Assembly (NCBI RefSeq): GCF_004363655.1
Contig: NZ_SNZH01000012.1
Coordinates: forward strand, 124,001-188,000
Source of the DNA: Tahibacter aquaticus
GTDB lineage: Bacteria; Pseudomonadota; Gammaproteobacteria; Xanthomonadales; Rhodanobacteraceae
Reading direction: 5' to 3'
DNA: 64,000 bases
The notes beneath the pieces are model-generated. The model had not been told where the DNA came from. It made no database searches and was given only the letters and a program-made list of their open reading frames with translations. A program made the position numbers and the translations under genes. Numbering within the stretch: position 1 is the first letter of the stretch; the number at the start of each line of letters is the position of its first letter. Positions 1 to 64,000 of this stretch are shown here, in pieces.

Positions 1-1799
1 CCGAAGGTGTCGTAGTCGGAGAAGCGCGTGGCGACGCTGAGACTCAGGTCCTTGGCGAAGGCGACGTCGCGCAGAACCGGCACGAAGAATTCGGCATAGA
101 CCTCCTGCACCTTGTAGCTGCCACTGGTCGGCTTGGACGCGAGATTGGTCGACGACGCGGTCTGCGACAGCGCGTCAGGAATGAACTCGCCGCTTTCCTT
201 GCGGTGTTCCACACCGAACGCAAACGACAGATCGCCGGCCGGCAGCGCAACGATAGGGCCGGTCACGTTGGCCGAATACACCTTGGTTTCGGTCTTGCCC
301 GTGGAATGCTCTTCCTGGAACAGGAAATCCTGCAGTTCCTGGTTGTTGTAGAGGCTGCCGTCGCCTTCGCGGCCGAACGGCAGGAACGGGTTCCACGGCA
401 CGCAATTGGCGAAGCTGACCGGCGCGGCGGCAGTACCGCATTGCACGCGGCCATCTGCGTTGAGGAACGACGGGCCGACTGCAGCGGCGACGCGTGGCAG
501 GTTCAGGTTGCCGTAGTTGCTCTGCACCAGCTTGTTCTGGTTGTACATGTAGCCCACGTCCCAATCGAACGTGCGGTCGGCGAAATTGAACGAGCCGTCC
601 AGACCAGCGGTGACGCGGAAGGTATCCAGATCGCTGTCGGATACGCGCGGCACCTCCCAGGTACGGCGCAGCCAGTTGATCGGGTTGGTATTGGTGTTGC
701 CGTGCCAGCTGCCCAGCGGGTTGTAGTAGCTGTTGGGGGACATCTGCGTGCCAGGGAACGCGATGCTCTGGAACGGATAGCCAGCAACCTGGCGCGCTGC
801 GTCGCGGTTGCTGTACAGGATGTCGCCCTTGAAGCGGACGGCTTCGTTGATGTTGTAGTCGCCGCTGACGAACAGCGTCTTGGTCGACTGCGGCGTGCGC
901 AGGTCGGTCTGCGAGTTGGTATTGCTCACGTCGCCGTCGGGCGCCGAACCGTTGACCGGGTGGAAATTGGCATAGTTATACGGGTCTGCACCGCGATCGA
1001 GCACGCGCGTGCCCCCGGTGGTGATGGCGCCCCACTGGCTGACCGTGGTCCAGCCCAGGAACGGATGCAGGTGCGAACGCGGATAACGGCTGAAGTCGCG
1101 GTCGGACGACTGGACCTTCTGCTCGTCGCTGTACTCGGCCGTGACCAGAAGCGAACCCTTGTCGCCCTTGTAGCCCAGCACCATGTCGTACTTCTCGATG
1201 TCGCCGTCGCCTTCGCCGTACTGACCCCAGTAGGCGTTGGCTTCCATGCCCTCGTAATTGCTGCGGGTGATGAAATTGATCACGCCGCCGATCGCGTCGG
1301 AACCGTATACCGAGGAAGCGCCGTCCTTGAGGATTTCGACCGACTGGATCATCGCGGTCGGAATCACCGAGATGTCCTGCAGTCCACCAGTGGTGATGCC
1401 CAGGCGCTTGCCGTTGACCAGGATCAGGGTGCGATTGGCGCCCAGGTTGCGCAGGCTGATGAAGGAACCGCCGACGGCTTCGCCGGAACTCAGCGGCTGG
1501 GCACGGCTGATGGTCGGCGAACCGGTCGCGGAAACGTTCTGCAAGATGTCGGCGACCGACTGGAAGCCCTGGCGTTCGATTTCGGCGCGATCGATGACGA
1601 GCACCGGCTGCGCGGTTTCCAGATCGACCTTGCGGATGCGCGAGCCGGTCACTTCCACGCGTTCCAGTTGCGCAGGCTCGTCGGCGGCGGCCGGCGACTG
1701 CGCAAAGGCAAAGCCCGGTGCAAGGCCGACAACGCCGACCGCACCGCTGGCCAGAGCGAAACGTACAGCCCGCACAAGCAGATTCTGATCACATGACAT
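1..1799 (-). CDS. TonB-dependent receptor, N-terminal part (cut by window edge)
   Basis: The frame opens at an ATG whose first codon is at 1799 and stays open to the left edge, giving 599 residues without a stop, so the C-terminal part of the barrel is missing. A CAGGAGAG ribosome site precedes the start. Residues 1-32 form a signal peptide ending FAFAQ. The plug domain follows, with LVNGKR, the VEILKDGASSVYGSDAIGG stretch and INFIT, then the first barrel strands. The family imports scarce ligands such as siderophores or glycans through the outer membrane using TonB-ExbBD energy. The ligand cannot be told from the sequence. No partner gene is adjacent. Confidence 0.93.
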   Translation of the reverse strand, partial: MSCDQNLLVRAVRFALASGAVGVVGLAPGFAFAQSPAAADEPAQLERVEVTGSRIRKVDLETAQPVLVIDRAEIERQGFQSVADILQNVSATGSPTISRAQPLSSGEAVGGSFISLRNLGANRTLILVNGKRLGITTGGLQDISVIPTAMIQSVEILKDGASSVYGSDAIGGVINFITRSNYEGMEANAYWGQYGEGDGDIEKYDMVLGYKGDKGSLLVTAEYSDEQKVQSSDRDFSRYPRSHLHPFLGWTTVSQWGAITTGGTRVLDRGADPYNYANFHPVNGSAPDGDVSNTNSQTDLRTPQSTKTLFVSGDYNINEAVRFKGDILYSNRDAARQVAGYPFQSIAFPGTQMSPNSYYNPLGSWHGNTNTNPINWLRRTWEVPRVSDSDLDTFRVTAGLDGSFNFADRTFDWDVGYMYNQNKLVQSNYGNLNLPRVAAAVGPSFLNADGRVQCGTAAAPVSFANCVPWNPFLPFGREGDGSLYNNQELQDFLFQEEHSTGKTETKVYSANVTGPIVALPAGDLSFAFGVEHRKESGEFIPDALSQTASSTNLASKPTSGSYKVQEVYAEFFVPVLRDVAFAKDLSLSVATRFSDYDTF

Positions 1800-2352
1800 T
1801 CGTAACTCTCCTGCTCAAAGGTGTTTTTCGGGACGAACGCATCCATCCCGATCCCCAGGTCACCCTGTAGCCGCCGCCCCTGAAAGCCGGTGCCATACGA
1901 GTGCTTTTGGTCGTGGTGTTGACAATGCAGCAGTTGGAACTTCCCCCGCGCAACAATAACGGGAGGTGCGGCCTTGCGAAACCTTACGAAGGAAATCGTA
2001 GTTTGCGCGAGATGCGCGTTTACCACGACACGCCGTCGTCGTTGCCAATAAGACCGCAGGCGAGCTACGAAATAGCTCGTACGATGCTCAAGGCAGTAAA
2101 GAGTCGGCTCAGACCGCCCGAGCGATATACGGGTTACGATTTTTTGACGCAACCCTCACAATCAGCTGCGGCACCGCAGAAATTCGCGATCGACCACGCA
2201 AGTCGCTGGCCTGGCGAGGTTTTGTCGAAAAGACGGGAGAGGTTTCGCGCACTCACCTGCGCAATTTTGGCAACGCGCAGGCTACGCCGAGGCAGCCGCT
2301 TGCGCAGCCGCAGTGCGGCTATAAATTGAAAAAGCAATAAGTAGCTAAAAAT
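1800..2352. other. Gene-free stretch between TonB receptor and folE2
   Basis: This is about 550 bases, less GC-rich than its surroundings, upstream of the receptor and downstream of folE2. Short open frames exist on both strands, but none has a ribosome site or recognisable product. It probably carries the receptor leader and promoter, although I could not find a convincing -35/-10 pair on the minus strand. Confidence 0.5.
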
Positions 2353-3321
2353 TCAGCGCAGCGCGGCAAACGCATCCATGCCGCCGGCATAGCCACCCGC
2401 TACGCCCTTGGTCGCCACGGCGACGGCGTTGTGCGGGTGCAGGCTTTCGAAGTGCGAGGCGCGCACCCAGAAATCGACGATGCGCTCGTCCGCGTCCAGC
2501 GCCTGCTGTACCCGGCGCGCCGCGTCTTCGCAGAACATGAGGTTTTCGCCGTTGAGGCGGGCGAAGGCCTGCTCGTCGACGCGCTTGACCGCAGTCTGTA
2601 CCGGCGTTTTCAGGGCCTGTTCGACACAGTCGATCAGCTCGATCAGGGGCAGCTCGAAGCCCTGTAACAGCTTGACCCGCACTTCGGCCGAGCTGCGCTG
2701 GCTGTGCGGCGTGGCGCAGATGCCCTGTTCGCTGCCCAGCCAGGCGACGATCTGGTCGTAATCCAGCGGCCTGCCGCGGGCGAAGTCTTGGCCGAAGCGT
2801 TCCTGGATCAGCTGGCGCGCCAGCGCGGCGGAACACGGACAGGTGCTGGAATAGACCACTTCGTAGCCGATTTCCAGGCTGAACTGGCCGCGATCCATCA
2901 GTGCCGTCAACACGATCGGGTACGATTTCCAGCCGCTGTTGTCGCTGACCAGGGCCGGCCGGCGCAGCAGATGATCGAAGCGGATACGTACCAGCGCCCG
3001 GTCGGACAGGCCGGTATGCGAGTCGAGGAAATCCTTGAGCAGGCGGCGCAGCGAACACGGCGTCAGCGGCTCGTTCGACAGCGACTTGTCCACATGCAGG
3101 TACAGCCGCGACATATGAATGCCGCGGGCATCGGGATCGGTAAGGTTTACATACGCAGTGACGCGCGCGCCCGATTGCACGGTGCGTCCATCGGGATTGT
3201 TGATGCTGACCGGTACTTCGATCTCGCCCATGCCGACCCAGTCGAGGGTGCCGGCGACATGGGGCTGCATTTCCTTGGCCACGTCGGGCAGGGAGCGGAC
3301 GGCATTTTCGGTAGGGCGCAT
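2353..3321 (-). CDS. folE2: GTP cyclohydrolase FolE2 (type IB)
   Basis: The protein has 322 residues and opens the folate pathway by converting GTP to 7,8-dihydroneopterin triphosphate. Its sequence matches the FolE2 family, whose tunnelling fold is distinct from zinc-dependent FolE. The conserved CPCS cysteine motif is at residues 161-164, in the context SSTCPCSAALARQ. The ATG at 3321 is chosen because AAGGAT precedes it and the family begins about there. The frame extends upstream to 3441, but that part has no family resemblance. FolE2 is often kept or induced under zinc limitation. No Zur-like site was seen here, so that role is not supported locally. Confidence 0.93.
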   Translation of the reverse strand: MRPTENAVRSLPDVAKEMQPHVAGTLDWVGMGEIEVPVSINNPDGRTVQSGARVTAYVNLTDPDARGIHMSRLYLHVDKSLSNEPLTPCSLRRLLKDFLDSHTGLSDRALVRIRFDHLLRRPALVSDNSGWKSYPIVLTALMDRGQFSLEIGYEVVYSSTCPCSAALARQLIQERFGQDFARGRPLDYDQIVAWLGSEQGICATPHSQRSSAEVRVKLLQGFELPLIELIDCVEQALKTPVQTAVKRVDEQAFARLNGENLMFCEDAARRVQQALDADERIVDFWVRASHFESLHPHNAVAVATKGVAGGYAGGMDAFAALR

Positions 3322-3483
3322 ACGAAATCCTTGCAAACGCGAGAGCCGGACTGCCTGGCGCAGCGCGGCATGACCAGAGTGCAGCGGACCGGGGCAAGAC
3401 CGCTCGCAATGACTGCTGTCGTACAGCGAACGCCACAGCAACTGGGGCCGGATCGTCGCGGCTCAATAGCTTAACAGGGCGTT

Positions 3484-4320
3484 TCAGCCGCCGCGGCGCA
3501 ACTCGCGCCAGGCATGCCAGCTGAGGGACCAGGGGGCACGATTGAGCCGGCCCCACAATGTCGGGAACGCATCGCCGGAGCCGGCAACCGGCCTGGCACG
3601 CCACTGTTCGCAGCGCCAGCGGACCCGGCTGACCCAGTCCATATGTTCCAGCCCGCTGGTGGACAGGCCAGCCAAGGCCGCTGAAATACTGGCCAATTGT
3701 TCACTCACTGCCGCCTCGCGCGCAGCCCCGGGCTGGGTCAGCGTGATGCGGGCCAGCTGGTGCCTTGCCAGCAATTGCATGGGCAGCGCCGGTGCTTCGC
3801 GGTTTTCCACCAGCGGCAATCGGGCCAACTGGCGCAGCAGATGACTCAAGGCCGCCAGACGCGCACTCGCCTGCGGCGCAACCGCGCGGCCGAGCAGCAG
3901 TGCGCGCAGCGATTCGATTGCTGCGAAAGCCGGCTGCAGCAGCACCAGCTGGTTGTCGAAATCGCTGGCCGGTACGGCGTCGTGTGCCTGGGTCGCGGCG
4001 CGCTGCAAGGCCGCGACGGCGCTGGCGGCGCTGGCGGCGGTCGCGGCGGCGGCTTGCGGCGGCAAGCCCCGGGTCAGCGGATGACGTGCCTCGCCCAGGC
4101 CCCAGCGCGCAAGCTCCTCGCCCCACCATTGCAGCTTGTTCAGTGCGATCGACAGTTCGGGCAGATGGAAGACGGCCTGGCTCAGTTCGTGGCTGATGCC
4201 CTCGAACGCCAGCTCGGCCACGCCGCGCCGCGCCAGAAACGGCCGCAACACGCGAAACTCGGGATAAGCCTGCTCCAGTTTCGCGACGAAACTGGCAAAG
4301 GCCGCATCGGCCTCGCTCAT
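3484..4320 (-). CDS. Squalene/phytoene synthase-family protein, probably non-catalytic
   Basis: The protein has 278 residues and is the last gene of a four-gene operon. Its start overlaps the gph stop by ATGA. The segment IALNKLQWWGEELARW, followed by GEARHPLTRGL, matches the prenyl-binding region of squalene/phytoene synthases. However, the two aspartate-rich DXXXD motifs that hold magnesium and diphosphate are not visible. The first region reads FEGISHELSQAVF, and the second has LLRQLARLPL with no aspartates. It may be a carrier or assembly factor, like the NDUFAF6 branch of this superfamily, rather than an enzyme. The cotranscribed ubiG suggests a quinone or isoprenoid link, by inference only. 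Confidence 0.8.
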   Translation of the reverse strand: MSEADAAFASFVAKLEQAYPEFRVLRPFLARRGVAELAFEGISHELSQAVFHLPELSIALNKLQWWGEELARWGLGEARHPLTRGLPPQAAAATAASAASAVAALQRAATQAHDAVPASDFDNQLVLLQPAFAAIESLRALLLGRAVAPQASARLAALSHLLRQLARLPLVENREAPALPMQLLARHQLARITLTQPGAAREAAVSEQLASISAALAGLSTSGLEHMDWVSRVRWRCEQWRARPVAGSGDAFPTLWGRLNRAPWSLSWHAWRELRRGG

Positions 4321-4991
4321 GCGGGCGACAGTTCCAGCGCGCTGCGCAGATCCTCGGCCGATTCGGCCACCCAGTCGGCGGCCCAGTCCTGCGGGTCTTC
4401 GCCGTCGAGATAGCCCCAGGCCGCCGCCACAGTGAACATGCCGGCCGCCCTGCCCGCCTGGATGTCGCGTAAATCGTCGCCGACATAGATGCAGCGCCCG
4501 GGCGCAATGCCGGCCAGCTCGCAGGCATGCAGGATGGGCGCCGGATCGGGCTTCTTCAGCGGCAGGCAATCGCCGCTGACCAGGGCTGCACTGCGCTGGC
4601 TCCAGCCCAGTTGCTGCAGCAGCGGACGCGCCAACCAGCCGGGCTTGTTGGTAACCACGCCCCAGCGCGCACCACGCGACTCGATCGCGGCGATCAGTGC
4701 CTCGACACCGTCGAAGGGCCGCGACAGCTGGGCAATATCGGCTGCGTAGAGGTCGAGAAAGCGCGGCAGCAAGGCGTCGTAGCGCGCATCGTCCAGCCCG
4801 GGCAGGCCACGCCGCAGCATGGCGCGACCGCCCTTGGATACGACAGCGCGCACGCCGTCGGCATCGGGGTCGGCCTGGCCCAGCTCGCGACACAGGCGCT
4901 GCATGGCGGCAACCAGATCGGGAGCGGAATCCACCAGGGTGCCGTCGAGGTCGAAAAGCACGGCATCCAGTTCGCGCGCAAGCAATCTCAT
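4317..4991 (-). CDS. gph: Phosphoglycolate phosphatase (HAD family)
   Basis: The protein has 224 residues and is a haloacid-dehalogenase phosphatase. Motif I is DLDGT at residues 14-18 with catalytic Asp14. Motif II is VVTNKPG, the motif III lysine lies in LKKPDP, and motif IV is YVGDDLRDI. The family hydrolyses 2-phosphoglycolate, an inhibitor arising from DNA 3'-end repair. The start overlaps the ubiG stop and the stop overlaps the next start, both as ATGA, which indicates translational coupling. Xanthomonads carry the same ubiG-gph order. A different small phosphate ester as substrate cannot be excluded. Confidence 0.9.
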
Positions 4992-5698
4992 GCGGGCTTT
5001 ACCGCAGCGACCAGATAGTTCACCGCGACCGACGTCTTGAGACTGGCGCGGCGTGTCAGCGGGTTGTAGTCCAGGCCACTGAGGTGTTCCAGCTCCAGTC
5101 CGGCCGCGCGCAGGGCCGCGGCCATTTCGCTGGGCCTGATGAACTGGCGATAGTGATGCGTGCCGCGCGGCAGCAGGCGCAGCAGGTATTCGGCGCCGAC
5201 GATACCCAGGGCAAACGCCTGCGGCGTGCGGTTCAGTGTGGAGGCAAACCAGCGACCGCCGGGCTTGAGCAGGCGGGCGCAGGCCTCGATCACACTGCCC
5301 GGGTCGGGCACGTGCTCCAGCATTTCCATGCAGGTGACCGCGTCGAAGTGCTGGGGCAGCTGCTGCGCCAGCGCCTCGACGCTGATCTCGCGGTAATCCA
5401 CCTGCAGGCCCGATTCGAACAGGTGCAGGCGTGCCACGTCGAGCACGCCGGGAGCCAGATCGATCGCGGTCACTTCCGCCCCGGCCGCAGCCAGCGCTTC
5501 GCTCAGCAGACCGCCGCCGCAACCGACATCGAGCACGCGCGCGCCGCGCAGCGGCGTACGTTGCGCCACATAGGCCAGGCGCACCGGATTCAGGTCATGC
5601 AGCGGGCGCGATTCGCCGTCCGGATCCCACCATCGGCTGGCGAGACGGTCGAATTTAGCCGTCTCGGCCCGATCCACATTTTCTACCGTTGTATTCAT
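4988..5698 (-). CDS. ubiG: Ubiquinone biosynthesis O-methyltransferase UbiG
   Basis: The protein has 236 residues and is an S-adenosylmethionine-dependent methyltransferase that performs both O-methylation steps of ubiquinone synthesis. The N-terminal [20 protein letters not shown] block is typical of UbiG. The SAM-binding glycine motif [16 protein letters not shown] lies at residues 55-70, and [10 protein letters not shown] follows. The gene starts about 24 bases after the upstream amidohydrolase stop and overlaps gph by four bases, so it sits inside the operon. Confidence 0.96.
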
Positions 5699-5722
5699 TT
5701 ATCGATACTCACAAACGGATTC

Positions 5723-7051
5723 CTAGCCTTGGCTGCGCAAGCGCTCGCCCCATTCGCGCGCCCTGGCGCGCAGCGCGGGCACGTCCATGTCGACCAGAAT
5801 GCCGGCAACCAGCTTGGGCACGCCGGCAATCCAGACGTCGCTGACCTGATGCCGGCCACAGGCGTAAACCAGCTGCGAAATCACGTTGAACACGGGCTGG
5901 GTTTCCAGCGCATCCAGACGCACGGCGGTCAGGTCGGCCGACTTGCCTGGTTCGATCGAGCCGATGCGCTCGCCCCAGCCCAGCGTCTTTGCTGCATTCA
6001 AGGTGGCCGTGCGCAGCGCGAAGGCCGCGTCATAGGCGCTGGCGTCGCGCGCGACGCCCTTGGCCAGCAGCGCGGCGGTGCGCATTTCGCCGAACATGTC
6101 CAGGTCGTTGTTGCTGGCGCAGCCGTCGGTACCCAGGGCGATGTTCACACCGGCCCGGCGCAGCTCTTCGGTAGGGCAGAAGCCGCTGGCCAGTTTCAGG
6201 TTGGACTCGGGGCAGTGCACCACCGACACGCCGGCTTCGGCGCAGAGGCGGATTTCCGCCTCGTCCAGCTGGGTCATGTGCACGGCAATCAGGTGGTCGT
6301 TGACAATGCCCAGGCCCTGCAGACGGGTCATCGGCCGCACGCCGTGCTCGCGCCGGGAGTCTTCGATTTCCTGCGCGGTCTCGTGCACGTGGATATGCAC
6401 GGGGATGTCGAGCTGGTCCGACAGCATGCGCACGCGCTCGAAGCTTTCGTTGCTGACCGTATACGGCGCATGCGGCGCGAACGAGGTACCGACCAGCGGG
6501 TCGCCCCGGTATTCGTCGTGCACCTGCAGCGCCTTGTCGAAATACTCGTCGCGGGTGCGCGCCCAGGCGCTGGGGAATTCCATGATGGGCAGGCCGACCA
6601 GGGCGCGGAAGCCGTGGCGCTTGTAGGTGCCGGCCTGCACGTCAGGGAAGAAGTAGTTCTCGTTGCAACAGGTGGTACCGCCGCGCAGCATCTCGGCGAT
6701 GGCCAGTTCAACGCCGTCGCGGACGAACTCGGCGCTCATCGCCCGCGCCTCGGCCGGCCAGATGTGTTCCGTGAGCCAGGCCATCAGCGGCAGATCGTCG
6801 GCGATGCCGCGCATCAGCGTCATGGGATTGTGCGTATGCGCGTTGATCAGCCCCGGCATCAGCACGTGTTCGTCGAGGCGGCAGGTCTCGCGCGCCGCGT
6901 ACCTGGCCCGCGCTGCGGCAATCGGCAGCACATCGACGATGCGCCCAGCCGTTACTGCCACGGCATGGTGTTCCAGCACGACAGCGTGCGGTTCCACGGG
7001 AACCACCCAGCGTGCCTCAATCAACAGATCGATCTTGCCGTGTTCGGTCAC
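5723..7051 (-). CDS. mtaD: TRZ/ATZ-family amidohydrolase (MTA/SAH deaminase-like)
   Basis: The protein has 442 residues. A GTG start at 7051 is chosen because AGGAG stands about eight bases upstream and the protein then begins like its relatives. Metal ligands are visible as AHTHNPM (His72, His74), HIHVHETA, HMTQLDE and LGTDGCASNN. The family deaminates S-adenosylhomocysteine, methylthioadenosine or related purines. In this operon, upstream of ubiG, removal of S-adenosylhomocysteine made by the methyltransferase would make sense, but that is inference. The symbol follows the family and the substrate is untested. An efp terminator separates it from the gene upstream. Confidence 0.88.
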   Translation of the reverse strand: MTEHGKIDLLIEARWVVPVEPHAVVLEHHAVAVTAGRIVDVLPIAAARARYAARETCRLDEHVLMPGLINAHTHNPMTLMRGIADDLPLMAWLTEHIWPAEARAMSAEFVRDGVELAIAEMLRGGTTCCNENYFFPDVQAGTYKRHGFRALVGLPIMEFPSAWARTRDEYFDKALQVHDEYRGDPLVGTSFAPHAPYTVSNESFERVRMLSDQLDIPVHIHVHETAQEIEDSRREHGVRPMTRLQGLGIVNDHLIAVHMTQLDEAEIRLCAEAGVSVVHCPESNLKLASGFCPTEELRRAGVNIALGTDGCASNNDLDMFGEMRTAALLAKGVARDASAYDAAFALRTATLNAAKTLGWGERIGSIEPGKSADLTAVRLDALETQPVFNVISQLVYACGRHQVSDVWIAGVPKLVAGILVDMDVPALRARAREWGERLRSQG

Positions 7052-7094
7052 ACCCGACTCCTGCCTTGGCGATCCGCGCATGATGGGGGCGGAT

Positions 7095-7132
7095 ACGAAA
7101 AAGGGAAACCGGGCAAGCCCGGTTTCCCTTTG
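7095..7132 (-). terminator. Rho-independent terminator of efp
   Basis: A long GC-rich stem (AAAGGGAAACCGGG paired with its complement, loop CAAG) lies just after the efp stop. On the minus strand it is followed by six T residues. It isolates efp from the amidohydrolase-ubiG operon. Confidence 0.9.
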
Positions 7133-7151
7133 CTGAGCAGCACAACGATGC

Positions 7152-7718
7152 TTACTTGACGCGCGAGACGTATTCGCCGGTGCGCGTGTCGACACGAATC
7201 TTTTCGCCCTGGCTGACGAACAGCGGTACACGCACCGTGGCGCCGGTTTCGAGCTTGGCCGGCTTGCCGCCGCCGCCCGAGGTATCGCCACGCACGCCGG
7301 GGTCGGTCTCGGCGATTTCCAGTTCGACGAAGTTCGGTGCCGCCACGATCAGCGGCGCGCCATTCCACAGGGTGACCACGCAGATTTCATTGCCCTTGAG
7401 CCACTTGGACGCTTCCGTCATCGCGCCCGCCTCGGCACCGACCTGTTCATGCGTTTCCGGGTGCATGAAGTGCCAGAACTCGCCGTCCGAATACAGGTAT
7501 TCCATGTCGGTATCCATCACGTCGGCCGGTTCCAGCGCGTCGGTCGCCTTCATGGTCAGTTCCACCACACGGCCGGACTTGATGAAGCGGTAGCGCACGC
7601 GGGTGAAAGCCTGTCCCTTGCCCGGCTTGACATATTCCGTATCGGTAATGACGCACGGCTCGTTGTTGACGATGATCTTCATGCCGTTCTTGACGTCATT
7701 CATGCCATAGCTGGCCAT
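7152..7718 (-). CDS. efp: Translation elongation factor P
   Basis: The protein has 188 residues, the usual length for bacterial EF-P, which relieves ribosomes stalled at polyproline. The KOW-like N-terminal domain carries KPGKGQAF with Lys34 in the modification loop. An arginine at this position would indicate rhamnosylation, so this is the lysylated type. A strong GCAGGAG ribosome site precedes the ATG at 7718. Right beside it in the opposite direction is epmB, the aminomutase that makes beta-lysine for this residue. The partner ligase epmA is not in the window. Confidence 0.98.
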
Positions 7719-7741
7719 GGGTCGCTCCTGCAAAGGGAATT

Positions 7742-7763
7742 GCCGCAGATCTGCGGCTACAAT
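7742..7763 (+). promoter_or_regulatory. Palindrome and -10 element between efp and epmB
   Basis: A perfect 16-base palindrome, GCCGCAGATCTGCGGC, at 7742-7757 is followed at once by TACAAT (7758-7763), a good -10 hexamer for epmB. No clear -35 is seen. The site lies in the 80-base divergent region and could be a shared operator. The binding factor is unknown. Confidence 0.4.
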
Positions 7764-7798
7764 GGTCGATTGGCCGTAAAGCCGGAAACTAGCCCGCA

Positions 7799-8809
7799 AT
7801 GATAACCGCTAACCGCCGGCTCGCGCAGCTGCCCGTACGCGCGTGGCAGCAGCAATGGCGCGACGCCGTCACCGATCCGCTGGAACTGCTGCGCCTGCTT
7901 GGCCTGGAACATCGCTCCGCCGAGCTGCTGGCCAGCCGCGACACCGGCTTTGCCCTGCGTGTACCGCGGGGTTATGTCGCCCGCATGCGAGCCGGCGACG
8001 CCGCCGACCCGCTGTTGCTGCAGGTATTGCCGCGACCGGCCGAACTGGTCAACGCGCCGGGCTACGCCTTCGATGCCGTCGGCGACATGGCTGCCAGCGC
8101 GGCGCCGGGCGTGCTGCAGAAATACAACGGCCGCGCCCTGCTGATCGCCACCGGCTCCTGCGCCGTGAATTGCCGCTACTGCTTCCGCCGCCATTTTCCC
8201 TATGGGGAACAGACTGCGGCCGCCAACCGCTGGCAAGGCGCCGTCGCGGCGATCGCGGCCGACACCTCGATCAGCGAAGTGCTGCTGTCCGGTGGCGATC
8301 CGCTGTCGCTGTCCAATGCCAAGCTGGCCGAGCTGGGCCAGGCGCTGACGGCAATCCCACATGTACAGCGCCTGCGCATTCATACCCGCCTGCCAGTGGT
8401 ACTGCCCGAACGCGTCGATGCGGGCCTGGTGCAGTGGCTGGCACAGCTGCCGCTGCAGAAAGTGGTTGTGATCCATGCCAACCATGCCAACGAGCTCGAC
8501 GCCAGTGTCGATACCGCCCATGCGCAACTGCGCGAAGCGGGCTGTACCTTATTGAACCAGTCGGTGCTGTTGCGCGGCGTCAACGACAACGAGGATGCGC
8601 TGGCGCTGTTGTCCGAGCGCCTGCTCGCCAGCGGCGTGCTGCCGTATTACCTGCACCAGCTGGACAAGGTCCAGGGCGCGGCGCATTTCGAAGTCGACGA
8701 CGCACAGGCACTGACGCTGATGCAGGCTTTGCGCGCGCGGCTGCCCGGCTACCTGGTACCCCGCCTGGTGCGCGAGACCGCCGGCGAAAAGTCCAAGACA
8801 CCGGTGTGA
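7799..8809 (+). CDS. epmB: EF-P beta-lysylation protein EpmB (lysine 2,3-aminomutase-like)
   Basis: The protein has 336 residues and is a radical-SAM, PLP-dependent enzyme of the KamA family that turns (S)-alpha-lysine into (R)-beta-lysine for attachment to EF-P. The iron-sulfur motif CAVNCRYC is at residues 121-128 (CXXXCXXC), followed by [17 protein letters not shown] and [15 protein letters not shown] are conserved in the family. The length fits EpmB rather than the longer catabolic KamA. The divergent pairing with efp supports the assignment. Confidence 0.96.
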
Positions 8810-8992
8810 ACTTGGCCGCAACCAGCAGTCTCCAGTGTGGAAATGACCGGACGAATCCGGTAAAAACAACGACAAGCGGTTGCTCGCCATACCTTCCGTG
8901 CTTACCTAAGGAATGAACCTGCCAGATGCGGGGCTGGAGCCGGGTTCTTACCCTGGCCGGCCAGCCCGCACTCGCCCAGCCCTCGAGCGGAC

Positions 8993-11068
8993 ATGAGTAA
9001 ACAGGATAGTGTTATCAGGTTGTTGCTGGTCGAAGATTCGGTCGAAGATGCCGAACAGCAAATCAGTGTGTTGCGCAACGGCGGCATCGCCGTACGCCCT
9101 TCCCGCGCCACCAACGAGGCGGAGCTGGAAGACCAGATCGTGCAGAACACCCCCGACCTGATCCTGGTCAATCTCGCAGCCAAGTCGCTGCGCCTGGACC
9201 AGGTCAGCGACGCGGCCAACCGCGGTGGCAAGGACATCGCCATCATCGGCACGGCGATCAACCCCAACGAAGACCTGATCGTCAGCGCCTTCCGCACCGG
9301 CGCCCGCGCGATCGCCCTGCGCGGCCGGCCCGACCACACCCAGATGGTGGTCAAGCGCGAATTCGAGAGCCTGCTGATGCGCCGCAGCGTGCGCCGGCTG
9401 GAGTCGGCGCTGCGCGAAATCGAGCGCAGGTGCGATTCACTGCTCGACTCCTCGCGCGATCCCATCGCCTACGTGCACGAAGGCATGCATGTGCGCGCCA
9501 ACAAGGCCTATCTGGAAATCTTCGGCTTCGACGAGTTCGAAGATATCGAAAGCATGTCCATCCTCGACATGATTGCCCCCGAGGATGCCGACGATTTCAA
9601 ATCCCTGCTGAAGAAGCTGTCCAAGGGAGAGAAGCCGCCGCAGAAGCTCAATCTCAAGGCGCAGCGCTCCGACGGCTCCACCTTTGATTCGGTCATGGAA
9701 TTCGCCGAGGCCACCTACGAAGGCGAGCCCTGCCAGCAGATCATCTTCCGCCAGCAGACCAATAACCCGGAGCTGGAAAAAGAACTCGACGCGCTGCGCA
9801 GCAAGGACCTGGTGACCGACCTGTTCAATCGCCAGCACCTGCTGCTGGAACTGGACCGCAGCGTGGCCGCCGCTGCCACCGGCAAGAACGATCGCTGCCT
9901 GCTGCTGCTGGAACCGGACAATTTCAAGAAAGTGCTCGACACCATCGGCATCGGCAATGCCGATCTACTGCTGGGCGACCTGGCCAACCTGATGCGCCGC
10001 CACCTGTCCGATGCCGACGTCGCCGCGCGTTTCGCCGACCACACCTTTGCCGTGCTGCTGGTCGGGCGCGACCAGGAAGGCTCGAAGAAGATCGCCGAGA
10101 CCCTGCTCAAGGCATTCAACGAACGCATCTTCGAAGTGGGCAAGCAGTCGATCAACGTGACCATGAGCGTCGGCGGCTGCCTGATCGGCGAGAAGAACGC
10201 CAATGCCCAGACCATCCTCGGCAACGCCAACAGCACCCTGCGCGCCGCGCAGACCGAAGGCGGCAACCGCACCAACATCTTCGACCCGGCGGCGCAGGAC
10301 AAGGCCGTCGAAGAGAAGCAGCGCCATTGGCTGAAACTGGTGCAGGATGCGCTGCACAACAACGGCTTCGTGCTGTTCAACCAGCCCATCATCAGCCTGC
10401 ACGGCGCCGACGGCGATTTCTTCGAGATCCTGCTGCGCATGCAAGGGCCCAAGGGCGAGATCACGCCGAATTTCTTCCTGCCTATCGCCGAGCAGCACGG
10501 CCTGATGCCGCAAATCGACCGCTGGGTGATCGCACACGCGATCAAGGCCCTGGTCGAACGCGAGAAGTCCGGCATCAAGACCACATATTTCATCAAGCTC
10601 ACGCCGCAGTCGCTGGAAGACCAGACGCTGCTGCCGTGGATCGCCCAGCAGCTGAAGAACGCGCGCCTGCGCGGCGATGCGCTGGTATTCGAGATGCCGG
10701 AAAGCAAGGTCGTCACCAGCCTAAAACCGGCGCGCAGCTTCGTCGCCGGCCTCAAGCAGATCCACTGCGGCTTCGCCCTGGAGCAATTCGGCTCCGGTCT
10801 CAACTCGATGCAGTTGCTCAAGCACATCGACGCTGACTATCTCAAGCTCGACCGCAGCTTCATGGCCGAACTGCCCAAGCACAAGGAAAACCAGGAGAAG
10901 CTCAAGGACCTGTGCGACCAGGCGCACCACGCAGGCAAGCTGACCGTGGCGGAATTTGTGGAAGATGCGGCCAGCATGTCAATCCTGTTCAGCTGCGGCG
11001 TCAACTTCGTCCAGGGCAACTTCCTGCAGGAACCCGAGAAAGTCATGGTCTATGACCTCCCCGCCTAG
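8993..11068 (+). CDS. fimX: FimX-like REC-PAS-GGDEF-EAL protein with degenerate catalytic motifs
   Basis: The protein has 691 residues. Domains in order are a receiver (residues 8-130) whose phosphate-acceptor position in DLILVN is Asn60, a PAS domain (about 148-265), GGDEF (about 285-430) and EAL (about 445-690). The GGDEF signature is replaced by ADHTF at 348-352 and EAL by EIL at 478-480. That is the pattern of FimX, a c-di-GMP receptor that controls type IV pilus assembly and twitching through PilZ and the PilB ATPase. It is therefore expected to bind c-di-GMP at the EAL pocket and not to make or cleave it. It is monocistronic and ends at a strong terminator. Confidence 0.88.
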   Translation: MSKQDSVIRLLLVEDSVEDAEQQISVLRNGGIAVRPSRATNEAELEDQIVQNTPDLILVNLAAKSLRLDQVSDAANRGGKDIAIIGTAINPNEDLIVSAFRTGARAIALRGRPDHTQMVVKREFESLLMRRSVRRLESALREIERRCDSLLDSSRDPIAYVHEGMHVRANKAYLEIFGFDEFEDIESMSILDMIAPEDADDFKSLLKKLSKGEKPPQKLNLKAQRSDGSTFDSVMEFAEATYEGEPCQQIIFRQQTNNPELEKELDALRSKDLVTDLFNRQHLLLELDRSVAAAATGKNDRCLLLLEPDNFKKVLDTIGIGNADLLLGDLANLMRRHLSDADVAARFADHTFAVLLVGRDQEGSKKIAETLLKAFNERIFEVGKQSINVTMSVGGCLIGEKNANAQTILGNANSTLRAAQTEGGNRTNIFDPAAQDKAVEEKQRHWLKLVQDALHNNGFVLFNQPIISLHGADGDFFEILLRMQGPKGEITPNFFLPIAEQHGLMPQIDRWVIAHAIKALVEREKSGIKTTYFIKLTPQSLEDQTLLPWIAQQLKNARLRGDALVFEMPESKVVTSLKPARSFVAGLKQIHCGFALEQFGSGLNSMQLLKHIDADYLKLDRSFMAELPKHKENQEKLKDLCDQAHHAGKLTVAEFVEDAASMSILFSCGVNFVQGNFLQEPEKVMVYDLPA

Positions 11069-11117
11069 TGCGGCTACTGCAGCATGGCGCGCAATGCCTT
11101 GCTCATGTACCTGACCT

Positions 11118-11155
11118 CAAAACAAAAGCGGCCTTGAGGCCGCTTTTGTTTTTGC
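11118..11155 (+). terminator. Rho-independent terminator after the fimX-like gene
   Basis: The stem CAAAAGCGGCC pairs with GGCCGCTTTTG over a TTGA loop. A T-rich tail follows on the plus strand and an A-rich lead precedes it, so it can also serve htpX, whose stop faces it. Confidence 0.9.
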
Positions 11156-11208
11156 CAGGCAAGGCGCCTGGTGGCACTTCGCGCTTACATCCGGTCTGGC
11201 CCTGTGGC

Positions 11209-12069
11209 TCAGGCAAGCCGCTGCAGCGCGGCGATGCGATCCTCGATCGGCGGATGGCTGGAAAACAGCTTGCCCCAGTGACCGGAAATACCGAACGCTG
11301 CAACCTCCTTGGGCAGGCTGTTGTCGCCATGGCCCGCGGCCAGGCGCTGCAGCGCGGAAATCATCGCGCCCTTGCCTTCCAGCCCTGCGGCACCCGCATC
11401 GGCACGGAACTCGCGCAAGCGCGAAAACCACATCACGATCATGCTGGCGAACAGGCCGAGTACGACCTGGGCGACCATCACGGTAACGAAATAACCGATG
11501 CCGCTACCGCCCTCATCGCGGTTGCCGCGCAGGAAACTGTCGACCAGCGAACCGATGATGCGGGCGAGGAAAACCACAAAGGTATTCAACACGCCCTGGA
11601 TCAGGCCCATGGTCACCATGTCGCCGTTGGCCACGTGGCTGATCTCGTGCGCCAGCACCGCCTCCACCTGGCGCCGGTCCATGTTGTGCAGCAGCCCTAC
11701 ACTGACCGCGACCAGGGCCTTGTTCTTGCTCATGCCGGTGGCGAACGCATTCATTTCCGGGCCGTCGTAGATGGCGACTTCCGGCATGCCGATGCCCGCA
11801 GCCTGGGCCTGGCGCTGCACCGTGCTGTACAACCACTGTTCTGCCTCGTTCTGCGGCTGGGTGATCACGCGCGCGCCGGTGGCGCGCTTGGCCATCCACT
11901 TGGACAAGGCCAGCGAAATGAACGAGCCGCCCATGCCGACGACGGCGGCCATGATCAGCAGCGAGGTCAGGTTGCGGTGGCTGGCCGCATCCAGGCCAAA
12001 CAGCTTGATGACGATGGTCAGCAGAAACAGGATGGCAATATTGGTGGCGAGGTAAAGCACGATGCGCAT
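11209..12069 (-). CDS. htpX: Membrane zinc protease HtpX
   Basis: The protein has 286 residues and is an M48-family inner-membrane metalloprotease that degrades damaged membrane proteins. The zinc motif HEISH is at residues 141-145, with a later glutamate in SRLREFRADAGA. There are two N-terminal membrane helices (about 4-24 and 34-54) and two more after the active site. Length and order match HtpX closely. It is transcribed divergently from gluQ. The 110-base intergenic region probably holds heat or envelope-stress promoters, but I could not define one. Confidence 0.97.
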   Translation of the reverse strand: MRIVLYLATNIAILFLLTIVIKLFGLDAASHRNLTSLLIMAAVVGMGGSFISLALSKWMAKRATGARVITQPQNEAEQWLYSTVQRQAQAAGIGMPEVAIYDGPEMNAFATGMSKNKALVAVSVGLLHNMDRRQVEAVLAHEISHVANGDMVTMGLIQGVLNTFVVFLARIIGSLVDSFLRGNRDEGGSGIGYFVTVMVAQVVLGLFASMIVMWFSRLREFRADAGAAGLEGKGAMISALQRLAAGHGDNSLPKEVAAFGISGHWGKLFSSHPPIEDRIAALQRLA

Positions 12070-12179
12070 AGTGTTTTTTCCCGTTCTCCGGACAAACGAT
12101 CCAACCGAAGCCTTAGTTATGTGCGAATCCGCCGCGTTCAAGCTCAGCCTGAAAGACCGGGAACGACTCCGCCCCGGGG

Positions 12180-13124
12180 ATGAAATCTGCAATGCAGCCT
12201 GACAGCCTCGCTGTAAAGGCCGTGCCAAGGCCGGGCGGCAGCGTTTACCGCGGCCGTTTCGCGCCATCCCCCACCGGTGCGCTGCATTTCGGCTCCCTGG
12301 TCGCCGCGGTCGGCAGCTGGCTGCGCGCGCGCCAGGCCGGCGGGAGCTGGCTGCTGCGCATCGAGGACCTCGATCCACCGCGGGAGATCGCCGGTGCGGC
12401 GCAACAACAGATCGCCACCTTGGCCGCCTTCGGCATGCAGTCGGACGAGCCCATCGTCTGGCAGCACCAGCGCAGCGAAGCCTATGCCGCTGCGCTGCAG
12501 CAGCTGGTCGCCGATGACCAGGCCTTTGCATGCTGGTGCAGCCGCAACGATCTGCTGCGCAGCAATGGCTTGCACCAGGGGCCTTGCGTGGCTGCCGCCG
12601 ACCCGGCACGCACACCGGCATGGCGTCTGCGCGTACCGGATCTTTGTATCGGCTTTGACGACGGCCTTGCCGGACGCTTCGAGCAGAACCTGGCCGACGA
12701 TGTCGGCGACTTCGTGCTGCGCCGCGTCGAGGGCTACTACGCTTACCAGCTCGCCGTGGTTGTCGACGACGCCTGGCAAGGCATCAGCGAAATCGTGCGC
12801 GGGGCCGACCTGCTCGACTCCACACCGCGCCAGCTCTGGCTGCAGCGGCAACTGGGCGTGGCGCAACCAGACTACGTTCACCTGCCGCTTGCCCTGGGCC
12901 CGGATGGGCGCAAGCTGAGCAAGCAGTATGCAGCCCTGCCGGTGGATGCCGCTGACCCGCTGCCCGCCCTGCGCGCAGCATTGGGTTTCCTTGGCCTGCC
13001 GGCGCCATTGCTCGCCGGCGCACATACGCCGACGAATCTGCTGACTGCGGCAACAACCCGCTTCGATCTCGCCGCAATTCCACAATTACCCGCCAATGTG
13101 CACCTGCGTCATGGGATGTCCTAG
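12180..13124 (+). CDS. gluQ: Glutamyl-Q tRNA(Asp) synthetase GluQ
   Basis: The protein has 314 residues and is a truncated glutamyl-tRNA synthetase that attaches glutamate to queuosine in tRNA-Asp. It has the catalytic domain only. The HIGH-like motif is in APSPTGALHFGSL (residues 28-40), the zinc-binding cysteines start with CWC after residue 115, and the KMSKS counterpart is KLSK at 245-248. The anticodon-binding domain of GltX is absent, as expected. A second in-frame ATG at 12192 is an equally possible start. Confidence 0.95.
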   Translation: MKSAMQPDSLAVKAVPRPGGSVYRGRFAPSPTGALHFGSLVAAVGSWLRARQAGGSWLLRIEDLDPPREIAGAAQQQIATLAAFGMQSDEPIVWQHQRSEAYAAALQQLVADDQAFACWCSRNDLLRSNGLHQGPCVAAADPARTPAWRLRVPDLCIGFDDGLAGRFEQNLADDVGDFVLRRVEGYYAYQLAVVVDDAWQGISEIVRGADLLDSTPRQLWLQRQLGVAQPDYVHLPLALGPDGRKLSKQYAALPVDAADPLPALRAALGFLGLPAPLLAGAHTPTNLLTAATTRFDLAAIPQLPANVHLRHGMS

Positions 13125-13207
13125 CGCTTGTGTAGAATCGTGCGAAGTCCGCGTCACGCGGCAATCCCGCGTTGCGACGGACCACAACGACAAACTGGGA
13201 GTGGAGC

Positions 13208-13948
13208 ATGACCTCACGCGTAGCTTTGGTAACAGGCGGAACTGGCGGTATCGGCACAGCGATCGTGCGCAAGCTGGCGGCGATGGGACACAAGGTGGCA
13301 ACCAACTATCGCGACAAGGACCGGGCAACGGCCTGGCAGGAAGCGCTCAAGCGCGACGGCGTCGATGTCGTACTGGCCGCCGGTGACGTGGCCGACCCGG
13401 CCACGGCCGAAGCCATGGTGAAAGAAGTGACCGACCAGATCGGTCCGGTCGACATCCTGGTCAACAATGCGGGCATCACCCGCGACGGCACCTTTCACAA
13501 GATGTCGGCCCTGCAATGGCAGGAAGTGATCAATACCAACCTCAACTCGTGCTTCAACGTGACCCGTCCGGTCATCGACGGCATGCGCGAGCGCAAGTGG
13601 GGCCGCATCATCCAGATCAGCTCCATCAACGGCCAGAAAGGCCAGTACGGCCAGGCCAATTACGCTGCGTCCAAGGCCGGCATGCACGGCTTTACCATTT
13701 CGCTGGCACAGGAGAACGCCAAGTTCGGCATCACGGTAAACACCGTCTCGCCCGGCTATGTCGCGACCGAAATGGTCATGGCCGTGCCCGAGGAAGTGCG
13801 CGCCAAGATTGCCGCGCAGATCCCTGTCGGCCGCCTGGGCAAGCCCGACGAGATCGCCTATGCGGTCGGCTTCTTCATTCCGGACGATGCCGGCTGGGTC
13901 ACAGGCGCCAACCTGTCCATCAACGGCGGGCACTACATGGGTTGGTAA
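13208..13948 (+). CDS. phbB: Acetoacetyl-CoA reductase (first copy)
   Basis: The protein has 246 residues and is a short-chain dehydrogenase that reduces acetoacetyl-CoA with NADPH to 3-hydroxybutyryl-CoA for polyhydroxybutyrate. It shows the TGGTGGIG cofactor motif (residues 9-16), NNAG (87-90) and the Ser139, Tyr152, Lys156 triad. The sequence NGQKGQYGQANYAASKAGMHGF is the PhbB hallmark around the triad. The ATG at 13208 is preferred over an upstream in-frame ATG because GGAGTGGAG lies before it. phaR and a second reductase follow. phaA and phaC are not in the window. Confidence 0.95.
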   Translation: MTSRVALVTGGTGGIGTAIVRKLAAMGHKVATNYRDKDRATAWQEALKRDGVDVVLAAGDVADPATAEAMVKEVTDQIGPVDILVNNAGITRDGTFHKMSALQWQEVINTNLNSCFNVTRPVIDGMRERKWGRIIQISSINGQKGQYGQANYAASKAGMHGFTISLAQENAKFGITVNTVSPGYVATEMVMAVPEEVRAKIAAQIPVGRLGKPDEIAYAVGFFIPDDAGWVTGANLSINGGHYMGW

Positions 13949-14313
13949 CCACTTCGCTTAGCCGATGCCATGAATGGCATCGGCTGCGGTGGTTACCAGG
14001 CGAGCCATGGATGGCGAGCGGGCGGATGCTCCAGGGACGGCTGCTGGCGACACCCTTACCAACTGCCTCGTGCCATGAATGGCATCGGCTGTGATTAACC
14101 GGCTCGTCATGCATGGCGAGCGCAAAACCGCTCCAGGGAAGCCGGAACTGCAGCAAATCCCACAGCGATGCCTTCCGCATCGCTGTGGTCAGCCGTCACT
14201 GCGGCATACCGGCAAGGCCTTCTCGCGGCTGCGACCAGGAGCGACTAGGCCAAAGGTCATGCTGCGCAGCAAACCGGCTGGTGCATCGCCACAAGCCATG
14301 CTAGTTTCGCTGC
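13949..14313. repeat. Intergenic imperfect direct repeats with hairpins
   Basis: The gap between phbB and phaR holds two imperfect copies of a roughly 70-base unit (13966-14040 and 14071-14139). Each starts with a small hairpin, TGCCATGAATGGCATCGGCT, and contains a variant of GCATGGCGAGCG and then GCTCCAGGGA. A perfect 11-base stem (CACAGCGATGC / GCATCGCTGTG) with a five-base loop sits at 14161-14187. No coding sequence was found. This looks like a dispersed palindromic repeat of the kind common in xanthomonads. Confidence 0.75.
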
Positions 14314-14832
14314 ATGGCACAAGTCCGAGTCATCAAGAAGTACCCGAATCGCCGGCTCTACGACACCGAGATTTCTAGCTACATCACGCTGGAAGAAGTT
14401 CGCCAGCTGGTGGTCGATGGCGAGGAATTCGAAGTCCGTGACGCCAAGTCCGGCGAAGAGCTGACCCGCTCCGTTCTGCTGCAGATCATCGCCGAGCACG
14501 AGGAACGCGGCCAGCCCATGTTCACCACGCAGCTGCTGTCGCAGGTGATCCGTTTCTACGGAGATTCGCTGCAAGGCTTCATGGGCGGCTATCTGGAGCG
14601 CAGCCTGCAGGTATTTCTCGACCAGCAGCAGCAGTTCCGCAGCCAGCTCAACACCATGATGGGGCAGACACCCTGGTCCATGCTCAACGATCTGACCGAG
14701 CGCAACATGGACATGTGGAAGTCGCTGCAGCAAGGCTTCATCAATGCCGCCACCAGTACGCTGAAGACCCCACCCCCCGGTTCCGGCGGCGGTAGCGGGA
14801 GCAGCGGCGGCGGCAACAAAGACAAGACCTGA
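14314..14832 (+). CDS. phaR: Polyhydroxyalkanoate synthesis regulator PhaR
   Basis: The protein has 172 residues. The N-terminal DNA/PHB-binding domain reads VIKKYPNRRLYDTEISSYIT and continues through about residue 65, followed by a second accumulation-regulator domain. In the family, PhaR represses phasin and synthase genes until it is titrated by nascent PHB granules. The tail after residue 150 is a low-complexity Gly/Ser stretch ending NKDKT. Its position between two acetoacetyl-CoA reductase genes fits a PHB locus. Confidence 0.94.
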   Translation: MAQVRVIKKYPNRRLYDTEISSYITLEEVRQLVVDGEEFEVRDAKSGEELTRSVLLQIIAEHEERGQPMFTTQLLSQVIRFYGDSLQGFMGGYLERSLQVFLDQQQQFRSQLNTMMGQTPWSMLNDLTERNMDMWKSLQQGFINAATSTLKTPPPGSGGGSGSSGGGNKDKT

Positions 14833-14998
14833 TCGGCCCGGCGCCGCATTCCGCCCGCGCCGGTATCGTTTTTCGACGAATCCAGAACGCCGCATTGGTG
14901 CGGCGCACTAGCTGCGCAGGCGCAGCATTTTCGCCGGCAGCGCCGCCGGCGGCGAGAGCCGGAACCGATGCGTGCTCTCTTCAACTCAAGGGGAAAGC

Positions 14999-15745
14999 AT
15001 GAGCCAGCGGGTAGCAATCGTCAGCGGCGGCATCGGCGGCCTGGGAACGGAAATCTGCCGCCACTTGGCCGGCTCCGGCCATGTCGTCATCGCCGCCGAC
15101 CTGGCCACGCGCAGCGAGCGCCTGGCAGCCTTCCGCGCGGAAACGGCCGATCTGGCCGCACAGATCGAATTCGCCGCGCTGGATATCGCCGATTTCGATT
15201 CCTGTGCCGAGCTGATCCGTTCTACCGAACAGCGTCACGGCAGCGTCGACGTACTGGTCAATGCCGCCGGCATCACCCGCGACACGACCTTGCGCAAGAT
15301 GAGCCAGGACCAGTGGCATAGCGTGCTGACGGTCAATCTCGACGGCGTGTTCAACCTCTGCCGCAACGCGATCGACGGCATGTGTGCGCGCGGCTACGGC
15401 CGCATCGTGAATATTTCCTCGGTCAACGGCCAGACCGGCCAGTTCGGCCAGACCAACTACGCCGCGGCCAAGGCCGGCATGCACGGCTTCACCATGTCGC
15501 TGGCCCGCGAAGTGGCGCGCAAGGGCGTCACCGTCAACAGCGTGTCGCCGGGCTACTGCGAAACCGCCATGGTGATGCAGATCGCCGCGGAGATCCGCGA
15601 GCAGATCGTTGCCGGCATTCCGGTCGGGCGCCTGGGCCGGCCGAGCGAGATCGCGCGCGTGGTCGACTTCCTCGCTGCCGCCGACTCGGGCTTCATCACC
15701 GGCGCGAACATCCCGGTCAACGGCGGCTATTTCATGGATTTCTGA
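14999..15745 (+). CDS. phbB: Acetoacetyl-CoA reductase (second copy)
   Basis: The protein has 248 residues and is a short-chain dehydrogenase clearly paralogous to the reductase at 13208-13948. It shares the NGQTGQFGQTNYAAAKAG active-site block (Ser141, Tyr154, Lys158) and the terminal NGGYFMDF. The cofactor motif is SGGIGGLG, lacking the threonine of the first copy. AAGGGGAAAGC precedes the chosen ATG. An upstream ATG at 14972 has no ribosome site. It probably differs from the first copy in expression or hydroxyacyl length preference, but this is not shown by sequence. Confidence 0.9.
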   Translation: MSQRVAIVSGGIGGLGTEICRHLAGSGHVVIAADLATRSERLAAFRAETADLAAQIEFAALDIADFDSCAELIRSTEQRHGSVDVLVNAAGITRDTTLRKMSQDQWHSVLTVNLDGVFNLCRNAIDGMCARGYGRIVNISSVNGQTGQFGQTNYAAAKAGMHGFTMSLAREVARKGVTVNSVSPGYCETAMVMQIAAEIREQIVAGIPVGRLGRPSEIARVVDFLAAADSGFITGANIPVNGGYFMDF

Positions 15746-15751
15746 AGCTGC

Positions 15752-16201
15752 TCAGGCCGGCGGCAACACCACGATGGTGAACCAGAAGTTTTCTATGGTC
15801 TTCACCACCTGGATGAACTGATCGAAATCCACCGGCTTGGTGATGAAGCAATTGGCGTGCAGGTCATAGCTGCGGGCCAGGTCTTCCTCGGCCCGCGAGG
15901 TGGTCAGCACCACCACGGGTATGCGCCGCAGCGAAGGATCGGTCTTGATCTCGGCCAATACCTCGCGGCCGTCGCGGCGCGGCAGGTTCAGATCGAGCAG
16001 GATCAGGTCGGGCCGCGGCGCCTGCGCGTACTCGCCGCGGCGGAACAGGAAATCCAGCGCACGCTCGCCGTCCTCGACCACGTGCAGGCGATTGCGCAGA
16101 TGGCCTTCGCGCAATGCCTCGCGGGTCAGGCGCACGTCGCCTTCGTTGTCCTCCACCAGCAGTATCTCCACCGGACGCACGGCGTCGGCTTCCGCATTCA
16201 T
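15752..16201 (-). CDS. Rcp1-type response regulator
   Basis: The protein has 149 residues and is a single receiver domain of the type paired with Cph1-like kinases. The acidic pocket is in LLVEDNEGD, the phosphoacceptor is Asp70 in [10 protein letters not shown], Thr100 is in VVVLTTS, and Lys122 is in FITKPVD. There is no output domain, so it should act by protein contact or as a phosphate shuttle. The start overlaps the kinase stop as ATGA, so the two are coupled. Its tail ([13 protein letters not shown]) matches the end of the first receiver of the protein at 18979-21141. Confidence 0.92.
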
Positions 16202-18888
16202 GTCGGCTTCTCCACAACGGGCAAGGTGAAATGGAACGTGGCGCCCTGGCCGGGCTGGGATTCGACCCAGATGCGGCCGCCGGCGCGCTCGACGATCTTC
16301 TTGCAGATGGCCAGGCCTATGCCGGTGCCGGAATACTGCTGGCGGCCGTGCAGGCGCTGGAAGATGACGAAGATGCGCTCGGCATATTGCGGGTCCAGGC
16401 CAATGCCGTTGTCTTTCACGCGGAAATGCCAGAACGCGTCCTCGCGCTGTGCATCGATGTCGATCTGCGGCGATGCGTCGGCACAGAACTTCAGCGCATT
16501 GCCGACCAGGTTCTGCAGCAGCTGGCTGAGCTGCGACGGGTCCATGTGCACCAGCGGCAGCGGGCCGGCCTGGATCTGCGCCGAGGTCTCGCGGATGCGC
16601 GCTGCCAGGTTGCGCAAAGCCACGGCCAGGCACTCGCCGGCATCGATGTCGCGCTCGGCATCGGCCCGCGTGACCACCCGCGAGTAAGCCAGCAGATCGT
16701 CGATCAGCCGCTGCATGCGCAGTGCGCCGTCTACCGCATAGCCGATGAAATCGTCGGCGTCCTGGTCCAGCCTGCCCTTGTAGCGCCGCGCCAGCAGCTG
16801 CACGTAGCTGGCAACCATGCGCAGCGGCTCCTGCAGATCGTGCGAGGCGACATAGGCAAATTGTTCCAGATCCATATTGGAACGGGCCAGCTCGCGCCGC
16901 TGCGTTTCCTGCACCTGTTCCGCTGCGCGCCGGCGGCTGATGTCGCGCACGATGGCGGTGAAATTGTCCTCGTCGCCGCTGCGCCAGTGGCCCAGGGAGA
17001 TTTCCAGCGGAAATTCCGTGCCGTCGCGGCGCAAGCCGGCCAGCTCGACCGAGTGGCCGATGATGCGCGGCGCACCACCGGCAAGAAAACCGGCCATGCC
17101 CTGGCGATGCGCTTCGCGGTAGCGCTCGGGTATGAGCACGCTCAGCTCCTGCCCCAGCAACGCCGCCGCGTCATAGCCGAAGCAGCGCTCGGTCGCGGCA
17201 TTGACGTAGCGGATACGGCCATCGCTGCCCGCCGCGACGATGGCGTCGTTGGCGGTATCGGTCAGTGCCTGCCAGGCCTGCTGGCTGCGGCGCAATTCCC
17301 CGGTCATGCGCTGGGCAGCGCGCTCGGCGCGCGCCCGCGTGCCGCTGAGCAGCCAGGCAATCGCGAACAGCAGCACGCTGCAGCTCAAGCCGCCCAGCAA
17401 TACCCAGCGCGGCAAGGTCGAGGCATTGGCGCGGAAAAAGTCCGGCGTGGTCTGCGCGAAAACGGTCCAGCGCCTGCCAGCCACGGTAATGGCCTGGGAA
17501 CCGGAATACATCGCAGCCTGCCGCGCGGTGCCGCCCGCGGCCGGCGCATCGGCGTAGAGCAGATGCAGTGCTTGTTCCTGTTCGCCGTCGTACAGACGAA
17601 CGTGCAGGCCGTCGCGAAATTCGGCGCCGGTCGGCTGCATCCAGTCCTGCGCGCGAAAGGCGAAATAGGCCACGCCGAAGGTGCGGCTGGGCGGGTCTTC
17701 GTCGCGCTTGCCCTGGCGTAGCGGCACAAACACCAGAAAGCCGGACTGGACCGATCCGTTGCTGCCCAGCTCCAGGCGGCCACTGAGTACCGGCTCGTCC
17801 GTAGCCAGGGCGAGCAGCAGTGCGCTGCGGCGCAACGGCTCGCTAGCCAGATCGAAGCCGACCTGGCCCATGTTGCGCGCGCTGGGCGGTTCCGCAAACG
17901 TCACCGGAAAGGCGACATCGCCGGGTATCGGCCAGATGCGCAGATCCGGTCGTATCCGCGCTGCCAGCTGCGCCTCATAGGCAGTGCGATCCTCCGGCGC
18001 GACACGCTGGGCATAACCCATGGCATCGATGCCGGGATAGCGCGCCGATAGGTCCATGCGGTCCCAGTAGCGCCGCCATTCGTCCGCATCGACCTGCACG
18101 GAAGCGGCAAACAAACCCTGGGCGCCCCGCAACACGTCGACGTAGCCGAGCAGGCGCGACTGCACCGCCGCACCCAATTGCTGCAGCTGGTGCTCGAAGC
18201 GCGTGCGCTGTGCCGCGGCGGCGCTGTCGACACTGAGCCGCCAGGCCAGCGCGGTTGCGCCGAGCGCTATCGCCAGCACCAGGAAAGCCGGCAACAGCCC
18301 CTCCTGCGATGGCGCCGCGTCGTCGTCGCTGCCGACACCGCGGGTACGCAGCAGCAGCACGCTGATGCCGCACAGCACCAGGCCGATGCCGGTAGGCACC
18401 GACACACTGCTCACGGCGCCCCAGCCCAGGCCCGGCGCAATGCCGAGCAGGCGCCCGAACAGGCCGAAAATTCCCAGCGCGACCGCCGCGGCAGCGAGGG
18501 CGATCACAGCCAGTTCGGTCAGCATGCCGCCGCGCCGGCGCGTACCCAGGATCAGCGCCAGTGCCACCGCGGCCAGCCCGGCAGCGCTGTTGGCCGGCAA
18601 GTCCTGCAAATGGGCCAGCTGCCCGCTCCAGACTTCACGCCGGCCGTGCGCCGCAGCCAGCGCGCCAGCGATGCCCAACAGCAGCACCGGCAGGCTCAGT
18701 GCCAGGGTTGCCAGGCGGTGCCGGTAGCGTTGCGCCAGGATAGCCAGCGCCAGCAGGCCCAGCGCCAGCAGCGCCGGCCAGGTCGGCGCCCAGGCATCGG
18801 CACCGGCCAGATTCAGGCCGGCGCCGGCCAGCGCGCATGCCAGGGCGGCGAGCGCACCGGCCAGGACGCGGCGTTCGCGCCGGCTCAT
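16198..18888 (-). CDS. Membrane CHASE-PAS histidine kinase
   Basis: The protein has 896 residues from the ATG at 18888. A GTG at 18903 is an alternative, and neither start has a strong ribosome site. Order: several N-terminal membrane helices (about 1-230), a periplasmic CHASE-type ligand domain (about 235-450), another helix (about 470-490), PAS with PAC (about 520-635), HisKA with phosphoacceptor His683 in [10 protein letters not shown], and HATPase_c with VGNALKF and [12 protein letters not shown]. The catalytic part resembles phytochrome-class kinases, but no chromophore GAF domain is present. Its partners are probably the overlapping Rcp1-type regulator and the upstream EAL protein. Confidence 0.9.
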
Positions 18889-18978
18889 GCGTGCAACCGC
18901 CACATCAAGGCATTGTCCACCCTGCGCAAAATGGATTTATGCACAGGATCGCGGGGCGTAGTGCGCGCAGCGCCGCCT

Positions 18979-21141
18979 TCAGCCATGCCCGGGGCCTGGA
19001 GGCGGATTCAGCGTCTGCAGCCGCAGGCGCTCGCAGAACTGCGCCGGCGATTCGGGCCGTCCTATGAAGAACCCCTGCAGCCGGTTGCAGCCCAGCGCGC
19101 GCAGCACGATCTGGTGGCGTTCGCTCTCCACGCCCTCGGCGACTACGTCGATGCCCAGGATATGCGCCATCGCAATGATGGCGCGCACGATCACCGCGTC
19201 GCGGGGGTCGCTGATCGCCTCGGTGACGAAACTGCGGTCGATCTTGATCACGTCGACCGGAAACACCTTGAGATAGCTCAAGGAACTGAAACCGGTGCCG
19301 AAGTCGTCGATAGCCACGCTGATGCCCATGGCGCGCAAGGCGTTCAAGGCTTCGCGCGAATCGGCGCGCTGCATCATCGACTCTGTCAGTTCCAGCTCCA
19401 GCCGGTGCGGCGGCAGGCCGCTGGCTGCCAGCGCTTCGCGCACGTCGTCGAGCAAGGTACCCGAGGCCAGCTGGCGTGCCGACACATTGATCGCCACGCA
19501 GGGCGGCTGCGGCGACAGCGCAACCCACTCCATCGCCATCTGCATGGCCTGCTGCAGCACCCAGCGGCCGACCAGCAGAATCAGGTCGGACTGCTCGGCC
19601 AGCGGCAGGAACTGGTCCGGCCCCAGCCGGCCACGCCGCGGATGCTCCCAGCGCGTCAGCGCTTCGGCACTGACCACCTGGCCACGCACGTCGACTATGG
19701 GCTGGAATTCCAGCAGCAGTTCACCACGCACCAGTGCATGGCGCAGCTCGCGCTCCAGCTCCAGCCGCTCCTGCACTTCGTGGTTCAGCGCGGGCGAATA
19801 GAAATCGATGGTGCCGCCGCCACGCTGGCCGGCCTGGTACATCGCCGTCTCGGCGTACTTGAGCAGGGTGGCGGCTTCGTCGGTGTCGCCCGGTGCCAGG
19901 CTCAGGCCGATCTGGCTGCCCAGGTAGAACTCCTGCTCGCCCACGCGATAGGGCTGGCGCAGCGCGGCCAGCAGGCGCTCGGCCAGCTGCGCCGCCGCGC
20001 CCATGGCATCGCGGTCGGCCACGGCCATGGCGAACTCGCTGCTGCCGCTGCAGGCCAGCACGGTGCCTTCGGGCATCACGCGCTGCATGCGGCCGACGGC
20101 GGCCTTCAAGGCCAGGTCGCCGATGTCGTGGCCGAGACTCTGATTGACCGCGCCCAGCCCGGTCAGGGTCAGCACCAGTACCGCCACCTGGCTGCCCTGG
20201 CGCAGCAGCGAGGGCAGCAGCTGGCGCACGGTTTCGATGAAGCGGCGCCGGTTCGGCAAGCCGGTGACGCTGTCGTGGCTGGCAACGAACTCCAGATGCT
20301 CCTGCACCAGCTTGCGCTCGATCGCATAGCGCAGCGCCCGGGCAAGATGCTGTCCGTCGCCGCGGCCCTTGACCACATAGTCCTGCGCACCGAGCTGGAT
20401 GGCGCGGATGGCGACGGTCTCGTCGTCGCGGCCGCTGAGCACCACCAGCGGCACGGCACCGGCCACCTGCAGCATCGCGCGCAAGGTCGGCAGGCCCTGC
20501 GAATCAGGCAGGCCAAGATCCAGCAGCACGGCGGCAAACCGCTGCAGTGCCAGCTGACGCAAGGCCTCGGCCAGGCTACCGGCGGTATGCAGGCTGTAGC
20601 GCGGCTCCACTTCGCGCAGCAGTTCGCCGACCAGGCGCGCGTCGCCGGGCTCGTCTTCCACCAGCAGCACCGGCACCGTATCGGCGCGGTTGCCGCTGCC
20701 TGCCGGCAAGGTGACGACGCTGAGCCAGAAATGGCCGATGCTCTGCATCACGCCGAGGAACTGGTCGATATCCAGCGGCTTGCGCACATAGCAGCAGGCA
20801 TAGGCATCGTAGGCGCGGCGCACGTCAGCCTCGGCGCCGGACTGGGTCAGCACCACTACCGGAATGCGCGCCAGGCCAGGTTCTTCCTTGATGCGCTCCA
20901 GCAGCTCGCGACCGTCCAGGCCCGGCAAGTTCAGATCGAGCAGGATCAGGTCCGGCAGCGGCTGGTGCGCATACGCGCCTGTCTGCTGCAGCATGGCCAA
21001 GGCCTGCTCGCCGTCGCAGGCGACGGTAAGCCGGTTCAGCAGCTTGGCCTGCTTGAGCATTTCTGCCGTCAGGCGGACATCGCCGGGGTTGTCCTCGACG
21101 AGCAGGATTTCCAACGGCCGTCCGGTAATTTCCTGGCCCAT
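18979..21141 (-). CDS. REC-REC-GGDEF-EAL protein, probable c-di-GMP phosphodiesterase
   Basis: The protein has 720 residues. Two receivers lead: the first has Asp69 in [10 protein letters not shown] and Lys121, the second has Asp208 in [16 protein letters not shown] domain (about 290-450) follows with its signature changed to SGSSEF, then an EAL domain with intact [33 protein letters not shown] and AEGVE. The likely activity is c-di-GMP hydrolysis controlled by phosphorylation of one or both receivers. The ATG at 21141 is taken as the first one before the receiver. The frame runs on to 21510 without domain content. It lies 90 bases upstream of the kinase gene in the same direction. Confidence 0.9.
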
Positions 21142-21500
21142 CGTCGATCCTGTCGTCGCTCCCAGCCCGTCAAACCATACGCCAACGAAGGTACGCCGAA
21201 TTAACAGCGATGTGTACTCGTAGCCATTGCACGGACTGGCCGCTTGTGCACTGCCAGCCGGCTTGCAATAGAGCCCTGCCCTCGCATTGCGCCGCAGAAC
21301 TACCGGGAAAACCCGCAAATAGAAATCGGAAAAACCCCCACGCCGGCAGCAATAACGCAAGGGACGCAAAACTAATGTAAACAAGTGCCGATTTCGGCAA
21401 ATGGTGTGCGTATGGCGCGGTAGATTCCGCAGGATTCGCTCCGGTATTGCGCCCCCTGCGGCGGCGCGGCCCCGACTATCGCCCCCTGCGGAGAAATTGC
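21142..21500. other. Divergent control region between two c-di-GMP genes
   Basis: This is about 360 bases between the REC-REC-GGDEF-EAL gene and the GAF-GGDEF gene. It is AT-richer than average around 21300-21400. It must hold both promoters, but no hexamer pair or operator stands out, and no coding frame in it has a ribosome site. Confidence 0.5.
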
Positions 21501-22529
21501 GTGAGTGCATCGCTGGCTGGCCGCAGCTCCGAGCGCCTGCTCGAGGTCATCCGTACCCAGACCGACATCGCCAAGCTCGGTCTGGACCTGGGCGGTGTGA
21601 TGGCGCTGGTGGCCGAGCGCGCCCAGGCATTGACCCAGGCCGTAGGCGCCGTCGTCGAACTGGCCGAAGACAGCGACATGGTCTACCGCGCTGCGACCGG
21701 CGTGGCGGAATCCCACCTGGGCATGCGCCTGGCGCAAGGCAACAGTCTGTCCGGCCTGTGCATACGCGAAGGCCAGCCGCTGCAATGCCCGGACGCGGAA
21801 ACCGATACGCGCGTCGACCGCGAAGCCTGCCGGCGCATCGGCCTGCGCTCGATGATCGTCGTGCCCTTGCGCCACCACGATGCTGTCGTCGGCGTGCTCA
21901 AGGTATTGTCGGAACGGCCCCAGGCCTTCGACGACGATGACCTGCACCTGCTCGGCCTGATGTCCGATCTGATCGCGGCCGCAATGTTCCATGCGGCCAA
22001 ATACGGCACCAGCGAGCTGTTCTATCTGGCCACCCACGACGGCCTGACCGGGCTGGCCAATCGCTCCCTGTTCCTGGAACGGCTGCGCCAGTGCCTGGCC
22101 CAGGCGCAGCGCGAGGAAAAGCATTTCGGCCTGCTCAATCTCGACATGGACGGACTCAAGCCGATCAACGACGTCTACGGCCACCGTGCCGGCGACGCCG
22201 CCATCCGCGAGCTGGCCCAGCGCATCAAACAGGCTTCGCGCGAGTCCGATACGGTCGCGCGCCTCGGCGGCGACGAATTCGGCGTGATCCTGTCGCGCGT
22301 GTCTGATCGCGACGGTGCCCTAGCCCATGCCCAGCGCCTGGCCCAGCAGATCGTCAAACCGTTCGAATTCGAGCGCCAGGAAATTGCCCTGGATGCGAGC
22401 ATCGGCGTCGCCGTATTCCCCAACGACGGCGCCGAGCTGGATACCTTGCTCGATCGCGCCGACCAGTCCATGTACCTGACCAAGCGCGCGAAGAAGCCGG
22501 CCGGCGCGCGCAGCGGGCGCGGCGAATAG
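21501..22529 (+). CDS. GAF-GGDEF diguanylate cyclase
   Basis: The protein has 342 residues from a GTG at 21501 with GGAG upstream. The frame extends to an ATG at 21447, but the added residues are low-quality Arg/Pro sequence. A GAF sensor (residues 20-165) leads to a GGDEF domain with the intact motif at 256-260. RESD at 247-250 is the RxxD inhibitory site that lets c-di-GMP feed back. It should therefore make c-di-GMP from two GTP. The signal sensed by GAF is unknown. It is divergent from an EAL-type enzyme, a balanced synthesis/degradation arrangement. Confidence 0.92.
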
Positions 22530-22636
22530 ACCGCGCCGAATCGCCGAGGCTGCGGTAAAACGCCGGGCCGGAGCGCTGCGGTGGCACGCTCAGAGATCCA
22601 CGCGGCTCAGCACGAAGTCGCTGTCCGCCGGCGCGG

Positions 22637-23941
22637 CTAAAAACCGGTCGCGGCCACGGGCTCGCCACGCTTGATCGTCATGCGCAGGCGCGTGGTGTTG
22701 TGGATGTCAGCCAGCGGATCGGCGTCGAGCACGATCAGGTTCGCCAGCTTGCCGACCTCCACGCTGCCCTGGTCGTCCAGGCCAAGCGCTGCCGCACCGT
22801 CGCGGGTGGCGGCGACAATGGCCTGCTGCGGCGTGAAGCCGGCCAGCTCCACCAGCAGGGCGAGTTCCGCATGCGTATTCGGCAGGCCGCCCTCGTCGCG
22901 GGATTCGAACCAATCGGTGCCGGTGGTCACGCGCACGCCGGCGGCACGCGCCAGGCGCGTCGCCTGTGCCCCCCAGGCCAGGGCTGCGTCGGTCCAGGCG
23001 GTTTCCAGCCGGCCCGGCGCAAAATCCTTCATCGATTTATAAATATACAAGGTTGCATCAAGGAAAACGCCGCGTTCGGCCATGTCGCGATACAGCGCCA
23101 GCAAGCGCGGATGATCGGCTGGCACCTTGTCCCAGGGCGCTTTGGTGCGCTGGGAGTAATCGTCGGGCACCGTGTCCACTGCTTCCCAGATCAGATACGG
23201 CGCATGCGCCAGCGAGCCGACGCCGGCCTTGACCAGATCGCCGGGCCGCGCCGGAAACACGGTTGCGTGCGCCGTCGTCTGCATGCCCTGGGCGCGCGCT
23301 TCGCGCAGGATCGCGCGCACCTGCCTGGCATCGAGATCGGCATATACCTTGAGATTCTTCGCGCCGGTACCGCGCGCCTGCGCCACCGCCAGGCGCAGGT
23401 CGGTACCGGCGTCGATCTGCCGGCCCCAGGGCGCCTGGCCGGGTACGCGGCCCGGCGACATGGTGCTGGTCGGGTCGTTGCGGAACACATCCGGCCCGCC
23501 GAACAGCGCACTGTAGACCAGGTCCGGCCCCAGCCATTCGCGTACCGCAATCGCACGTTCCAGTTCGCCGAGCGAACGCGTGTCTCCGGCCAGGTCGCGC
23601 ACGGCGGTCACGCCGCCGCGCAAGGCCGCGCGCAGGATGCGCTCGCCCTTGCGCGGGTCGGCGAAGTTGCTCACGTGCACATGCGTGTCGATGAGTCCGG
23701 GCATGACCCAGGTTCCGGCAAGGTCGATGCGCGTCCAGCGCGCACCGGCGGCGGGCCGGCTGCCCTGGCCGTCGATGGCGACGATGCGGCCATCGCGCAC
23801 CAGCATCGACTGCACCGGCCGCGCCACCGCGCCGCTGCCGTCGATCAGCTGGAAACCGGTGAGTTCCAGCCATTCCTCGGCAAGTGCCGGCGCCGGCAAC
23901 GCCGCCAGCAGCAGCACGAAACACGCCATCAGACCTTTCAT
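22637..23941 (-). CDS. Exported amidohydrolase family protein
   Basis: The protein has 434 residues with a signal peptide (ACFVLLLAALPAPALA, cleavage near residue 21), so it acts in the periplasm. It belongs to the metal-dependent imidazolonepropionase/prolidase-like branch. HVH is at residues 87-89 after PGLID, a histidine is in TTAHATVFP, another is in LAHAPYL, and the late aspartate is in TTGTDWFESRDEGG. Relatives hydrolyse cyclic amides or dipeptides, and the substrate here is not predictable. It is divergent from a small lipoprotein gene. Confidence 0.85.
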   Translation of the reverse strand: MKGLMACFVLLLAALPAPALAEEWLELTGFQLIDGSGAVARPVQSMLVRDGRIVAIDGQGSRPAAGARWTRIDLAGTWVMPGLIDTHVHVSNFADPRKGERILRAALRGGVTAVRDLAGDTRSLGELERAIAVREWLGPDLVYSALFGGPDVFRNDPTSTMSPGRVPGQAPWGRQIDAGTDLRLAVAQARGTGAKNLKVYADLDARQVRAILREARAQGMQTTAHATVFPARPGDLVKAGVGSLAHAPYLIWEAVDTVPDDYSQRTKAPWDKVPADHPRLLALYRDMAERGVFLDATLYIYKSMKDFAPGRLETAWTDAALAWGAQATRLARAAGVRVTTGTDWFESRDEGGLPNTHAELALLVELAGFTPQQAIVAATRDGAAALGLDDQGSVEVGKLANLIVLDADPLADIHNTTRLRMTIKRGEPVAATGF

Positions 23942-24064
23942 CGATTCCTCTCGCCTCGCCTGTCCGGGCCGGTTCTAGCATGTGGCGCGGCAACGCGCAG
24001 CACGCGCTGCAGCATGTTGCGGAAATTGCTAACCTGGCCGCCAATTCCACATGTGAGCATCGCC

Positions 24065-24466
24065 ATGCCGCACCGCCTCGCCCTGATCGCCTGCCTTGGC
24101 CTGTCGCTTGCCGCCTGCAGCGGCGTACGCGTCGCGTCCTGCAACCAGACACTGGTGCAGGACGTACTGTTCTTCGGCCTCTCCACCCCCAGCGGCGGGC
24201 AGATCAGCGCCGAGCAATGGCAAGGCTTTCTGCGTAGCGAAGTCACGCCGCGCTTCCCGGCCGGGCTCAGCGTGGTCGACGCTGCCGGCCAGTGGCGCGG
24301 CAACGACGGCGGCATCGTGCAGGAGAACTCCAAGGTGCTGACCCTGGCGCATGCGGACGACAAGCCCAGCGAAGCGGCAGTACAGGCCATCATGGACGCC
24401 TACAAGCAGCAGTTCGAACAGGAAGCTGTGATGCGCCTGAAACAGCGTGCCTGCGCCAGTTTCTGA
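24065..24466 (+). CDS. DUF3574-like lipoprotein
   Basis: The protein has 133 residues. The leader ends in the lipobox LAAC (Cys19), so it is a predicted lipoprotein. The remainder resembles DUF3574, a family of small envelope proteins without assigned function, with FGLSTPSGGQIS, FLRSEVTPRFPAGLSV and GIVQENSKVL typical of it. A GTG twelve bases upstream is an alternative start. It appears monocistronic. Confidence 0.8.
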   Translation: MPHRLALIACLGLSLAACSGVRVASCNQTLVQDVLFFGLSTPSGGQISAEQWQGFLRSEVTPRFPAGLSVVDAAGQWRGNDGGIVQENSKVLTLAHADDKPSEAAVQAIMDAYKQQFEQEAVMRLKQRACASF

Positions 24467-24610
24467 AAGCGACCGATGCAGGGGGTTCGCGGCGAAATCC
24501 GTCCGGAATCTTTTACCACTTAAAAACCACGCCGCCAGGCACTACCGGCCTTGACGGCAGCGCCGGATTCCCAGGCAACAGCGCATCGGCATGCTGAAAC
24601 GACGCCGCGC

Positions 24611-24675
24611 TTGACAGCGCCACGACCGGCCGTTAATTTCCATAACCAATAAGTTATGTAACGATCAGGTTATGC
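24611..24675 (+). promoter_or_regulatory. Promoter and palindromic operator of the ArsR gene
   Basis: TTGACA (24611-24616) and TAATTT (24634-24639) are 17 bases apart, a good sigma-70 promoter. Immediately downstream is the inverted repeat CATAAC-N6-GTTATG (24641-24658), with another GGTTATG at 24669-24675 one base before the start codon. The position over the transcription start and the AT-rich palindrome fit autorepression by the ArsR-type regulator that follows. Confidence 0.65.
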
Positions 24676-24676
24676 A

Positions 24677-25039
24677 ATGAACAGCGCCCGTCTCGATGCC
24701 ACTTTCGCCGCGCTCGCCGATCCGACCCGGCGCGCCATCCTCGCCCGCCTGGCCCTGGGCGAAGCCTCGGTCGGCGAACTGACCGAACCGTTTGCGATGA
24801 GCCAGCCGGCCATTTCCAAGCACCTCAAGGTGCTCGAACTGGCCGGCCTGATCAGCCGTGGCCGCGATGCCCAGCGCCGCCCCTGCCGCATCGAGGCCGC
24901 CCCGCTGGCCGACGCGAACGCCTGGCTGGAGGAGTACCGCCAGCTCTGGGAAACCCGCTTTGCCAACCTCGACGCCTTGCTGGAAGAACTGAAGGCCGCC
25001 GAGAAGAAACCTGTCCGCCGCAAATCCCGCCCATCCTGA
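24677..25039 (+). CDS. ArsR-family transcriptional repressor
   Basis: The protein has 120 residues and a winged helix of the ArsR/SmtB type. It opens LDATFAALADPTRRAILARL, and the recognition helix is in FAMSQPAISKHLKVLELAGLI. No metal-binding cysteine pair is seen in the ELCVC position, which instead reads SVGELTEP. It belongs to the metal-independent subgroup that is almost always followed by an SRPBCC protein, as here, eleven bases downstream. It likely represses this two-gene operon through the palindromes upstream. Confidence 0.92.
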   Translation: MNSARLDATFAALADPTRRAILARLALGEASVGELTEPFAMSQPAISKHLKVLELAGLISRGRDAQRRPCRIEAAPLADANAWLEEYRQLWETRFANLDALLEELKAAEKKPVRRKSRPS

Positions 25040-25050
25040 AGGAGTACGCC

Positions 25051-25563
25051 ATGCAAGGTTCCGGAACACTGACCCTGACCACCCCCGGCCCGCGCGAAGT
25101 GCGCATGACGCGCGTGTTCGATGCGCCGCGCCGGCTTGTCTTCGCTGCACTGAGCCAGGCCGAACTGCTCAAGCGCTGGTTCTCCGGCCCGCCGGGCTGG
25201 AACCTGGCCGTGTGCGAGATCGACGCGCGCCAGGGCGGCAAATACCGCTATGTCTGGCATGGCAGCAACGGCGAGGTAATGGGCATGGGCGGCACGATCG
25301 AGGAATTCGTCGCGCCCGAATTCATGGTCAGCAGCGAGAAATTCGACCAGCCCTGGTACGAGGGTTCGGCCACGTCCCGCATCGAGCTGAGCGAAACCGG
25401 CGGACGGACGACGCTGACCCTGACCGTGCAATACGATTCCGAGCAGATTCGCGACGCCGTGCTGAAATTCCCCATGGCCCAGGGCGTCGAAATGGGTTAC
25501 GACAACCTGGCGGCCTGGATGGCCAGCGCCGAGGGCGAGGCCGCCCTGGCCCAGCTGGGCTGA
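25051..25563 (+). CDS. SRPBCC (AHSA1-type) domain protein
   Basis: The protein has 170 residues and a START/AHSA1-like ligand-binding fold. The typical opening is RVFDAPRRLVFAALSQAELLKRWF, followed by GPPGWNLAVCEID, GGKYRYVW and EEFVAPEF. AAGGAG precedes the ATG. It is cotranscribed with the ArsR-type regulator. Such pairs are widespread, and the SRPBCC partner is thought to bind a hydrophobic ligand, but no reaction is established. Confidence 0.9.
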   Translation: MQGSGTLTLTTPGPREVRMTRVFDAPRRLVFAALSQAELLKRWFSGPPGWNLAVCEIDARQGGKYRYVWHGSNGEVMGMGGTIEEFVAPEFMVSSEKFDQPWYEGSATSRIELSETGGRTTLTLTVQYDSEQIRDAVLKFPMAQGVEMGYDNLAAWMASAEGEAALAQLG

Positions 25564-25572
25564 ACCCGCCCC

Positions 25573-25602
25573 GCCGGCGCGTCCGTGCGCGCCGGCTTTT
25601 TT
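25573..25602 (+). terminator. Rho-independent terminator after the ArsR/SRPBCC operon
   Basis: The stem GCCGGCGCG / CGCGCCGGC with a six-base loop is followed by six T residues on the plus strand. Confidence 0.9.
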
Positions 25603-25623
25603 CATTGATACCGGAGTTCACTC

Positions 25624-26049
25624 ATGCATGAATCTCCTCTTCCACTTCGTATCCTGCGCAGCACAGGCGCCGTGTTCGCCGGCCTGCTCGCCACCGTGCT
25701 GCTGTCGGTTGCCACCGACGCGGCGCTGCAGGCCAGCGGCCTGTTTCCCCGCGAGGGCAGCCGCATGACTGCAGCCCTGTTTGCGCTCGCCCTCGCTTAC
25801 CGCATCGTCTACGGCGCTGTCGGCGGCTATGTCGCCGCCTGGCTGGCGCCGCGGCGGCCGCTGCTGCACGGCCTGGTGCTGGGCAGCATCGGTCTTTTGC
25901 TCAGCCTGCTCGGCCTAGTCGCCACCTGGGGTAAGGAAAGCGAATACGGGCCGATGTGGTATCCGCTGCTGCTGGTGCTGATCGCGGTGCCCAGCACCTG
26001 GCTGGGCGCACGCCTGCGCAGCGCGCTGGCGACACAGGTGCAGCCGTGA
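25624..26049 (+). CDS. Small inner-membrane protein of unknown function
   Basis: The protein has 141 residues. Four hydrophobic segments are visible (about 15-35, 52-75, 80-100 and 108-128), so it is a multi-pass membrane protein. I do not recognise a family with an assigned function. The stop overlaps the GTG start of the next gene (GTGA), which suggests joint translation with the AlkD-like glycosylase, although a functional link is not obvious. Confidence 0.75.
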   Translation: MHESPLPLRILRSTGAVFAGLLATVLLSVATDAALQASGLFPREGSRMTAALFALALAYRIVYGAVGGYVAAWLAPRRPLLHGLVLGSIGLLLSLLGLVATWGKESEYGPMWYPLLLVLIAVPSTWLGARLRSALATQVQP

Positions 26050-26819
26050 AGCGCGCCGCCTCCAGCGAAGCAGCACTCCGGCGCAAACGGCCGGCAGCGA
26101 CGGCCGCCGTGCCCGCGCTCGCGACACGCTGCGCCGAGGCCGTCGCCGCGCTGAAAAGCCACGCCGATCCGGCCGCACGCGACGGCATGCGGCGCTACGC
26201 CATTCCCAACGACAAGGCGTTCGGCGTGTCCATGCGCGACGTGCAAGCCGTCGCCAAGACGCTGGGCCGCGACCACGCCCTGGCCGAGGCGCTATGGCAG
26301 ACCGACTTGTACGACGCGCGCATGCTGGCCTGCTATATCGACGATCCGGCTGCCGTGACGCCGGCGCAGATGGATCGCTGGATGGCCAGCGTCGACAACT
26401 GGGCGCATTGCGATACCCCCTGCTTCGTGCTGTTCGACCGCACGCCGCATGCCTGGAAAAAAGTGCAGCAATGGGCCGGAAAACGCGAGGAATTCGTCAA
26501 GCGCGGTGCCTTCGCCCTGCTCGCCAGCCTGACCGTGCACGACAAGCAGGCACCCGACGAAAACTACCTGCACGGCCTGGACTTGATCGAACAGGCCGCC
26601 GGCGACGAACGCAATTTCGTCAAGAAGGCGGTGAACTGGGCCTTGCGCTCCATTGGCAAGCGCAATTCGAAATTGCATGCCGCGGCGGTCGCGGTCGCGC
26701 AGCGGCTGGCCGCATTGCCGGAAGCAACGCCGCGCTGGATCGGCAAGGACGCGCTGCGCGAATTGAACAGCGCGGCGGTGAAATCGCGGCTGGCGGCCAA
26801 GTCGCGCAAAGCCATCTAA
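26046..26819 (+). CDS. AlkD-like DNA alkylation repair protein
   Basis: The protein has 257 residues from the GTG at 26046, which overlaps the previous stop. The frame runs 30 codons further up without similarity. It has HEAT-like helical repeats of the AlkD family: AIPNDKAFGVSMRDVQAVAK, LYDARMLACYIDDP and NWAHCDTPCFVLFDR. The family excises bulky or cationic alkylated bases such as 3-methyl- and 7-methylpurines. The Trp/Asp catalytic region is seen around MASVDNWAHCD and RDAL-like helices. NFVKKAVNWALRSIGKRN is also characteristic. Confidence 0.88.
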   Translation: MKRAASSEAALRRKRPAATAAVPALATRCAEAVAALKSHADPAARDGMRRYAIPNDKAFGVSMRDVQAVAKTLGRDHALAEALWQTDLYDARMLACYIDDPAAVTPAQMDRWMASVDNWAHCDTPCFVLFDRTPHAWKKVQQWAGKREEFVKRGAFALLASLTVHDKQAPDENYLHGLDLIEQAAGDERNFVKKAVNWALRSIGKRNSKLHAAAVAVAQRLAALPEATPRWIGKDALRELNSAAVKSRLAAKSRKAI

Positions 26820-26898
26820 TGCGCCGTCGCACATCCACGATAGCGCCGCCGTGACGAAGCCTGCACGACGGGCGCCGCCAGCGCCGCGCCGGCACCCA

Positions 26899-27435
26899 CT
26901 ACGCGGATGCGACGAGGGTACGCAATTCGCGCTCGATCGCGAACACGTGCGCATCCTCGCTGCCCAGCTCGCGCAGGGCTTCAGCCAGTTTGAACAGATA
27001 CTCGCTGTTGGCGCCGCTGGGCCCGGCCGAGGCGGCGATATGCCGCGCAATCTCGCCTTCGCTCGCGGCGCCGAGAAAGGCTTCGTTGCCGGGGTTGGCC
27101 ACATACACCACGCCGTCGACGCGGCTACCGTCGTCGAAACAGAATTCCACCACCTCGCGCACGTAGCCGTTCTTCTCGCGATGATCCAGGTGGGCGAATA
27201 CGTCAGGCGTGATGCGGTAAGCCATGCCGCGGCACACCGCCTCGGCCTGCGCCACCAGGGTCACGACACGGCCCGGCGCCTGCGGCGTGCCGCGGTGATC
27301 GTGCGAGCCCTGCCAGAACCGCCGCACCCAGCCGTGGATCTGGGCCGGCTGCCGCTGCAGATAGGGAAAATCCACTTTGTAGATCAGCGAGCCGTAGCCG
27401 AAAAGCCACAGCGGCACAGGCACCGCTTCGCTCAT
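26899..27435 (-). CDS. ChaC-like gamma-glutamylcyclotransferase
   Basis: The protein has 178 residues. The glycine-rich FGYGSLIYK is at residues 12-20, and the catalytic glutamate is Glu87 in DHREKNGY. Both match ChaC enzymes that cleave the gamma-glutamyl bond of glutathione to give 5-oxoproline and Cys-Gly. VYVANPGNEAFLG is also typical. Its start overlaps the stop of the upstream double hydrolase (ATGA), so the two are coupled. The frame extends further up inside that gene, but the homologous start is the ATG at 27435. Confidence 0.92.
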   Translation of the reverse strand: MSEAVPVPLWLFGYGSLIYKVDFPYLQRQPAQIHGWVRRFWQGSHDHRGTPQAPGRVVTLVAQAEAVCRGMAYRITPDVFAHLDHREKNGYVREVVEFCFDDGSRVDGVVYVANPGNEAFLGAASEGEIARHIAASAGPSGANSEYLFKLAEALRELGSEDAHVFAIERELRTLVASA

Positions 27436-29312
27436 GGCGTGAACAGCATCGGCAGAACCTGCGGTGCGAGCGCGCGGTAGATGGTGTCGTGGCGCAGATC
27501 CGGGCGCGGTTCGTACTGCCAGTGCAGGCCGGCCGGCGCATGCGCTCCTAGCAGTTCCGCCAGGCGCGCTGCCGCAGGCGCGATGTTTTCTTCGTCGGCC
27601 GAGGCGAAATACCAGCGCGCCTGCCAGTCCGTACCGGTCTTCAGCCGCGCCGCGGCCTCGCCCAGCAGTGCTTCGCCGTTCCACCACAGGCTGGGGCTCA
27701 GCGCGATGCAGGTGCCGAACAGCTTCGGTTCCAGCACGCAGGTCTCGATCACGAACAGGCCCGCCAGCGACTCGCCGATGATCGCCGTCTCGCCGTTGCT
27801 GCGATAGCGCGCATTCACCTCGCGCATCAGTTCGTCGCGGATAAAGCCGCGAAACGCCGCAGAGCCGCCAACTACCGGCGCAATCGTGCGGTCGGACGCG
27901 ACCCCGGTAGGCCCGGTGGTGTCGCGGCGGCGCTGGGTATTCTCGATACCGACCACGATCAACGCGCGCAGGCGGCCGGCGCGAATGGCCGCATCGACGG
28001 TGTTGGCCACCTGCGGAAAATCTTCCTTCAGGCCACCGTCGGGCATGTACAGCACGGGATAGCGCTGCGCCGTATCCGCGGCATAGCCCGGCGGCGTGTA
28101 GACAGCGATACGGCGCTTTTCCTGCAGTACGGCCGAGTCGATCTCGAACAGCTCGTGCGGCGGCAACGGATCGGCCGCCAGCGCTGCGGCAGCGCCCGGC
28201 TGCATGCCTGAAGGCGGACGCTGGCCCTGCTCCACCCAGGCGACAAGACTGTCCAGCGCCGCCACGATCTGCTCCACGCTGAAAGCGAGATGGCCTTCGC
28301 CCGGCGTGTACTGTTGCACAAAGTCATTTTCCCGACCGGCGCGGCGCACGGCCATGGCATAGCTGTTCGTGGCAGCGGCACTGACCAGTGGATCGTGCAC
28401 GGTCTGCAAAGCCAGCAGCGGCTTGGCCAACTTGCCTGTAGGCGTGTAGTTGCGACGCAGGAATTCGAACGCCCTGGCCTCGGCCGCATAGCGGCGCACG
28501 CCGGTGTTGAGGCCGGCATCGTCGTGCGTGCCTTGGTAGAGATAATGCGCATTGCCGACCGGATTGCCGCCGGATAGTTGCTGGATGCGGCGCAACATGT
28601 CGCGATTGATCGCGATCTGCTCGGCCACCTGCTCCGGCGCCACGCCGACCAGCAGGCTGAGATTGCGCAGCGCATCGGGTTTTTCCTTCAGTGCCGTCGC
28701 CAGCGTTGCCACCACGGCGGCGTCCAGGCGCTGTTGCGGCGGCACCGGTTGCAGCGGTCCCAGCGTGTTGGGCAGGTAGTAGTCGAACGCCGCGAGATTG
28801 GCGAATGCCTGCTCAAACAGGGCGTCGCCGCCGCCCAGCGTACCGCTGAGCGAAAGTCCGCCGTCATACGGCGAATCCGCCTGTTCCAGTGCATGCGCGA
28901 CCGCCAGACCGCCCATGGACTGGCCAACGGCATAGGTGCGCGCGGGCTTGCCCAGCGTCGCGACAAAATGGCGCCGCACCCATTCGGTATCGCGATACGC
29001 GTCTTCGATATTCCAGTCGGCGCGGGCATGACCCGACTGCACCAGGGCATAGCCGCGCTGCAGCATCAGCACGCGGCCGCCAGCGGTATACGGCTGCTGG
29101 TCGAATTTGACCGGCTCGGGTGAATTGCCGCGGAAAGAGACGATCAGCTTGCCGTTCCATTGCGCCGGTATGTCGATACGCCAGGCTGCGCCGGCATGTT
29201 CGCCGGTGAGGATACGCGGCGACGCATCGGCGGCGGCAGTACCGCCGATGCCCAAGCCCAGGCCCAGCGCAAGAAGCAAACCCGCAACCGCACTCCGACC
29301 GCCAAACCGCAT
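27432..29312 (-). CDS. Exported double alpha/beta-hydrolase fusion
   Basis: The protein has 626 residues with a signal peptide ending TAAADA (about residue 30). The N-terminal hydrolase domain (about 35-370) has the nucleophile elbow GQSMGG with Ser132 and a late histidine in GEGHLAF. The C-terminal domain (about 390-626) is of the esterase-D/enterobactin-esterase type, with VYTPPGYA, PVLYMPDGG and GESLAG with Ser515, and a putative final histidine in RPDLRHDT. Two complete hydrolase units in one chain is unusual. The substrate is unknown and polyester, acyl-peptide or siderophore esters are possible. It overlaps the ChaC gene. Confidence 0.85.
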   Translation of the reverse strand: MRFGGRSAVAGLLLALGLGLGIGGTAAADASPRILTGEHAGAAWRIDIPAQWNGKLIVSFRGNSPEPVKFDQQPYTAGGRVLMLQRGYALVQSGHARADWNIEDAYRDTEWVRRHFVATLGKPARTYAVGQSMGGLAVAHALEQADSPYDGGLSLSGTLGGGDALFEQAFANLAAFDYYLPNTLGPLQPVPPQQRLDAAVVATLATALKEKPDALRNLSLLVGVAPEQVAEQIAINRDMLRRIQQLSGGNPVGNAHYLYQGTHDDAGLNTGVRRYAAEARAFEFLRRNYTPTGKLAKPLLALQTVHDPLVSAAATNSYAMAVRRAGRENDFVQQYTPGEGHLAFSVEQIVAALDSLVAWVEQGQRPPSGMQPGAAAALAADPLPPHELFEIDSAVLQEKRRIAVYTPPGYAADTAQRYPVLYMPDGGLKEDFPQVANTVDAAIRAGRLRALIVVGIENTQRRRDTTGPTGVASDRTIAPVVGGSAAFRGFIRDELMREVNARYRSNGETAIIGESLAGLFVIETCVLEPKLFGTCIALSPSLWWNGEALLGEAAARLKTGTDWQARWYFASADEENIAPAAARLAELLGAHAPAGLHWQYEPRPDLRHDTIYRALAPQVLPMLFTP

Positions 29313-29600
29313 CTGTCGTACTCCCAGCCGTCCGGCGCAAAGGTTACCTGCCCTGCCCCGCCTCCGTAGGGCGGGATTAGCGAACGCGAATTGTGCCGCA
29401 AGGCATGACGGCAAGCCTCCGTCACGTACGGAGGACGGCGCAATACGTTTCGCCAGATGCCCCACTTCCCGTAGGGTGCGATGAGCGAACGCGAATTGCG
29501 CCGCGAGGTATCACGGCAAGCCTCCGTCGCGTACCGGGGCGGCGCAATTCGCTGTGCTTATCGCGCCCTACGGGGACGTGGCAGGACGCAGAGCGGCGCT
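29313..29600. repeat. Two REP/MITE-like elements
   Basis: This intergenic stretch holds two related units. One is at 29366-29448, starting CGTAGGGCGGGATTAGCGAA. A longer one at 29470-29574 starts CGTAGGGTGCGATGAGCGAA and ends in its inverted counterpart, TTATCGCGCCCTACG. Both contain GGCAAGCCTCCGTC in the middle. Related copies lie at 48084-48221. No coding frame is supported. Confidence 0.85.
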
Positions 29601-30014
29601 TTATTCCTTTTCGAGATTGATCATCCACGGCACACCGAACTGGTCGGTGCAGGTGCCAAAACGCGCAGCCCAGAAGGTCTTCTCCAACGGCATGCCCACA
29701 CTTCCGCCCGCCGACAGCGCCGCGAAGACGCGTTCGGCGTCGGCCAGCGAGGCCGGATGCAGCGACAGCGAAATGCCCTTCAGCGGTTCGTAGGGGCAGT
29801 ACTGGCTGACCGCATCGGAACCCATCAGGTCCTGGCCGTCGATGGTCATGCAGGCATGGATCGTTTTGTCGGCCATTTCCGGCCCACAGCCGCCGCCTTC
29901 GGGTGCGTCGCCGAACTTCATGATGGCGTTGATCTTGCCGTCCAGATGCTCGGCGTAATAGTGGAAGGCTTCGGCGCAGTTGCCGTTGAAGGTCAGGTAG
30001 GCATTCATTTTCAT
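29601..30014 (-). CDS. VOC-family PhnB-like protein
   Basis: The protein has 137 residues and a glyoxalase/bleomycin-resistance fold of the PhnB-like group. It begins MNAYLTFNGNCAEAFHYY, has MGSDA, and ends FWAARFGTCTDQFGVPWMINL, all typical. The family includes metalloenzymes and resistance proteins, but most PhnB-like members have no known substrate. AAGGAATC precedes the start, and the second ATG two codons on is equivalent. It is monocistronic. Confidence 0.9.
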   Translation of the reverse strand: MKMNAYLTFNGNCAEAFHYYAEHLDGKINAIMKFGDAPEGGGCGPEMADKTIHACMTIDGQDLMGSDAVSQYCPYEPLKGISLSLHPASLADAERVFAALSAGGSVGMPLEKTFWAARFGTCTDQFGVPWMINLEKE

Positions 30015-30207
30015 GCGGAGATTCCTTGTTCGGTCAGGGTCGCGGGAATGCCGGATCGACGCCGCGGGAGCGCACCGGCGCAAGCAGAAACCAGCATGCC
30101 CGACGGCAGGCGCGGGACAAAAGCCGGCTCTGACCAAAGCGTCGAAGCAGCAACGCCGGATTCGACACGCGCGCGAAAAACTATTTCGCGCTGCTGCCGC
30201 TACCGCT

Positions 30208-31461
30208 TCAGCCCGCCTTGGTCCGGTACTTTTCCGCCACGTACGTCTCAACGAGTGCGACGAAGTCCTGGGCGATCGAATCACCGCGCAAGGTCCGGCT
30301 CTTGACGCCGTCGATGAATACCGGTGCCGACGGTGCCTCGCCGCTGCCAGGCAGGGAAATGCCGATGTTCGCGTGCTTGGATTCGCCCGGCCCGTTCACC
30401 ACGCAGCCCATCACGGCCAGAGTCAGGTTCTCCACGCCGTCGTACTGGATGCGCCATTCGGGCATGCGCGCGCGCACATGGTCCTGCACGGTCTTGGCCA
30501 GTTCCTGGAAGAACGTCGAGGTGGTGCGGCCACAGCCCGGACAGGCGGTGACCATGGGCGTGAACGCGCGCAGCCCCATGGTCTGCAGCAGCTCCTGCGC
30601 GACGATCACTTCGCGCGTGCGCGACTCGTCCGGTTCCGGCGTGAGCGAAATGCGGATGGTGTCGCCGATGCCTTCCTGCAGCAGCACCGCCAGGGCGGCG
30701 GCGCTGGCGACGATCCCCTTGGAACCGATGCCGGCCTCGGTCAGGCCCAGGTGCAGCGCATAGTCGCTGCGCTGGGCCAGGTCGCGATAGACCGCGATCA
30801 GCTCCTGCACGCCGGAAACCTTGCAGGACAAAATGATGTGCTCGCGCGCCAGGCCAAGTTCCTCGGCGCGCGCGGCCGAATCCAGTGCCGAGCGGATCAG
30901 CGCCTCGCGCATCACCCGCGGTGCATCCCAGGGCTGCGCGCGTTCGTGGTTCTCGTCCATCATGCGCGCCAGCAGTTCCTGGTCGAGCGAGCCCCAGTTG
31001 GCGCCGATGCGCACCGGCTTGCCGTGGCGGATGGCCAGCTCGACGATTGTGGAAAACTGCAGGTCTTTCTTTTTACCGAAACCCACATTGCCCGGGTTGA
31101 TGCGGTACTTGGCCAACGCGGTCGCCGCCGCCGGCTCCTGGGTCAACAGGGTATGGCCGTTGTAGTGGAAGTCGCCGATCAGCGGCACTCCTATGCCCAT
31201 CATGTCCAGGCGTTCGCGGATACGCGGCACTGCCGCGGCGGCTTCGGCGCTGTTCACGGTCAGGCGCACCAGCTCGGAACCGGCCCGCCACAGCTCGGCC
31301 ACCTGCTTGGTGGTGCCGGCCACGTCGGCCGTGTCGGTATTGGTCATCGACTGCACCACGATGGGTGCGCTGCCGCCGACGCGGACGCCGGCAACATCCA
31401 CGCCGATGCTGGCGCGGCGGAGCGCGGCACTGGCCACGCGAATTTCGGTCTGGGAGGTCAT
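30208..31461 (-). CDS. ispG: 4-hydroxy-3-methylbut-2-enyl diphosphate synthase IspG
   Basis: The protein has 417 residues and is the iron-sulfur enzyme of the MEP isoprenoid pathway that converts MEcPP to HMBPP. The three cluster cysteines are Cys307 and Cys310 in ACPGCGR and Cys353 in [10 protein letters not shown]. The N-terminal barrel includes [14 protein letters not shown] and RINPGN. The length fits the proteobacterial short form. The presence of ispG shows that this organism uses the MEP route for quinone and carotenoid precursors. Confidence 0.98.
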
Positions 31462-31593
31462 TACCTGGGCTATGCGAACGAATCGCCGCGACGTTGCTGG
31501 GCGGCGCGAATTGTAGCCGGCCCGATGGCCAGGCAGGTTGCGCCGGCTCTGCCGGATCGCAAGCTGGGGGCTGCGGCACGCTGCCGCAACCGC

Positions 31594-33342
31594 CTAGCCC
31601 GTGGTGCCGTCGGCGCGCTGGTCCAGTTCCTCGTCCTCGTTCACGGCCTGCGACTCTTCCAGCTCGACCGCGGTCGGGGCTCGCCCGATCAGCACGCGCT
31701 GGTAGGAATTGCTCGCATCGACCACGGTGACATCGCCCAGGCGCGCCACGCTGGCACGGGCCTCCCAGTCCAGCGGATCTGCCGGCCGGGTCAGTTCCAG
31801 CTCGTGTGCATGGCGGTCGAACAGATGCGGTGCCAGTACCGTCATGGCATGGCCGTTGTCCTGGTCCATCAGCAGCACGCCGCGCATGGCTGCACGCACC
31901 TGGCTGCCTGGATCGAAGCTGGCCACGCCGACCGGCTGGGCACGCCGCGCCAGCAGTTCGATACCGGCGTCGACCGAGTCCGCATCGTCGATGCGGATCC
32001 AGCGGATCACGCCGACCATCCAGTCCTGCGTCTCGTCATCGTCATCGGCCGCAGACGGTGCCAGGCCGACCAGCTCGCCGACCTTGGCCCGGGCCAGGTC
32101 GGCCTGGTCCCAGACCAGGCGGTAACCGCCCAGGCTTTGATCGAGCACCCGCGCGCTCTGCACGGCCGGCCGCACTTCGCTGCTCTGGCTGGCCCAGCCG
32201 GCAATGCTGTCCCGCTCGGACAGGCTGATGGCCTGGCCGCGCACGCGGCGCAGGAAGGTATCGAAATCTTCGCCACCGGCCAGCATATGGTGCAGTGCGT
32301 GCAGGCCGATCACGCTGTCGAGCTGATGCCCGGCCGGCAAGCGGGCATGGCCGCGTTCGGCACTGCCGCCCCAACTGCGCATCAGCCGCTCGACCACCAA
32401 ACGGCGTGCCTGCACAGCCGGCCCGCCCTTGAGGCGGAAGCTGAGCAGGTCGGCGCCGCTGGGCAGCAGGCGGACATGGCCTTCGACGGTGTCCTGCACC
32501 GGGTGCGGATCGAACGACAGCAGCCCCTCCGCCGCCGCCTGGCGTTCTTCCGGCACATAGCCTACGCCCTGATCGACGTCGGTCAGCACGGCAAAGCCGG
32601 CGCTGGCGCCGCGGCCCTGGCTGATACGGCAGAACGGCGCCAGCGCGCGGGTGAGCGCAAACACGTCGCCCATCTCGCGCTGGGTGTAGCGATACGGATT
32701 GCTCAGCGCCAGCAGCAGCGCATGGGCGTAGGCGTGGCGCGCCGACAGTTCCGCCCCGCCCAGGGTCGGATCGACCACGGCCTTGTCGTCCAGGCGCAAG
32801 GCCAGCGTGGCGAGGAAAATGTCGTGCAGACGCAGCCATACGCCCGGCGGCGGCGTGTGGTAGAGCGAATAGGCCTTGGCCAGCAGGCTGCCGCCGTGCT
32901 GGAGCGCACGCACGGCCGCCGTGGCAACCGCCTTGCTCTTGAGAAAGGGCACCTTGCCCGCCGGGGCACAGAAGTCGTACAGCGACTGGGTATAGCCCAG
33001 GGCGATCTCGCGCTCGAAATCCTGCGCCATGCGCGCCTGCTGCAGCTTGGCCGGCGGCAGCGGGAAACTTTCCAGCAGGATCTGCCGGTCGACGCCACCG
33101 ACCACCTGCAGCATCGGCCCGCGCAACAGCTCCAGCGCGTCCAGCCGTTGCTGCGCATCGATGCGCATGCGGTTCATCACCATCAGCGCATCGAGCAATT
33201 GCCGCGCCGTCGCCGCCGGGTTGGCCAGTGGCAGGTGATTCAGCCAATTGCGTACTGCCTTGGCATCAGTGGCGAAGTCGTCGCGCAGCGGCGGATGCCG
33301 TTCAGGCCAGCCACGGGCCAGCCGGTTCAACCAGTCATTCAT
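31594..33342 (-). CDS. Conserved protein of unknown function, possible C-terminal PilZ-like region
   Basis: The protein has 582 residues, mostly alpha-helical, with no signal peptide or membrane helix. I do not recognise a named family with confidence. The C-terminal third (from about residue 450) has MVGVIRWIRIDDADSVDAG followed by IELLARRAQPVGV, which looks like the beta-barrel end of PilZ-type c-di-GMP receptors, although no clear RxxxR plus DxSxxG pair is seen. Given three other c-di-GMP genes in the window, a receptor role is plausible but unproven. It is monocistronic. A 12-base palindrome lies upstream. Confidence 0.6.
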   Translation of the reverse strand: MNDWLNRLARGWPERHPPLRDDFATDAKAVRNWLNHLPLANPAATARQLLDALMVMNRMRIDAQQRLDALELLRGPMLQVVGGVDRQILLESFPLPPAKLQQARMAQDFEREIALGYTQSLYDFCAPAGKVPFLKSKAVATAAVRALQHGGSLLAKAYSLYHTPPPGVWLRLHDIFLATLALRLDDKAVVDPTLGGAELSARHAYAHALLLALSNPYRYTQREMGDVFALTRALAPFCRISQGRGASAGFAVLTDVDQGVGYVPEERQAAAEGLLSFDPHPVQDTVEGHVRLLPSGADLLSFRLKGGPAVQARRLVVERLMRSWGGSAERGHARLPAGHQLDSVIGLHALHHMLAGGEDFDTFLRRVRGQAISLSERDSIAGWASQSSEVRPAVQSARVLDQSLGGYRLVWDQADLARAKVGELVGLAPSAADDDDETQDWMVGVIRWIRIDDADSVDAGIELLARRAQPVGVASFDPGSQVRAAMRGVLLMDQDNGHAMTVLAPHLFDRHAHELELTRPADPLDWEARASVARLGDVTVVDASNSYQRVLIGRAPTAVELEESQAVNEDEELDQRADGTTG

Positions 33343-33408
33343 CGAGGTTGCCCCTGTGGCTTCCTTCGGATAGTCATCAGTCTAGACTGCAAAGCTGAGA
33401 TTTCTCAT

Positions 33409-33420
33409 TACGTTAACGTA
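33409..33420. promoter_or_regulatory. Perfect 12-base palindrome upstream of the 582-residue protein gene
   Basis: TACGTTAACGTA is an exact palindrome in an AT-rich patch, 67 bases upstream of the start at 33342 and 16 bases past the stop of the neighbouring gene. It may be an operator. No cognate regulator is adjacent. Confidence 0.35.
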
Positions 33421-33435
33421 TGGTCGCGGCACTGC

Positions 33436-35589
33436 TCAGCGGCGCAATGCCGCCAGCACCAACCGCTGCAGACCGCGTTCGCGCCAGCTGGCGGGACGAT
33501 CCAGGCCCAGTCGCTGCAGCGCCTCGACCTCGTGCGCCCGCGGAGACCTGCTGCGCAGTGCGCGCCAGAGCAGGCCCAGCTGTCCACGCCGGCTGCCGCT
33601 TTCGCGCTTGAGCCACCGCAGGGCGCCGGCCAAGCCTAGTTCTACCGGCGTGAAATCCGTGCCGAACGGGAATGCATCAAACAGGCCACGCCGGGCAAAC
33701 GGCGCCAGCGCCGCGGCCAGCTGTTGCGGCGTATTGCGCCGCCAGGCCGCCGGCACGACGAAATCCTTCGCCAGCTTGCCGGCACGGGTGGCCTCGCCGA
33801 CCAGGCCGTCGATAAAGCGCGCGTCGCTGATGGCCAGCATCGCCTTGACGCAGTCTTCGTCGGACTTGCCGCGCAGGTCGGCCACGCCGTATTCCGTGAC
33901 AAAAACGTCGCGCAGGTGCCGCGGAATCGTCGTATGGCCATAGCTCCAGCGAATGCTGGAGCGCGCCTCGGCGCCGCAGCCGCGGCTGGCGCGCAGCAGC
34001 AGGGCCGAACGGCCGTCGCGCAGGGCGTGAGCCATCGCGACAAAGTTGTACTGGCCGCCAACGCCGCTGACCACGCGGCCGTCTTCCAGTGCGTCCGATA
34101 CGGCCGCACCCAGCGCCGTGGCCATCATGCAGGTGTTGAAGAAGCGGCCCTGGCGCCGCTGCAGCGCGTCCAGCGTTTCGCGCCCGCCGTACAGCTGGTT
34201 GATGTCGGACACGCGGGTCATGGACAGGCCGTCGAAATCCTCGCCCTGCAGCGCGTGCAGCCAGCGGTAGAACGCTTTGGAGCCCAGGAAGAACGCGCCG
34301 CGCAGATAACGTCCGTCGCGCAGGCGGCGGCTGCTCATGACACGGTCCAGCGCGGCCCGTGCCGGCAGCTCGCGCAGGTCCGCCGGCAGCCGCTCGCCGG
34401 AAGGCAGCACGACCTCCTCGCCGTCCAGGCGGCAGTCCCCGGGCAGCAGGCCGCAGCGCATCAGCCGCGCCAGTTCCGGCAGGCCGACCAGGCTGGGCAA
34501 GGCGCCGGCCGCGTACAGTCGCTCCACGTCGCCAGCCTGCAGGGTTTCGCCGATCAGACCGGCGGCCAGCGCCTGCTCCAGCGCGAAATCGTCGAACACG
34601 CGGCGCTTCAGCACGCCGCCGCGGGCCAGATGCATGAAGCCGTCCATCACCATTTCGCTGGCGCCGTACAGGCCGCGTTCGAACCGATCCAGCCCGCCGA
34701 TATCGGCTGCCAGCGCACTCGTGCCGCCCAGCGCCGTCAGCGCCTCGCGGTAAGCGGCATTGTCGTTCTGGCGCAGCAGCAAGGCGTGGACGATGGCGTC
34801 GGACAGAGCGCCAATGCCGATCTGCAAGGTGCCGCCGTCGCGCACCAGACTGCTCGCGTGCAGGCCCAGGGCAAATTCGGCCGGGCTGACCGGTTCGCGC
34901 GGCAGGGCGAACAGCTCGTGATCGCAGGCCGCGTCGTCCAGCAGCAGGTCGAAGAAATCCGCGCCGATCTCCGCCTCGTTGGCGATGAACGGCATGCGCG
35001 GGTGGATCACGCCGACCAGCAGCGGCCGCGGCTGGCCGCGCGCGGCCATTTCGTCGAGCAGATCCTGGGTCACGTCCGGGTTGCTGGCCAGGCTCAGGCG
35101 CTCGCGCCCGTCCTCGCTGCGCCGCGCCAGCAGCTGCACCACGACATTGATGCCGGCTGTCGCCAGGTCGCGCGCCACATGGGTGTAATTGAGACTGGTG
35201 TATTCGCGCTGGGCCAGGCTGTTGTTCAGCAGCGCGCCCGACTGCATATAGAACTCGCTGACCCGCACATTCGGCGCCAGCCTGCCGTCGCGCAGGGCGA
35301 CGGCGTAGTCGAGGTCGGGATAGTCGGCGCCGAACTGGCGCTGCAGGAACGGCAGCAGGAAGCGTTTTTCCAGCTCTGACTTTGCCACTGGCCGCAGCAG
35401 CGACAAGGCCGTGAACAGATGCAGCGTGCGGCCCGGATCGGCCGCGACAGCCTGATACAGCCCATTCAGCAATACATTCGGCTTGCCCAGCCCCAGCGGC
35501 GCCGCCATGCGTATCGCCGCTCCGGCATGGGCGAGGATGCTCGCCACCGTCTCTGCCACTGCCGTCTGCCGCTGCACTTGCTGACTCAT
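33436..35589 (-). CDS. Acetyl-CoA hydrolase/transferase family protein
   Basis: The protein has 717 residues, longer than the usual 500-630 of acetyl-CoA hydrolases and CoA-transferases. The core shows LQIGIGALSDAIVHALL, GLYGASEMVMDGFMHL, GVGGQYNFVAMAHALRDGRS and VTEYGVADLRGKS, which are conserved in the family. The catalytic glutamate is probably in the GASEMV segment. It would transfer or release CoA from acyl-CoA. The ATG at 35589 is preceded by GGAGG. The last 60 residues are an Arg-rich helical tail of unknown role. It is divergent from the redox cluster. Confidence 0.87.
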   Translation of the reverse strand: MSQQVQRQTAVAETVASILAHAGAAIRMAAPLGLGKPNVLLNGLYQAVAADPGRTLHLFTALSLLRPVAKSELEKRFLLPFLQRQFGADYPDLDYAVALRDGRLAPNVRVSEFYMQSGALLNNSLAQREYTSLNYTHVARDLATAGINVVVQLLARRSEDGRERLSLASNPDVTQDLLDEMAARGQPRPLLVGVIHPRMPFIANEAEIGADFFDLLLDDAACDHELFALPREPVSPAEFALGLHASSLVRDGGTLQIGIGALSDAIVHALLLRQNDNAAYREALTALGGTSALAADIGGLDRFERGLYGASEMVMDGFMHLARGGVLKRRVFDDFALEQALAAGLIGETLQAGDVERLYAAGALPSLVGLPELARLMRCGLLPGDCRLDGEEVVLPSGERLPADLRELPARAALDRVMSSRRLRDGRYLRGAFFLGSKAFYRWLHALQGEDFDGLSMTRVSDINQLYGGRETLDALQRRQGRFFNTCMMATALGAAVSDALEDGRVVSGVGGQYNFVAMAHALRDGRSALLLRASRGCGAEARSSIRWSYGHTTIPRHLRDVFVTEYGVADLRGKSDEDCVKAMLAISDARFIDGLVGEATRAGKLAKDFVVPAAWRRNTPQQLAAALAPFARRGLFDAFPFGTDFTPVELGLAGALRWLKRESGSRRGQLGLLWRALRSRSPRAHEVEALQRLGLDRPASWRERGLQRLVLAALRR

Positions 35590-35850
35590 CGCGCCTCCGT
35601 TCGCCCGCCAGGGCCGGCACGCAGCCAGGCCCGGATCCGCCCGGAGTATGCGGCCGCCCTTGCCCCCTGTCATGGGCGCAATGGCAGGGCGGCCGGTGTC
35701 AGGAATCGCCACGACAATGCGTTACAGTCCGTGCACGCATACGCCAACCGTGCGCGGGACTCCCCGCGCCGGCACCGGCCGTCGGTCCTGGCCCGCATGC
35801 GACGCACGATCAGTAGCCCGGCGGCCCACGGCCAGCCCAGCGAGGAAGTC

Positions 35851-38262
35851 ATGAGCGAGCGTTTTCGGATTGCCATCGTCGGATCGGGCCCGGGCGGACT
35901 TTCCGCCGCCGCGCGCGCGGCCGAACGCGGCGAGTCGCATGTGCTGCTGGAAGCCGAGCCCCACCTGTCCAACACCCTTTATCGCTACCAGAAGGGCAAG
36001 TTCGTCATGGACGAGCCCGGGATACTGCCGCTGCGCTCGCCCGTGCCGTTCAAGGCCGGTTCGCGCGAAAGCATCCTCGAAGGCTGGGACCAGGCCGCCG
36101 CCGCGCTGAAGATCAATGTGCGGCACAACCACGAAGTCAGCGCGATCAAGCAGCGCAGCGACGGCGGCTTCGACATCAAATGCGTCAACGGCGCCAGCTT
36201 CGAGGCGCAGTTCGTGGTCATGGGCATCGGCCTGCAGGGCAATATCCGCAAGCTTGGCGTCGCCGGCGAAGACCTGCCCTTCGTGCAATACCAGCTCGAC
36301 GACCCGGACGAATACGAAGGCGAGACCATCGTCGTCGTCGGCGCCGGCGACGCGGCGATCGAAAACGCCATCGCCCTGGCCAAGCAGAACAACGTCGTCA
36401 TCATCAATCGCCGCGACGAATTCGCCCGCGCCAAGAAAGGCAACGAGACCGCCATCCTCAAGGCGATCGAGGACGGCCTGATCGAGTGCTATTACAACGC
36501 GGCGCCCGAACGCGTCGACGCCCTCAGCGTCGGGCGCAAGAAAGGCCGCATGGTGTTGTCCACGCCCAACGGCAAGGCCCAGTTGCTGATCGACCGTGTC
36601 ATCGGCCGCCTCGGCGCCACCGCGCCGCGCGGCTTCGTCGAAGCCTGCGGAGTGACCTTTCCGAGCAAAGACCCGGCCGCCGTGCCGGCAATCAGCCCGC
36701 AGTACGAGTCCAACGTCAAGGGCCTGTACATCGTCGGCGCCCTCGGCGGCTACCCGCTGATCAAGCAGGCGATGAACCAGGGCTACGAGGTCATCGAATA
36801 CATCCGCGGCGACAAGGTCGAGCCGGCCGACGAGCCGCTGCTGAAGGGCAAGCTCGACGGCATGCCTGGCTTTCGCAGCGTCGACGACTCTCTGGCACGC
36901 ATCCAGAAGAACGTGCGCGTGCTGTCGCATATCACGCCGCTGCAGCTGCGCGAATTCATGCTCGACTCCGACCTGCGTACGCCGCGCCCGGGCGAGGTCG
37001 TGTTTACGCGCAACGACTACACCAACAGTTTCTATTCCATCGTCGACGGCGAAGTGCATATCGCCCTGGATACCGAAGGCAAGCAGCACATCACCCTGCG
37101 CCGTGGCGAATTCTTCGGCGAAATGGGCCTGATCTCGGGCCGGCGCCGCTCGGCCACGGTCACCGCCGGCAACGGCTGTGTGCTGGTGGAAACGCCGCGC
37201 CGCTCGATGAACCGCCTGATCAACTCGGTCGCTGCGGTCAAGCGCGAGATCGACGAGGTATTCATCCTGCGCGCGATCCAGTCGCGCTTCGCGCCCGAGG
37301 CCAGCGTCGAGCAGCTCAAGGAAATGGTTGCCGGCGCCACGCTGCAGAAATTCGCCGCGGGCGACGTCCTGTTCAACGAAGGCGATGTCGGCGACTGCCT
37401 GCACCTGGTGCGCGTCGGTTCGCTGACCATCTCGCGCAGCATCGGCGGCAAGGACGTGGTGCTGTCATACGTGCCTGCCGGCAACTACGTCGGCGAGATG
37501 GCCCTGCTCGGCGATTCGCGCCGCTCGGCTACCGCGCGCGCGGCAATCGCCACCGAAACCGTGCGCCTGGACGGCGACAGCTTCAAGAAGCTGGTGCAGC
37601 GCATGCCCGTACTGAAGCTGCGCCTGCAGGCCGAATATCGCCAGCGCGCCGCCTCCAACCTGGCCATGCAGGCCTTGCCCAGCGGCGGCGACATCATCCA
37701 GTTCCTGCTCGCCCAGGGCGCCGGCGAGGCAACCGATATCCTGCTGATCGACGAATCGCTCTGCGTGCGCTGCGACAACTGCGAAAAAGCCTGCGCCGAA
37801 ACCCACGGCGGCACCTCGCGCCTGGACCGCGAGGCCGGGCCGACCTTTGCCAGCGTGCACGTACCCACTTCGTGCCGCCATTGCGAACATCCGCACTGCA
37901 TGAAGGACTGTCCGCCCGATGCCTTGCGCCGCGCCCCCAACGGCGAGGTATACATTGCCGACAACTGCATAGGCTGCGGCAACTGCGAACGCAATTGCCC
38001 GTATGGCGTCATCCACATGGCTTCCAAGCCGCCGCCCAAGCCGGGCCTGCTGAACTGGCTGCTGTTCGGCCTGGGCAGCGGCCCGGGCGAAGCGCCGTAC
38101 GATCCCAAGAAGAAAAAAGAGCCAAAAGAGAAAAAAGCCGTCAAGTGCGACATGTGCAAGGACGAAAAAGGTGGCCCCGCCTGTGTACGCGCCTGCCCCA
38201 CCGGCGCCGCTATCCGCATTTCGCCCGAGGAGTTTCCGGCCTATGCGCAAAGCCGGCGCTGA
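35851..38262 (+). CDS. Flavin oxidoreductase fused to two cNMP-binding domains and a four-cluster ferredoxin
   Basis: The protein has 803 residues. Residues 5-320 form a thioredoxin-reductase-like FAD/NAD(P) module with IVGSGPGGLSAAA (FAD) and VVVGAGDAAIENA (NAD(P)), but no redox CXXC. Two cyclic-nucleotide-binding domains follow, about 355-455 (GEFFGEMGLI...RRSATV) and 488-590 (VGEMALL...RRSATA), each with the phosphate-gripping arginine-serine. Residues 638-785 hold four cysteine groups (CVRCDNCEKAC, CRHCEHPHCMKDC, CIGCGNCERNC, CDMCK...CVRAC) for four [4Fe-4S] clusters, as in DmsB-like subunits. No leader or membrane helix is seen. It appears to pass electrons from NAD(P)H to the membrane partners downstream under nucleotide control. 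Confidence 0.88.
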   Translation: MSERFRIAIVGSGPGGLSAAARAAERGESHVLLEAEPHLSNTLYRYQKGKFVMDEPGILPLRSPVPFKAGSRESILEGWDQAAAALKINVRHNHEVSAIKQRSDGGFDIKCVNGASFEAQFVVMGIGLQGNIRKLGVAGEDLPFVQYQLDDPDEYEGETIVVVGAGDAAIENAIALAKQNNVVIINRRDEFARAKKGNETAILKAIEDGLIECYYNAAPERVDALSVGRKKGRMVLSTPNGKAQLLIDRVIGRLGATAPRGFVEACGVTFPSKDPAAVPAISPQYESNVKGLYIVGALGGYPLIKQAMNQGYEVIEYIRGDKVEPADEPLLKGKLDGMPGFRSVDDSLARIQKNVRVLSHITPLQLREFMLDSDLRTPRPGEVVFTRNDYTNSFYSIVDGEVHIALDTEGKQHITLRRGEFFGEMGLISGRRRSATVTAGNGCVLVETPRRSMNRLINSVAAVKREIDEVFILRAIQSRFAPEASVEQLKEMVAGATLQKFAAGDVLFNEGDVGDCLHLVRVGSLTISRSIGGKDVVLSYVPAGNYVGEMALLGDSRRSATARAAIATETVRLDGDSFKKLVQRMPVLKLRLQAEYRQRAASNLAMQALPSGGDIIQFLLAQGAGEATDILLIDESLCVRCDNCEKACAETHGGTSRLDREAGPTFASVHVPTSCRHCEHPHCMKDCPPDALRRAPNGEVYIADNCIGCGNCERNCPYGVIHMASKPPPKPGLLNWLLFGLGSGPGEAPYDPKKKKEPKEKKAVKCDMCKDEKGGPACVRACPTGAAIRISPEEFPAYAQSRR

Positions 38263-38310
38263 GCAAGCCATGACGCGGATCACCTTCCCGGCAACGGCGG
38301 CGGCACCGGC

Positions 38311-39219
38311 ATGAGCGCCCGCCACGATTCCATCCTCAACCACGCCCGCTCGCGCTGGCTGTGGATTTCGCTGACGCTGTCGCTGGCTGCGATCGTCGCC
38401 TACGCCCTGCACTCGCCTTCGGTGCCGCCCAACGGCGGCACCTGGCTGGGCTACACCCTGGGCAGCATCGCCGGACTGCTGATCATCTGGCTGATGCTGT
38501 TCGGCCTGCGCAAGCGCTCCTACTCGGGCAGTTCCAGCCTGCGCGGCTGGCTTTCTGCACATATCTACCTTGGCACTACGCTGATCCTGCTCGCCCTGCT
38601 GCATGCAGGCTTCCAGGCCGGCTGGAACCTGCACACGTTTTTCCTGCTGCTGATGCTGCTGGTGATCTTCTCGGGCTTCTTCGGCGTCTACTGCTACCTG
38701 CGCTATCCCACGCTGATGACGCGCAACCGCGACAGCACCACGCGCAACGCCATGCTGGAAGAAATCGGCGAACTGGACCAGAACGCCCTGGCCCTGGCCG
38801 ACGGCATCGATCCCAAGGTGCACGGTGTGGTACTGCGCTCGATCCAGAACACGCGCCTGGGCGGCGGCGTGCTGACCCAGCTGCGCGCCCACGACGACTC
38901 AGACGCAGCCCTGACCGGCATCCGCGCAGCCCTGGAAGCGCGCGAAAAAACCAGCCAGGCCGCCAGCGGTGCCAAGTCGGGCCAGACCATCTTCGCCATG
39001 GTCGATTTCCTCGCCAGCGGCACCAACGACCGCCAGGCCGAGGCACTGCGCAAGCTGATCGACCTGCTGTCGCGCAAGAAGGCGCTGGCGTCCAAGGTCG
39101 CCCGCGACATCCAGTACCAGGCGCTGATGGAGATCTGGCTGTACTTCCATGTGCCGCTGTCGTTCGCGACCGTGGCGGCGCTGATCGCCCATGTCGTATC
39201 CGTTTTCTTCTATTGGTAG
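38311..39219 (+). CDS. Cytochrome b-like multi-pass membrane protein
   Basis: The protein has 302 residues. Helices are at about 15-33, 45-66, 83-100, 107-130 and 277-299, with a 140-residue soluble, charged, helical insert between the last two. Histidines placed within or beside the helices (His84, His98, His108, His280, His294) could ligate two b haems. I see no match to a named cytochrome b family, so this is based on topology and context. It is 48 bases after the flavin-ferredoxin gene and 74 before the ten-haem cytochrome gene, probably in one operon. Confidence 0.75.
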   Translation: MSARHDSILNHARSRWLWISLTLSLAAIVAYALHSPSVPPNGGTWLGYTLGSIAGLLIIWLMLFGLRKRSYSGSSSLRGWLSAHIYLGTTLILLALLHAGFQAGWNLHTFFLLLMLLVIFSGFFGVYCYLRYPTLMTRNRDSTTRNAMLEEIGELDQNALALADGIDPKVHGVVLRSIQNTRLGGGVLTQLRAHDDSDAALTGIRAALEAREKTSQAASGAKSGQTIFAMVDFLASGTNDRQAEALRKLIDLLSRKKALASKVARDIQYQALMEIWLYFHVPLSFATVAALIAHVVSVFFYW

Positions 39220-39293
39220 GCCGCCACCGCCGGCGAGGGAAGCACTGTGAGCAAGCCGCCTGAGCCGCCGAGCATCGACCGGGAGAGCGCTGC

Positions 39294-40976
39294 ATGCGCT
39301 GGCTGATCCGCCGCGTCATCAAGCAAGGCAAGGGCGCCGTCTCCTACGAGGAAGACGTGCACTTCGGCGACGTGCTGAGCATAGGCCGCGCCGCCGACCA
39401 GGCCATTTTCCTGTCCGACATCCGCGCCGCGCTGAATCATGCGCGCGTGACTTCGCTGGGGCCGGGCCGCTACAAGGTCGAATCGCTGATCCTGTCCGGC
39501 ATCCGCGTCAACGGCGAGCTGACCTACGAAACCGATGTGGCCGCGGGCGCAGTGCTGGAAATCGCCTCCAACCGCATTACCCTGCTCGACCCGCCACGGG
39601 ATTTCGAAGCCGCGGTGGAAATCGGCGCGCTGGACAAGGCCGAACAGGAAGCCGTCAAGGCCAAGCGCGCCAAGCCGACTTCGCTCAAGCAGACTTGGCT
39701 GGGCAAGCGCCTGCCGTCGTGGATACTGTTCGTCGCCGTGCTGCTGTTCGGCCTGCTGCTGCCCGCCGCCTCGCATTTCCTGCCGGCGCTGGGCAAGGCC
39801 CTGCATCACTCGCCACTGCCCAGCACGGCAGCGTGGAACCCCGGCCCGCTGGATGCAGCACACCGTTTTTTCGGCGACGACTGCAAGCAGTGCCATGCCA
39901 CGCCGTTCCTGACCGTGCGCGATACCGCCTGTACCACCTGTCATACGCGCATGGCGGCGCATGCAGATCCGGCCCGCTTCAACCTGCCCCAGCTCGGCGA
40001 AGCACGCTGCGCCAGCTGTCATCAGGATCATCTTGGCCTGGCCGGCATGGTCAACACGCAGGAATCGCTGTGCAGCACCTGCCATACCGACCTGAAGACA
40101 CGCACGGCCAATGCCAGCCAGCTCGACGACGCTACCGATTTCGGACGCCATCACCCGCAATTCCGTGTGCGCCTGCCGGCCTGGCAGGCCGACGGCGGCT
40201 TCGCACCGCAGCTGACCCGGCTGAGCGAAGGGCTGAAGGAGAACTCGGGCCTGAAATTCGATCACGCCCTGCACCTGAAGCCCGAGCTCAATTCACCCAA
40301 GGGGCGCCGCAATCTGCAATGTTCCACCTGTCACCAGCCCGATGCCGGCGGCCTGGCGATGAAGCCGGTCGACTTCGAGAGCATGTGCCACGATTGCCAC
40401 ACCCTGGGCTTCGACACGTTCGCACCGGATCGCCAGGTACCGCATGCCAAGGTGGCCGAAGTGGTCTACATGCTCGACGACTACTACGCCAAGCGTGCGC
40501 TCGAAGGCGGCTATACCGAGGCCAGTGCGCCCGGCTTCGTGCAACAGCGCCGCCGGCCCGGCGAGGCAGCGCTGAGCCAGCAGGAAACGGTCGAGGCCCT
40601 GAGCTGGGCACGCAACAAATCGCGCCAGGTCGCCGACAGCCTGTTCACCGGCCGCGCCTGCGTCACCTGCCACGCCGTCAGCCGCGATGCGGCAGCGGCG
40701 AACACGCCGGGATCGGGCTGGAAGATCGCACCGGTGCGGGTTGCCGGCATCTGGTACGGCGAGGCGCGTTTCACCCACGCCAAGCACTCCACCATGCAGT
40801 GCAAGGACTGCCACAACGCCGAGGCCTCGGCCAGCGCGACCGACCTGCTGATTCCCGGCATCGACAATTGCCGCCAATGCCACGCGGGCGAGTCCGGCGG
40901 CAGCAAGGTGGCCAGTACCTGCATCGCCTGCCATCGCTACCACCAGTCCACAAGCCTGCAATTGAAGCAATTGTAA
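39294..40976 (+). CDS. FHA-like domain, membrane helix and ten-haem cytochrome c
   Basis: The protein has 560 residues. Residues 28-96 look like an FHA domain (LSIGR, LNHARVTS, GIRVNG). A basic linker leads to one helix at about 142-162, then a region with ten CXXCH motifs from residue 197 to the C-terminus (CKQCH, CTTCH, CASCH, CSTCH twice, CHDCH, CVTCH, CKDCH, CRQCH, CIACH). The helix has no cleavable leader, so the FHA part should be cytoplasmic and the haems periplasmic. FHA domains bind phosphothreonine. Such a fusion with a multihaem cytochrome is uncommon. GGGAGAG precedes the ATG. It likely receives electrons from the b-type partner. Confidence 0.88.
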   Translation: MRWLIRRVIKQGKGAVSYEEDVHFGDVLSIGRAADQAIFLSDIRAALNHARVTSLGPGRYKVESLILSGIRVNGELTYETDVAAGAVLEIASNRITLLDPPRDFEAAVEIGALDKAEQEAVKAKRAKPTSLKQTWLGKRLPSWILFVAVLLFGLLLPAASHFLPALGKALHHSPLPSTAAWNPGPLDAAHRFFGDDCKQCHATPFLTVRDTACTTCHTRMAAHADPARFNLPQLGEARCASCHQDHLGLAGMVNTQESLCSTCHTDLKTRTANASQLDDATDFGRHHPQFRVRLPAWQADGGFAPQLTRLSEGLKENSGLKFDHALHLKPELNSPKGRRNLQCSTCHQPDAGGLAMKPVDFESMCHDCHTLGFDTFAPDRQVPHAKVAEVVYMLDDYYAKRALEGGYTEASAPGFVQQRRRPGEAALSQQETVEALSWARNKSRQVADSLFTGRACVTCHAVSRDAAAANTPGSGWKIAPVRVAGIWYGEARFTHAKHSTMQCKDCHNAEASASATDLLIPGIDNCRQCHAGESGGSKVASTCIACHRYHQSTSLQLKQL

Positions 40977-40988
40977 TTTCGCCCTGCG

Positions 40989-41025
40989 GCGCAAAAAAAA
41001 GCTCCCGTGCCAGGCACGGGAGCCG
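40989..41025 (-). terminator. Rho-independent terminator of the subtilase gene
   Basis: On the minus strand the stem GCTCCCGTGCC / GGCACGGGAGC is followed by eight T residues. It lies just after the protease stop and also faces the end of the cytochrome operon. Confidence 0.88.
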
Positions 41026-41043
41026 CAGTACAGCGTGGTCGTC

Positions 41044-44000
41044 TTACGGTTCGAAGCCGTCGGCAAACAGGCCGTCGCCGACTTCCAGTACGAACGGAAC
41101 CGCCGTCTTCGGTTCGTCCAGATCGGTACCGTTGCTGTCGACACAGACGAAGCCGCGGTAGGTACCCAACGCCAGCGAGGCGGCATTCGCCGTGATCACC
41201 GACGTGGCCGTTCCCGCGACGCCCAGGCTGCCGGAGGTCGGCGAAGCACTGAGCCAGGGCGCACCGCAGACAACGTTGGTGGTGATGCCCAGCGCCAGCG
41301 ACGCGATCGACGGCGGCGGACCGGCTACAGCCGTCAGCGCCGTCCAGTTCGGCGTACCCAGCGACGGCGTGCTGATGGACATCGGTGGCAAGCCGTTGGT
41401 GCTGGTGGCACGGCCATAGATCCAGCGCCGCGACGCGGTGGTGCCGGGCACGGTCGGATAGACAACGGCCCAGTAGCGCACACCGGCTGCCAGCGCCGGC
41501 GGTGCCGGGCAACCCGCAGCTGCCGCCGTATCCAGGTTAAGGCCGAACGAAGCGCCGTCGGTGGTGCGGAAAATCAGTCCGCCGCTGTTCGGTCCGCTGG
41601 GCGTACGCACGCAGGAATACAGCTCGCCTGCCGCGCCGGCTTCAGGACTGCCGGCGGGTTGGCCGGCGGCATCGGAGTAGACCTTGAAGGTGATCTGCGT
41701 CGCCGTCGCCTGCAAGGTTCCGCCGCTGCCGGTCATGAAACCGTTCACGTCGATGGAGCGCAGCGCGGCGTCGTCAGGCGAGGTGAAATCTTCCGCCTGG
41801 TAGAAACCCGCGTTCTGGCCGGTGAAGAAATTCGAGGAGTTGCCGCGGATACCGTCGTAGGCCTGGTTCTGCAGATTCACCGGCGCGGTGCCGGCAGGGT
41901 CGATATCCCAATCGACGCTCGGATTGCCCAGATTGCGCACGTCGAGGTTGCGCGTGACCGACAGGCCGGCGGAAACAACCGCGCTCAGCGACATCGGCGT
42001 GATGTCGATTTCCGGCAGGCCGCGGCGCAGCGCGATCGGCAGGCGTGCAGTCGGAATCGCCGCGTTGCTGGGTGTCAGTACCAGTTCACCGAACAGGGTC
42101 TGGGCGTCCGGCAGTTGCAGGGAATCGGCCGACAAGGTGATGGCCTGGGTAGCGGCATTGGCCACGCTGAACGAGGTCGGCGCCACCGTGACCACACCGG
42201 CAGCGAAGCCGTTGACGGTCGCGGTCCAGGTAACCGGCGCGGTACGCGTACTCTTGAGCGTGCGCGCAAAGGTACAGGTGCCGACGCAGGACAGGTTCTG
42301 GAAGCTGGCGATGTTCAGCTGTCCCGGATCGCCGCCCAGGGCCGGATTCGCCGCGGCGTAGTTCGCCCCGGTTTCGTCCAGCACCAGCCCGGCCTTGCTC
42401 GCCCGTGCCACGTCGATGCGGCCGGCGCCGGTCGCGAACGGCGTAGTCGGCGTGAGGCCGTCGACTTCCATCAGGTTCGGATTTGCCGTTGTCGTCAGCG
42501 CCGACTTGATCTGCGCCGGCGTCCACGAACGGTTGAGCGAACGCAGCAGCGCCGCCGAACCCGCGACGTGCGGTGCTGCCATCGAGGTGCCGCTGATGGC
42601 ATTCACGACGGTGTTGTTGGCCGTGTTCACGGCGCCGCCGAACGGTGCCGGTGCCGCCGAAGCCCAGCGCGTATAGGCCGCCAGGATTTCGACGCCGGGT
42701 GCGGCGAGATCGGGCTTGAGCAGGTTGAATGCGTTCGGTCCGCGCGAAGTGGAGTAGTACACCGCATCCGGCGCACCGGCAGTGACCTGCAGCGGCACTT
42801 CGATACGCGCATCGGCGGTCGCCGGACTGGTGGCGATATGCGCGGCCACATTGACCCAGTCGCGCAGCAGCATGGAGTAGCTGGTCGCGCTGGCGCCCAG
42901 GCTCAGCGGCGCCACGTCGACGAAGATCACGCCGGAAGCGCCCGCGTTCAGGGCCGCGGTGCGGCGCACGCCGCTGGCACAGGCACTGGTGGCACCGTCC
43001 AGACGCAGCACGGCAATGCCCGACACACCGCCCGGTGCCGCCGGCCGGCGGAAGGCATCGGCTGGATACGCGACGCAGCCGTCGGTGGCGCCGTTGCCGA
43101 AGTTGGGGCTGACGATGATCGGCCCGGTCAGGGTTGCGGTCGCGATCGGCGCTCCGCCAGGGCGTACCGTGAGGTTCTGCGTATTCGGCGGCAGCGAACC
43201 CGGTGCGGTCAGCGAGAAATTGAAGCCGAACACGCGGTCATGCATGGTACCGCCGACAGTAATCGTCCACGGTTCCAGATGTCCCAATGTGGCGGGGGTC
43301 GGACCGGAATTGCCGGCCGAGGCCACGACCACGATGCCGGCGTTCTGGGCGGCAAGGAAGGCCTGCGAGGTGGCATCGGTCCAGGGCTGTGCACCACCGC
43401 CGATGGAATAGCTCAGTACATCGACCACACCGTCGGCGACGGCCTGGTTGGCCGAGGCAGTAGTCGCGGAAAACGGACACTGGCCACCGGCAGCGCTGGT
43501 ATAGCAGGCGTCGTAGATGACCAGGTTGGCATGCGGCGCCACGCCGGACACATTGCGGTTGATGCCGTTGAAGGTCACCTGGCGCGCATTGCCGACCGCA
43601 GTACTGGAGGTATGCGAACCGTGGCCGCCTTCGTCTTCGAAGCCGCGCGCCTCCACATTCGGCGCTGCCGCCAGCGCGTCCATGAAGTCCCAGCCGCCGA
43701 TCAGCTTGTCGTTGCACAGGTCGCGCGTGGGCACGTGGTTCGGGTTGGACGGATTGCACCAGCCCAGATAGCTGCCGGCGCCCAGCGGATTGACGTGGGC
43801 ATAGCCATCGTCACCCATGGCGGCGTAGGCGGGATTGGCGATATTCAGGCCGCTGTCGATCACACCGACCACGACACCGGCGCCCTTGGACGCAAGATTG
43901 CCCAGCGTGCCGCTACCGTCCCAGACGGCCGGCGCATTGATCATGGTCGGGCCGCGGTCGGTATCCAGCGTGTATTCGCCGTCGGCTTCGACCCGGGCCA

Positions 44001-44445
44001 CCTGCGGCAGCGACAGCAGCTGGCTGGCTTCCGCATCACTGAGTTCGGCCACGAAGCCGTTATAGGCGTGCTGGAAACGCAGCAGGGTGGTCACTTCGCG
44101 GCCCAGCAGCGCCGAGGCCTGGGCCAGTACCTGGTCCTGCTGCGCCTGCAGCTGCGCGACATAGCTTTGGGCGACCATCGATTCCAGCGCGAGGCGCCGG
44201 TTTTCGCGCCGCGGAATGGAAGCGGCCAGCGCCAGCGGCGCGTCCTTCAGGCCAACGATGAAGCGCGAGCGCGTCACCGCTGCGCCGGTGGCCGGGTCGG
44301 TGAAGGCGCGTTCGCCCGAGCGCGAGGCGCCCGCAGCGACGGACTCTTCCCCGCCGGGATTGCCGGCGGATGCGCCGGTGCCGAAAATCGTCAAGGCGAT
44401 CGCCGCAACCAGCGCCGTCCGCCTCCGCAACTGACTCACTTTCAT
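41044..44445 (-). CDS. Secreted S8 (subtilisin-like) serine protease
   Basis: The protein has 1133 residues with a signal peptide (residues 1-27). An inhibitor-I9 propeptide (about 60-160, from RFIVGLKD) precedes the S8 domain with Asp197 (GVIDSG), His275 (GGHGSH) and Ser621 (GTSMAAPH). A PA-type insert lies between about 430 and 560. Beta-rich C-terminal domains follow, including a pair of cysteines in LSCVGTCTF. The chain ends LFADGFEP, a short tail seen at the end of many secreted proteins in this bacterial order. GAGGGGAG precedes the start. It is probably a nutritional or antagonistic extracellular protease. Confidence 0.93.
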   Translation of the reverse strand: MKVSQLRRRTALVAAIALTIFGTGASAGNPGGEESVAAGASRSGERAFTDPATGAAVTRSRFIVGLKDAPLALAASIPRRENRRLALESMVAQSYVAQLQAQQDQVLAQASALLGREVTTLLRFQHAYNGFVAELSDAEASQLLSLPQVARVEADGEYTLDTDRGPTMINAPAVWDGSGTLGNLASKGAGVVVGVIDSGLNIANPAYAAMGDDGYAHVNPLGAGSYLGWCNPSNPNHVPTRDLCNDKLIGGWDFMDALAAAPNVEARGFEDEGGHGSHTSSTAVGNARQVTFNGINRNVSGVAPHANLVIYDACYTSAAGGQCPFSATTASANQAVADGVVDVLSYSIGGGAQPWTDATSQAFLAAQNAGIVVVASAGNSGPTPATLGHLEPWTITVGGTMHDRVFGFNFSLTAPGSLPPNTQNLTVRPGGAPIATATLTGPIIVSPNFGNGATDGCVAYPADAFRRPAAPGGVSGIAVLRLDGATSACASGVRRTAALNAGASGVIFVDVAPLSLGASATSYSMLLRDWVNVAAHIATSPATADARIEVPLQVTAGAPDAVYYSTSRGPNAFNLLKPDLAAPGVEILAAYTRWASAAPAPFGGAVNTANNTVVNAISGTSMAAPHVAGSAALLRSLNRSWTPAQIKSALTTTANPNLMEVDGLTPTTPFATGAGRIDVARASKAGLVLDETGANYAAANPALGGDPGQLNIASFQNLSCVGTCTFARTLKSTRTAPVTWTATVNGFAAGVVTVAPTSFSVANAATQAITLSADSLQLPDAQTLFGELVLTPSNAAIPTARLPIALRRGLPEIDITPMSLSAVVSAGLSVTRNLDVRNLGNPSVDWDIDPAGTAPVNLQNQAYDGIRGNSSNFFTGQNAGFYQAEDFTSPDDAALRSIDVNGFMTGSGGTLQATATQITFKVYSDAAGQPAGSPEAGAAGELYSCVRTPSGPNSGGLIFRTTDGASFGLNLDTAAAAGCPAPPALAAGVRYWAVVYPTVPGTTASRRWIYGRATSTNGLPPMSISTPSLGTPNWTALTAVAGPPPSIASLALGITTNVVCGAPWLSASPTSGSLGVAGTATSVITANAASLALGTYRGFVCVDSNGTDLDEPKTAVPFVLEVGDGLFADGFEP

Positions 44446-44986
44446 GATTCACTCCCCTCGATACGAATGAGTGGAGACGTATATTTATGCCAAAAATCAC
44501 AGCGCGACCACCACTTGCAGTCACGCCTCACGGGTACCGGCGATATACGGGGCATCGCTGCCCGCAAGCCGGTCGGTCGCATCGCCGGAAATGTTCCATC
44601 CCCGCAACGGCCGACTGACGAAGCTCCCCTCCATACGCCCTACTGGTTTCGGGCGTACGCATGACTGCTGCAGTGCCGGCCGCGAAATTTCCTGCGGCAC
44701 GACCACTCCATCAAACACCAGCCAGCACCCGGCCGTATTGCATCGAAGTAAATCGATGGCACAACTGACCGAACAAAATATACGTTTTGTACAGTGTCTA
44801 ATCCGGCCCGCGTACGCTACCCATCCGCCTTATGCCTGTCTGCTCTAAGCCCTGCCGCAGCACCGACGAAACCTGATGCGAAACAGCCGGCGCCCGCCCG
44901 GCGGATCAGCAGCGGCACGGCGGCAGGGCGCCGTATCGACGCTGCCCAAGCTACCCAAGCCCAGACCAACCCGCTACGCTCGGCAC
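44446..44986. other. Long intergenic region upstream of the protease and phzF-like genes
   Basis: This is about 540 bases shared by two divergent genes. It contains an AT-rich stretch near 44480-44500 (CATAAATATACG on the minus strand) that may be the protease -10 region, and the near-palindrome listed separately at 44771. Small open frames exist but none has homology or a ribosome site. Confidence 0.55.
44771..44792. promoter_or_regulatory. Near-perfect 22-base palindrome, TetR-type operator candidate
   Basis: GAACAAAA and TTTTGTAC flank the centre TATACG. Seven of the eight arm positions pair. This AT-rich, closely spaced palindrome is typical of TetR-family operators. No regulator gene is adjacent. 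It lies 195 bases before the phzF-like start. Confidence 0.45.
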
Positions 44987-45874
44987 ATGGCCAATCCTCC
45001 CGTGCGATATCTGCAACTCGATGTATTCGCCGAGAAAGTCGGCGGCGGCAACCCGCTGGGCGTCGTCATCGGCGCGGCTGCCTGGAGCGACAGCACCATG
45101 CAGCGCTTCGCACGCTGGACCGGCCTGGTGGAAACCACCTTCCTGTTGCCGCCCAGCCGACCCGAGGCCAGCTATCGCGTGCGCATCTTCACGCCGCAGC
45201 GGGAAATTCCGTTTGCCGGACATCCGACCATCGGCAGCGCCCATGCCGCGCTGGAAACCGGCCTGGTACAGCCGCAGGGGCTGCGCCTGGTACAGGAATG
45301 CGGTGCCGGTCTGCTGCCCATCCAGATCAGTCACGACGGTGCGCAGCGCGTACTGTCGGTGGAAGCGCCACGCGCCCGCGTACTGGAACCCGATGCGCTG
45401 CATGCCAAGCTGGTGCGCGCCATCATCGACCGCACGCCGCTGGGCGCACTGCCGCCGGCCTTTGTCGAGGGCGGGCGGCGCTGGTGGATCGCTGAATTCG
45501 CCGACGAGACCACCTTGCGCCAGTGGCAGCCCGATCATGCGGCCATCGCGCGCCTGGCCAAGGCCAGCGACAGCCTGGGCCTGTGCATCTTCGCGCGCAG
45601 CCCGCATGCCGACTACGAAGTGGCGGTGCGTGCCTTCCCGGCCGGTGTAGGCATTGTGGAAGATCCCGCATCCGGCGCAGCCAACGGCCTGATCGGCGCC
45701 TGGATCGCCGCTGGCGAACCCGACGGCAAGCTGTCCCGTGGCTACCGTGTCAGCCAGGGCCGCGAAATCGGCCACGATGCACGCATCGGCATTCGCATCG
45801 ACAGCGACGGCGCGGTCTGGGTCGGCGGCATTACGCATACCGTCGTCGACGGCCAGGTCAGCTGGCCGGACTGA
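44987..45874 (+). CDS. PhzF-family isomerase
   Basis: The protein has 295 residues and a diaminopimelate-epimerase-like fold of the PhzF family. It opens YLQLDVFAEKVGGGNPLGVV. The catalytic glutamate is Glu49 in GLVETTFL, and RIFTPQREIPFAGHPTIGSA and EDPASGAANG are conserved. Only PhzF itself is known to isomerise dihydro-hydroxyanthranilate in phenazine synthesis. No other phenazine gene is here, so the substrate is unknown. The ATG at 44987 starts just before the family's first strand. Confidence 0.9.
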   Translation: MANPPVRYLQLDVFAEKVGGGNPLGVVIGAAAWSDSTMQRFARWTGLVETTFLLPPSRPEASYRVRIFTPQREIPFAGHPTIGSAHAALETGLVQPQGLRLVQECGAGLLPIQISHDGAQRVLSVEAPRARVLEPDALHAKLVRAIIDRTPLGALPPAFVEGGRRWWIAEFADETTLRQWQPDHAAIARLAKASDSLGLCIFARSPHADYEVAVRAFPAGVGIVEDPASGAANGLIGAWIAAGEPDGKLSRGYRVSQGREIGHDARIGIRIDSDGAVWVGGITHTVVDGQVSWPD

Positions 45875-45961
45875 GTCGCTGCCCAGCCGCCGGGCCGGCC
45901 GGGCTATGCCTGCGACACCGCGAGGAGGCAGACCGACTCGCGCGCTTCCTTCTGACAATGC

Positions 45962-46477
45962 TCAGCCGCGCGGCTGGAAGCCACCGCGGAAAATCGTGTC
46001 GTCGCCGTGTTCGGGCGCGCCGGCGAGAATCCAGTCGTGCACCAACGCCTGCTCGTCCAACGGCAAGTCCGGCCGCGCCCGCGGCATGCGCAGGCCGACG
46101 TCCTGTATCGCGCAATTGAGCTTGGTGAACAGCAGGCTTTGGCGCGGCTGGCCCGGCACCACGCGGATCTGCGTGGCATTGGGATTGCTGCTGGCCTGGT
46201 CGACCAGGAAATACCAGGAGTTCGGCGGGTTCAGATCCAGGTCTGCTTCGGGAAACTCGCCCCAATCGACATGGCAGTTGGCACAGCGCTGGCTCCAGAT
46301 CGGCTGGATGTCGGTGTCGTAGTTGACGTGCTGGCGCAGCGGCACGCTCTCGATGCTGTCGCAATCGCCGGACCAGGGGGTGGGATCGAACAACGGCGCC
46401 TGCTGCGGCCAGGCTGCCAGCGTCAGCGGCAGGCCAGCCAGCAGCGCCACCACGACGATTCCGCGCACTGGCCTCAT
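45962..46477 (-). CDS. Secreted mono-haem cytochrome-like protein with DGFE-like tail
   Basis: The protein has 171 residues with a signal peptide (residues 1-22). A single CANCH haem motif lies at residues 65-69 after IQPIWSQRC, as in planctomycete-type cytochrome c domains. A helical region with LRMPRARPDLPLDEQ and a distal LVHDWILAGAP follows. It ends DDTIFRGGFQPRG, a variant of the IFxDGFE tail of the nearby protease. Its start overlaps the stop of the upstream membrane protein (ATGA). It may be an electron carrier or redox sensor, and the partner is unknown. Confidence 0.8.
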   Translation of the reverse strand: MRPVRGIVVVALLAGLPLTLAAWPQQAPLFDPTPWSGDCDSIESVPLRQHVNYDTDIQPIWSQRCANCHVDWGEFPEADLDLNPPNSWYFLVDQASSNPNATQIRVVPGQPRQSLLFTKLNCAIQDVGLRMPRARPDLPLDEQALVHDWILAGAPEHGDDTIFRGGFQPRG

Positions 46478-46860
46478 CGCTTGGCTTCCTTGGCGCTGAG
46501 CGAGCGCGCAATCAGGCCGATGCCGCCGAACAGCAGTACCAGCATGGTCAAGGTACTGAACAGGCTGGCGGACATGAAATACACGCGCAGGTTGACGATG
46601 ATCCCGGCGAAGATGATCACCAGTGCAGCAATCATCAGCAGCCAGCCCAGTACCGACTTACCGTTGAAGAACAGCAGGCCGACGCCGACGATGAAAGGCA
46701 GCAGTGACAGGCCGAAGCTGTTGTAGCCCCACAAGCCCCAGCTGCCGCCGCTGACCACGACCTGGTTCATCAGCAGCCAGCCGCCGGCGACGGCGAATGC
46801 AAATCCGAGCAGGAACTGCCCTATACCACCCGGCGTTCCGCCGGCTCCTTCTATCGACAC
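46474..46860 (-). CDS. Small multi-pass membrane protein
   Basis: The protein has 128 residues with a Gly-rich start and four hydrophobic segments (about 13-33, 46-65, 68-90 and 97-117). The end is charged (SLSAKEAKR), suggesting a cytoplasmic C-terminus. I do not recognise a family with a known role. It is translationally coupled to the secreted haem protein that follows, so the two may work together at the inner membrane. Confidence 0.75.
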   Translation of the reverse strand: MSIEGAGGTPGGIGQFLLGFAFAVAGGWLLMNQVVVSGGSWGLWGYNSFGLSLLPFIVGVGLLFFNGKSVLGWLLMIAALVIIFAGIIVNLRVYFMSASLFSTLTMLVLLFGGIGLIARSLSAKEAKR

Positions 46861-47087
46861 GGTGACGATCTCCCCCTTGGCCCTTGGCCGTCGTTTGTAA
46901 GGTCAACGCGCACAAGGGTCAACGTCCGAATGGTCAGGCCGTTTACGACCATGGTCGCAAGCTGCGACTGCTTGTGCTTGTCACCCGTCAACCCAAATCA
47001 GCGTCCTGGACAATGCAATGAGGGGAAAACCCCCTTCAGCGCGTCATCACAGGTATTCCACACCGCCACACACATACTGGCCCTACC

Positions 47088-47435
47088 ATGAACGCTTCAA
47101 AGGCTATTTCCGCGACGCTTGCACAGGGTAACCTGCCCAGAGCGTTTTCGCCGCGGAGACGCCGTCTGCATTTCCGGCCGAATCTGGCCACGCCTGTCCA
47201 GGTTACCGAAAACCACGACAGCAGCCCGGTTTCCCTGCTCTCCTTGGGCTTGGTCGCTGCAGTTGCCCTGCTTTTATCGCTGTTGGCGTGCAGTTTTATC
47301 GTGACCGGTCTCGCGGTCTGGGTGGCCAACGGTGCCGCCGAGTGGGTCGCCGCGGCCGTTCCCGCATTGCTCGCCATCCTGCTGTTTGCATTCGCCTGGC
47401 GCATGGCCGGCCTGCTGCAGTGGCGCGGCCGCTGA
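47088..47435 (+). CDS. Hypothetical small membrane protein
   Basis: The protein has 115 residues. A basic N-terminal half is followed by two hydrophobic segments (about 52-77 and 84-105). No ribosome site is obvious before the ATG, and the true start may be later. It overlaps the next gene by 16 bases in another frame, which supports both being expressed. No homologous family is recognised. Confidence 0.5.
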   Translation: MNASKAISATLAQGNLPRAFSPRRRRLHFRPNLATPVQVTENHDSSPVSLLSLGLVAAVALLLSLLACSFIVTGLAVWVANGAAEWVAAAVPALLAILLFAFAWRMAGLLQWRGR

Positions 47436-48049
47436 ACGCCGCTGCAGCCAGCGTTTCCGCAACCGCTGCAAGCGGCAGTCCGCCCAATGTCGTGACGCGC
47501 TGGTTCGGCGCTGCTTTCTATCAATTGCACCCTTTGCTGCAATCGCTGCATAGCAACGGCGGCAGACTTTGGGGAGAGGTGGAAATCAATACCGGCAGCG
47601 GCCTCGCCGCCGTGGTCGGCAAGCGCCTTGCGCGGCGCCTGGGCATTCCGCTGCAGGCGCGCAGCGGTTTCCAGGTGAATATCCGCCACACCCCCGAGGC
47701 CTTGCTCTGGCAACGCAGCTTCAGCGGCGGCAGACAGATGGATTCCGCCTTTCGGCCCTACGGCAACTGGCCCGATGGCGGCTGGGTGGAAAACACCGGG
47801 CCGTTCACGCTCAAGCTCGGCGTGGATATTGTCGATGGCGGCTGGTACTGGCGCCTGCGCGAAGCGCGCTGGCATGGCTTGCCGGTTCCGCTGGCGCTGT
47901 TGCCGCACTCCGAGGCGGGCAAGCGCGCGGTCGACGGCCGCTATGTGTTCGACGTGGTGTTTTCGCTGCCGCTGCTTGGACGCGTGCTGTCGTATCGCGG
48001 CGTGCTGGATGCGCAGCCGCTCGGCGCTGAAGCGGCCGGCGCGCACTGA
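47420..48049 (+). CDS. DUF4166-like protein
   Basis: The protein has 209 residues from a GTG at 47420. The start is uncertain and the first 28 residues are low-complexity Ala/Ser. The core, WFGAAFYQLHPLLQSLHSNGG, LWGEVEINTGSG, GIPLQARSGFQVNI and WVENTGPFTLKLGV, fits DUF4166, a domain found alone or behind saccharopine-dehydrogenase-like modules. Its function is not known. It overlaps the small membrane protein gene just upstream. Confidence 0.75.
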   Translation: MARPLNAAAASVSATAASGSPPNVVTRWFGAAFYQLHPLLQSLHSNGGRLWGEVEINTGSGLAAVVGKRLARRLGIPLQARSGFQVNIRHTPEALLWQRSFSGGRQMDSAFRPYGNWPDGGWVENTGPFTLKLGVDIVDGGWYWRLREARWHGLPVPLALLPHSEAGKRAVDGRYVFDVVFSLPLLGRVLSYRGVLDAQPLGAEAAGAH

Positions 48050-48083
48050 ACGCGGGCCGACAGGCGCACGACCATAGGAATCG

Positions 48084-48221
48084 TCCGGCACAATTCGCGT
48101 TGCTCATAGCGCTTGCCTAGGGTGCGATGAGCGTGGCGAATTGCACCATCGTGGGTTTCAACGCGCACCGATGTGCCACCTCCTGGTGGCGCATTTCATT
48201 GCGCTCATCGCGCCCTACGGG
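48084..48221. repeat. REP/MITE-like element, second locus
   Basis: A partial unit at 48084-48122 (CACAATTCGCGTTGCTCATAG) is joined to a full unit at 48117-48221. The full unit opens CCTAGGGTGCGATGAGCG and closes with the inverted match GCGCTCATCGCGCCCTACGG. It is the same family as at 29366-29574. The two loci are oriented so that both ends read outward as TAGGGxGCGATxAGCG. Confidence 0.85.
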
Positions 48222-48244
48222 AAGCGTTACGGACAACGCATTGC

Positions 48245-49915
48245 TCAGAGCATCGGCAGTTTGAGACCTTGTTCGCGCGCACAATCCTGGGCAATTTCAT
48301 AGCCCGCGTCCGCGTGGCGCATGACGCCGGTGCCAGGGTCGTTCCACAGCACGCGCGCCAGGCGCCGGTCGGCGGCTTCGCTGCCATCGCAGACAATGAC
48401 GACACCCGAATGCTGGCTGTAGCCCATGCCAACGCCGCCGCCGTGGTGCAGCGACACCCAGGTCGCGCCACCGGCGGTGTTGAGCAGCGCATTCAGCAGC
48501 GGCCAGTCGGACACCGCGTCGCTGCCGTCGCGCATGGCTTCGGTCTCGCGATTCGGACTGGCGACCGAACCCGAGTCCAGATGGTCGCGGCCGATCACCA
48601 CCGGCGCCTTCAGCTCGCCGTTGCGCACCATTTCGTTGAAGGCCAGGCCAAGCTTGTGGCGCAGACCCAGGCCGACCCAGCAGATGCGCGCCGGCAGGCC
48701 CTGGAAGCTGATGCGCGAGCGCGCCATGTCCAGCCAGTTGTGCAGATGGGCGTCGTCGGGAATCAGTTCCTTGACCTTGGCGTCGGTCTTGTAGATGTCT
48801 TCCGGATCGCCCGATAGCGCCACCCAGCGGAACGGACCAATGCCGCGGCAGAACAGCGGCCGTACGAAAGCCGGCACGAAACCGGGGAAATCGAAGGCGT
48901 TGCTGCAGCCTTCGTCCTTGGCCATCTGGCGGATATTGTTGCCGTAGTCGAAGGTGGGAATGCCCTGAGCGTGGAACGCCAGCATCGCCTCCACATGCAC
49001 CTTCATCGAACGCTTGGCCGCATCGCGCGTGCCTTGCGCATCGGACACGCGCCGCTGCAGCCACTGCTCTACCGTCCAACCGCTGGGAAGATAGCCGTTG
49101 ACCGGATCGTGCGCGCTGGTCTGGTCGGTCACCGCATCCGGGCGCACGCCGCGGCGTACCAGTTCGGGCAGCACGTCGGCTGCGTTGCCCAGCAGCGCAA
49201 TCGACTTGGCTTCGCCCGCCGCGGTGTACTTGGCGATGCGCGCGAGCGCGTCGTCGAGGTCGTGCGCCTGTTCGTCGACATAACGCGTCTTGAGACGGAA
49301 ATCGATGCGGCTCTGCTGGCATTCGATATTCAGCGAGCAGGCGCCGGCCAGCGACGCCGCCAGCGGCTGCGCGCCGCCCATGCCGCCCAGGCCGGCGGTG
49401 AGTATCCACTTGCCCCGCAGACTGCCGCCGTAGTGCTGCCGGCCCAGTTCGACGAAGGTTTCGTAAGTACCCTGGACGATGCCCTGGCTGCCGATATAGA
49501 TCCACGAACCGGCGGTCATCTGGCCGTACATCATCAGCCCTTTGCGATCCAGCTCGTTGAAGTGTTCCCAGGTCGACCAGGCCGGCACCAGGTTGGAATT
49601 GGCCAGCAGTACGCGTGGTGCGTCGGCATGGGTGGGGAAGATGCCGACCGGCTTGCCCGACTGGATCAGCAGGGTTTCGTCGTCGTTGAGCTCGCGCAGC
49701 GAACGCAGGATCGCGTCGAAGCATTCCCAGTTGCGTGCGGCGCGGCCGATGCCGCCGTAGACCACCAGTTCGGCCGGGTTCTCGGCCACTTCCGGGTCCA
49801 GATTGTTCTGCAGCATGCGGAACGCCGCTTCGGACAGCCAGCTCTTGCAGGACAGCTCGGTGCCGCGCGGGGCACGGATCGTGCGCGTGGTATCGATGCG
49901 AGTGGGGGCGTTCAT
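48245..49915 (-). CDS. hutU: Urocanate hydratase
   Basis: The protein has 556 residues, the standard length, and is the NAD-dependent second enzyme of histidine degradation, converting urocanate to imidazolonepropionate. Conserved segments include [46 protein letters not shown] and the catalytic cysteine region [29 protein letters not shown] near the C-terminus is also typical. It stands alone, and hutF and hutI lie 1.4-3 kb away with a phosphodiesterase gene between. hutH and hutG are outside the window. Confidence 0.98.
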
Positions 49916-50083
49916 GGCCGGCTCCGTTTGGCGAGGCCGCGATTATAGGCCGCGCTTCCGCTGCACCGGGTGGCCATGTGCTAGCGCGCTGGTACAGCCT
50001 GCACGATGCAGCAGTCGCGGCACTGCGCAAGCCCGACTGTCGTCAGGAGGCCAGGCTTATGCACTGCTGGCATACTGACGGGC

Positions 50084-51352
50084 ATGCCTAGCCACCCTTC
50101 CCTGCTGGCGCCTGTCGTGCGCCGCCTCGCCCTTGCCTGTCTGCTGCTTGTCCTCGCTGCCGCGGCGCCGGGCCGTCTTGCGGCAAAGACGGCCGCACCG
50201 CCGCCTACGTTGATCCTGGTTTCCATCGACGGCTTCCGCAACGACTTCCTGCAGCGCGGCCTGACCCCGAACCTGGCCCGTCTCGCCGCCAACGGCGTAC
50301 AGGCCGACGCGCTCAAGCCGTCCTTTCCTACCCTGACCTTTCCCAACCACTACACCTTGGTCACCGGGCTGTATCCCGACCACCACGGCATCGTGCACAA
50401 CCGCATCGAAGGCCCGCACAACGACGAACTGTTTGTGCACAAGGACGCCACAAGCACCGCCGACGCACACTGGTGGGGCGGCGAGCCGATCTGGGTCGGT
50501 GCCGAACGCCACGGCATCCGCGCGGCCACCATGTTCTGGCCCGGCTCCAATGCGGCCATCGCTGGCGTGCGGCCCAGCTACTGGAAAAGCTTCAACCGTG
50601 AGCTTTCGCCGCAGACGCGCGTAGACACGGTACTGGCTTGGCTGGATCTGCCCCCGGCGCAGCGGCCGGGCTTCATCACCCTGTATTTCGAACACGCCGA
50701 TCGCGCCGGACACGACTACGGCCCCGACTCGGCTGAGGTCGACGCGCAGCTGCCACTGGTCGACGCGGCCGTGGGCCGCCTGATGCAGGGTCTGGCCGCG
50801 CGCGGGCTGGACGAGACGACCAATCTCGTCGTCGTTTCCGATCACGGCCAGACCGGCGCCAGCCGCAGCCAGATGATCGAAGTCGACCGCATCGTCGACC
50901 TGGAGCGTGTGCGCGCAGTGAATCTCGGCGTAGTGGCCGGCTTCGCACCGCAGCCCGGCGAGCAGCGCTATGCCGACACCAGCCTGCTGCGCCCGCACGA
51001 GCATATGCAGTGCTGGCGCAAGGACCAGATTCCCGCCCGCTTCCACTACGGCAGCAATGCGCGCATCCCGCCCATCATCTGCCTGGCCGACAAGGGCTGG
51101 ATCGTGAGCAGTTCCGCCTGGCTGGCCGAGCACGGCGACAGGACGCCACGGGGCGAGCACGGCTACGACAACGACTTGCCGGAAATGCGCGCCCTGTTCA
51201 TCGCCCACGGCCCGGCCTTCCGCCGTGGCGCAAAGGTTGCTGAATTCGACAATGTGGACGTGTATCCGCTGCTCGCCCACCTGCTCGGCATTCCCGCCGC
51301 GCGCAACGACGGCAATGCGCAGACCATGCGCGGCATGCTGCGCAAACCCTAG
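50084..51352 (+). CDS. Nucleotide pyrophosphatase/phosphodiesterase (NPP family), exported
   Basis: The protein has 422 residues with a signal peptide (about 1-34). It is of the alkaline-phosphatase superfamily. LILVSIDGFRNDF carries the first zinc aspartate, and the nucleophile threonine is in FPTLTFPNHYTLVTG. EHADRAGHDYGP and VVSDHGQTG hold the remaining metal ligands, with GEHGYDN near the end. It matches the bacterial NPP studied from Xanthomonas, which cleaves nucleotide phosphodiesters in the periplasm. It lies between hutU and hutF, on the opposite strand to both, with no evident metabolic link. Confidence 0.92.
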   Translation: MPSHPSLLAPVVRRLALACLLLVLAAAAPGRLAAKTAAPPPTLILVSIDGFRNDFLQRGLTPNLARLAANGVQADALKPSFPTLTFPNHYTLVTGLYPDHHGIVHNRIEGPHNDELFVHKDATSTADAHWWGGEPIWVGAERHGIRAATMFWPGSNAAIAGVRPSYWKSFNRELSPQTRVDTVLAWLDLPPAQRPGFITLYFEHADRAGHDYGPDSAEVDAQLPLVDAAVGRLMQGLAARGLDETTNLVVVSDHGQTGASRSQMIEVDRIVDLERVRAVNLGVVAGFAPQPGEQRYADTSLLRPHEHMQCWRKDQIPARFHYGSNARIPPIICLADKGWIVSSSAWLAEHGDRTPRGEHGYDNDLPEMRALFIAHGPAFRRGAKVAEFDNVDVYPLLAHLLGIPAARNDGNAQTMRGMLRKP

Positions 51353-51358
51353 GCCGGC

Positions 51359-52708
51359 TCAGTCGGCAGCGAGAGCGCGCAGTACCTGGGCATAGCGTGC
51401 GGCAATACGTTCGCCGTCGCGGTGCTGGCCGTCGCGCACGCACCACTGGCCGGCGACCATCACGTCCTTGACCAGGTTGCGGTTGCCCGAGAACACCCAG
51501 CTGTCGAGCAAGTGCTCGCGCCCGCGCGCGGCCAGTTGCGGCGCGCTGTCGTCGAGCACGACCAGATCGGCGCGAGCGCCGGCGTCCAGGCTGCCGATGT
51601 CCACGCCGCTGGCCTGTGCGCCGCCGAATAGGCAGTCGCCCCAGAGCGTTTCGCCGACGCTGTTGGACGATTCCGACACGGCGATATTGCGATGCCGCGT
51701 GAGCAGGCGCTGGCCGTATTCCAGCCAGCGCAATTCCTCGATCGGCGAAACCGAAATATGGCTGTCCGAACCGATGCCGATGACGCCGCCCGCATCAAGA
51801 TAGGCCTTGAGCGGAAACAGGCCGTCGCCAAGATTGGCCTCGGTGGTCGGGCACAAGCCCGCCACCGCACCGCTATGTGCCAGCGCGATGGTTTCCTCAT
51901 CGCTGAGGTGGGTGGCGTGTACCAGGGTCCAGCGGGCATCCACCGGCGCATTCGCCAGCAGCCATTCCACCGGCCGCGCATTGCGCAGGGCCAGGCAGTC
52001 CTGCACTTCGCCGATCTGCTCGGCGATGTGGATATGGATGGGTGCCGCGTCCACCAGGCCGCTATCCAGCACCGCCGCCAGCGCCGCCTGCGGCACCGCG
52101 CGCAAGGAATGCAGCGCCACACCGATACGCAAGGTGGAATCTTCCAGGCTGCGCAACTGCTGCACCAAGGCGAGATAGGCCTCGGTGGCATGGCCGAAGC
52201 GCCGCTGGCGCTCGGCCAGCGGGCGTCCGTCGAAGCCGCCGGTCTGGTACAGCGTCGGCAGCAGGGTCAGGCCGATGCCGGTCTCCCGCGCCGCCTCGAC
52301 CAGGGCCAGCGACATCGCTGCTGCATCGGCATAGGGCTGCGCATCCGGCTGGTGATGCAAATAGTGGAATTCGCACACTTGCGTATAGCCGGCTTCGAGC
52401 ATTTCCACGTACAGCTGCGCGGCTATGGCCTTGAGCTGGTCCGGGCCTATGCGTCCGGCGAAGGCGTACATGGTTTCGCGCCAGGTCCAGAAACTGTCTT
52501 CGGGGTTGGTCTGGCGTTCGGCCAGACCGGCCATGGCGCGCTGGAACGCGTGCGAGTGCAGGTTCGGCATGCCCGGTAACACCCAGCGGCCCAGGTGCCG
52601 CGCGGGCTGCTGCGCCGCGGCGACGAAATGACCGTCACGTATCTGCAGCACCTGCTCGCTTTCCCAGCCCTGCGGCAGCCAGATCTCGTCGCCCCGGTAC
52701 GTCGTCAT
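51359..52708 (-). CDS. hutF: Formimidoylglutamate deiminase
   Basis: The protein has 449 residues and is an amidohydrolase that deiminates N-formimino-L-glutamate to N-formyl-L-glutamate in the five-step histidine pathway. Metal and substrate motifs are [31 protein letters not shown] and [12 protein letters not shown]. The [14 protein letters not shown] block is specific for HutF. GGAG precedes the ATG at 52708. Its presence implies that HutG deformylase rather than formiminoglutamase finishes the route. It is divergent from hutI across 150 bases. Confidence 0.95.
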
Positions 52709-52857
52709 CGCACTTCTCCGCTGAAGCCGCGAACCGTCCTGGCCGCGCGCAATCGCGCATGGTGCGGTTTTGCCGTTACGCCGCCAAGTCCCATCACTGT
52801 CACAGCGCATTGGCACGTTGGCACGATGACGACGGACGGCGCTGCTACCATCGGCCG

Positions 52858-54084
52858 ATGGATACGAATTGGGATTGCCTGCTGCTGGATTGCCGCCTTG
52901 CCAGCCTCAACGACAACGGCCGGCCGTACGGAACCATCGACTCCGCCGCCGTGGCCTGGAAGGACGGCAGCCTCGTCTTCGCCGGGCCACAGGCCGAATT
53001 GCCTGCTGCGGCCAAATCGCTGGCACGTCAGGTCGAATCGCTGGGCGGCGCCTGGGTCACGCCTGGGCTGATCGATTGCCATACCCATCTCGTCTTCGCC
53101 GGCGATCGCGCGCAGGAATTCGAGCAGCGTCTCAACGGCGCGAGCTACGAAGACATCGCCCGCGCCGGCGGCGGCATCGTCTCCACCGTGCGGCAGACCC
53201 GTGCCGCCTCGGCCGACGAACTGCTCGCCGTGTCGCTGCCGCGCGCCCGCGCACTGCTGGCCGACGGCGTGACGACGCTGGAAATCAAATCCGGCTACGG
53301 GCTGGATCTGACCAGCGAACGCAAGATGCTTGAAGTCGCCCGGCGCATCGGCAGCGAGCTGGATGTATCGGTGCATACGACCTTCCTCGGCGCCCATGCC
53401 GTGCCGCCGGAATTCAGCGGCCGCCAGTCGGACTACGTCGACGAGGTCTGCATCCACATGCTGCCAGCGCTGGCCGGCAGCGGCCTGGTCGATGCGGTCG
53501 ATGCGTTCTGCGAAAAGATCGGCTTCACCCCCAGCGAAACCCGTCGCGTACTGGAAACCGCCCAGGCCCTGGGCCTGCCGGTGAAACTGCATGCTGACCA
53601 GCTCAGCGACCTGCACGGCGCCGCCCTGGTCGCCGAATTCGGCGGCCTTTCCGCCGACCATATTGAGTACACCAGCGTCCAGGGCGTCAAAGCCATGGCC
53701 CAGGCCGGTACCGTTGCGGTCCTGCTGCCCGGCGCGTTTCATGTGTTGCGCGAGACACGCCTGCCCCCAATCGAGCAATTGCGCGCCCACGGCGTAGCCA
53801 TGGCCGTCGCCACCGACCTCAACCCGGGCACCTCGCCCCTGCTGTCGCTGCGCCTGGCCATGGCCATGGCCTGTACCCATTTCCGCCTGACTCCCGAGGA
53901 AGCCCTGCGCGGCACCACCTTGCACGCCGCCCGCGCCCTGGGCCTGGGCGACCGCGGCCGGCTGGCCGTCGGCCTGCGTGCCGACCTGGCGGTATGGGAC
54001 ATCGCCCACCCGGCGGAGCTGTGCTACTGGCTGGGCGGCGCCGGGCCGCGCCAAGTCTATGCAGGCGGCAAGCGACTGCGCTGA
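52858..54084 (+). CDS. hutI: Imidazolonepropionase
   Basis: The protein has 408 residues, the usual length, and hydrolyses 4-imidazolone-5-propionate to formiminoglutamate. Key motifs are [71 protein letters not shown] and TDLNPGTSP. It is divergent from hutF, and the two share a control region where a HutC site would be expected, although none was recognised. It ends before a bidirectional terminator. Confidence 0.98.
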
Positions 54085-54121
54085 AACCCGTTGTCAGCGC
54101 CGCGCCAGCGAATCGTGAAGC

Positions 54122-54156
54122 AACAAAAAACCCCTGCAAAACAGGGGTTTTTTGTT
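54122..54156. terminator. Bidirectional terminator between hutI and the THX gene
   Basis: AACAAAAAACCCCTG pairs with CAGGGGTTTTTTGTT over a short loop. The T-run on both strands serves hutI from the left and the small ribosomal gene from the right. Confidence 0.92.
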
Positions 54157-54184
54157 CAACCGTGAGGCCAGGTGAATCGGCGGA

Positions 54185-54361
54185 TCAGGCGGCCGGCTTC
54201 TTCGCTGCCGGCTTCTTCACCGCCGGGGCAACCTTCTTCACGGCGGCAGTCTTGCTGACGGTCTTGGTCGCGGCATCCGTCTTGATGACGTGCGGACGGA
54301 CGTTGCCGTAGCTGCCCGAATAGGTCTTGCCCTTGCGGGTCTTCTTGTCGCCCTTACCCAT
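54185..54361 (-). CDS. 30S ribosomal protein THX with Lys/Ala-rich tail
   Basis: The protein has 58 residues. The start MGKGDKKTRKGKTYSGSYGN with VRP following is the signature of bacterial THX, a small basic peptide bound to the head of the 30S subunit. Residues 30-58 are an extension of Lys, Ala, Val and Pro with repeats of the KKPAA type, longer than in most relatives. TGGAGTGA lies before the ATG. The gene is easily missed because of its size. Confidence 0.92.
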   Translation of the reverse strand: MGKGDKKTRKGKTYSGSYGNVRPHVIKTDAATKTVSKTAAVKKVAPAVKKPAAKKPAA

Positions 54362-54436
54362 CTCGAATCACTCCAGAAATTTGCTTGCAATGGCCGCGTA
54401 GCTTACCAGCGCCGCGCCCGGGCGCAAACCGCGGCC

Positions 54437-55543
54437 TCAGTGGGCGTGCCCGTGACCGCAGCCGGCCGCCGCCACGGACGTACCGGCCGGCGGCCGGTCG
54501 CACTCGGGCGCATGGCAGTTCACCCCGTCCAGCTGCACTGTCACATGTTCGATGGCGAAGCGGCGGCGCAGGCTGCGTCCTACGTCCAGGATGGCCTGGT
54601 CAGGGGCAATGCCATCGTTGAGCCGCGCATGCAATGTCGCCACGCGCACGCCGCCGGCCAGCTGCCAGACATGGACGTGGTGCACCTCGCGCACCGCACT
54701 CACATCGGCCTCGACGCCGCTGACGATCGCCGCCACTTCCACGCCTTCGGGCACGCCTTCCAGCAGGATATGGGCGGAACGGCGCAACAGGCGCCAGGCG
54801 CTGTTGAGAATCAGCACCGAAACGAAGACGGAAATGGCCGGATCGGCCCAGAGCCAGTCGAAATAGCGCACCAGCAAGGCCGCGCCGACCGCGCCGACCG
54901 AGCCGAGCAGGTCGCCGATCACGTGCAGGCGGGCGCCGGCCGTATTCAGATCGTCGTGATCGTGTCCATGCAGGCTGCTCAGCACCAGCAGATTGACCAA
55001 CAGGCCGATCAGCGCGACGAACAGCATCATGCCCGACAGGATCGGCCCCGGCGCGAAGAAGCGCTGCACGGCCTCGACCACGATCCATATCACAAGTACA
55101 AATTGAGACAATGCATTGGTATAGCCGACCAGCACCTCCAGCCGAGCGTAACCGAAGCTGCGCCGCGCATCCGCCGGGCGCTGGGCGAAATGCGCCCCCA
55201 GCCAGGCAAACAGCAGGGCCAGCGCATCCACCAGCATATGCCCGGCATCGGCCAGCAGCGCCAGCGAACCCGACAGCCAGCCGCCGATCGCTTCGGCGAG
55301 CAGGGTCACCGTCGTCAGCGCGAACGCGAGCATCAGCTTGCGCGTGCGCTTCTTGTCGCCGACATAGCCACCGACGTGGCTGCGGCCTTCGTCGTCGAGT
55401 TCTGCGTGACTGTGACCCGTTTGCGCAGCGGCGGCGTGCCCATGCGCGTGATCGTGGCCGTGGTCTGCCGCGTGATCGTGATCGTGATGCTGGGAAGAAG
55501 GCGAATGCGTCATGGGCGGCGGCAGCGCGGCGGGGAGCGTCAT
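54437..55543 (-). CDS. CDF-family cation efflux transporter (CzcD/ZitB-like)
   Basis: The protein has 368 residues from ATG 55543. The ATG at 55513 is an alternative, and neither has a ribosome site. The first 46 residues are extremely His-rich (HHDHDH, HGHDHAHGH). Six helices follow, with the zinc-site pattern LLADAGHMLVDALAL and HVIGDLLGSVGAV (HXXXD). A cytoplasmic C-terminal domain with HHVHVWQL ends GCGHGHAH. The family exports Zn2+ (or Co2+, Cd2+) in exchange for protons. It starts 54 bases after the MerC-like gene, which it follows in one operon. Confidence 0.93.
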   Translation of the reverse strand: MTLPAALPPPMTHSPSSQHHDHDHAADHGHDHAHGHAAAAQTGHSHAELDDEGRSHVGGYVGDKKRTRKLMLAFALTTVTLLAEAIGGWLSGSLALLADAGHMLVDALALLFAWLGAHFAQRPADARRSFGYARLEVLVGYTNALSQFVLVIWIVVEAVQRFFAPGPILSGMMLFVALIGLLVNLLVLSSLHGHDHDDLNTAGARLHVIGDLLGSVGAVGAALLVRYFDWLWADPAISVFVSVLILNSAWRLLRRSAHILLEGVPEGVEVAAIVSGVEADVSAVREVHHVHVWQLAGGVRVATLHARLNDGIAPDQAILDVGRSLRRRFAIEHVTVQLDGVNCHAPECDRPPAGTSVAAAGCGHGHAH

Positions 55544-55597
55544 GCTAGGAATGCGGGCCGCGGTTACACAATCACTGCGACCACTCCGCCGTGGCGA

Positions 55598-56068
55598 CTA
55601 TCCGTCGTGGCGGCAATTCGCATCGTGCACATGCGAAAGACGCAGGTTCACCAGATGCGCCAGCGCCAGCAGGCTGCCGCCGGTGGCGACCAGCCAGGCA
55701 TGGGCGACCGACGCCTGGTCGACGTCGACCACCACACCGGCCAGCAGCAACAGCATCGCCGGCAGCAGCAGCACCAGCGCATTGATGCGGCGATGACGCC
55801 GATAGCCCAGCAACAGCATAGTCGTCGCCAGTACGCAGGCGAAGAGCACGAAGCCACGCTCGATCGCATGGTCGGCCAGGAAACCCAGCCCCACCAGCGG
55901 CAACACGGCAATCACGAACGGCAGCAGCGCGCAGTGGATGGCGCAAAGAAACGAGGCCGTGGCGCCGAAACGGTCGGCCAGCGCCGCAAATCGGCCGAAG
56001 CGCGAACCCGCCGGACTGGCCGCGCCAGGAGTATCGGTAGAACTCAAATGTGCGGCCTCATGAAACAT
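55598..56068 (-). CDS. MerC-domain membrane protein
   Basis: The protein has 156 residues. Four helices are present, with a Cys-Ala-Ile-His-Cys pair in FLCAIHCALLPFVIA, the metal-binding CXXXC-like motif of MerC-type transporters. A His/Cys cluster ends the protein (LSHVHDANCRHDG). MerC proper imports mercury, but here the setting is zinc: the gene precedes a CDF exporter and faces a TonB receptor over a Zur-like box. A zinc role is therefore inferred. The ATG at 56068 is chosen, and ATG 56101 is possible. Confidence 0.82.
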   Translation of the reverse strand: MFHEAAHLSSTDTPGAASPAGSRFGRFAALADRFGATASFLCAIHCALLPFVIAVLPLVGLGFLADHAIERGFVLFACVLATTMLLLGYRRHRRINALVLLLPAMLLLLAGVVVDVDQASVAHAWLVATGGSLLALAHLVNLRLSHVHDANCRHDG

Positions 56069-56133
56069 CGACTGCGCCCCGGGGCAAGAAGTGTAGAGCA
56101 TGACTTCCGACAGGCGTTGCTGCGGACGACTTT

Positions 56134-56151
56134 GATACAGTATAACATATC
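56134..56151. promoter_or_regulatory. Zur-box-like site
   Basis: GATACAGTATAACATATC, read on the minus strand as GATATGTTATACTGTATC, contains the TGTTATA half-site of gammaproteobacterial Zur boxes with dyad GATA...TATC ends. It lies 39 bases before the TonB receptor start and 65 before the MerC-like start, so it could control both directions. Confidence 0.6.
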
Positions 56152-56190
56152 GAATCGCCGCTACGGCCATTTCTGTCTCCGGAGTTCTCC

Positions 56191-58182
56191 ATGAAAAAAA
56201 CCGTGCTCGTGCTGGCCATTGCCGGCCTGTTTGCCAGCGGTGCCCAGGCCGCCGATACCACTGCGGCCGCGCCCGACGGCGCTGAGCGCAATTCGCCCGA
56301 GCAGGCCCACCGGCTGGACGAAGTGGAGGTCAGCGCGCTGCCGATCAAGCAGACCGCCGACGAAGTCATCGCCCCGGTCAGCGTGCTCACCGGTGCGGCG
56401 CTGGATGACGCCAAGGCCGCCACCCTGGGCGAAACCGTGGCCAAGCAGCCCGGTGTACAGACCACGTATTTCGGCCCGGGTGTCGGCCGCCCGGTGATCC
56501 GCGGGCTGGACGGCCCGCGCGTCGGCGTGCTCTCCAACGGCGCCAGCTCCGGCGACGTTTCCACGGTCAGCCAGGATCACGCTGTCTCGATCGAGCCGTT
56601 CCTGGCCGACCAGATCGAAGTGCTCAAGGGGCCGGCCACCTTGCTCTACGGTTCCGGCGCCATCGGCGGCGTGGTCAATGTCGTCGACGGACGGATTCCC
56701 GACAAACTGCCCGACCGTCCGCTTTCCGGCCGCATGGAACTGCGCGGCAACGACGCCTCCAACGAACGCACCGGAATGGCGCGCATCGACCTGGGCGCGG
56801 GCAATTTCGCCCTGCACGCCGACGGCAGCTACCGCGATACCAACGACTACGACGGTCCCGACGGCAAGATCGCCAACAGCTTCCTGACCACCAAGTCGGG
56901 TTCCTTCGGCGGTTCCTGGATCGGCGACTCGGGCTTCGTCGGCATGGCCGTGTCGCGCTTCCTCGACCATTACGGCAACCCGGCCGAACCGGGCAATCCG
57001 GCCGAGGGCGAAGGCGGCGTCACGCTGAAGCTGGCACAGACCCGCTACGACCTCAAAGGCGGCATCAACCTCGACGCCGGTGCGCTGGAAGCCGTGCGCT
57101 TCAACCTCAGCCATACCGACTACACGCATACCGAATTCGAAGGCGACGAGATCGGCACGGTATTCCTCAGCCAGTCCAACGAGGGCAGAGTGGAATTGGT
57201 GCAAAGTGAAATCGGCGGCTGGCGCGGCGCGTTCGGCCTGCAGTTCCTGCGCCGCGAATTCCAGGCCATCGGCGAGGAAGCCTTCGTGCCACAGACCCTG
57301 ACCCGCGGCTACGGCCTGTTCGCCATGCAGCAGCGCGAATGGGACCGCCTCAAGCTCGACCTCGGCGCCCGCGTCGACCGCCAGGCCAGCGATCCGGTCG
57401 GCGGTATCAAGCGCGATTTCTCGCCGACCAGCTTTTCCGCCGGCATGGGTTTCAAGCTGGCCGAGGGCTGGCACCTGAACCTCAATCTCGACCGCGCCCA
57501 GCGTGCGCCGGCGGAAGAGGAACTGTTCGCCAATGGCCCGCACGTGGCGACCGAATCCTTCGAGATCGGCCTGCCCACGGCGACTAAGGAAACCTCCAAC
57601 CAGTTCGAACTGGGCCTGCATTACCACAGCGATTTCGTCGATGCCAAGGTCGCCGCGTACACCAACCGCTTTAACGACTACATCTATCTCGCCGACACCG
57701 GCGAAACCGAAGACGACCTGCCGGTACGCCAGTGGTCGCAGGCCGACGCACGCTTCCACGGCTTCGAGGGCGAGGCCTTGTTCAAATTGTCCGAAGGCCC
57801 CGGCGGCCACTACGACCTGCGTCTCTGGGGCGACACGGTGCGCGCCTCGCTCGACAACGGCGGCAACCTGCCACGTATGGCACCGGCGCGGGCCGGTGTC
57901 GACCTGAAGTGGTCGGCCGATGCCTGGCGCGCCAGCCTGGGCGCCGCGCATTACCTCAAGCAGGACCGCACGGCTGCCTTCGAGACACCGACCGACGGCT
58001 TCACCCTGGTCAGCGCACACCTCAGCTATACGCTGGAATCCAGCGACACGACCAGCTGGGAATTCTTCGTCGACGGCACCAACCTGACCAACCAGACTGC
58101 GCGCCTGGCCACTTCGTACATCAAGGACAAGGCGCCGCTGCCGGGCCGCGCCCTCGCCTTCGGCGTGCGCGCGTTCTTCTGA
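56191..58182 (+). CDS. TonB-dependent receptor, probably for zinc (ZnuD-like)
   Basis: The protein has 663 residues with a signal peptide (1-20). The plug reads ETVAKQPGVQTTYFGPGVGRPVIRGL-like in segments, with VIRGLDGPRVGVL and GPATLLYGSGAIGGVVNVVDGRIP. The barrel ends with the phenylalanine-terminal strand FGVRAFF. The architecture and RIP-type plug end match ZnuD-like receptors that import zinc or haem-bound metal. GGAG precedes the ATG. Zur-like control upstream and zur downstream support zinc. No His-rich loop is apparent, which weakens the metal assignment a little. Confidence 0.9.
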   Translation: MKKTVLVLAIAGLFASGAQAADTTAAAPDGAERNSPEQAHRLDEVEVSALPIKQTADEVIAPVSVLTGAALDDAKAATLGETVAKQPGVQTTYFGPGVGRPVIRGLDGPRVGVLSNGASSGDVSTVSQDHAVSIEPFLADQIEVLKGPATLLYGSGAIGGVVNVVDGRIPDKLPDRPLSGRMELRGNDASNERTGMARIDLGAGNFALHADGSYRDTNDYDGPDGKIANSFLTTKSGSFGGSWIGDSGFVGMAVSRFLDHYGNPAEPGNPAEGEGGVTLKLAQTRYDLKGGINLDAGALEAVRFNLSHTDYTHTEFEGDEIGTVFLSQSNEGRVELVQSEIGGWRGAFGLQFLRREFQAIGEEAFVPQTLTRGYGLFAMQQREWDRLKLDLGARVDRQASDPVGGIKRDFSPTSFSAGMGFKLAEGWHLNLNLDRAQRAPAEEELFANGPHVATESFEIGLPTATKETSNQFELGLHYHSDFVDAKVAAYTNRFNDYIYLADTGETEDDLPVRQWSQADARFHGFEGEALFKLSEGPGGHYDLRLWGDTVRASLDNGGNLPRMAPARAGVDLKWSADAWRASLGAAHYLKQDRTAAFETPTDGFTLVSAHLSYTLESSDTTSWEFFVDGTNLTNQTARLATSYIKDKAPLPGRALAFGVRAFF

Positions 58183-58512
58183 TCCGCACCGCCACGGTAT
58201 CGCAACATTGAAACATAGCAACAACCGAACTTTTTAACTTCGTCCGTTTTCCGGCACCACTACCCTCCGAGTGGCTCCGGCCCCGGGAGCGCAACGGCGC
58301 TCCCGGGATCTTGCGCCGCGCACGGCGCACAGGATCGACCTATCTCCATACGACAGCGTCCAGCCTCCGCCGCCAGCTGTCGCCGCCGGCCGCCCCATCG
58401 TGCACGCCGACACACCGGCCACTATTCATTGCCGCCACCTGATCATTTCCGCGGTGCTATTTCGTTTGATCCTGCGCGCCAACGGCGAACGCACAACAGC
58501 GGATCGCCAGGC
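58183..58512. other. Intergenic region between receptor and zur with terminator-like hairpin
   Basis: About 330 bases. A perfect stem CCCGGGAGCGC / GCGCTCCCGGG (58282-58307, loop AACG) stands between the two convergent genes, but lacks a T-run, so it is a possible intrinsic terminator only. No gene was found. Confidence 0.55.
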
Positions 58513-59004
58513 TCAGGCGTCGGCGCAGGCCGAGCAGATACCGTGCACTTCCAGCGTCTGTGCCCGTGGCCGGAAGCCATGCTCGCGCGCCTGCTCGCTG
58601 AGCAGGGTGGCAACACGTTCGTCGCAGATCTCCACCGCGCTGGCACATTTGTCGCAGATCAGAAACGGTACCTGGTGCGCCTCTTCCGGGTGATGGCAGG
58701 AGACGTAGGCGTTGATCGATTCCAATTTGTGGATAAAGCTATTTTCCAGCAGGAAATCGAGCGCGCGGTAGACCGTCGGCGGCGCTGCGCCGGCGCGTTC
58801 GTCCTTCAGCTGGTCGAGCAGGTCATAGGCCTTCACCGGCTTGCCGCTGGCGGCGATCATTTCCAGCACGCGCAGGCGCAGCGGCGTCAGGCGCAGGCCG
58901 CGCTGCTCGCAGGCGTCGGCCACGGTGCGCACGAACGCGTCGCCGTCGTGGCGATGCAGATGCTCGCCGTGCTTGTGCGTGGGATGGTCGTGGTGTTCGC
59001 CCAT
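58513..59004 (-). CDS. zur: Fur-family zinc uptake regulator Zur with His-rich N-terminus
   Basis: The protein has 163 residues. Eight histidines lie within the first 19 residues (HHDHPTHKHGEHLHRH), an extension not usual for Zur. The winged helix follows with LRLTPLRLRVLEMI and PPTVYRALDFL. Cys103 and His104, CDKC (117-120) and CSAC (157-160) are the zinc sites, the last two forming the structural site. GGAG is seven bases upstream. It lies 40 bases after pmbA. In xanthomonads Zur is reported both to repress uptake and to activate efflux genes, matching the cluster nearby. Confidence 0.9.
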   Translation of the reverse strand: MGEHHDHPTHKHGEHLHRHDGDAFVRTVADACEQRGLRLTPLRLRVLEMIAASGKPVKAYDLLDQLKDERAGAAPPTVYRALDFLLENSFIHKLESINAYVSCHHPEEAHQVPFLICDKCASAVEICDERVATLLSEQAREHGFRPRAQTLEVHGICSACADA

Positions 59005-59044
59005 GGCCGGCTCCAGGAATGCGGTGGCGGAAACGGCCGGCCGT

Positions 59045-60397
59045 TCAGGCGCCGGCAACGGTCATGCGCTCGATCAGGATGGAGCCGCACAGCACGTGCG
59101 AGCGCGGGTCCACGTCCTTGCCGATGGCGACGATGTTCGCATACATGTCGCGCAGGTTCGCCGCGATGGTGATTTCCTCGACCGGATAGGCGATCACGCC
59201 GTTTTCCACCCAGAAGCCTGCGGCACCGCGGGAATAGTCGCCGGTGATGGTGTTGACGCCCTGCCCCATCACCTCGGTCACGAGCAGGCCGGTGCCGAGC
59301 TTTTTCAGCATGCCGGCGAAATCGTCGTCGCCGCTGCGCACGATGAGGTTGTGCACGCCGCCGGCATTGCCGGTGGATTCCAGGCCGAGCTTGCGCGCCG
59401 AATAGCTGGACAGCAGATAGCGCTGCAGCACACCGCCTTCGACCAGGGCGCTGCGCGTCGTGGCTATGCCTTCCGCATCGAACGCCGCCGAGGCATGGCC
59501 ACGGGGCAGATGCGGGTCTTCGATCAGGTCGACGAACTCCGGCAGCACGCGCTTGCCCTTGGCATCGAGCAGAAAACTGGCCTTGCGATAGAGCGAGCCG
59601 CCGCTGACCGCGCCGAGCAGATGGCCGATCAGGCCGCGCGCGACTTCCGCCGCGAACAGCACCGGACATTGCCGCGTGGACAGGCCCTGCGCACCCAGGC
59701 GCGACAGCACGCGTTCGGCCGCCTTGCGGCCGATCTCGGCCGCAGGCATGAAATCGCCAGCAGCCCGCACGCCGTCGTACCAGTAGGCGCTCTGCATGCC
59801 GGCCTCGTCTTCGGCCAGCAGCGATACCGACAACATATGCCGCGTGCCGCGTTCGCGCCCGGTAAAGCCGTGCGAATTGGCATACACGGCCAGCGCGCGG
59901 CCGGCCTGTACCGAAGCGCCTTCGGAATTGCTGATGCCGGCCACGGCGCGGCCGGCGTCCTCGATTTCCAGGCCCAGCACAATCGCGTCTTCGACGCTGA
60001 TGTCCCAGGGATGCCACACATCGAACTCGGGAAACGCCGTCGCCATGCGCGCCGCATCGCCCAGGCCGGCGGCCGGATCGGCCTCGGTATAGCGGGCGAT
60101 GGCACAGGCCTGTTCCACCGTCTTGGCGATGGAATCGGCGTTCAGGTCGGCGGTACTGGCCGAGCCCTTGCGCTGGTTGAAGTAGACCGTCACGCCGAAC
60201 GAGCGGTCGCGGGTGTGTTCTATGGTCTCGGTTTCGCCCAGGCGCACGCTGACATTCAGGCCTACGTCGACGCTGGCGGCCACTTCGGCCTGGTCGGCGC
60301 CGGCCGCCTTGCAGCGGCGCAGCACGTCATGGGCCACCTCGGCGAGGCGGTCCAGTTCGGCCTGGCTGGTATCCGTGTTGGCGATATGTGCAGTCAC
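59045..60397 (-). CDS. pmbA: Metalloprotease PmbA/TldE
   Basis: The protein has 450 residues and is the non-zinc partner of TldD. The heterodimer degrades and matures peptides such as microcin B17 and CcdA. Conserved PmbA features include HTRDRSFGVTVY, GLSTRQCPVLFA, LLGAVSGGSLYRKASF, NAGGVHNL and MGQGVNTITGDYSRGAAGFWVENG. The HEXXXH of TldD is absent, as expected. The gene is separated from tldD by yjgA on the opposite strand. Confidence 0.97.
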   Translation of the reverse strand: MTAHIANTDTSQAELDRLAEVAHDVLRRCKAAGADQAEVAASVDVGLNVSVRLGETETIEHTRDRSFGVTVYFNQRKGSASTADLNADSIAKTVEQACAIARYTEADPAAGLGDAARMATAFPEFDVWHPWDISVEDAIVLGLEIEDAGRAVAGISNSEGASVQAGRALAVYANSHGFTGRERGTRHMLSVSLLAEDEAGMQSAYWYDGVRAAGDFMPAAEIGRKAAERVLSRLGAQGLSTRQCPVLFAAEVARGLIGHLLGAVSGGSLYRKASFLLDAKGKRVLPEFVDLIEDPHLPRGHASAAFDAEGIATTRSALVEGGVLQRYLLSSYSARKLGLESTGNAGGVHNLIVRSGDDDFAGMLKKLGTGLLVTEVMGQGVNTITGDYSRGAAGFWVENGVIAYPVEEITIAANLRDMYANIVAIGKDVDPRSHVLCGSILIERMTVAGA

Positions 60398-60436
60398 AGC
60401 CTATCCTTTCCTTCTTTGCCAGCCGTACTCCCCGCC

Positions 60437-61000
60437 ATGCGCAAGCGCCACGAAGAACCGTTGGATGATGATGATGACGCCGTCGATGGCGAAGATTCGC
60501 CCAGTCGCAGCCAGCGCCGGCGCGACGCGCTGGCGGTATTCGAGCTGGCCGAACGCCTGGTCGGCCTGAGCGACCCGCAGCTCGACCAGCTGCCGCTGGC
60601 CGAAGACCTGCGCGACGAAGTGGAGAAAGCGCGCAGCGTGCCGCAGCATATTGCGCGCAAGCGGCAGATCCAGTTCCTGGCCAAGATGCTGCGCCGGCGC
60701 GAAGACGAGCTGCCGCCGCTGCGCGCCGCACTGGAGCACGACCGCCAGGTATCGCGCCGCGAAACCGCGGAACTGCACCGGCTGGAAGACTGGCGCGAAC
60801 GCCTGATCGAACAGGGCGACGAAGCACTCAGCGAGCTGCTCGTGCTGTTTCCCGCCGCCGACCGCCAGCACCTGCGCCAGCTCGCCCGCCAGTCCAAGGT
60901 GGAGCGGCAGGACAACCGCCCGCCGCACGCCTTCCGCGAACTGTTCCGCGTGCTGCGCGAACTGTTCGACAACCCAGGCGGCGACGGCGAGGACGAATAG
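60437..61000 (+). CDS. yjgA: Ribosome biogenesis factor YjgA (DUF615)
   Basis: The protein has 187 residues. It starts with an acidic run (DDDDDAVDGED) and then the conserved SRSQRRRDALAVFELAERLVGLS and QIQFLAKMLRR helices. It associates with late 50S precursors (also called DarP). Position between pmbA and tldD is the classic gammaproteobacterial arrangement. It is divergent from pmbA by 39 bases. Confidence 0.96.
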   Translation: MRKRHEEPLDDDDDAVDGEDSPSRSQRRRDALAVFELAERLVGLSDPQLDQLPLAEDLRDEVEKARSVPQHIARKRQIQFLAKMLRRREDELPPLRAALEHDRQVSRRETAELHRLEDWRERLIEQGDEALSELLVLFPAADRQHLRQLARQSKVERQDNRPPHAFRELFRVLRELFDNPGGDGEDE

Positions 61001-61037
61001 TCCGCGCCGAAGCGGGCGGCCTGCGCCAGCAATGGCA

Positions 61038-62480
<1,443 letters not shown>

Positions 62481-62599
62481 CAGGATTCCAGCTGAGACAG
62501 TGCGGGGGAGATAAGGGCGGGAACGGTAGGCTACAAGGCAAGTCCAGGGCAAGCGCGGCAGCCTGCTGGCCGCTCAACCGACGAATCGGAAGCGGCGCG

Positions 62600-64000
62600 C
62601 TAATCCTGGCGCGATTTGTGTGCCGCCTCGCCGTCGCTGCCTTCGGGGTCGCGCGCCGGCGGCTTGTCGGCCGGCTCGGCGGGCAGCGGCGGCGGCGTAT
62701 CGATGCGCGCCTCTTCGCCGCGCCGCTCGTCGCGGTTGCGGCCGCCTTCGCGCGACACCAGGGTGATCTCGGGTTTGTCCCAGCTGCCGGTGACGTGGTA
62801 GCGCGCCGTAGTGACCTGGTTGATGGCCTTGTTGAACAAGGTCTGCACCGCCAGCCCGGCGGCGGCGCCGGCCGGGCCACCGGCCAGCGCGCCGACGATG
62901 GTCAGGGCGCCGCCGACACGCGGCGTCACTACCATCTGCTGGTCGTAGTCGCGCGCCTTCAGGCCGGTGCGGCCGTGGATGCGGATGTCTGCGGCGGGGC
63001 TGGCAATCAGCAGGTTGGTCGTGCGCGCATCGCCGCCGGCCAGATCGAAGTCGCCGCTGATCGCGGTGAAGCTCATGCCGGTGCGGAAGAAGTCGCCGAA
63101 ATCCAGCGCCAGCCGGCGCGGAATCTCGCGCACCGAAAACAGGCCGAACAGGCGCCCCATGCCCGGCTCCACGTCGAGAATTCGCCCGGCGTTGACGTTG
63201 AGCTTGAGCCGTCCTTCCAGCCGCGCCAGCGCGAACGCCGCCGGCGAGCCGTTCCAGTGCACATTGAGATGGGCCAGGGTCTGGCCGCCTTCGAACACGC
63301 CGGCCACGCCGAGCGCAGTCAGCATGCGGCCGAGGTTTTCCGAGGTGAGGTCCATGTCGATGTCGGAACGGTGGCTTTTTCCGTCGCCATTCCACTGCCC
63401 GCGCGCATGCATTTCCATGTCGGCGGACTGGGAATCGAACTGCTCGATGCGCATGCCCTCGCCGCCGGGCTGGGATTCCAGCCGGGTTTCGCCGAAATTG
63501 GCCGAGCCGAGGCGGAAATCACCTATCCACACGTGCAGAGGTGGAATGGTGGAAGGAATCACACCATCGAAGGGATCGGGCGGGTCCGCCGCGGACGGGT
63601 CGGCGGCCTGCGCCGGCTTGGGCGAATCGGGCCAGTACAGGTGCTCGAACTGCGCAGTGATGCCGCGCTTGAGCAGGTCGCTGGTGGGAATCTGCAAGGT
63701 ACCCTGCAGCTGCGCACCGCTGAAGCTGATGCCGACCTGGTCGGGCTGGCGCGCCAGCACCAGGCCCAGGTCGGAGAATTCGCGGCTGCCGACGACGGCC
63801 TTGTCCGCGCGCACGTCGACCGCACCAAGCAGGCCAGGGCCGGCGTCGGAACCCACGCCGATGCCAGCCCAGCCGGACATGTCCAGGCGCCGGGCACGGC
63901 CGCCGACGGTCAGGCCGCTGGCGGGCACGCTCTCCGGCATCTGGTCGCCCAAAAGCACAGCACCCGCGAATTCGCGCTGGCCGTCGGGCAGGCGCGCGCG
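62600..64000 (-). CDS. yhdP: YhdP-family AsmA-like protein, C-terminal part (cut by window edge)
   Basis: The frame is open from the right edge to a TAG at 62600, so the 5' part lies outside. About 466 residues are present. Segments such as QSADMEMHARGQWNG, VEPGMGRLFGLFSVREIPRRL, FDLAGGDARTTNLLIASPAADI and LAVQTLFNKAINQVTTARYHVTGSW match the DUF3971/AsmA end of YhdP, one of the bridges that carry phospholipid to the outer membrane. It ends in a charged tail (RDERRGEEARID). Genes tldD, yjgA and pmbA follow as in other gammaproteobacteria. Confidence 0.95.
   Translation of the reverse strand, partial: RARLPDGQREFAGAVLLGDQMPESVPASGLTVGGRARRLDMSGWAGIGVGSDAGPGLLGAVDVRADKAVVGSREFSDLGLVLARQPDQVGISFSGAQLQGTLQIPTSDLLKRGITAQFEHLYWPDSPKPAQAADPSAADPPDPFDGVIPSTIPPLHVWIGDFRLGSANFGETRLESQPGGEGMRIEQFDSQSADMEMHARGQWNGDGKSHRSDIDMDLTSENLGRMLTALGVAGVFEGGQTLAHLNVHWNGSPAAFALARLEGRLKLNVNAGRILDVEPGMGRLFGLFSVREIPRRLALDFGDFFRTGMSFTAISGDFDLAGGDARTTNLLIASPAADIRIHGRTGLKARDYDQQMVVTPRVGGALTIVGALAGGPAGAAAGLAVQTLFNKAINQVTTARYHVTGSWDKPEITLVSREGGRNRDERRGEEARIDTPPPLPAEPADKPPARDPEGSDGEAAHKSRQD

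What the first reader, a model, noticed from the sequence alone, without database searches (positions are those of the whole stretch)
35851..40976. Three-gene candidate transmembrane electron conduit gated by nucleotides and phosphopeptides
Three adjacent plus-strand genes encode a cytoplasmic flavin/ferredoxin oxidoreductase with two cNMP domains, a five-helix protein with membrane histidines, and an FHA-helix-decahaem cytochrome. Domain identities are read from the sequence. That the parts form one NAD(P)H-to-periplasm chain is inferred from order and spacing (48 and 74 bases). I know of no characterised system with two separate signal-binding domain types on an electron conduit.
Basis: partly seen in the sequence, partly recalled or inferred. 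Interest (0 to 1): 0.85.

Follow-up and report, generated by a model that had tools for sequence, protein, structure and literature searches.

The report
Predicted nucleotide-gated bacterial electron conduit
Three neighbouring genes, kept together in many proteobacteria and often followed by three genes for outer-membrane-type proteins, appear to build a wire that carries electrons from the cell interior into the envelope, with a built-in sensor for cyclic nucleotides such as cAMP.

Summary
Gene A encodes a YpdA-like FAD/NAD(P) domain, two cNMP domains and a HycB-like domain with 16 cysteines; B a five-helix membrane protein; C a weak FHA-like domain, one helix and ten CXXCH. A and B are fused in two genomes. 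Often three more genes follow: E (HbpS-like), D (AlgE-like barrel) and F (ten CXXCH, LVIVD repeats); in this genome they lie about 80 kb away. B has two histidine pairs 14 apart in helices 3 and 5, invariant in 65 of 65 and kept in 4 of 4 distant relatives examined that stand near cytochromes with 19-29 CXXCH, so it is probably a dihaem b protein. Cyclic-nucleotide gating is plausible (binding residues 81 of 81). Phosphopeptide gating is not supported. Direction, ligand and substrate are unknown. Ten paper searches found no description of it.

The parts
35851..38262 (+). Gene A: cytoplasmic FAD/NAD(P)-cNMP-cNMP-[4Fe-4S] oxidoreductase, 803 aa
35866..36783 (+). YpdA/TrxR-like FAD + NAD(P) domain (residues 6-311), no CXXC
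   Evidence: G11/G13/G16 in 80 of 81 (one gap), G164/G166 in 81 of 81
36982..37239 (+). first cNMP-binding domain (about residues 378-463)
   Evidence: G423, E424, R433 in 81 of 81
37345..37602 (+). second cNMP-binding domain (residues 499-584)
   Evidence: G548, E549, R558 in 81 of 81
37762..38196 (+). HycB-like domain, 16 Cys in a four-cluster pattern (residues 638-782)
   Evidence: formate hydrogenlyase subunit 2, 7z0s_B; 16 Cys in 81 of 81
38311..39219 (+). Gene B: five-helix membrane protein, predicted dihaem b cytochrome
38560..38604 (+). H84...H98 in helix 3, 14 residues apart: predicted haem ligands
   Evidence: 65 of 65; kept in 4 of 4 sister proteins examined
39148..39192 (+). H280...H294 in helix 5, 14 residues apart: predicted haem ligands
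   Evidence: 65 of 65; kept in 4 of 4 sister proteins examined
39294..40976 (+). Gene C: FHA-like - one helix - decahaem cytochrome, 560 aa
39372..39605 (+). FHA-like domain, phosphothreonine site degenerate
39699..39794 (+). membrane anchor of C
39882..40934 (+). ten CXXCH haem-binding motifs, predicted periplasmic
   Evidence: ten CXXCH in 63 of 64 loci that hold C (exception L067, frame ending early, seven); L037 and L038 have nine CXXCH plus one CX4CH

Best explanation
A, B and C form an inner-membrane electron conduit that is controlled by a cyclic nucleotide. NAD(P)H reduces the FAD of A. Electrons pass through four [4Fe-4S] clusters in A's C-terminal domain to B. They cross the membrane over two b haems (predicted H84/H280 on the cytoplasmic side, H98/H294 on the periplasmic side) and enter the ten c haems of C in the periplasm. 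In many of the organisms C then delivers to an outer-membrane unit of D (AlgE-like barrel), F (decahaem with LVIVD repeats) and E (HbpS-like protein), giving a path from cytoplasmic NAD(P)H to the cell surface. The two PKA-like cNMP domains lie between flavin and clusters, where binding of cAMP or cGMP could open or close electron flow. The FHA-like domain of C probably serves docking rather than phosphopeptide sensing. Shown here: gene order, co-occurrence, fusions, motif conservation, and predicted folds of B (no PDB match) and D (barrel). Inferred: cofactors, electron path, direction, gating, partners, localisation.
For: Co-occurrence: A in 9 of 299 phylum genomes, strong B (E<=1e-24) in the same 9; class sample of 321: A in 14 (one, G306, matched over residues 379-802 only), strong B (E<=1e-55) in 15 = those 14 plus G501, where B begins 818 bases from a contig end. 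Order: 64 of the 80 best loci found by A alone carry A-B-C; so do 8 of 8 other strong phylum genomes and 3 of 3 examined Sphingobium plasmids of 12 hit. A-B fusion in G153 and G034. D in 6 of 299 and 12 of 321 genomes, each time with B; order A-B-C-E-D-F in 37 of 80 loci. Cofactor residues: 16 Cys 81/81, four helix His 65/65, ten CXXCH in 63 of 64 C. Topology of B by positive charges puts the His pairs at matching depths. Four of four distant B relatives examined (of six found) keep the four His and stand beside or within about 1.3 kb of cytochromes with 19-29 CXXCH; three of four have an A-like flavoprotein within 5 kb. cNMP: Glu and Arg of both cassettes 81/81, PKA/PKG alignments; a metallophosphoesterase directly follows C in 6 of the 11 loci L029-L039 (two checked, weak SpdA/CpdA similarity). 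D: Foldseek to AlgE, E=2.6e-16. CcmF present in the genome.
Against: No biochemistry. B's model has no PDB match at E<=0.001 and its profile none better than E=0.79, so 'dihaem b' rests on histidine spacing. NAD(P)H specificity and direction are not readable from sequence. 11 of 80 loci have A without B or C in the stretch held, 3 of them without D, E or F either; G001 has a second A at C17 with no B hit on that contig; in G333 and G515 A and B are on different contigs. Five loci with more than 5 kb after C have no E, D or F, and G153, G034, G001, G323, G333 and G383 have A and B without a D hit. The 80 loci are the most A-like of 573, so the rest were not seen. The class III cyclase hits of the window genome lie on other contigs. 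D is AlgE-like, not shown to hold a cytochrome. Hosts such as Tahibacter, Dokdonella and Sphingobium are not known to me as metal respirers (recalled).
Confidence: 0.6

Rival explanations
1. Same conduit run inward: electrons from a periplasmic or extracellular donor pass F/C to B to A and reduce NAD(P)+ or a cytoplasmic acceptor.
For: The parts are the same and reversible. Some hosts are soil bacteria, as the Sphingobium plasmids show. Nothing in the sequence fixes direction.
Against: c and b haems are usually of higher potential than NAD(P)H, so inward reduction of NAD(P)+ needs a very low-potential donor or energy input (established knowledge, recalled). I saw no donor-oxidising enzyme among the widely shared neighbour clusters.
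Confidence: 0.17
2. B is a quinol/quinone oxidoreductase: C is fed by the quinone pool, and A either joins at the quinone or only regulates.
For: Weak resemblance of B to cytochrome b561 (PF01292, 20.3 bits, cut-off 30.1); the extra invariant His108 at the start of helix 4 could serve a quinone site.
Against: A-B fusion and mostly neighbouring genes point to direct transfer; four of four sister proteins examined lack His108 but keep the four others.
Confidence: 0.13
3. One reading: electron flow gated both by nucleotides and by a phosphothreonine protein bound to the FHA domain.
For: An FHA-like domain with an invariant Gly-Arg pair stands before the membrane helix of C.
Against: Profile score below cut-off; in the GarA alignment the Ser and Asn positions are Ala and Ser; Ser in 2 of 65 and Asn in 2 of 65 homologues.
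Confidence: 0.06
4. A is a redox/cNMP sensor for signalling and the cytochromes only sense periplasmic redox state.
For: Two ligand domains on A.
Against: All 16 cluster Cys (81 of 81), nearly always ten CXXCH (63 of 64) and frequent D/F neighbours are a heavy investment for a sensor; A shows no output domain among the 25 Pfam families listed.
Confidence: 0.04

Closest known systems
Porin-cytochrome conduits MtrCAB / OmbB-OmaB-OmcB / ExtABCD
   Same: Multihaem c cytochromes (ten haems each in MtrA and MtrC) with an outer-membrane barrel, in gene clusters with exchangeable parts (PMC6148476, PMC5877670, passages seen)
   Different: D resembles AlgE, while MtrB has 28 predicted strands (PMC5877670 passage); C has a membrane helix and an FHA-like domain; the cluster brings its own NAD(P)H-type module, whereas in Geobacter electrons leave the quinone pool through CbcL or ImcH (PMC6148476 passage)
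Geobacter extHIJKLMNOPQS cluster
   Same: Porin, several multihaem cytochromes, a b cytochrome and an Fe-S protein in one cluster (PMC5877670 passages); F has a weak match to ExtM, 64 bits
   Different: ExtM cut-off is 800 bits; ExtO/ExtP are Rieske and bc-type proteins; no cNMP or FAD protein is named in the passages seen
NADPH oxidase (NOX) / ferric reductase membrane cytochromes
   Same: NAD(P)H-FAD-two b haems across the membrane, His pairs 14/13 apart in helices 3 and 5 (recalled)
   Different: No ferric-reductase Pfam match to B; five helices; flavoprotein separate, TrxR/YpdA-like and with Fe-S clusters; electrons would go to c haems
Hmc/Tmc/Qrc-type transmembrane complexes of sulfate reducers (recalled)
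   Same: Cytoplasmic Fe-S, membrane b-type and periplasmic multihaem c subunits
   Different: No FAD or cNMP domain (recalled); only weak HmcA similarity (C 10.7 bits; two sister cytochromes 27.8 and 36.6 bits; cut-off 400)
Protein kinase A/G regulatory domains
   Same: Tandem cNMP domains with conserved Glu and Arg
   Different: Here the tandem pair is inserted in an oxidoreductase

Membership tests
cNMP-binding domain proteins (PF00027) | profile score above cut-off, two copies | tested here: met
   125.9 bits against 27.5, two stretches
cNMP-binding domain proteins (PF00027) | phosphate-binding cassette Gly-Glu and Arg (roles recalled) | tested here: met
   81 of 81 in both domains
cNMP-binding domain proteins (PF00027) | binds a cyclic nucleotide | not testable with these tools
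   needs a binding assay
FHA domain (PF00498) | profile score above cut-off | tested here: not met
   18.5 bits against 20.7
FHA domain (PF00498) | Arg, Ser and Asn of the phosphothreonine site (identities recalled) | tested here: not met
   Arg 65/65; Ser 2/65; Asn 2/65; positions set by alignment to GarA
YpdA bacillithiol disulfide reductase (TIGR04018) | curated score | tested here: not met
   107.2 bits against 339.9
MtrA/DmsE-type decahaem (TIGR03508) | curated score | tested here: not met
   29.7 bits against 192.2
Porin-cytochrome conduit (in the broad sense) | outer-membrane beta barrel encoded with multihaem cytochromes | tested here: met
   D in 59 of 91 loci by clustering of crude gene calls, barrel by AlphaFold/Foldseek; F with ten CXXCH in 7 of 8 complete copies and in the window genome
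Porin-cytochrome conduit (in the broad sense) | cytochrome held inside the barrel; [quoted passage not shown]
   needs complex structure or proteoliposome assay
NOX/ferric reductase | FRD-family sequence match | tested here: not met
   no such family among B's four Pfam hits at E<=1
NOX/ferric reductase | two bis-His b haems between helices 3 and 5 | tested here: inconclusive
   His pairs 14/14 apart, invariant 65/65; no fold match
ExtM selenite/tellurite cytochrome (NF040943), for F | curated score | tested here: not met
   64 bits against 800, F of Sphingobium
b561/Ni-hydrogenase cytochrome b (PF01292), for B | curated score | tested here: not met
   20.3 bits against 30.1

The most novel reading that the evidence does not exclude
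A ligand-gated trans-envelope electron conduit: cyclic nucleotides switch a soluble NAD(P)H flavo-iron-sulfur module that feeds, without the quinone pool, a dihaem b wire, a decahaem periplasmic cytochrome and an outer-membrane barrel/decahaem exit. Second-messenger control would then act on electron flow to the cell surface directly, as in a ligand-gated channel, in proteobacteria that are not known (to me) for extracellular respiration.
Probability: 0.42. Interest if true: 0.92.

Novelty: new variant of a known kind. Interest (0 to 1): 0.78.

Why it matters
To my knowledge the characterised conduits to the cell surface are fed by the quinone pool and none carries a second-messenger domain on its electron path (recalled; of the two papers of which I saw passages, PMC6148476 describes the quinone feed in Geobacter). 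Here one conserved cluster appears to link NAD(P)H to the outer membrane and to carry its own cyclic-nucleotide sensor. If true, cAMP or cGMP could turn envelope electron flow on and off without new gene expression. The module occurs in environmental Lysobacterales, Solimonas, Alcanivorax, Sphingobium plasmids, Rhodospirillaceae and betaproteobacterial MAGs (record names). It gives a ready set of genes for testing.

Tried and rejected
Phosphopeptide gating: rejected as the leading idea after conservation counts. B as a member of a known cytochrome b family: no match above cut-off in Pfam or NCBIfam, none in PHROGs at E<=0.01, none better than E=0.79 with a profile in the PDB, none by Foldseek at E<=0.001. 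F as ExtM: score far below cut-off. Cyclase proximity as proof of the ligand: CHASE2-type cyclases lie in 7 of 91 loci by my clustering (two of the seven checked with Pfam) and beside B in G403, but I made no background count, three of the seven share one arrangement, and the window genome's two cyclase hits are on other contigs; kept only as a hint. Metallophosphoesterase after C: seen directly after C in 6 of the 11 loci L029-L039 (Sphingobium and genomes of other classes of the phylum) and, by clustering, in none of the 80 loci; the two checked score 134-140 bits for SpdA and 76-86 for CpdA, below the cut-offs of 400 and 225; hint only. E as a lipoprotein: my pattern hit 31 of 49, at least five by a wrong motif; not claimed. 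Hypergeometric values treat genomes as independent and are not used as evidence. Paper searches without a relevant hit: no papers listed; four papers listed, judged by title and start of abstract only; one search gave the two Ext papers, of which I saw passages. The library lacks preprints and most subscription journals, so absence from print is not established.
Full report
OBSERVATION. The three plus-strand genes exist as described: A 35851-38262, B 38311-39219, C 39294-40976, gaps 48 and 74 bases. A matches Pyr_redox_3, cNMP_binding (two stretches) and Fer4 families above cut-off. B has five hydrophobic regions. C has ten CXXCH after one hydrophobic segment; 20000 shuffles gave at most two CXXCH. 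The FHA match is below its cut-off (18.5 against 20.7 bits). The window is part of a 7.27-Mb genome whose closest named relative found is Tahibacter (T. harae: A 93, B 92, C 86 per cent identity); the genus name is an inference.

ARE THE THREE GENES A UNIT? Yes. Searching 299 genomes of the phylum with B gave 18 hits at E<=0.001, nine of them strong (E<=1e-24) and nine weak (E>=1e-7). Searching 299 phylum genomes with A (E<=1e-120) gave the same nine handles. The eight strong genomes other than the window's own, and three Sphingobium megaplasmid loci of the 12 plasmids hit, hold A, B and C in order, matched over most of their length. In two genomes of one genus (G153, G034) A and B are one open frame of 1125 and 1120 aa. 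Of these 80, 64 have A-B-C in order, five have A and the beginning of B at a contig end, and 11 have A without B or C in the stretch held. In 321 genomes of the class, 14 have A (G306 matched over residues 379-802 only); all 14 have strong B; a fifteenth, G501, has B 818 bases from a contig end and D. By the coordinates, A and B are neighbours in 11 of the 14, about 6 and 13 kb apart in G403 (two copies), and on different contigs in G333 and G515. Against this: G001 has a second A with no B hit on that contig.

A LARGER CLUSTER. Clustering of crude gene calls in 91 loci (11 plus 80) showed three further partners: D in 59, E in 57, F in 50 loci. Over the 80 loci the orders were ABCEDF 37, ABCED 11, ABC 7, ABCE 6, AB 5, EDFA 5, A 3, ABCDF 2, DFA 2, ABCEF 1, FA 1. 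Many short sets end at contig ends, but L063, L066, L085, L092 and L110 have more than 5 kb after C and no E, D or F. L085 and L092 (beside A-B-C) and L087 (beside A-B) instead carry another pair: a five-CXXCH cytochrome and a protein that in L092, the one checked, has no Pfam match. Of the 11 loci without B and C, eight have F before A, seven of these also D and five E; in seven of the eight a c554-cluster gene lies between F and A. The other three (L068, L069, L075) have none of the five. In the window genome E, D and F (ten CXXCH) sit on the same contig at about 245323-247719, 247721-249538 and 249549-253763, some 80 kb past C and outside the window; in T. harae (L040) and G154 (L032) E and D follow C within about 2 kb. 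D is found only in genomes that have B: 6 of 6 (phylum) and 12 of 12 (class); the converse fails for G153, G034, G001 and for G323, G333, G383. E has HbpS-like domains, F has LVIVD repeats. The model of a D protein (Dokdonella immobilis, pLDDT 74.6, 40 sequences) is a beta barrel whose best PDB matches are the alginate exporter AlgE (E=2.6e-16), then chitoporins and Occ porins.

COFACTORS AND TOPOLOGY. In A the 16 cysteines of the C-terminal domain are invariant in 81 of 81 sequences, and that domain aligns over most of its length with a HycB-type subunit. There is no CXXC in the FAD domain, as in YpdA-like reductases (recalled). In C, ten CXXCH are kept in 63 of the 64 loci that hold C; L067 has seven in a frame that ends early, and L037 and L038 have nine plus one CX4CH. 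In B, of ten histidines, H84, H98, H108, H280 and H294 are invariant in 65 of 65. Each of the two pairs is 14 residues apart, in helices 3 and 5; that spacing is typical of dihaem b cytochromes (recalled). Charges place the N-terminus, the 2-3 loop and the 4-5 helical domain inside, so H84 and H280 lie toward the cytoplasm, H98 and H294 toward the periplasm. The AlphaFold model of B is confident (pLDDT 85.9, pTM 0.78) but matches no solved fold at E<=0.001. Six weaker B relatives (E 8e-12 to 4e-9) turned up in the class search. I looked at four (G500, G525, G329, G373; not G312 and G375): all four keep the four paired histidines and have Ser for H108, and all four stand beside, or within about 1.3 kb of, cytochromes with 19 to 29 CXXCH; three also have, within 5 kb, a flavoprotein about 30-36 per cent identical to parts of A's FAD domain, with one short stretch up to 46 per cent (in G329 split over two called frames). 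In G500 that flavoprotein carries ferredoxin domains and no cNMP domain. This sister system, apparently ungated, is the best independent argument that B passes electrons between a flavoprotein and multihaem cytochromes. The window genome encodes CcmF, a part of the usual c-haem maturation system (recalled).

SIGNAL DOMAINS. Both cNMP domains align with PKA and PKG regulatory domains and keep Gly-Glu and the Arg that in those proteins hold ribose and phosphate (roles recalled) in 81 of 81. A metallophosphoesterase directly follows C in six of the 11 loci L029-L039 (two checked, weak SpdA/CpdA similarity below cut-off) and CHASE2-cyclases lie in 7 of 91 loci; both are hints, not proof. In the FHA-like domain the positions aligned to GarA's Ser and Asn are Ala and Ser here, and Ser and Asn in only 2 of 65 homologues each.

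MECHANISM. NAD(P)H to FAD to four Fe-S clusters (A), two b haems (B), ten c haems (C), then, where present, D/F/E at the outer membrane; a cyclic nucleotide on A sets the rate. The order of parts is inferred from anatomy; direction is inferred from the usual potentials; gating is inferred from domain position between flavin and clusters.

KNOWN RELATIVES AND NOVELTY. It works like a porin-cytochrome conduit joined to an NOX-like membrane step, but fails the score or sequence tests for the named cytochrome, reductase and FHA families tested (membership table); the cNMP domain test is met. From PMC5877670 and PMC6148476 I saw passages only. Ten searches of the paper library found no description of this cluster. 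The annotation of one Sphingobium plasmid calls the proteins 'cyclic nucleotide-binding domain-containing protein', 'hypothetical protein' and 'cytochrome c3 family protein'.

Noticed in passing
L193:6175-8976, L194:6903-11936, L195:2764-7148, L196:2831-6968: Sister system: B-like five-helix proteins beside or near cytochromes with 19-29 CXXCH, with an A-like flavoprotein within 5 kb in three of four (no cNMP domain in the one scanned).
   Followed up: partly
L037:3052-6423, L038:6850-10206: A and B fused in one open frame in two genomes of one genus; their C proteins have nine CXXCH and one CX4CH.
   Followed up: yes
L087:1839-5215, L092:1784-5247, L085:12979-16389: Another pair (five-CXXCH cytochrome and a 538-548 aa protein, no Pfam match in the one scanned) beside A-B-C or A-B, perhaps an alternative outer-membrane exit.
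   Followed up: partly
window 41044-44445 (-): A subtilase (Peptidase_S8) gene lies directly after C, where L040 (T. harae) and L032 have E and D; suggests a rearrangement in this genome.
   Followed up: partly
window 31594-33342 (-): 582-aa protein without Pfam match; by crude clustering its relatives lie in 14 of the 91 loci, mostly beside IspG and upstream of the operon.
   Followed up: no
L197:16453-18690 (-): CHASE2-guanylate/adenylate cyclase gene divergent to B in a genome where A and B are split by about 13 kb.
   Followed up: partly
L087, L116, L119: MAG record titles naming Klebsiella pneumoniae or Bordetella parapertussis; the system is otherwise found in records named as environmental proteobacteria, so the titles may be mislabelled.
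   Followed up: no
window 45962-46477 (-): Small protein (171 aa) with one CXXCH, no Pfam match.
   Followed up: no
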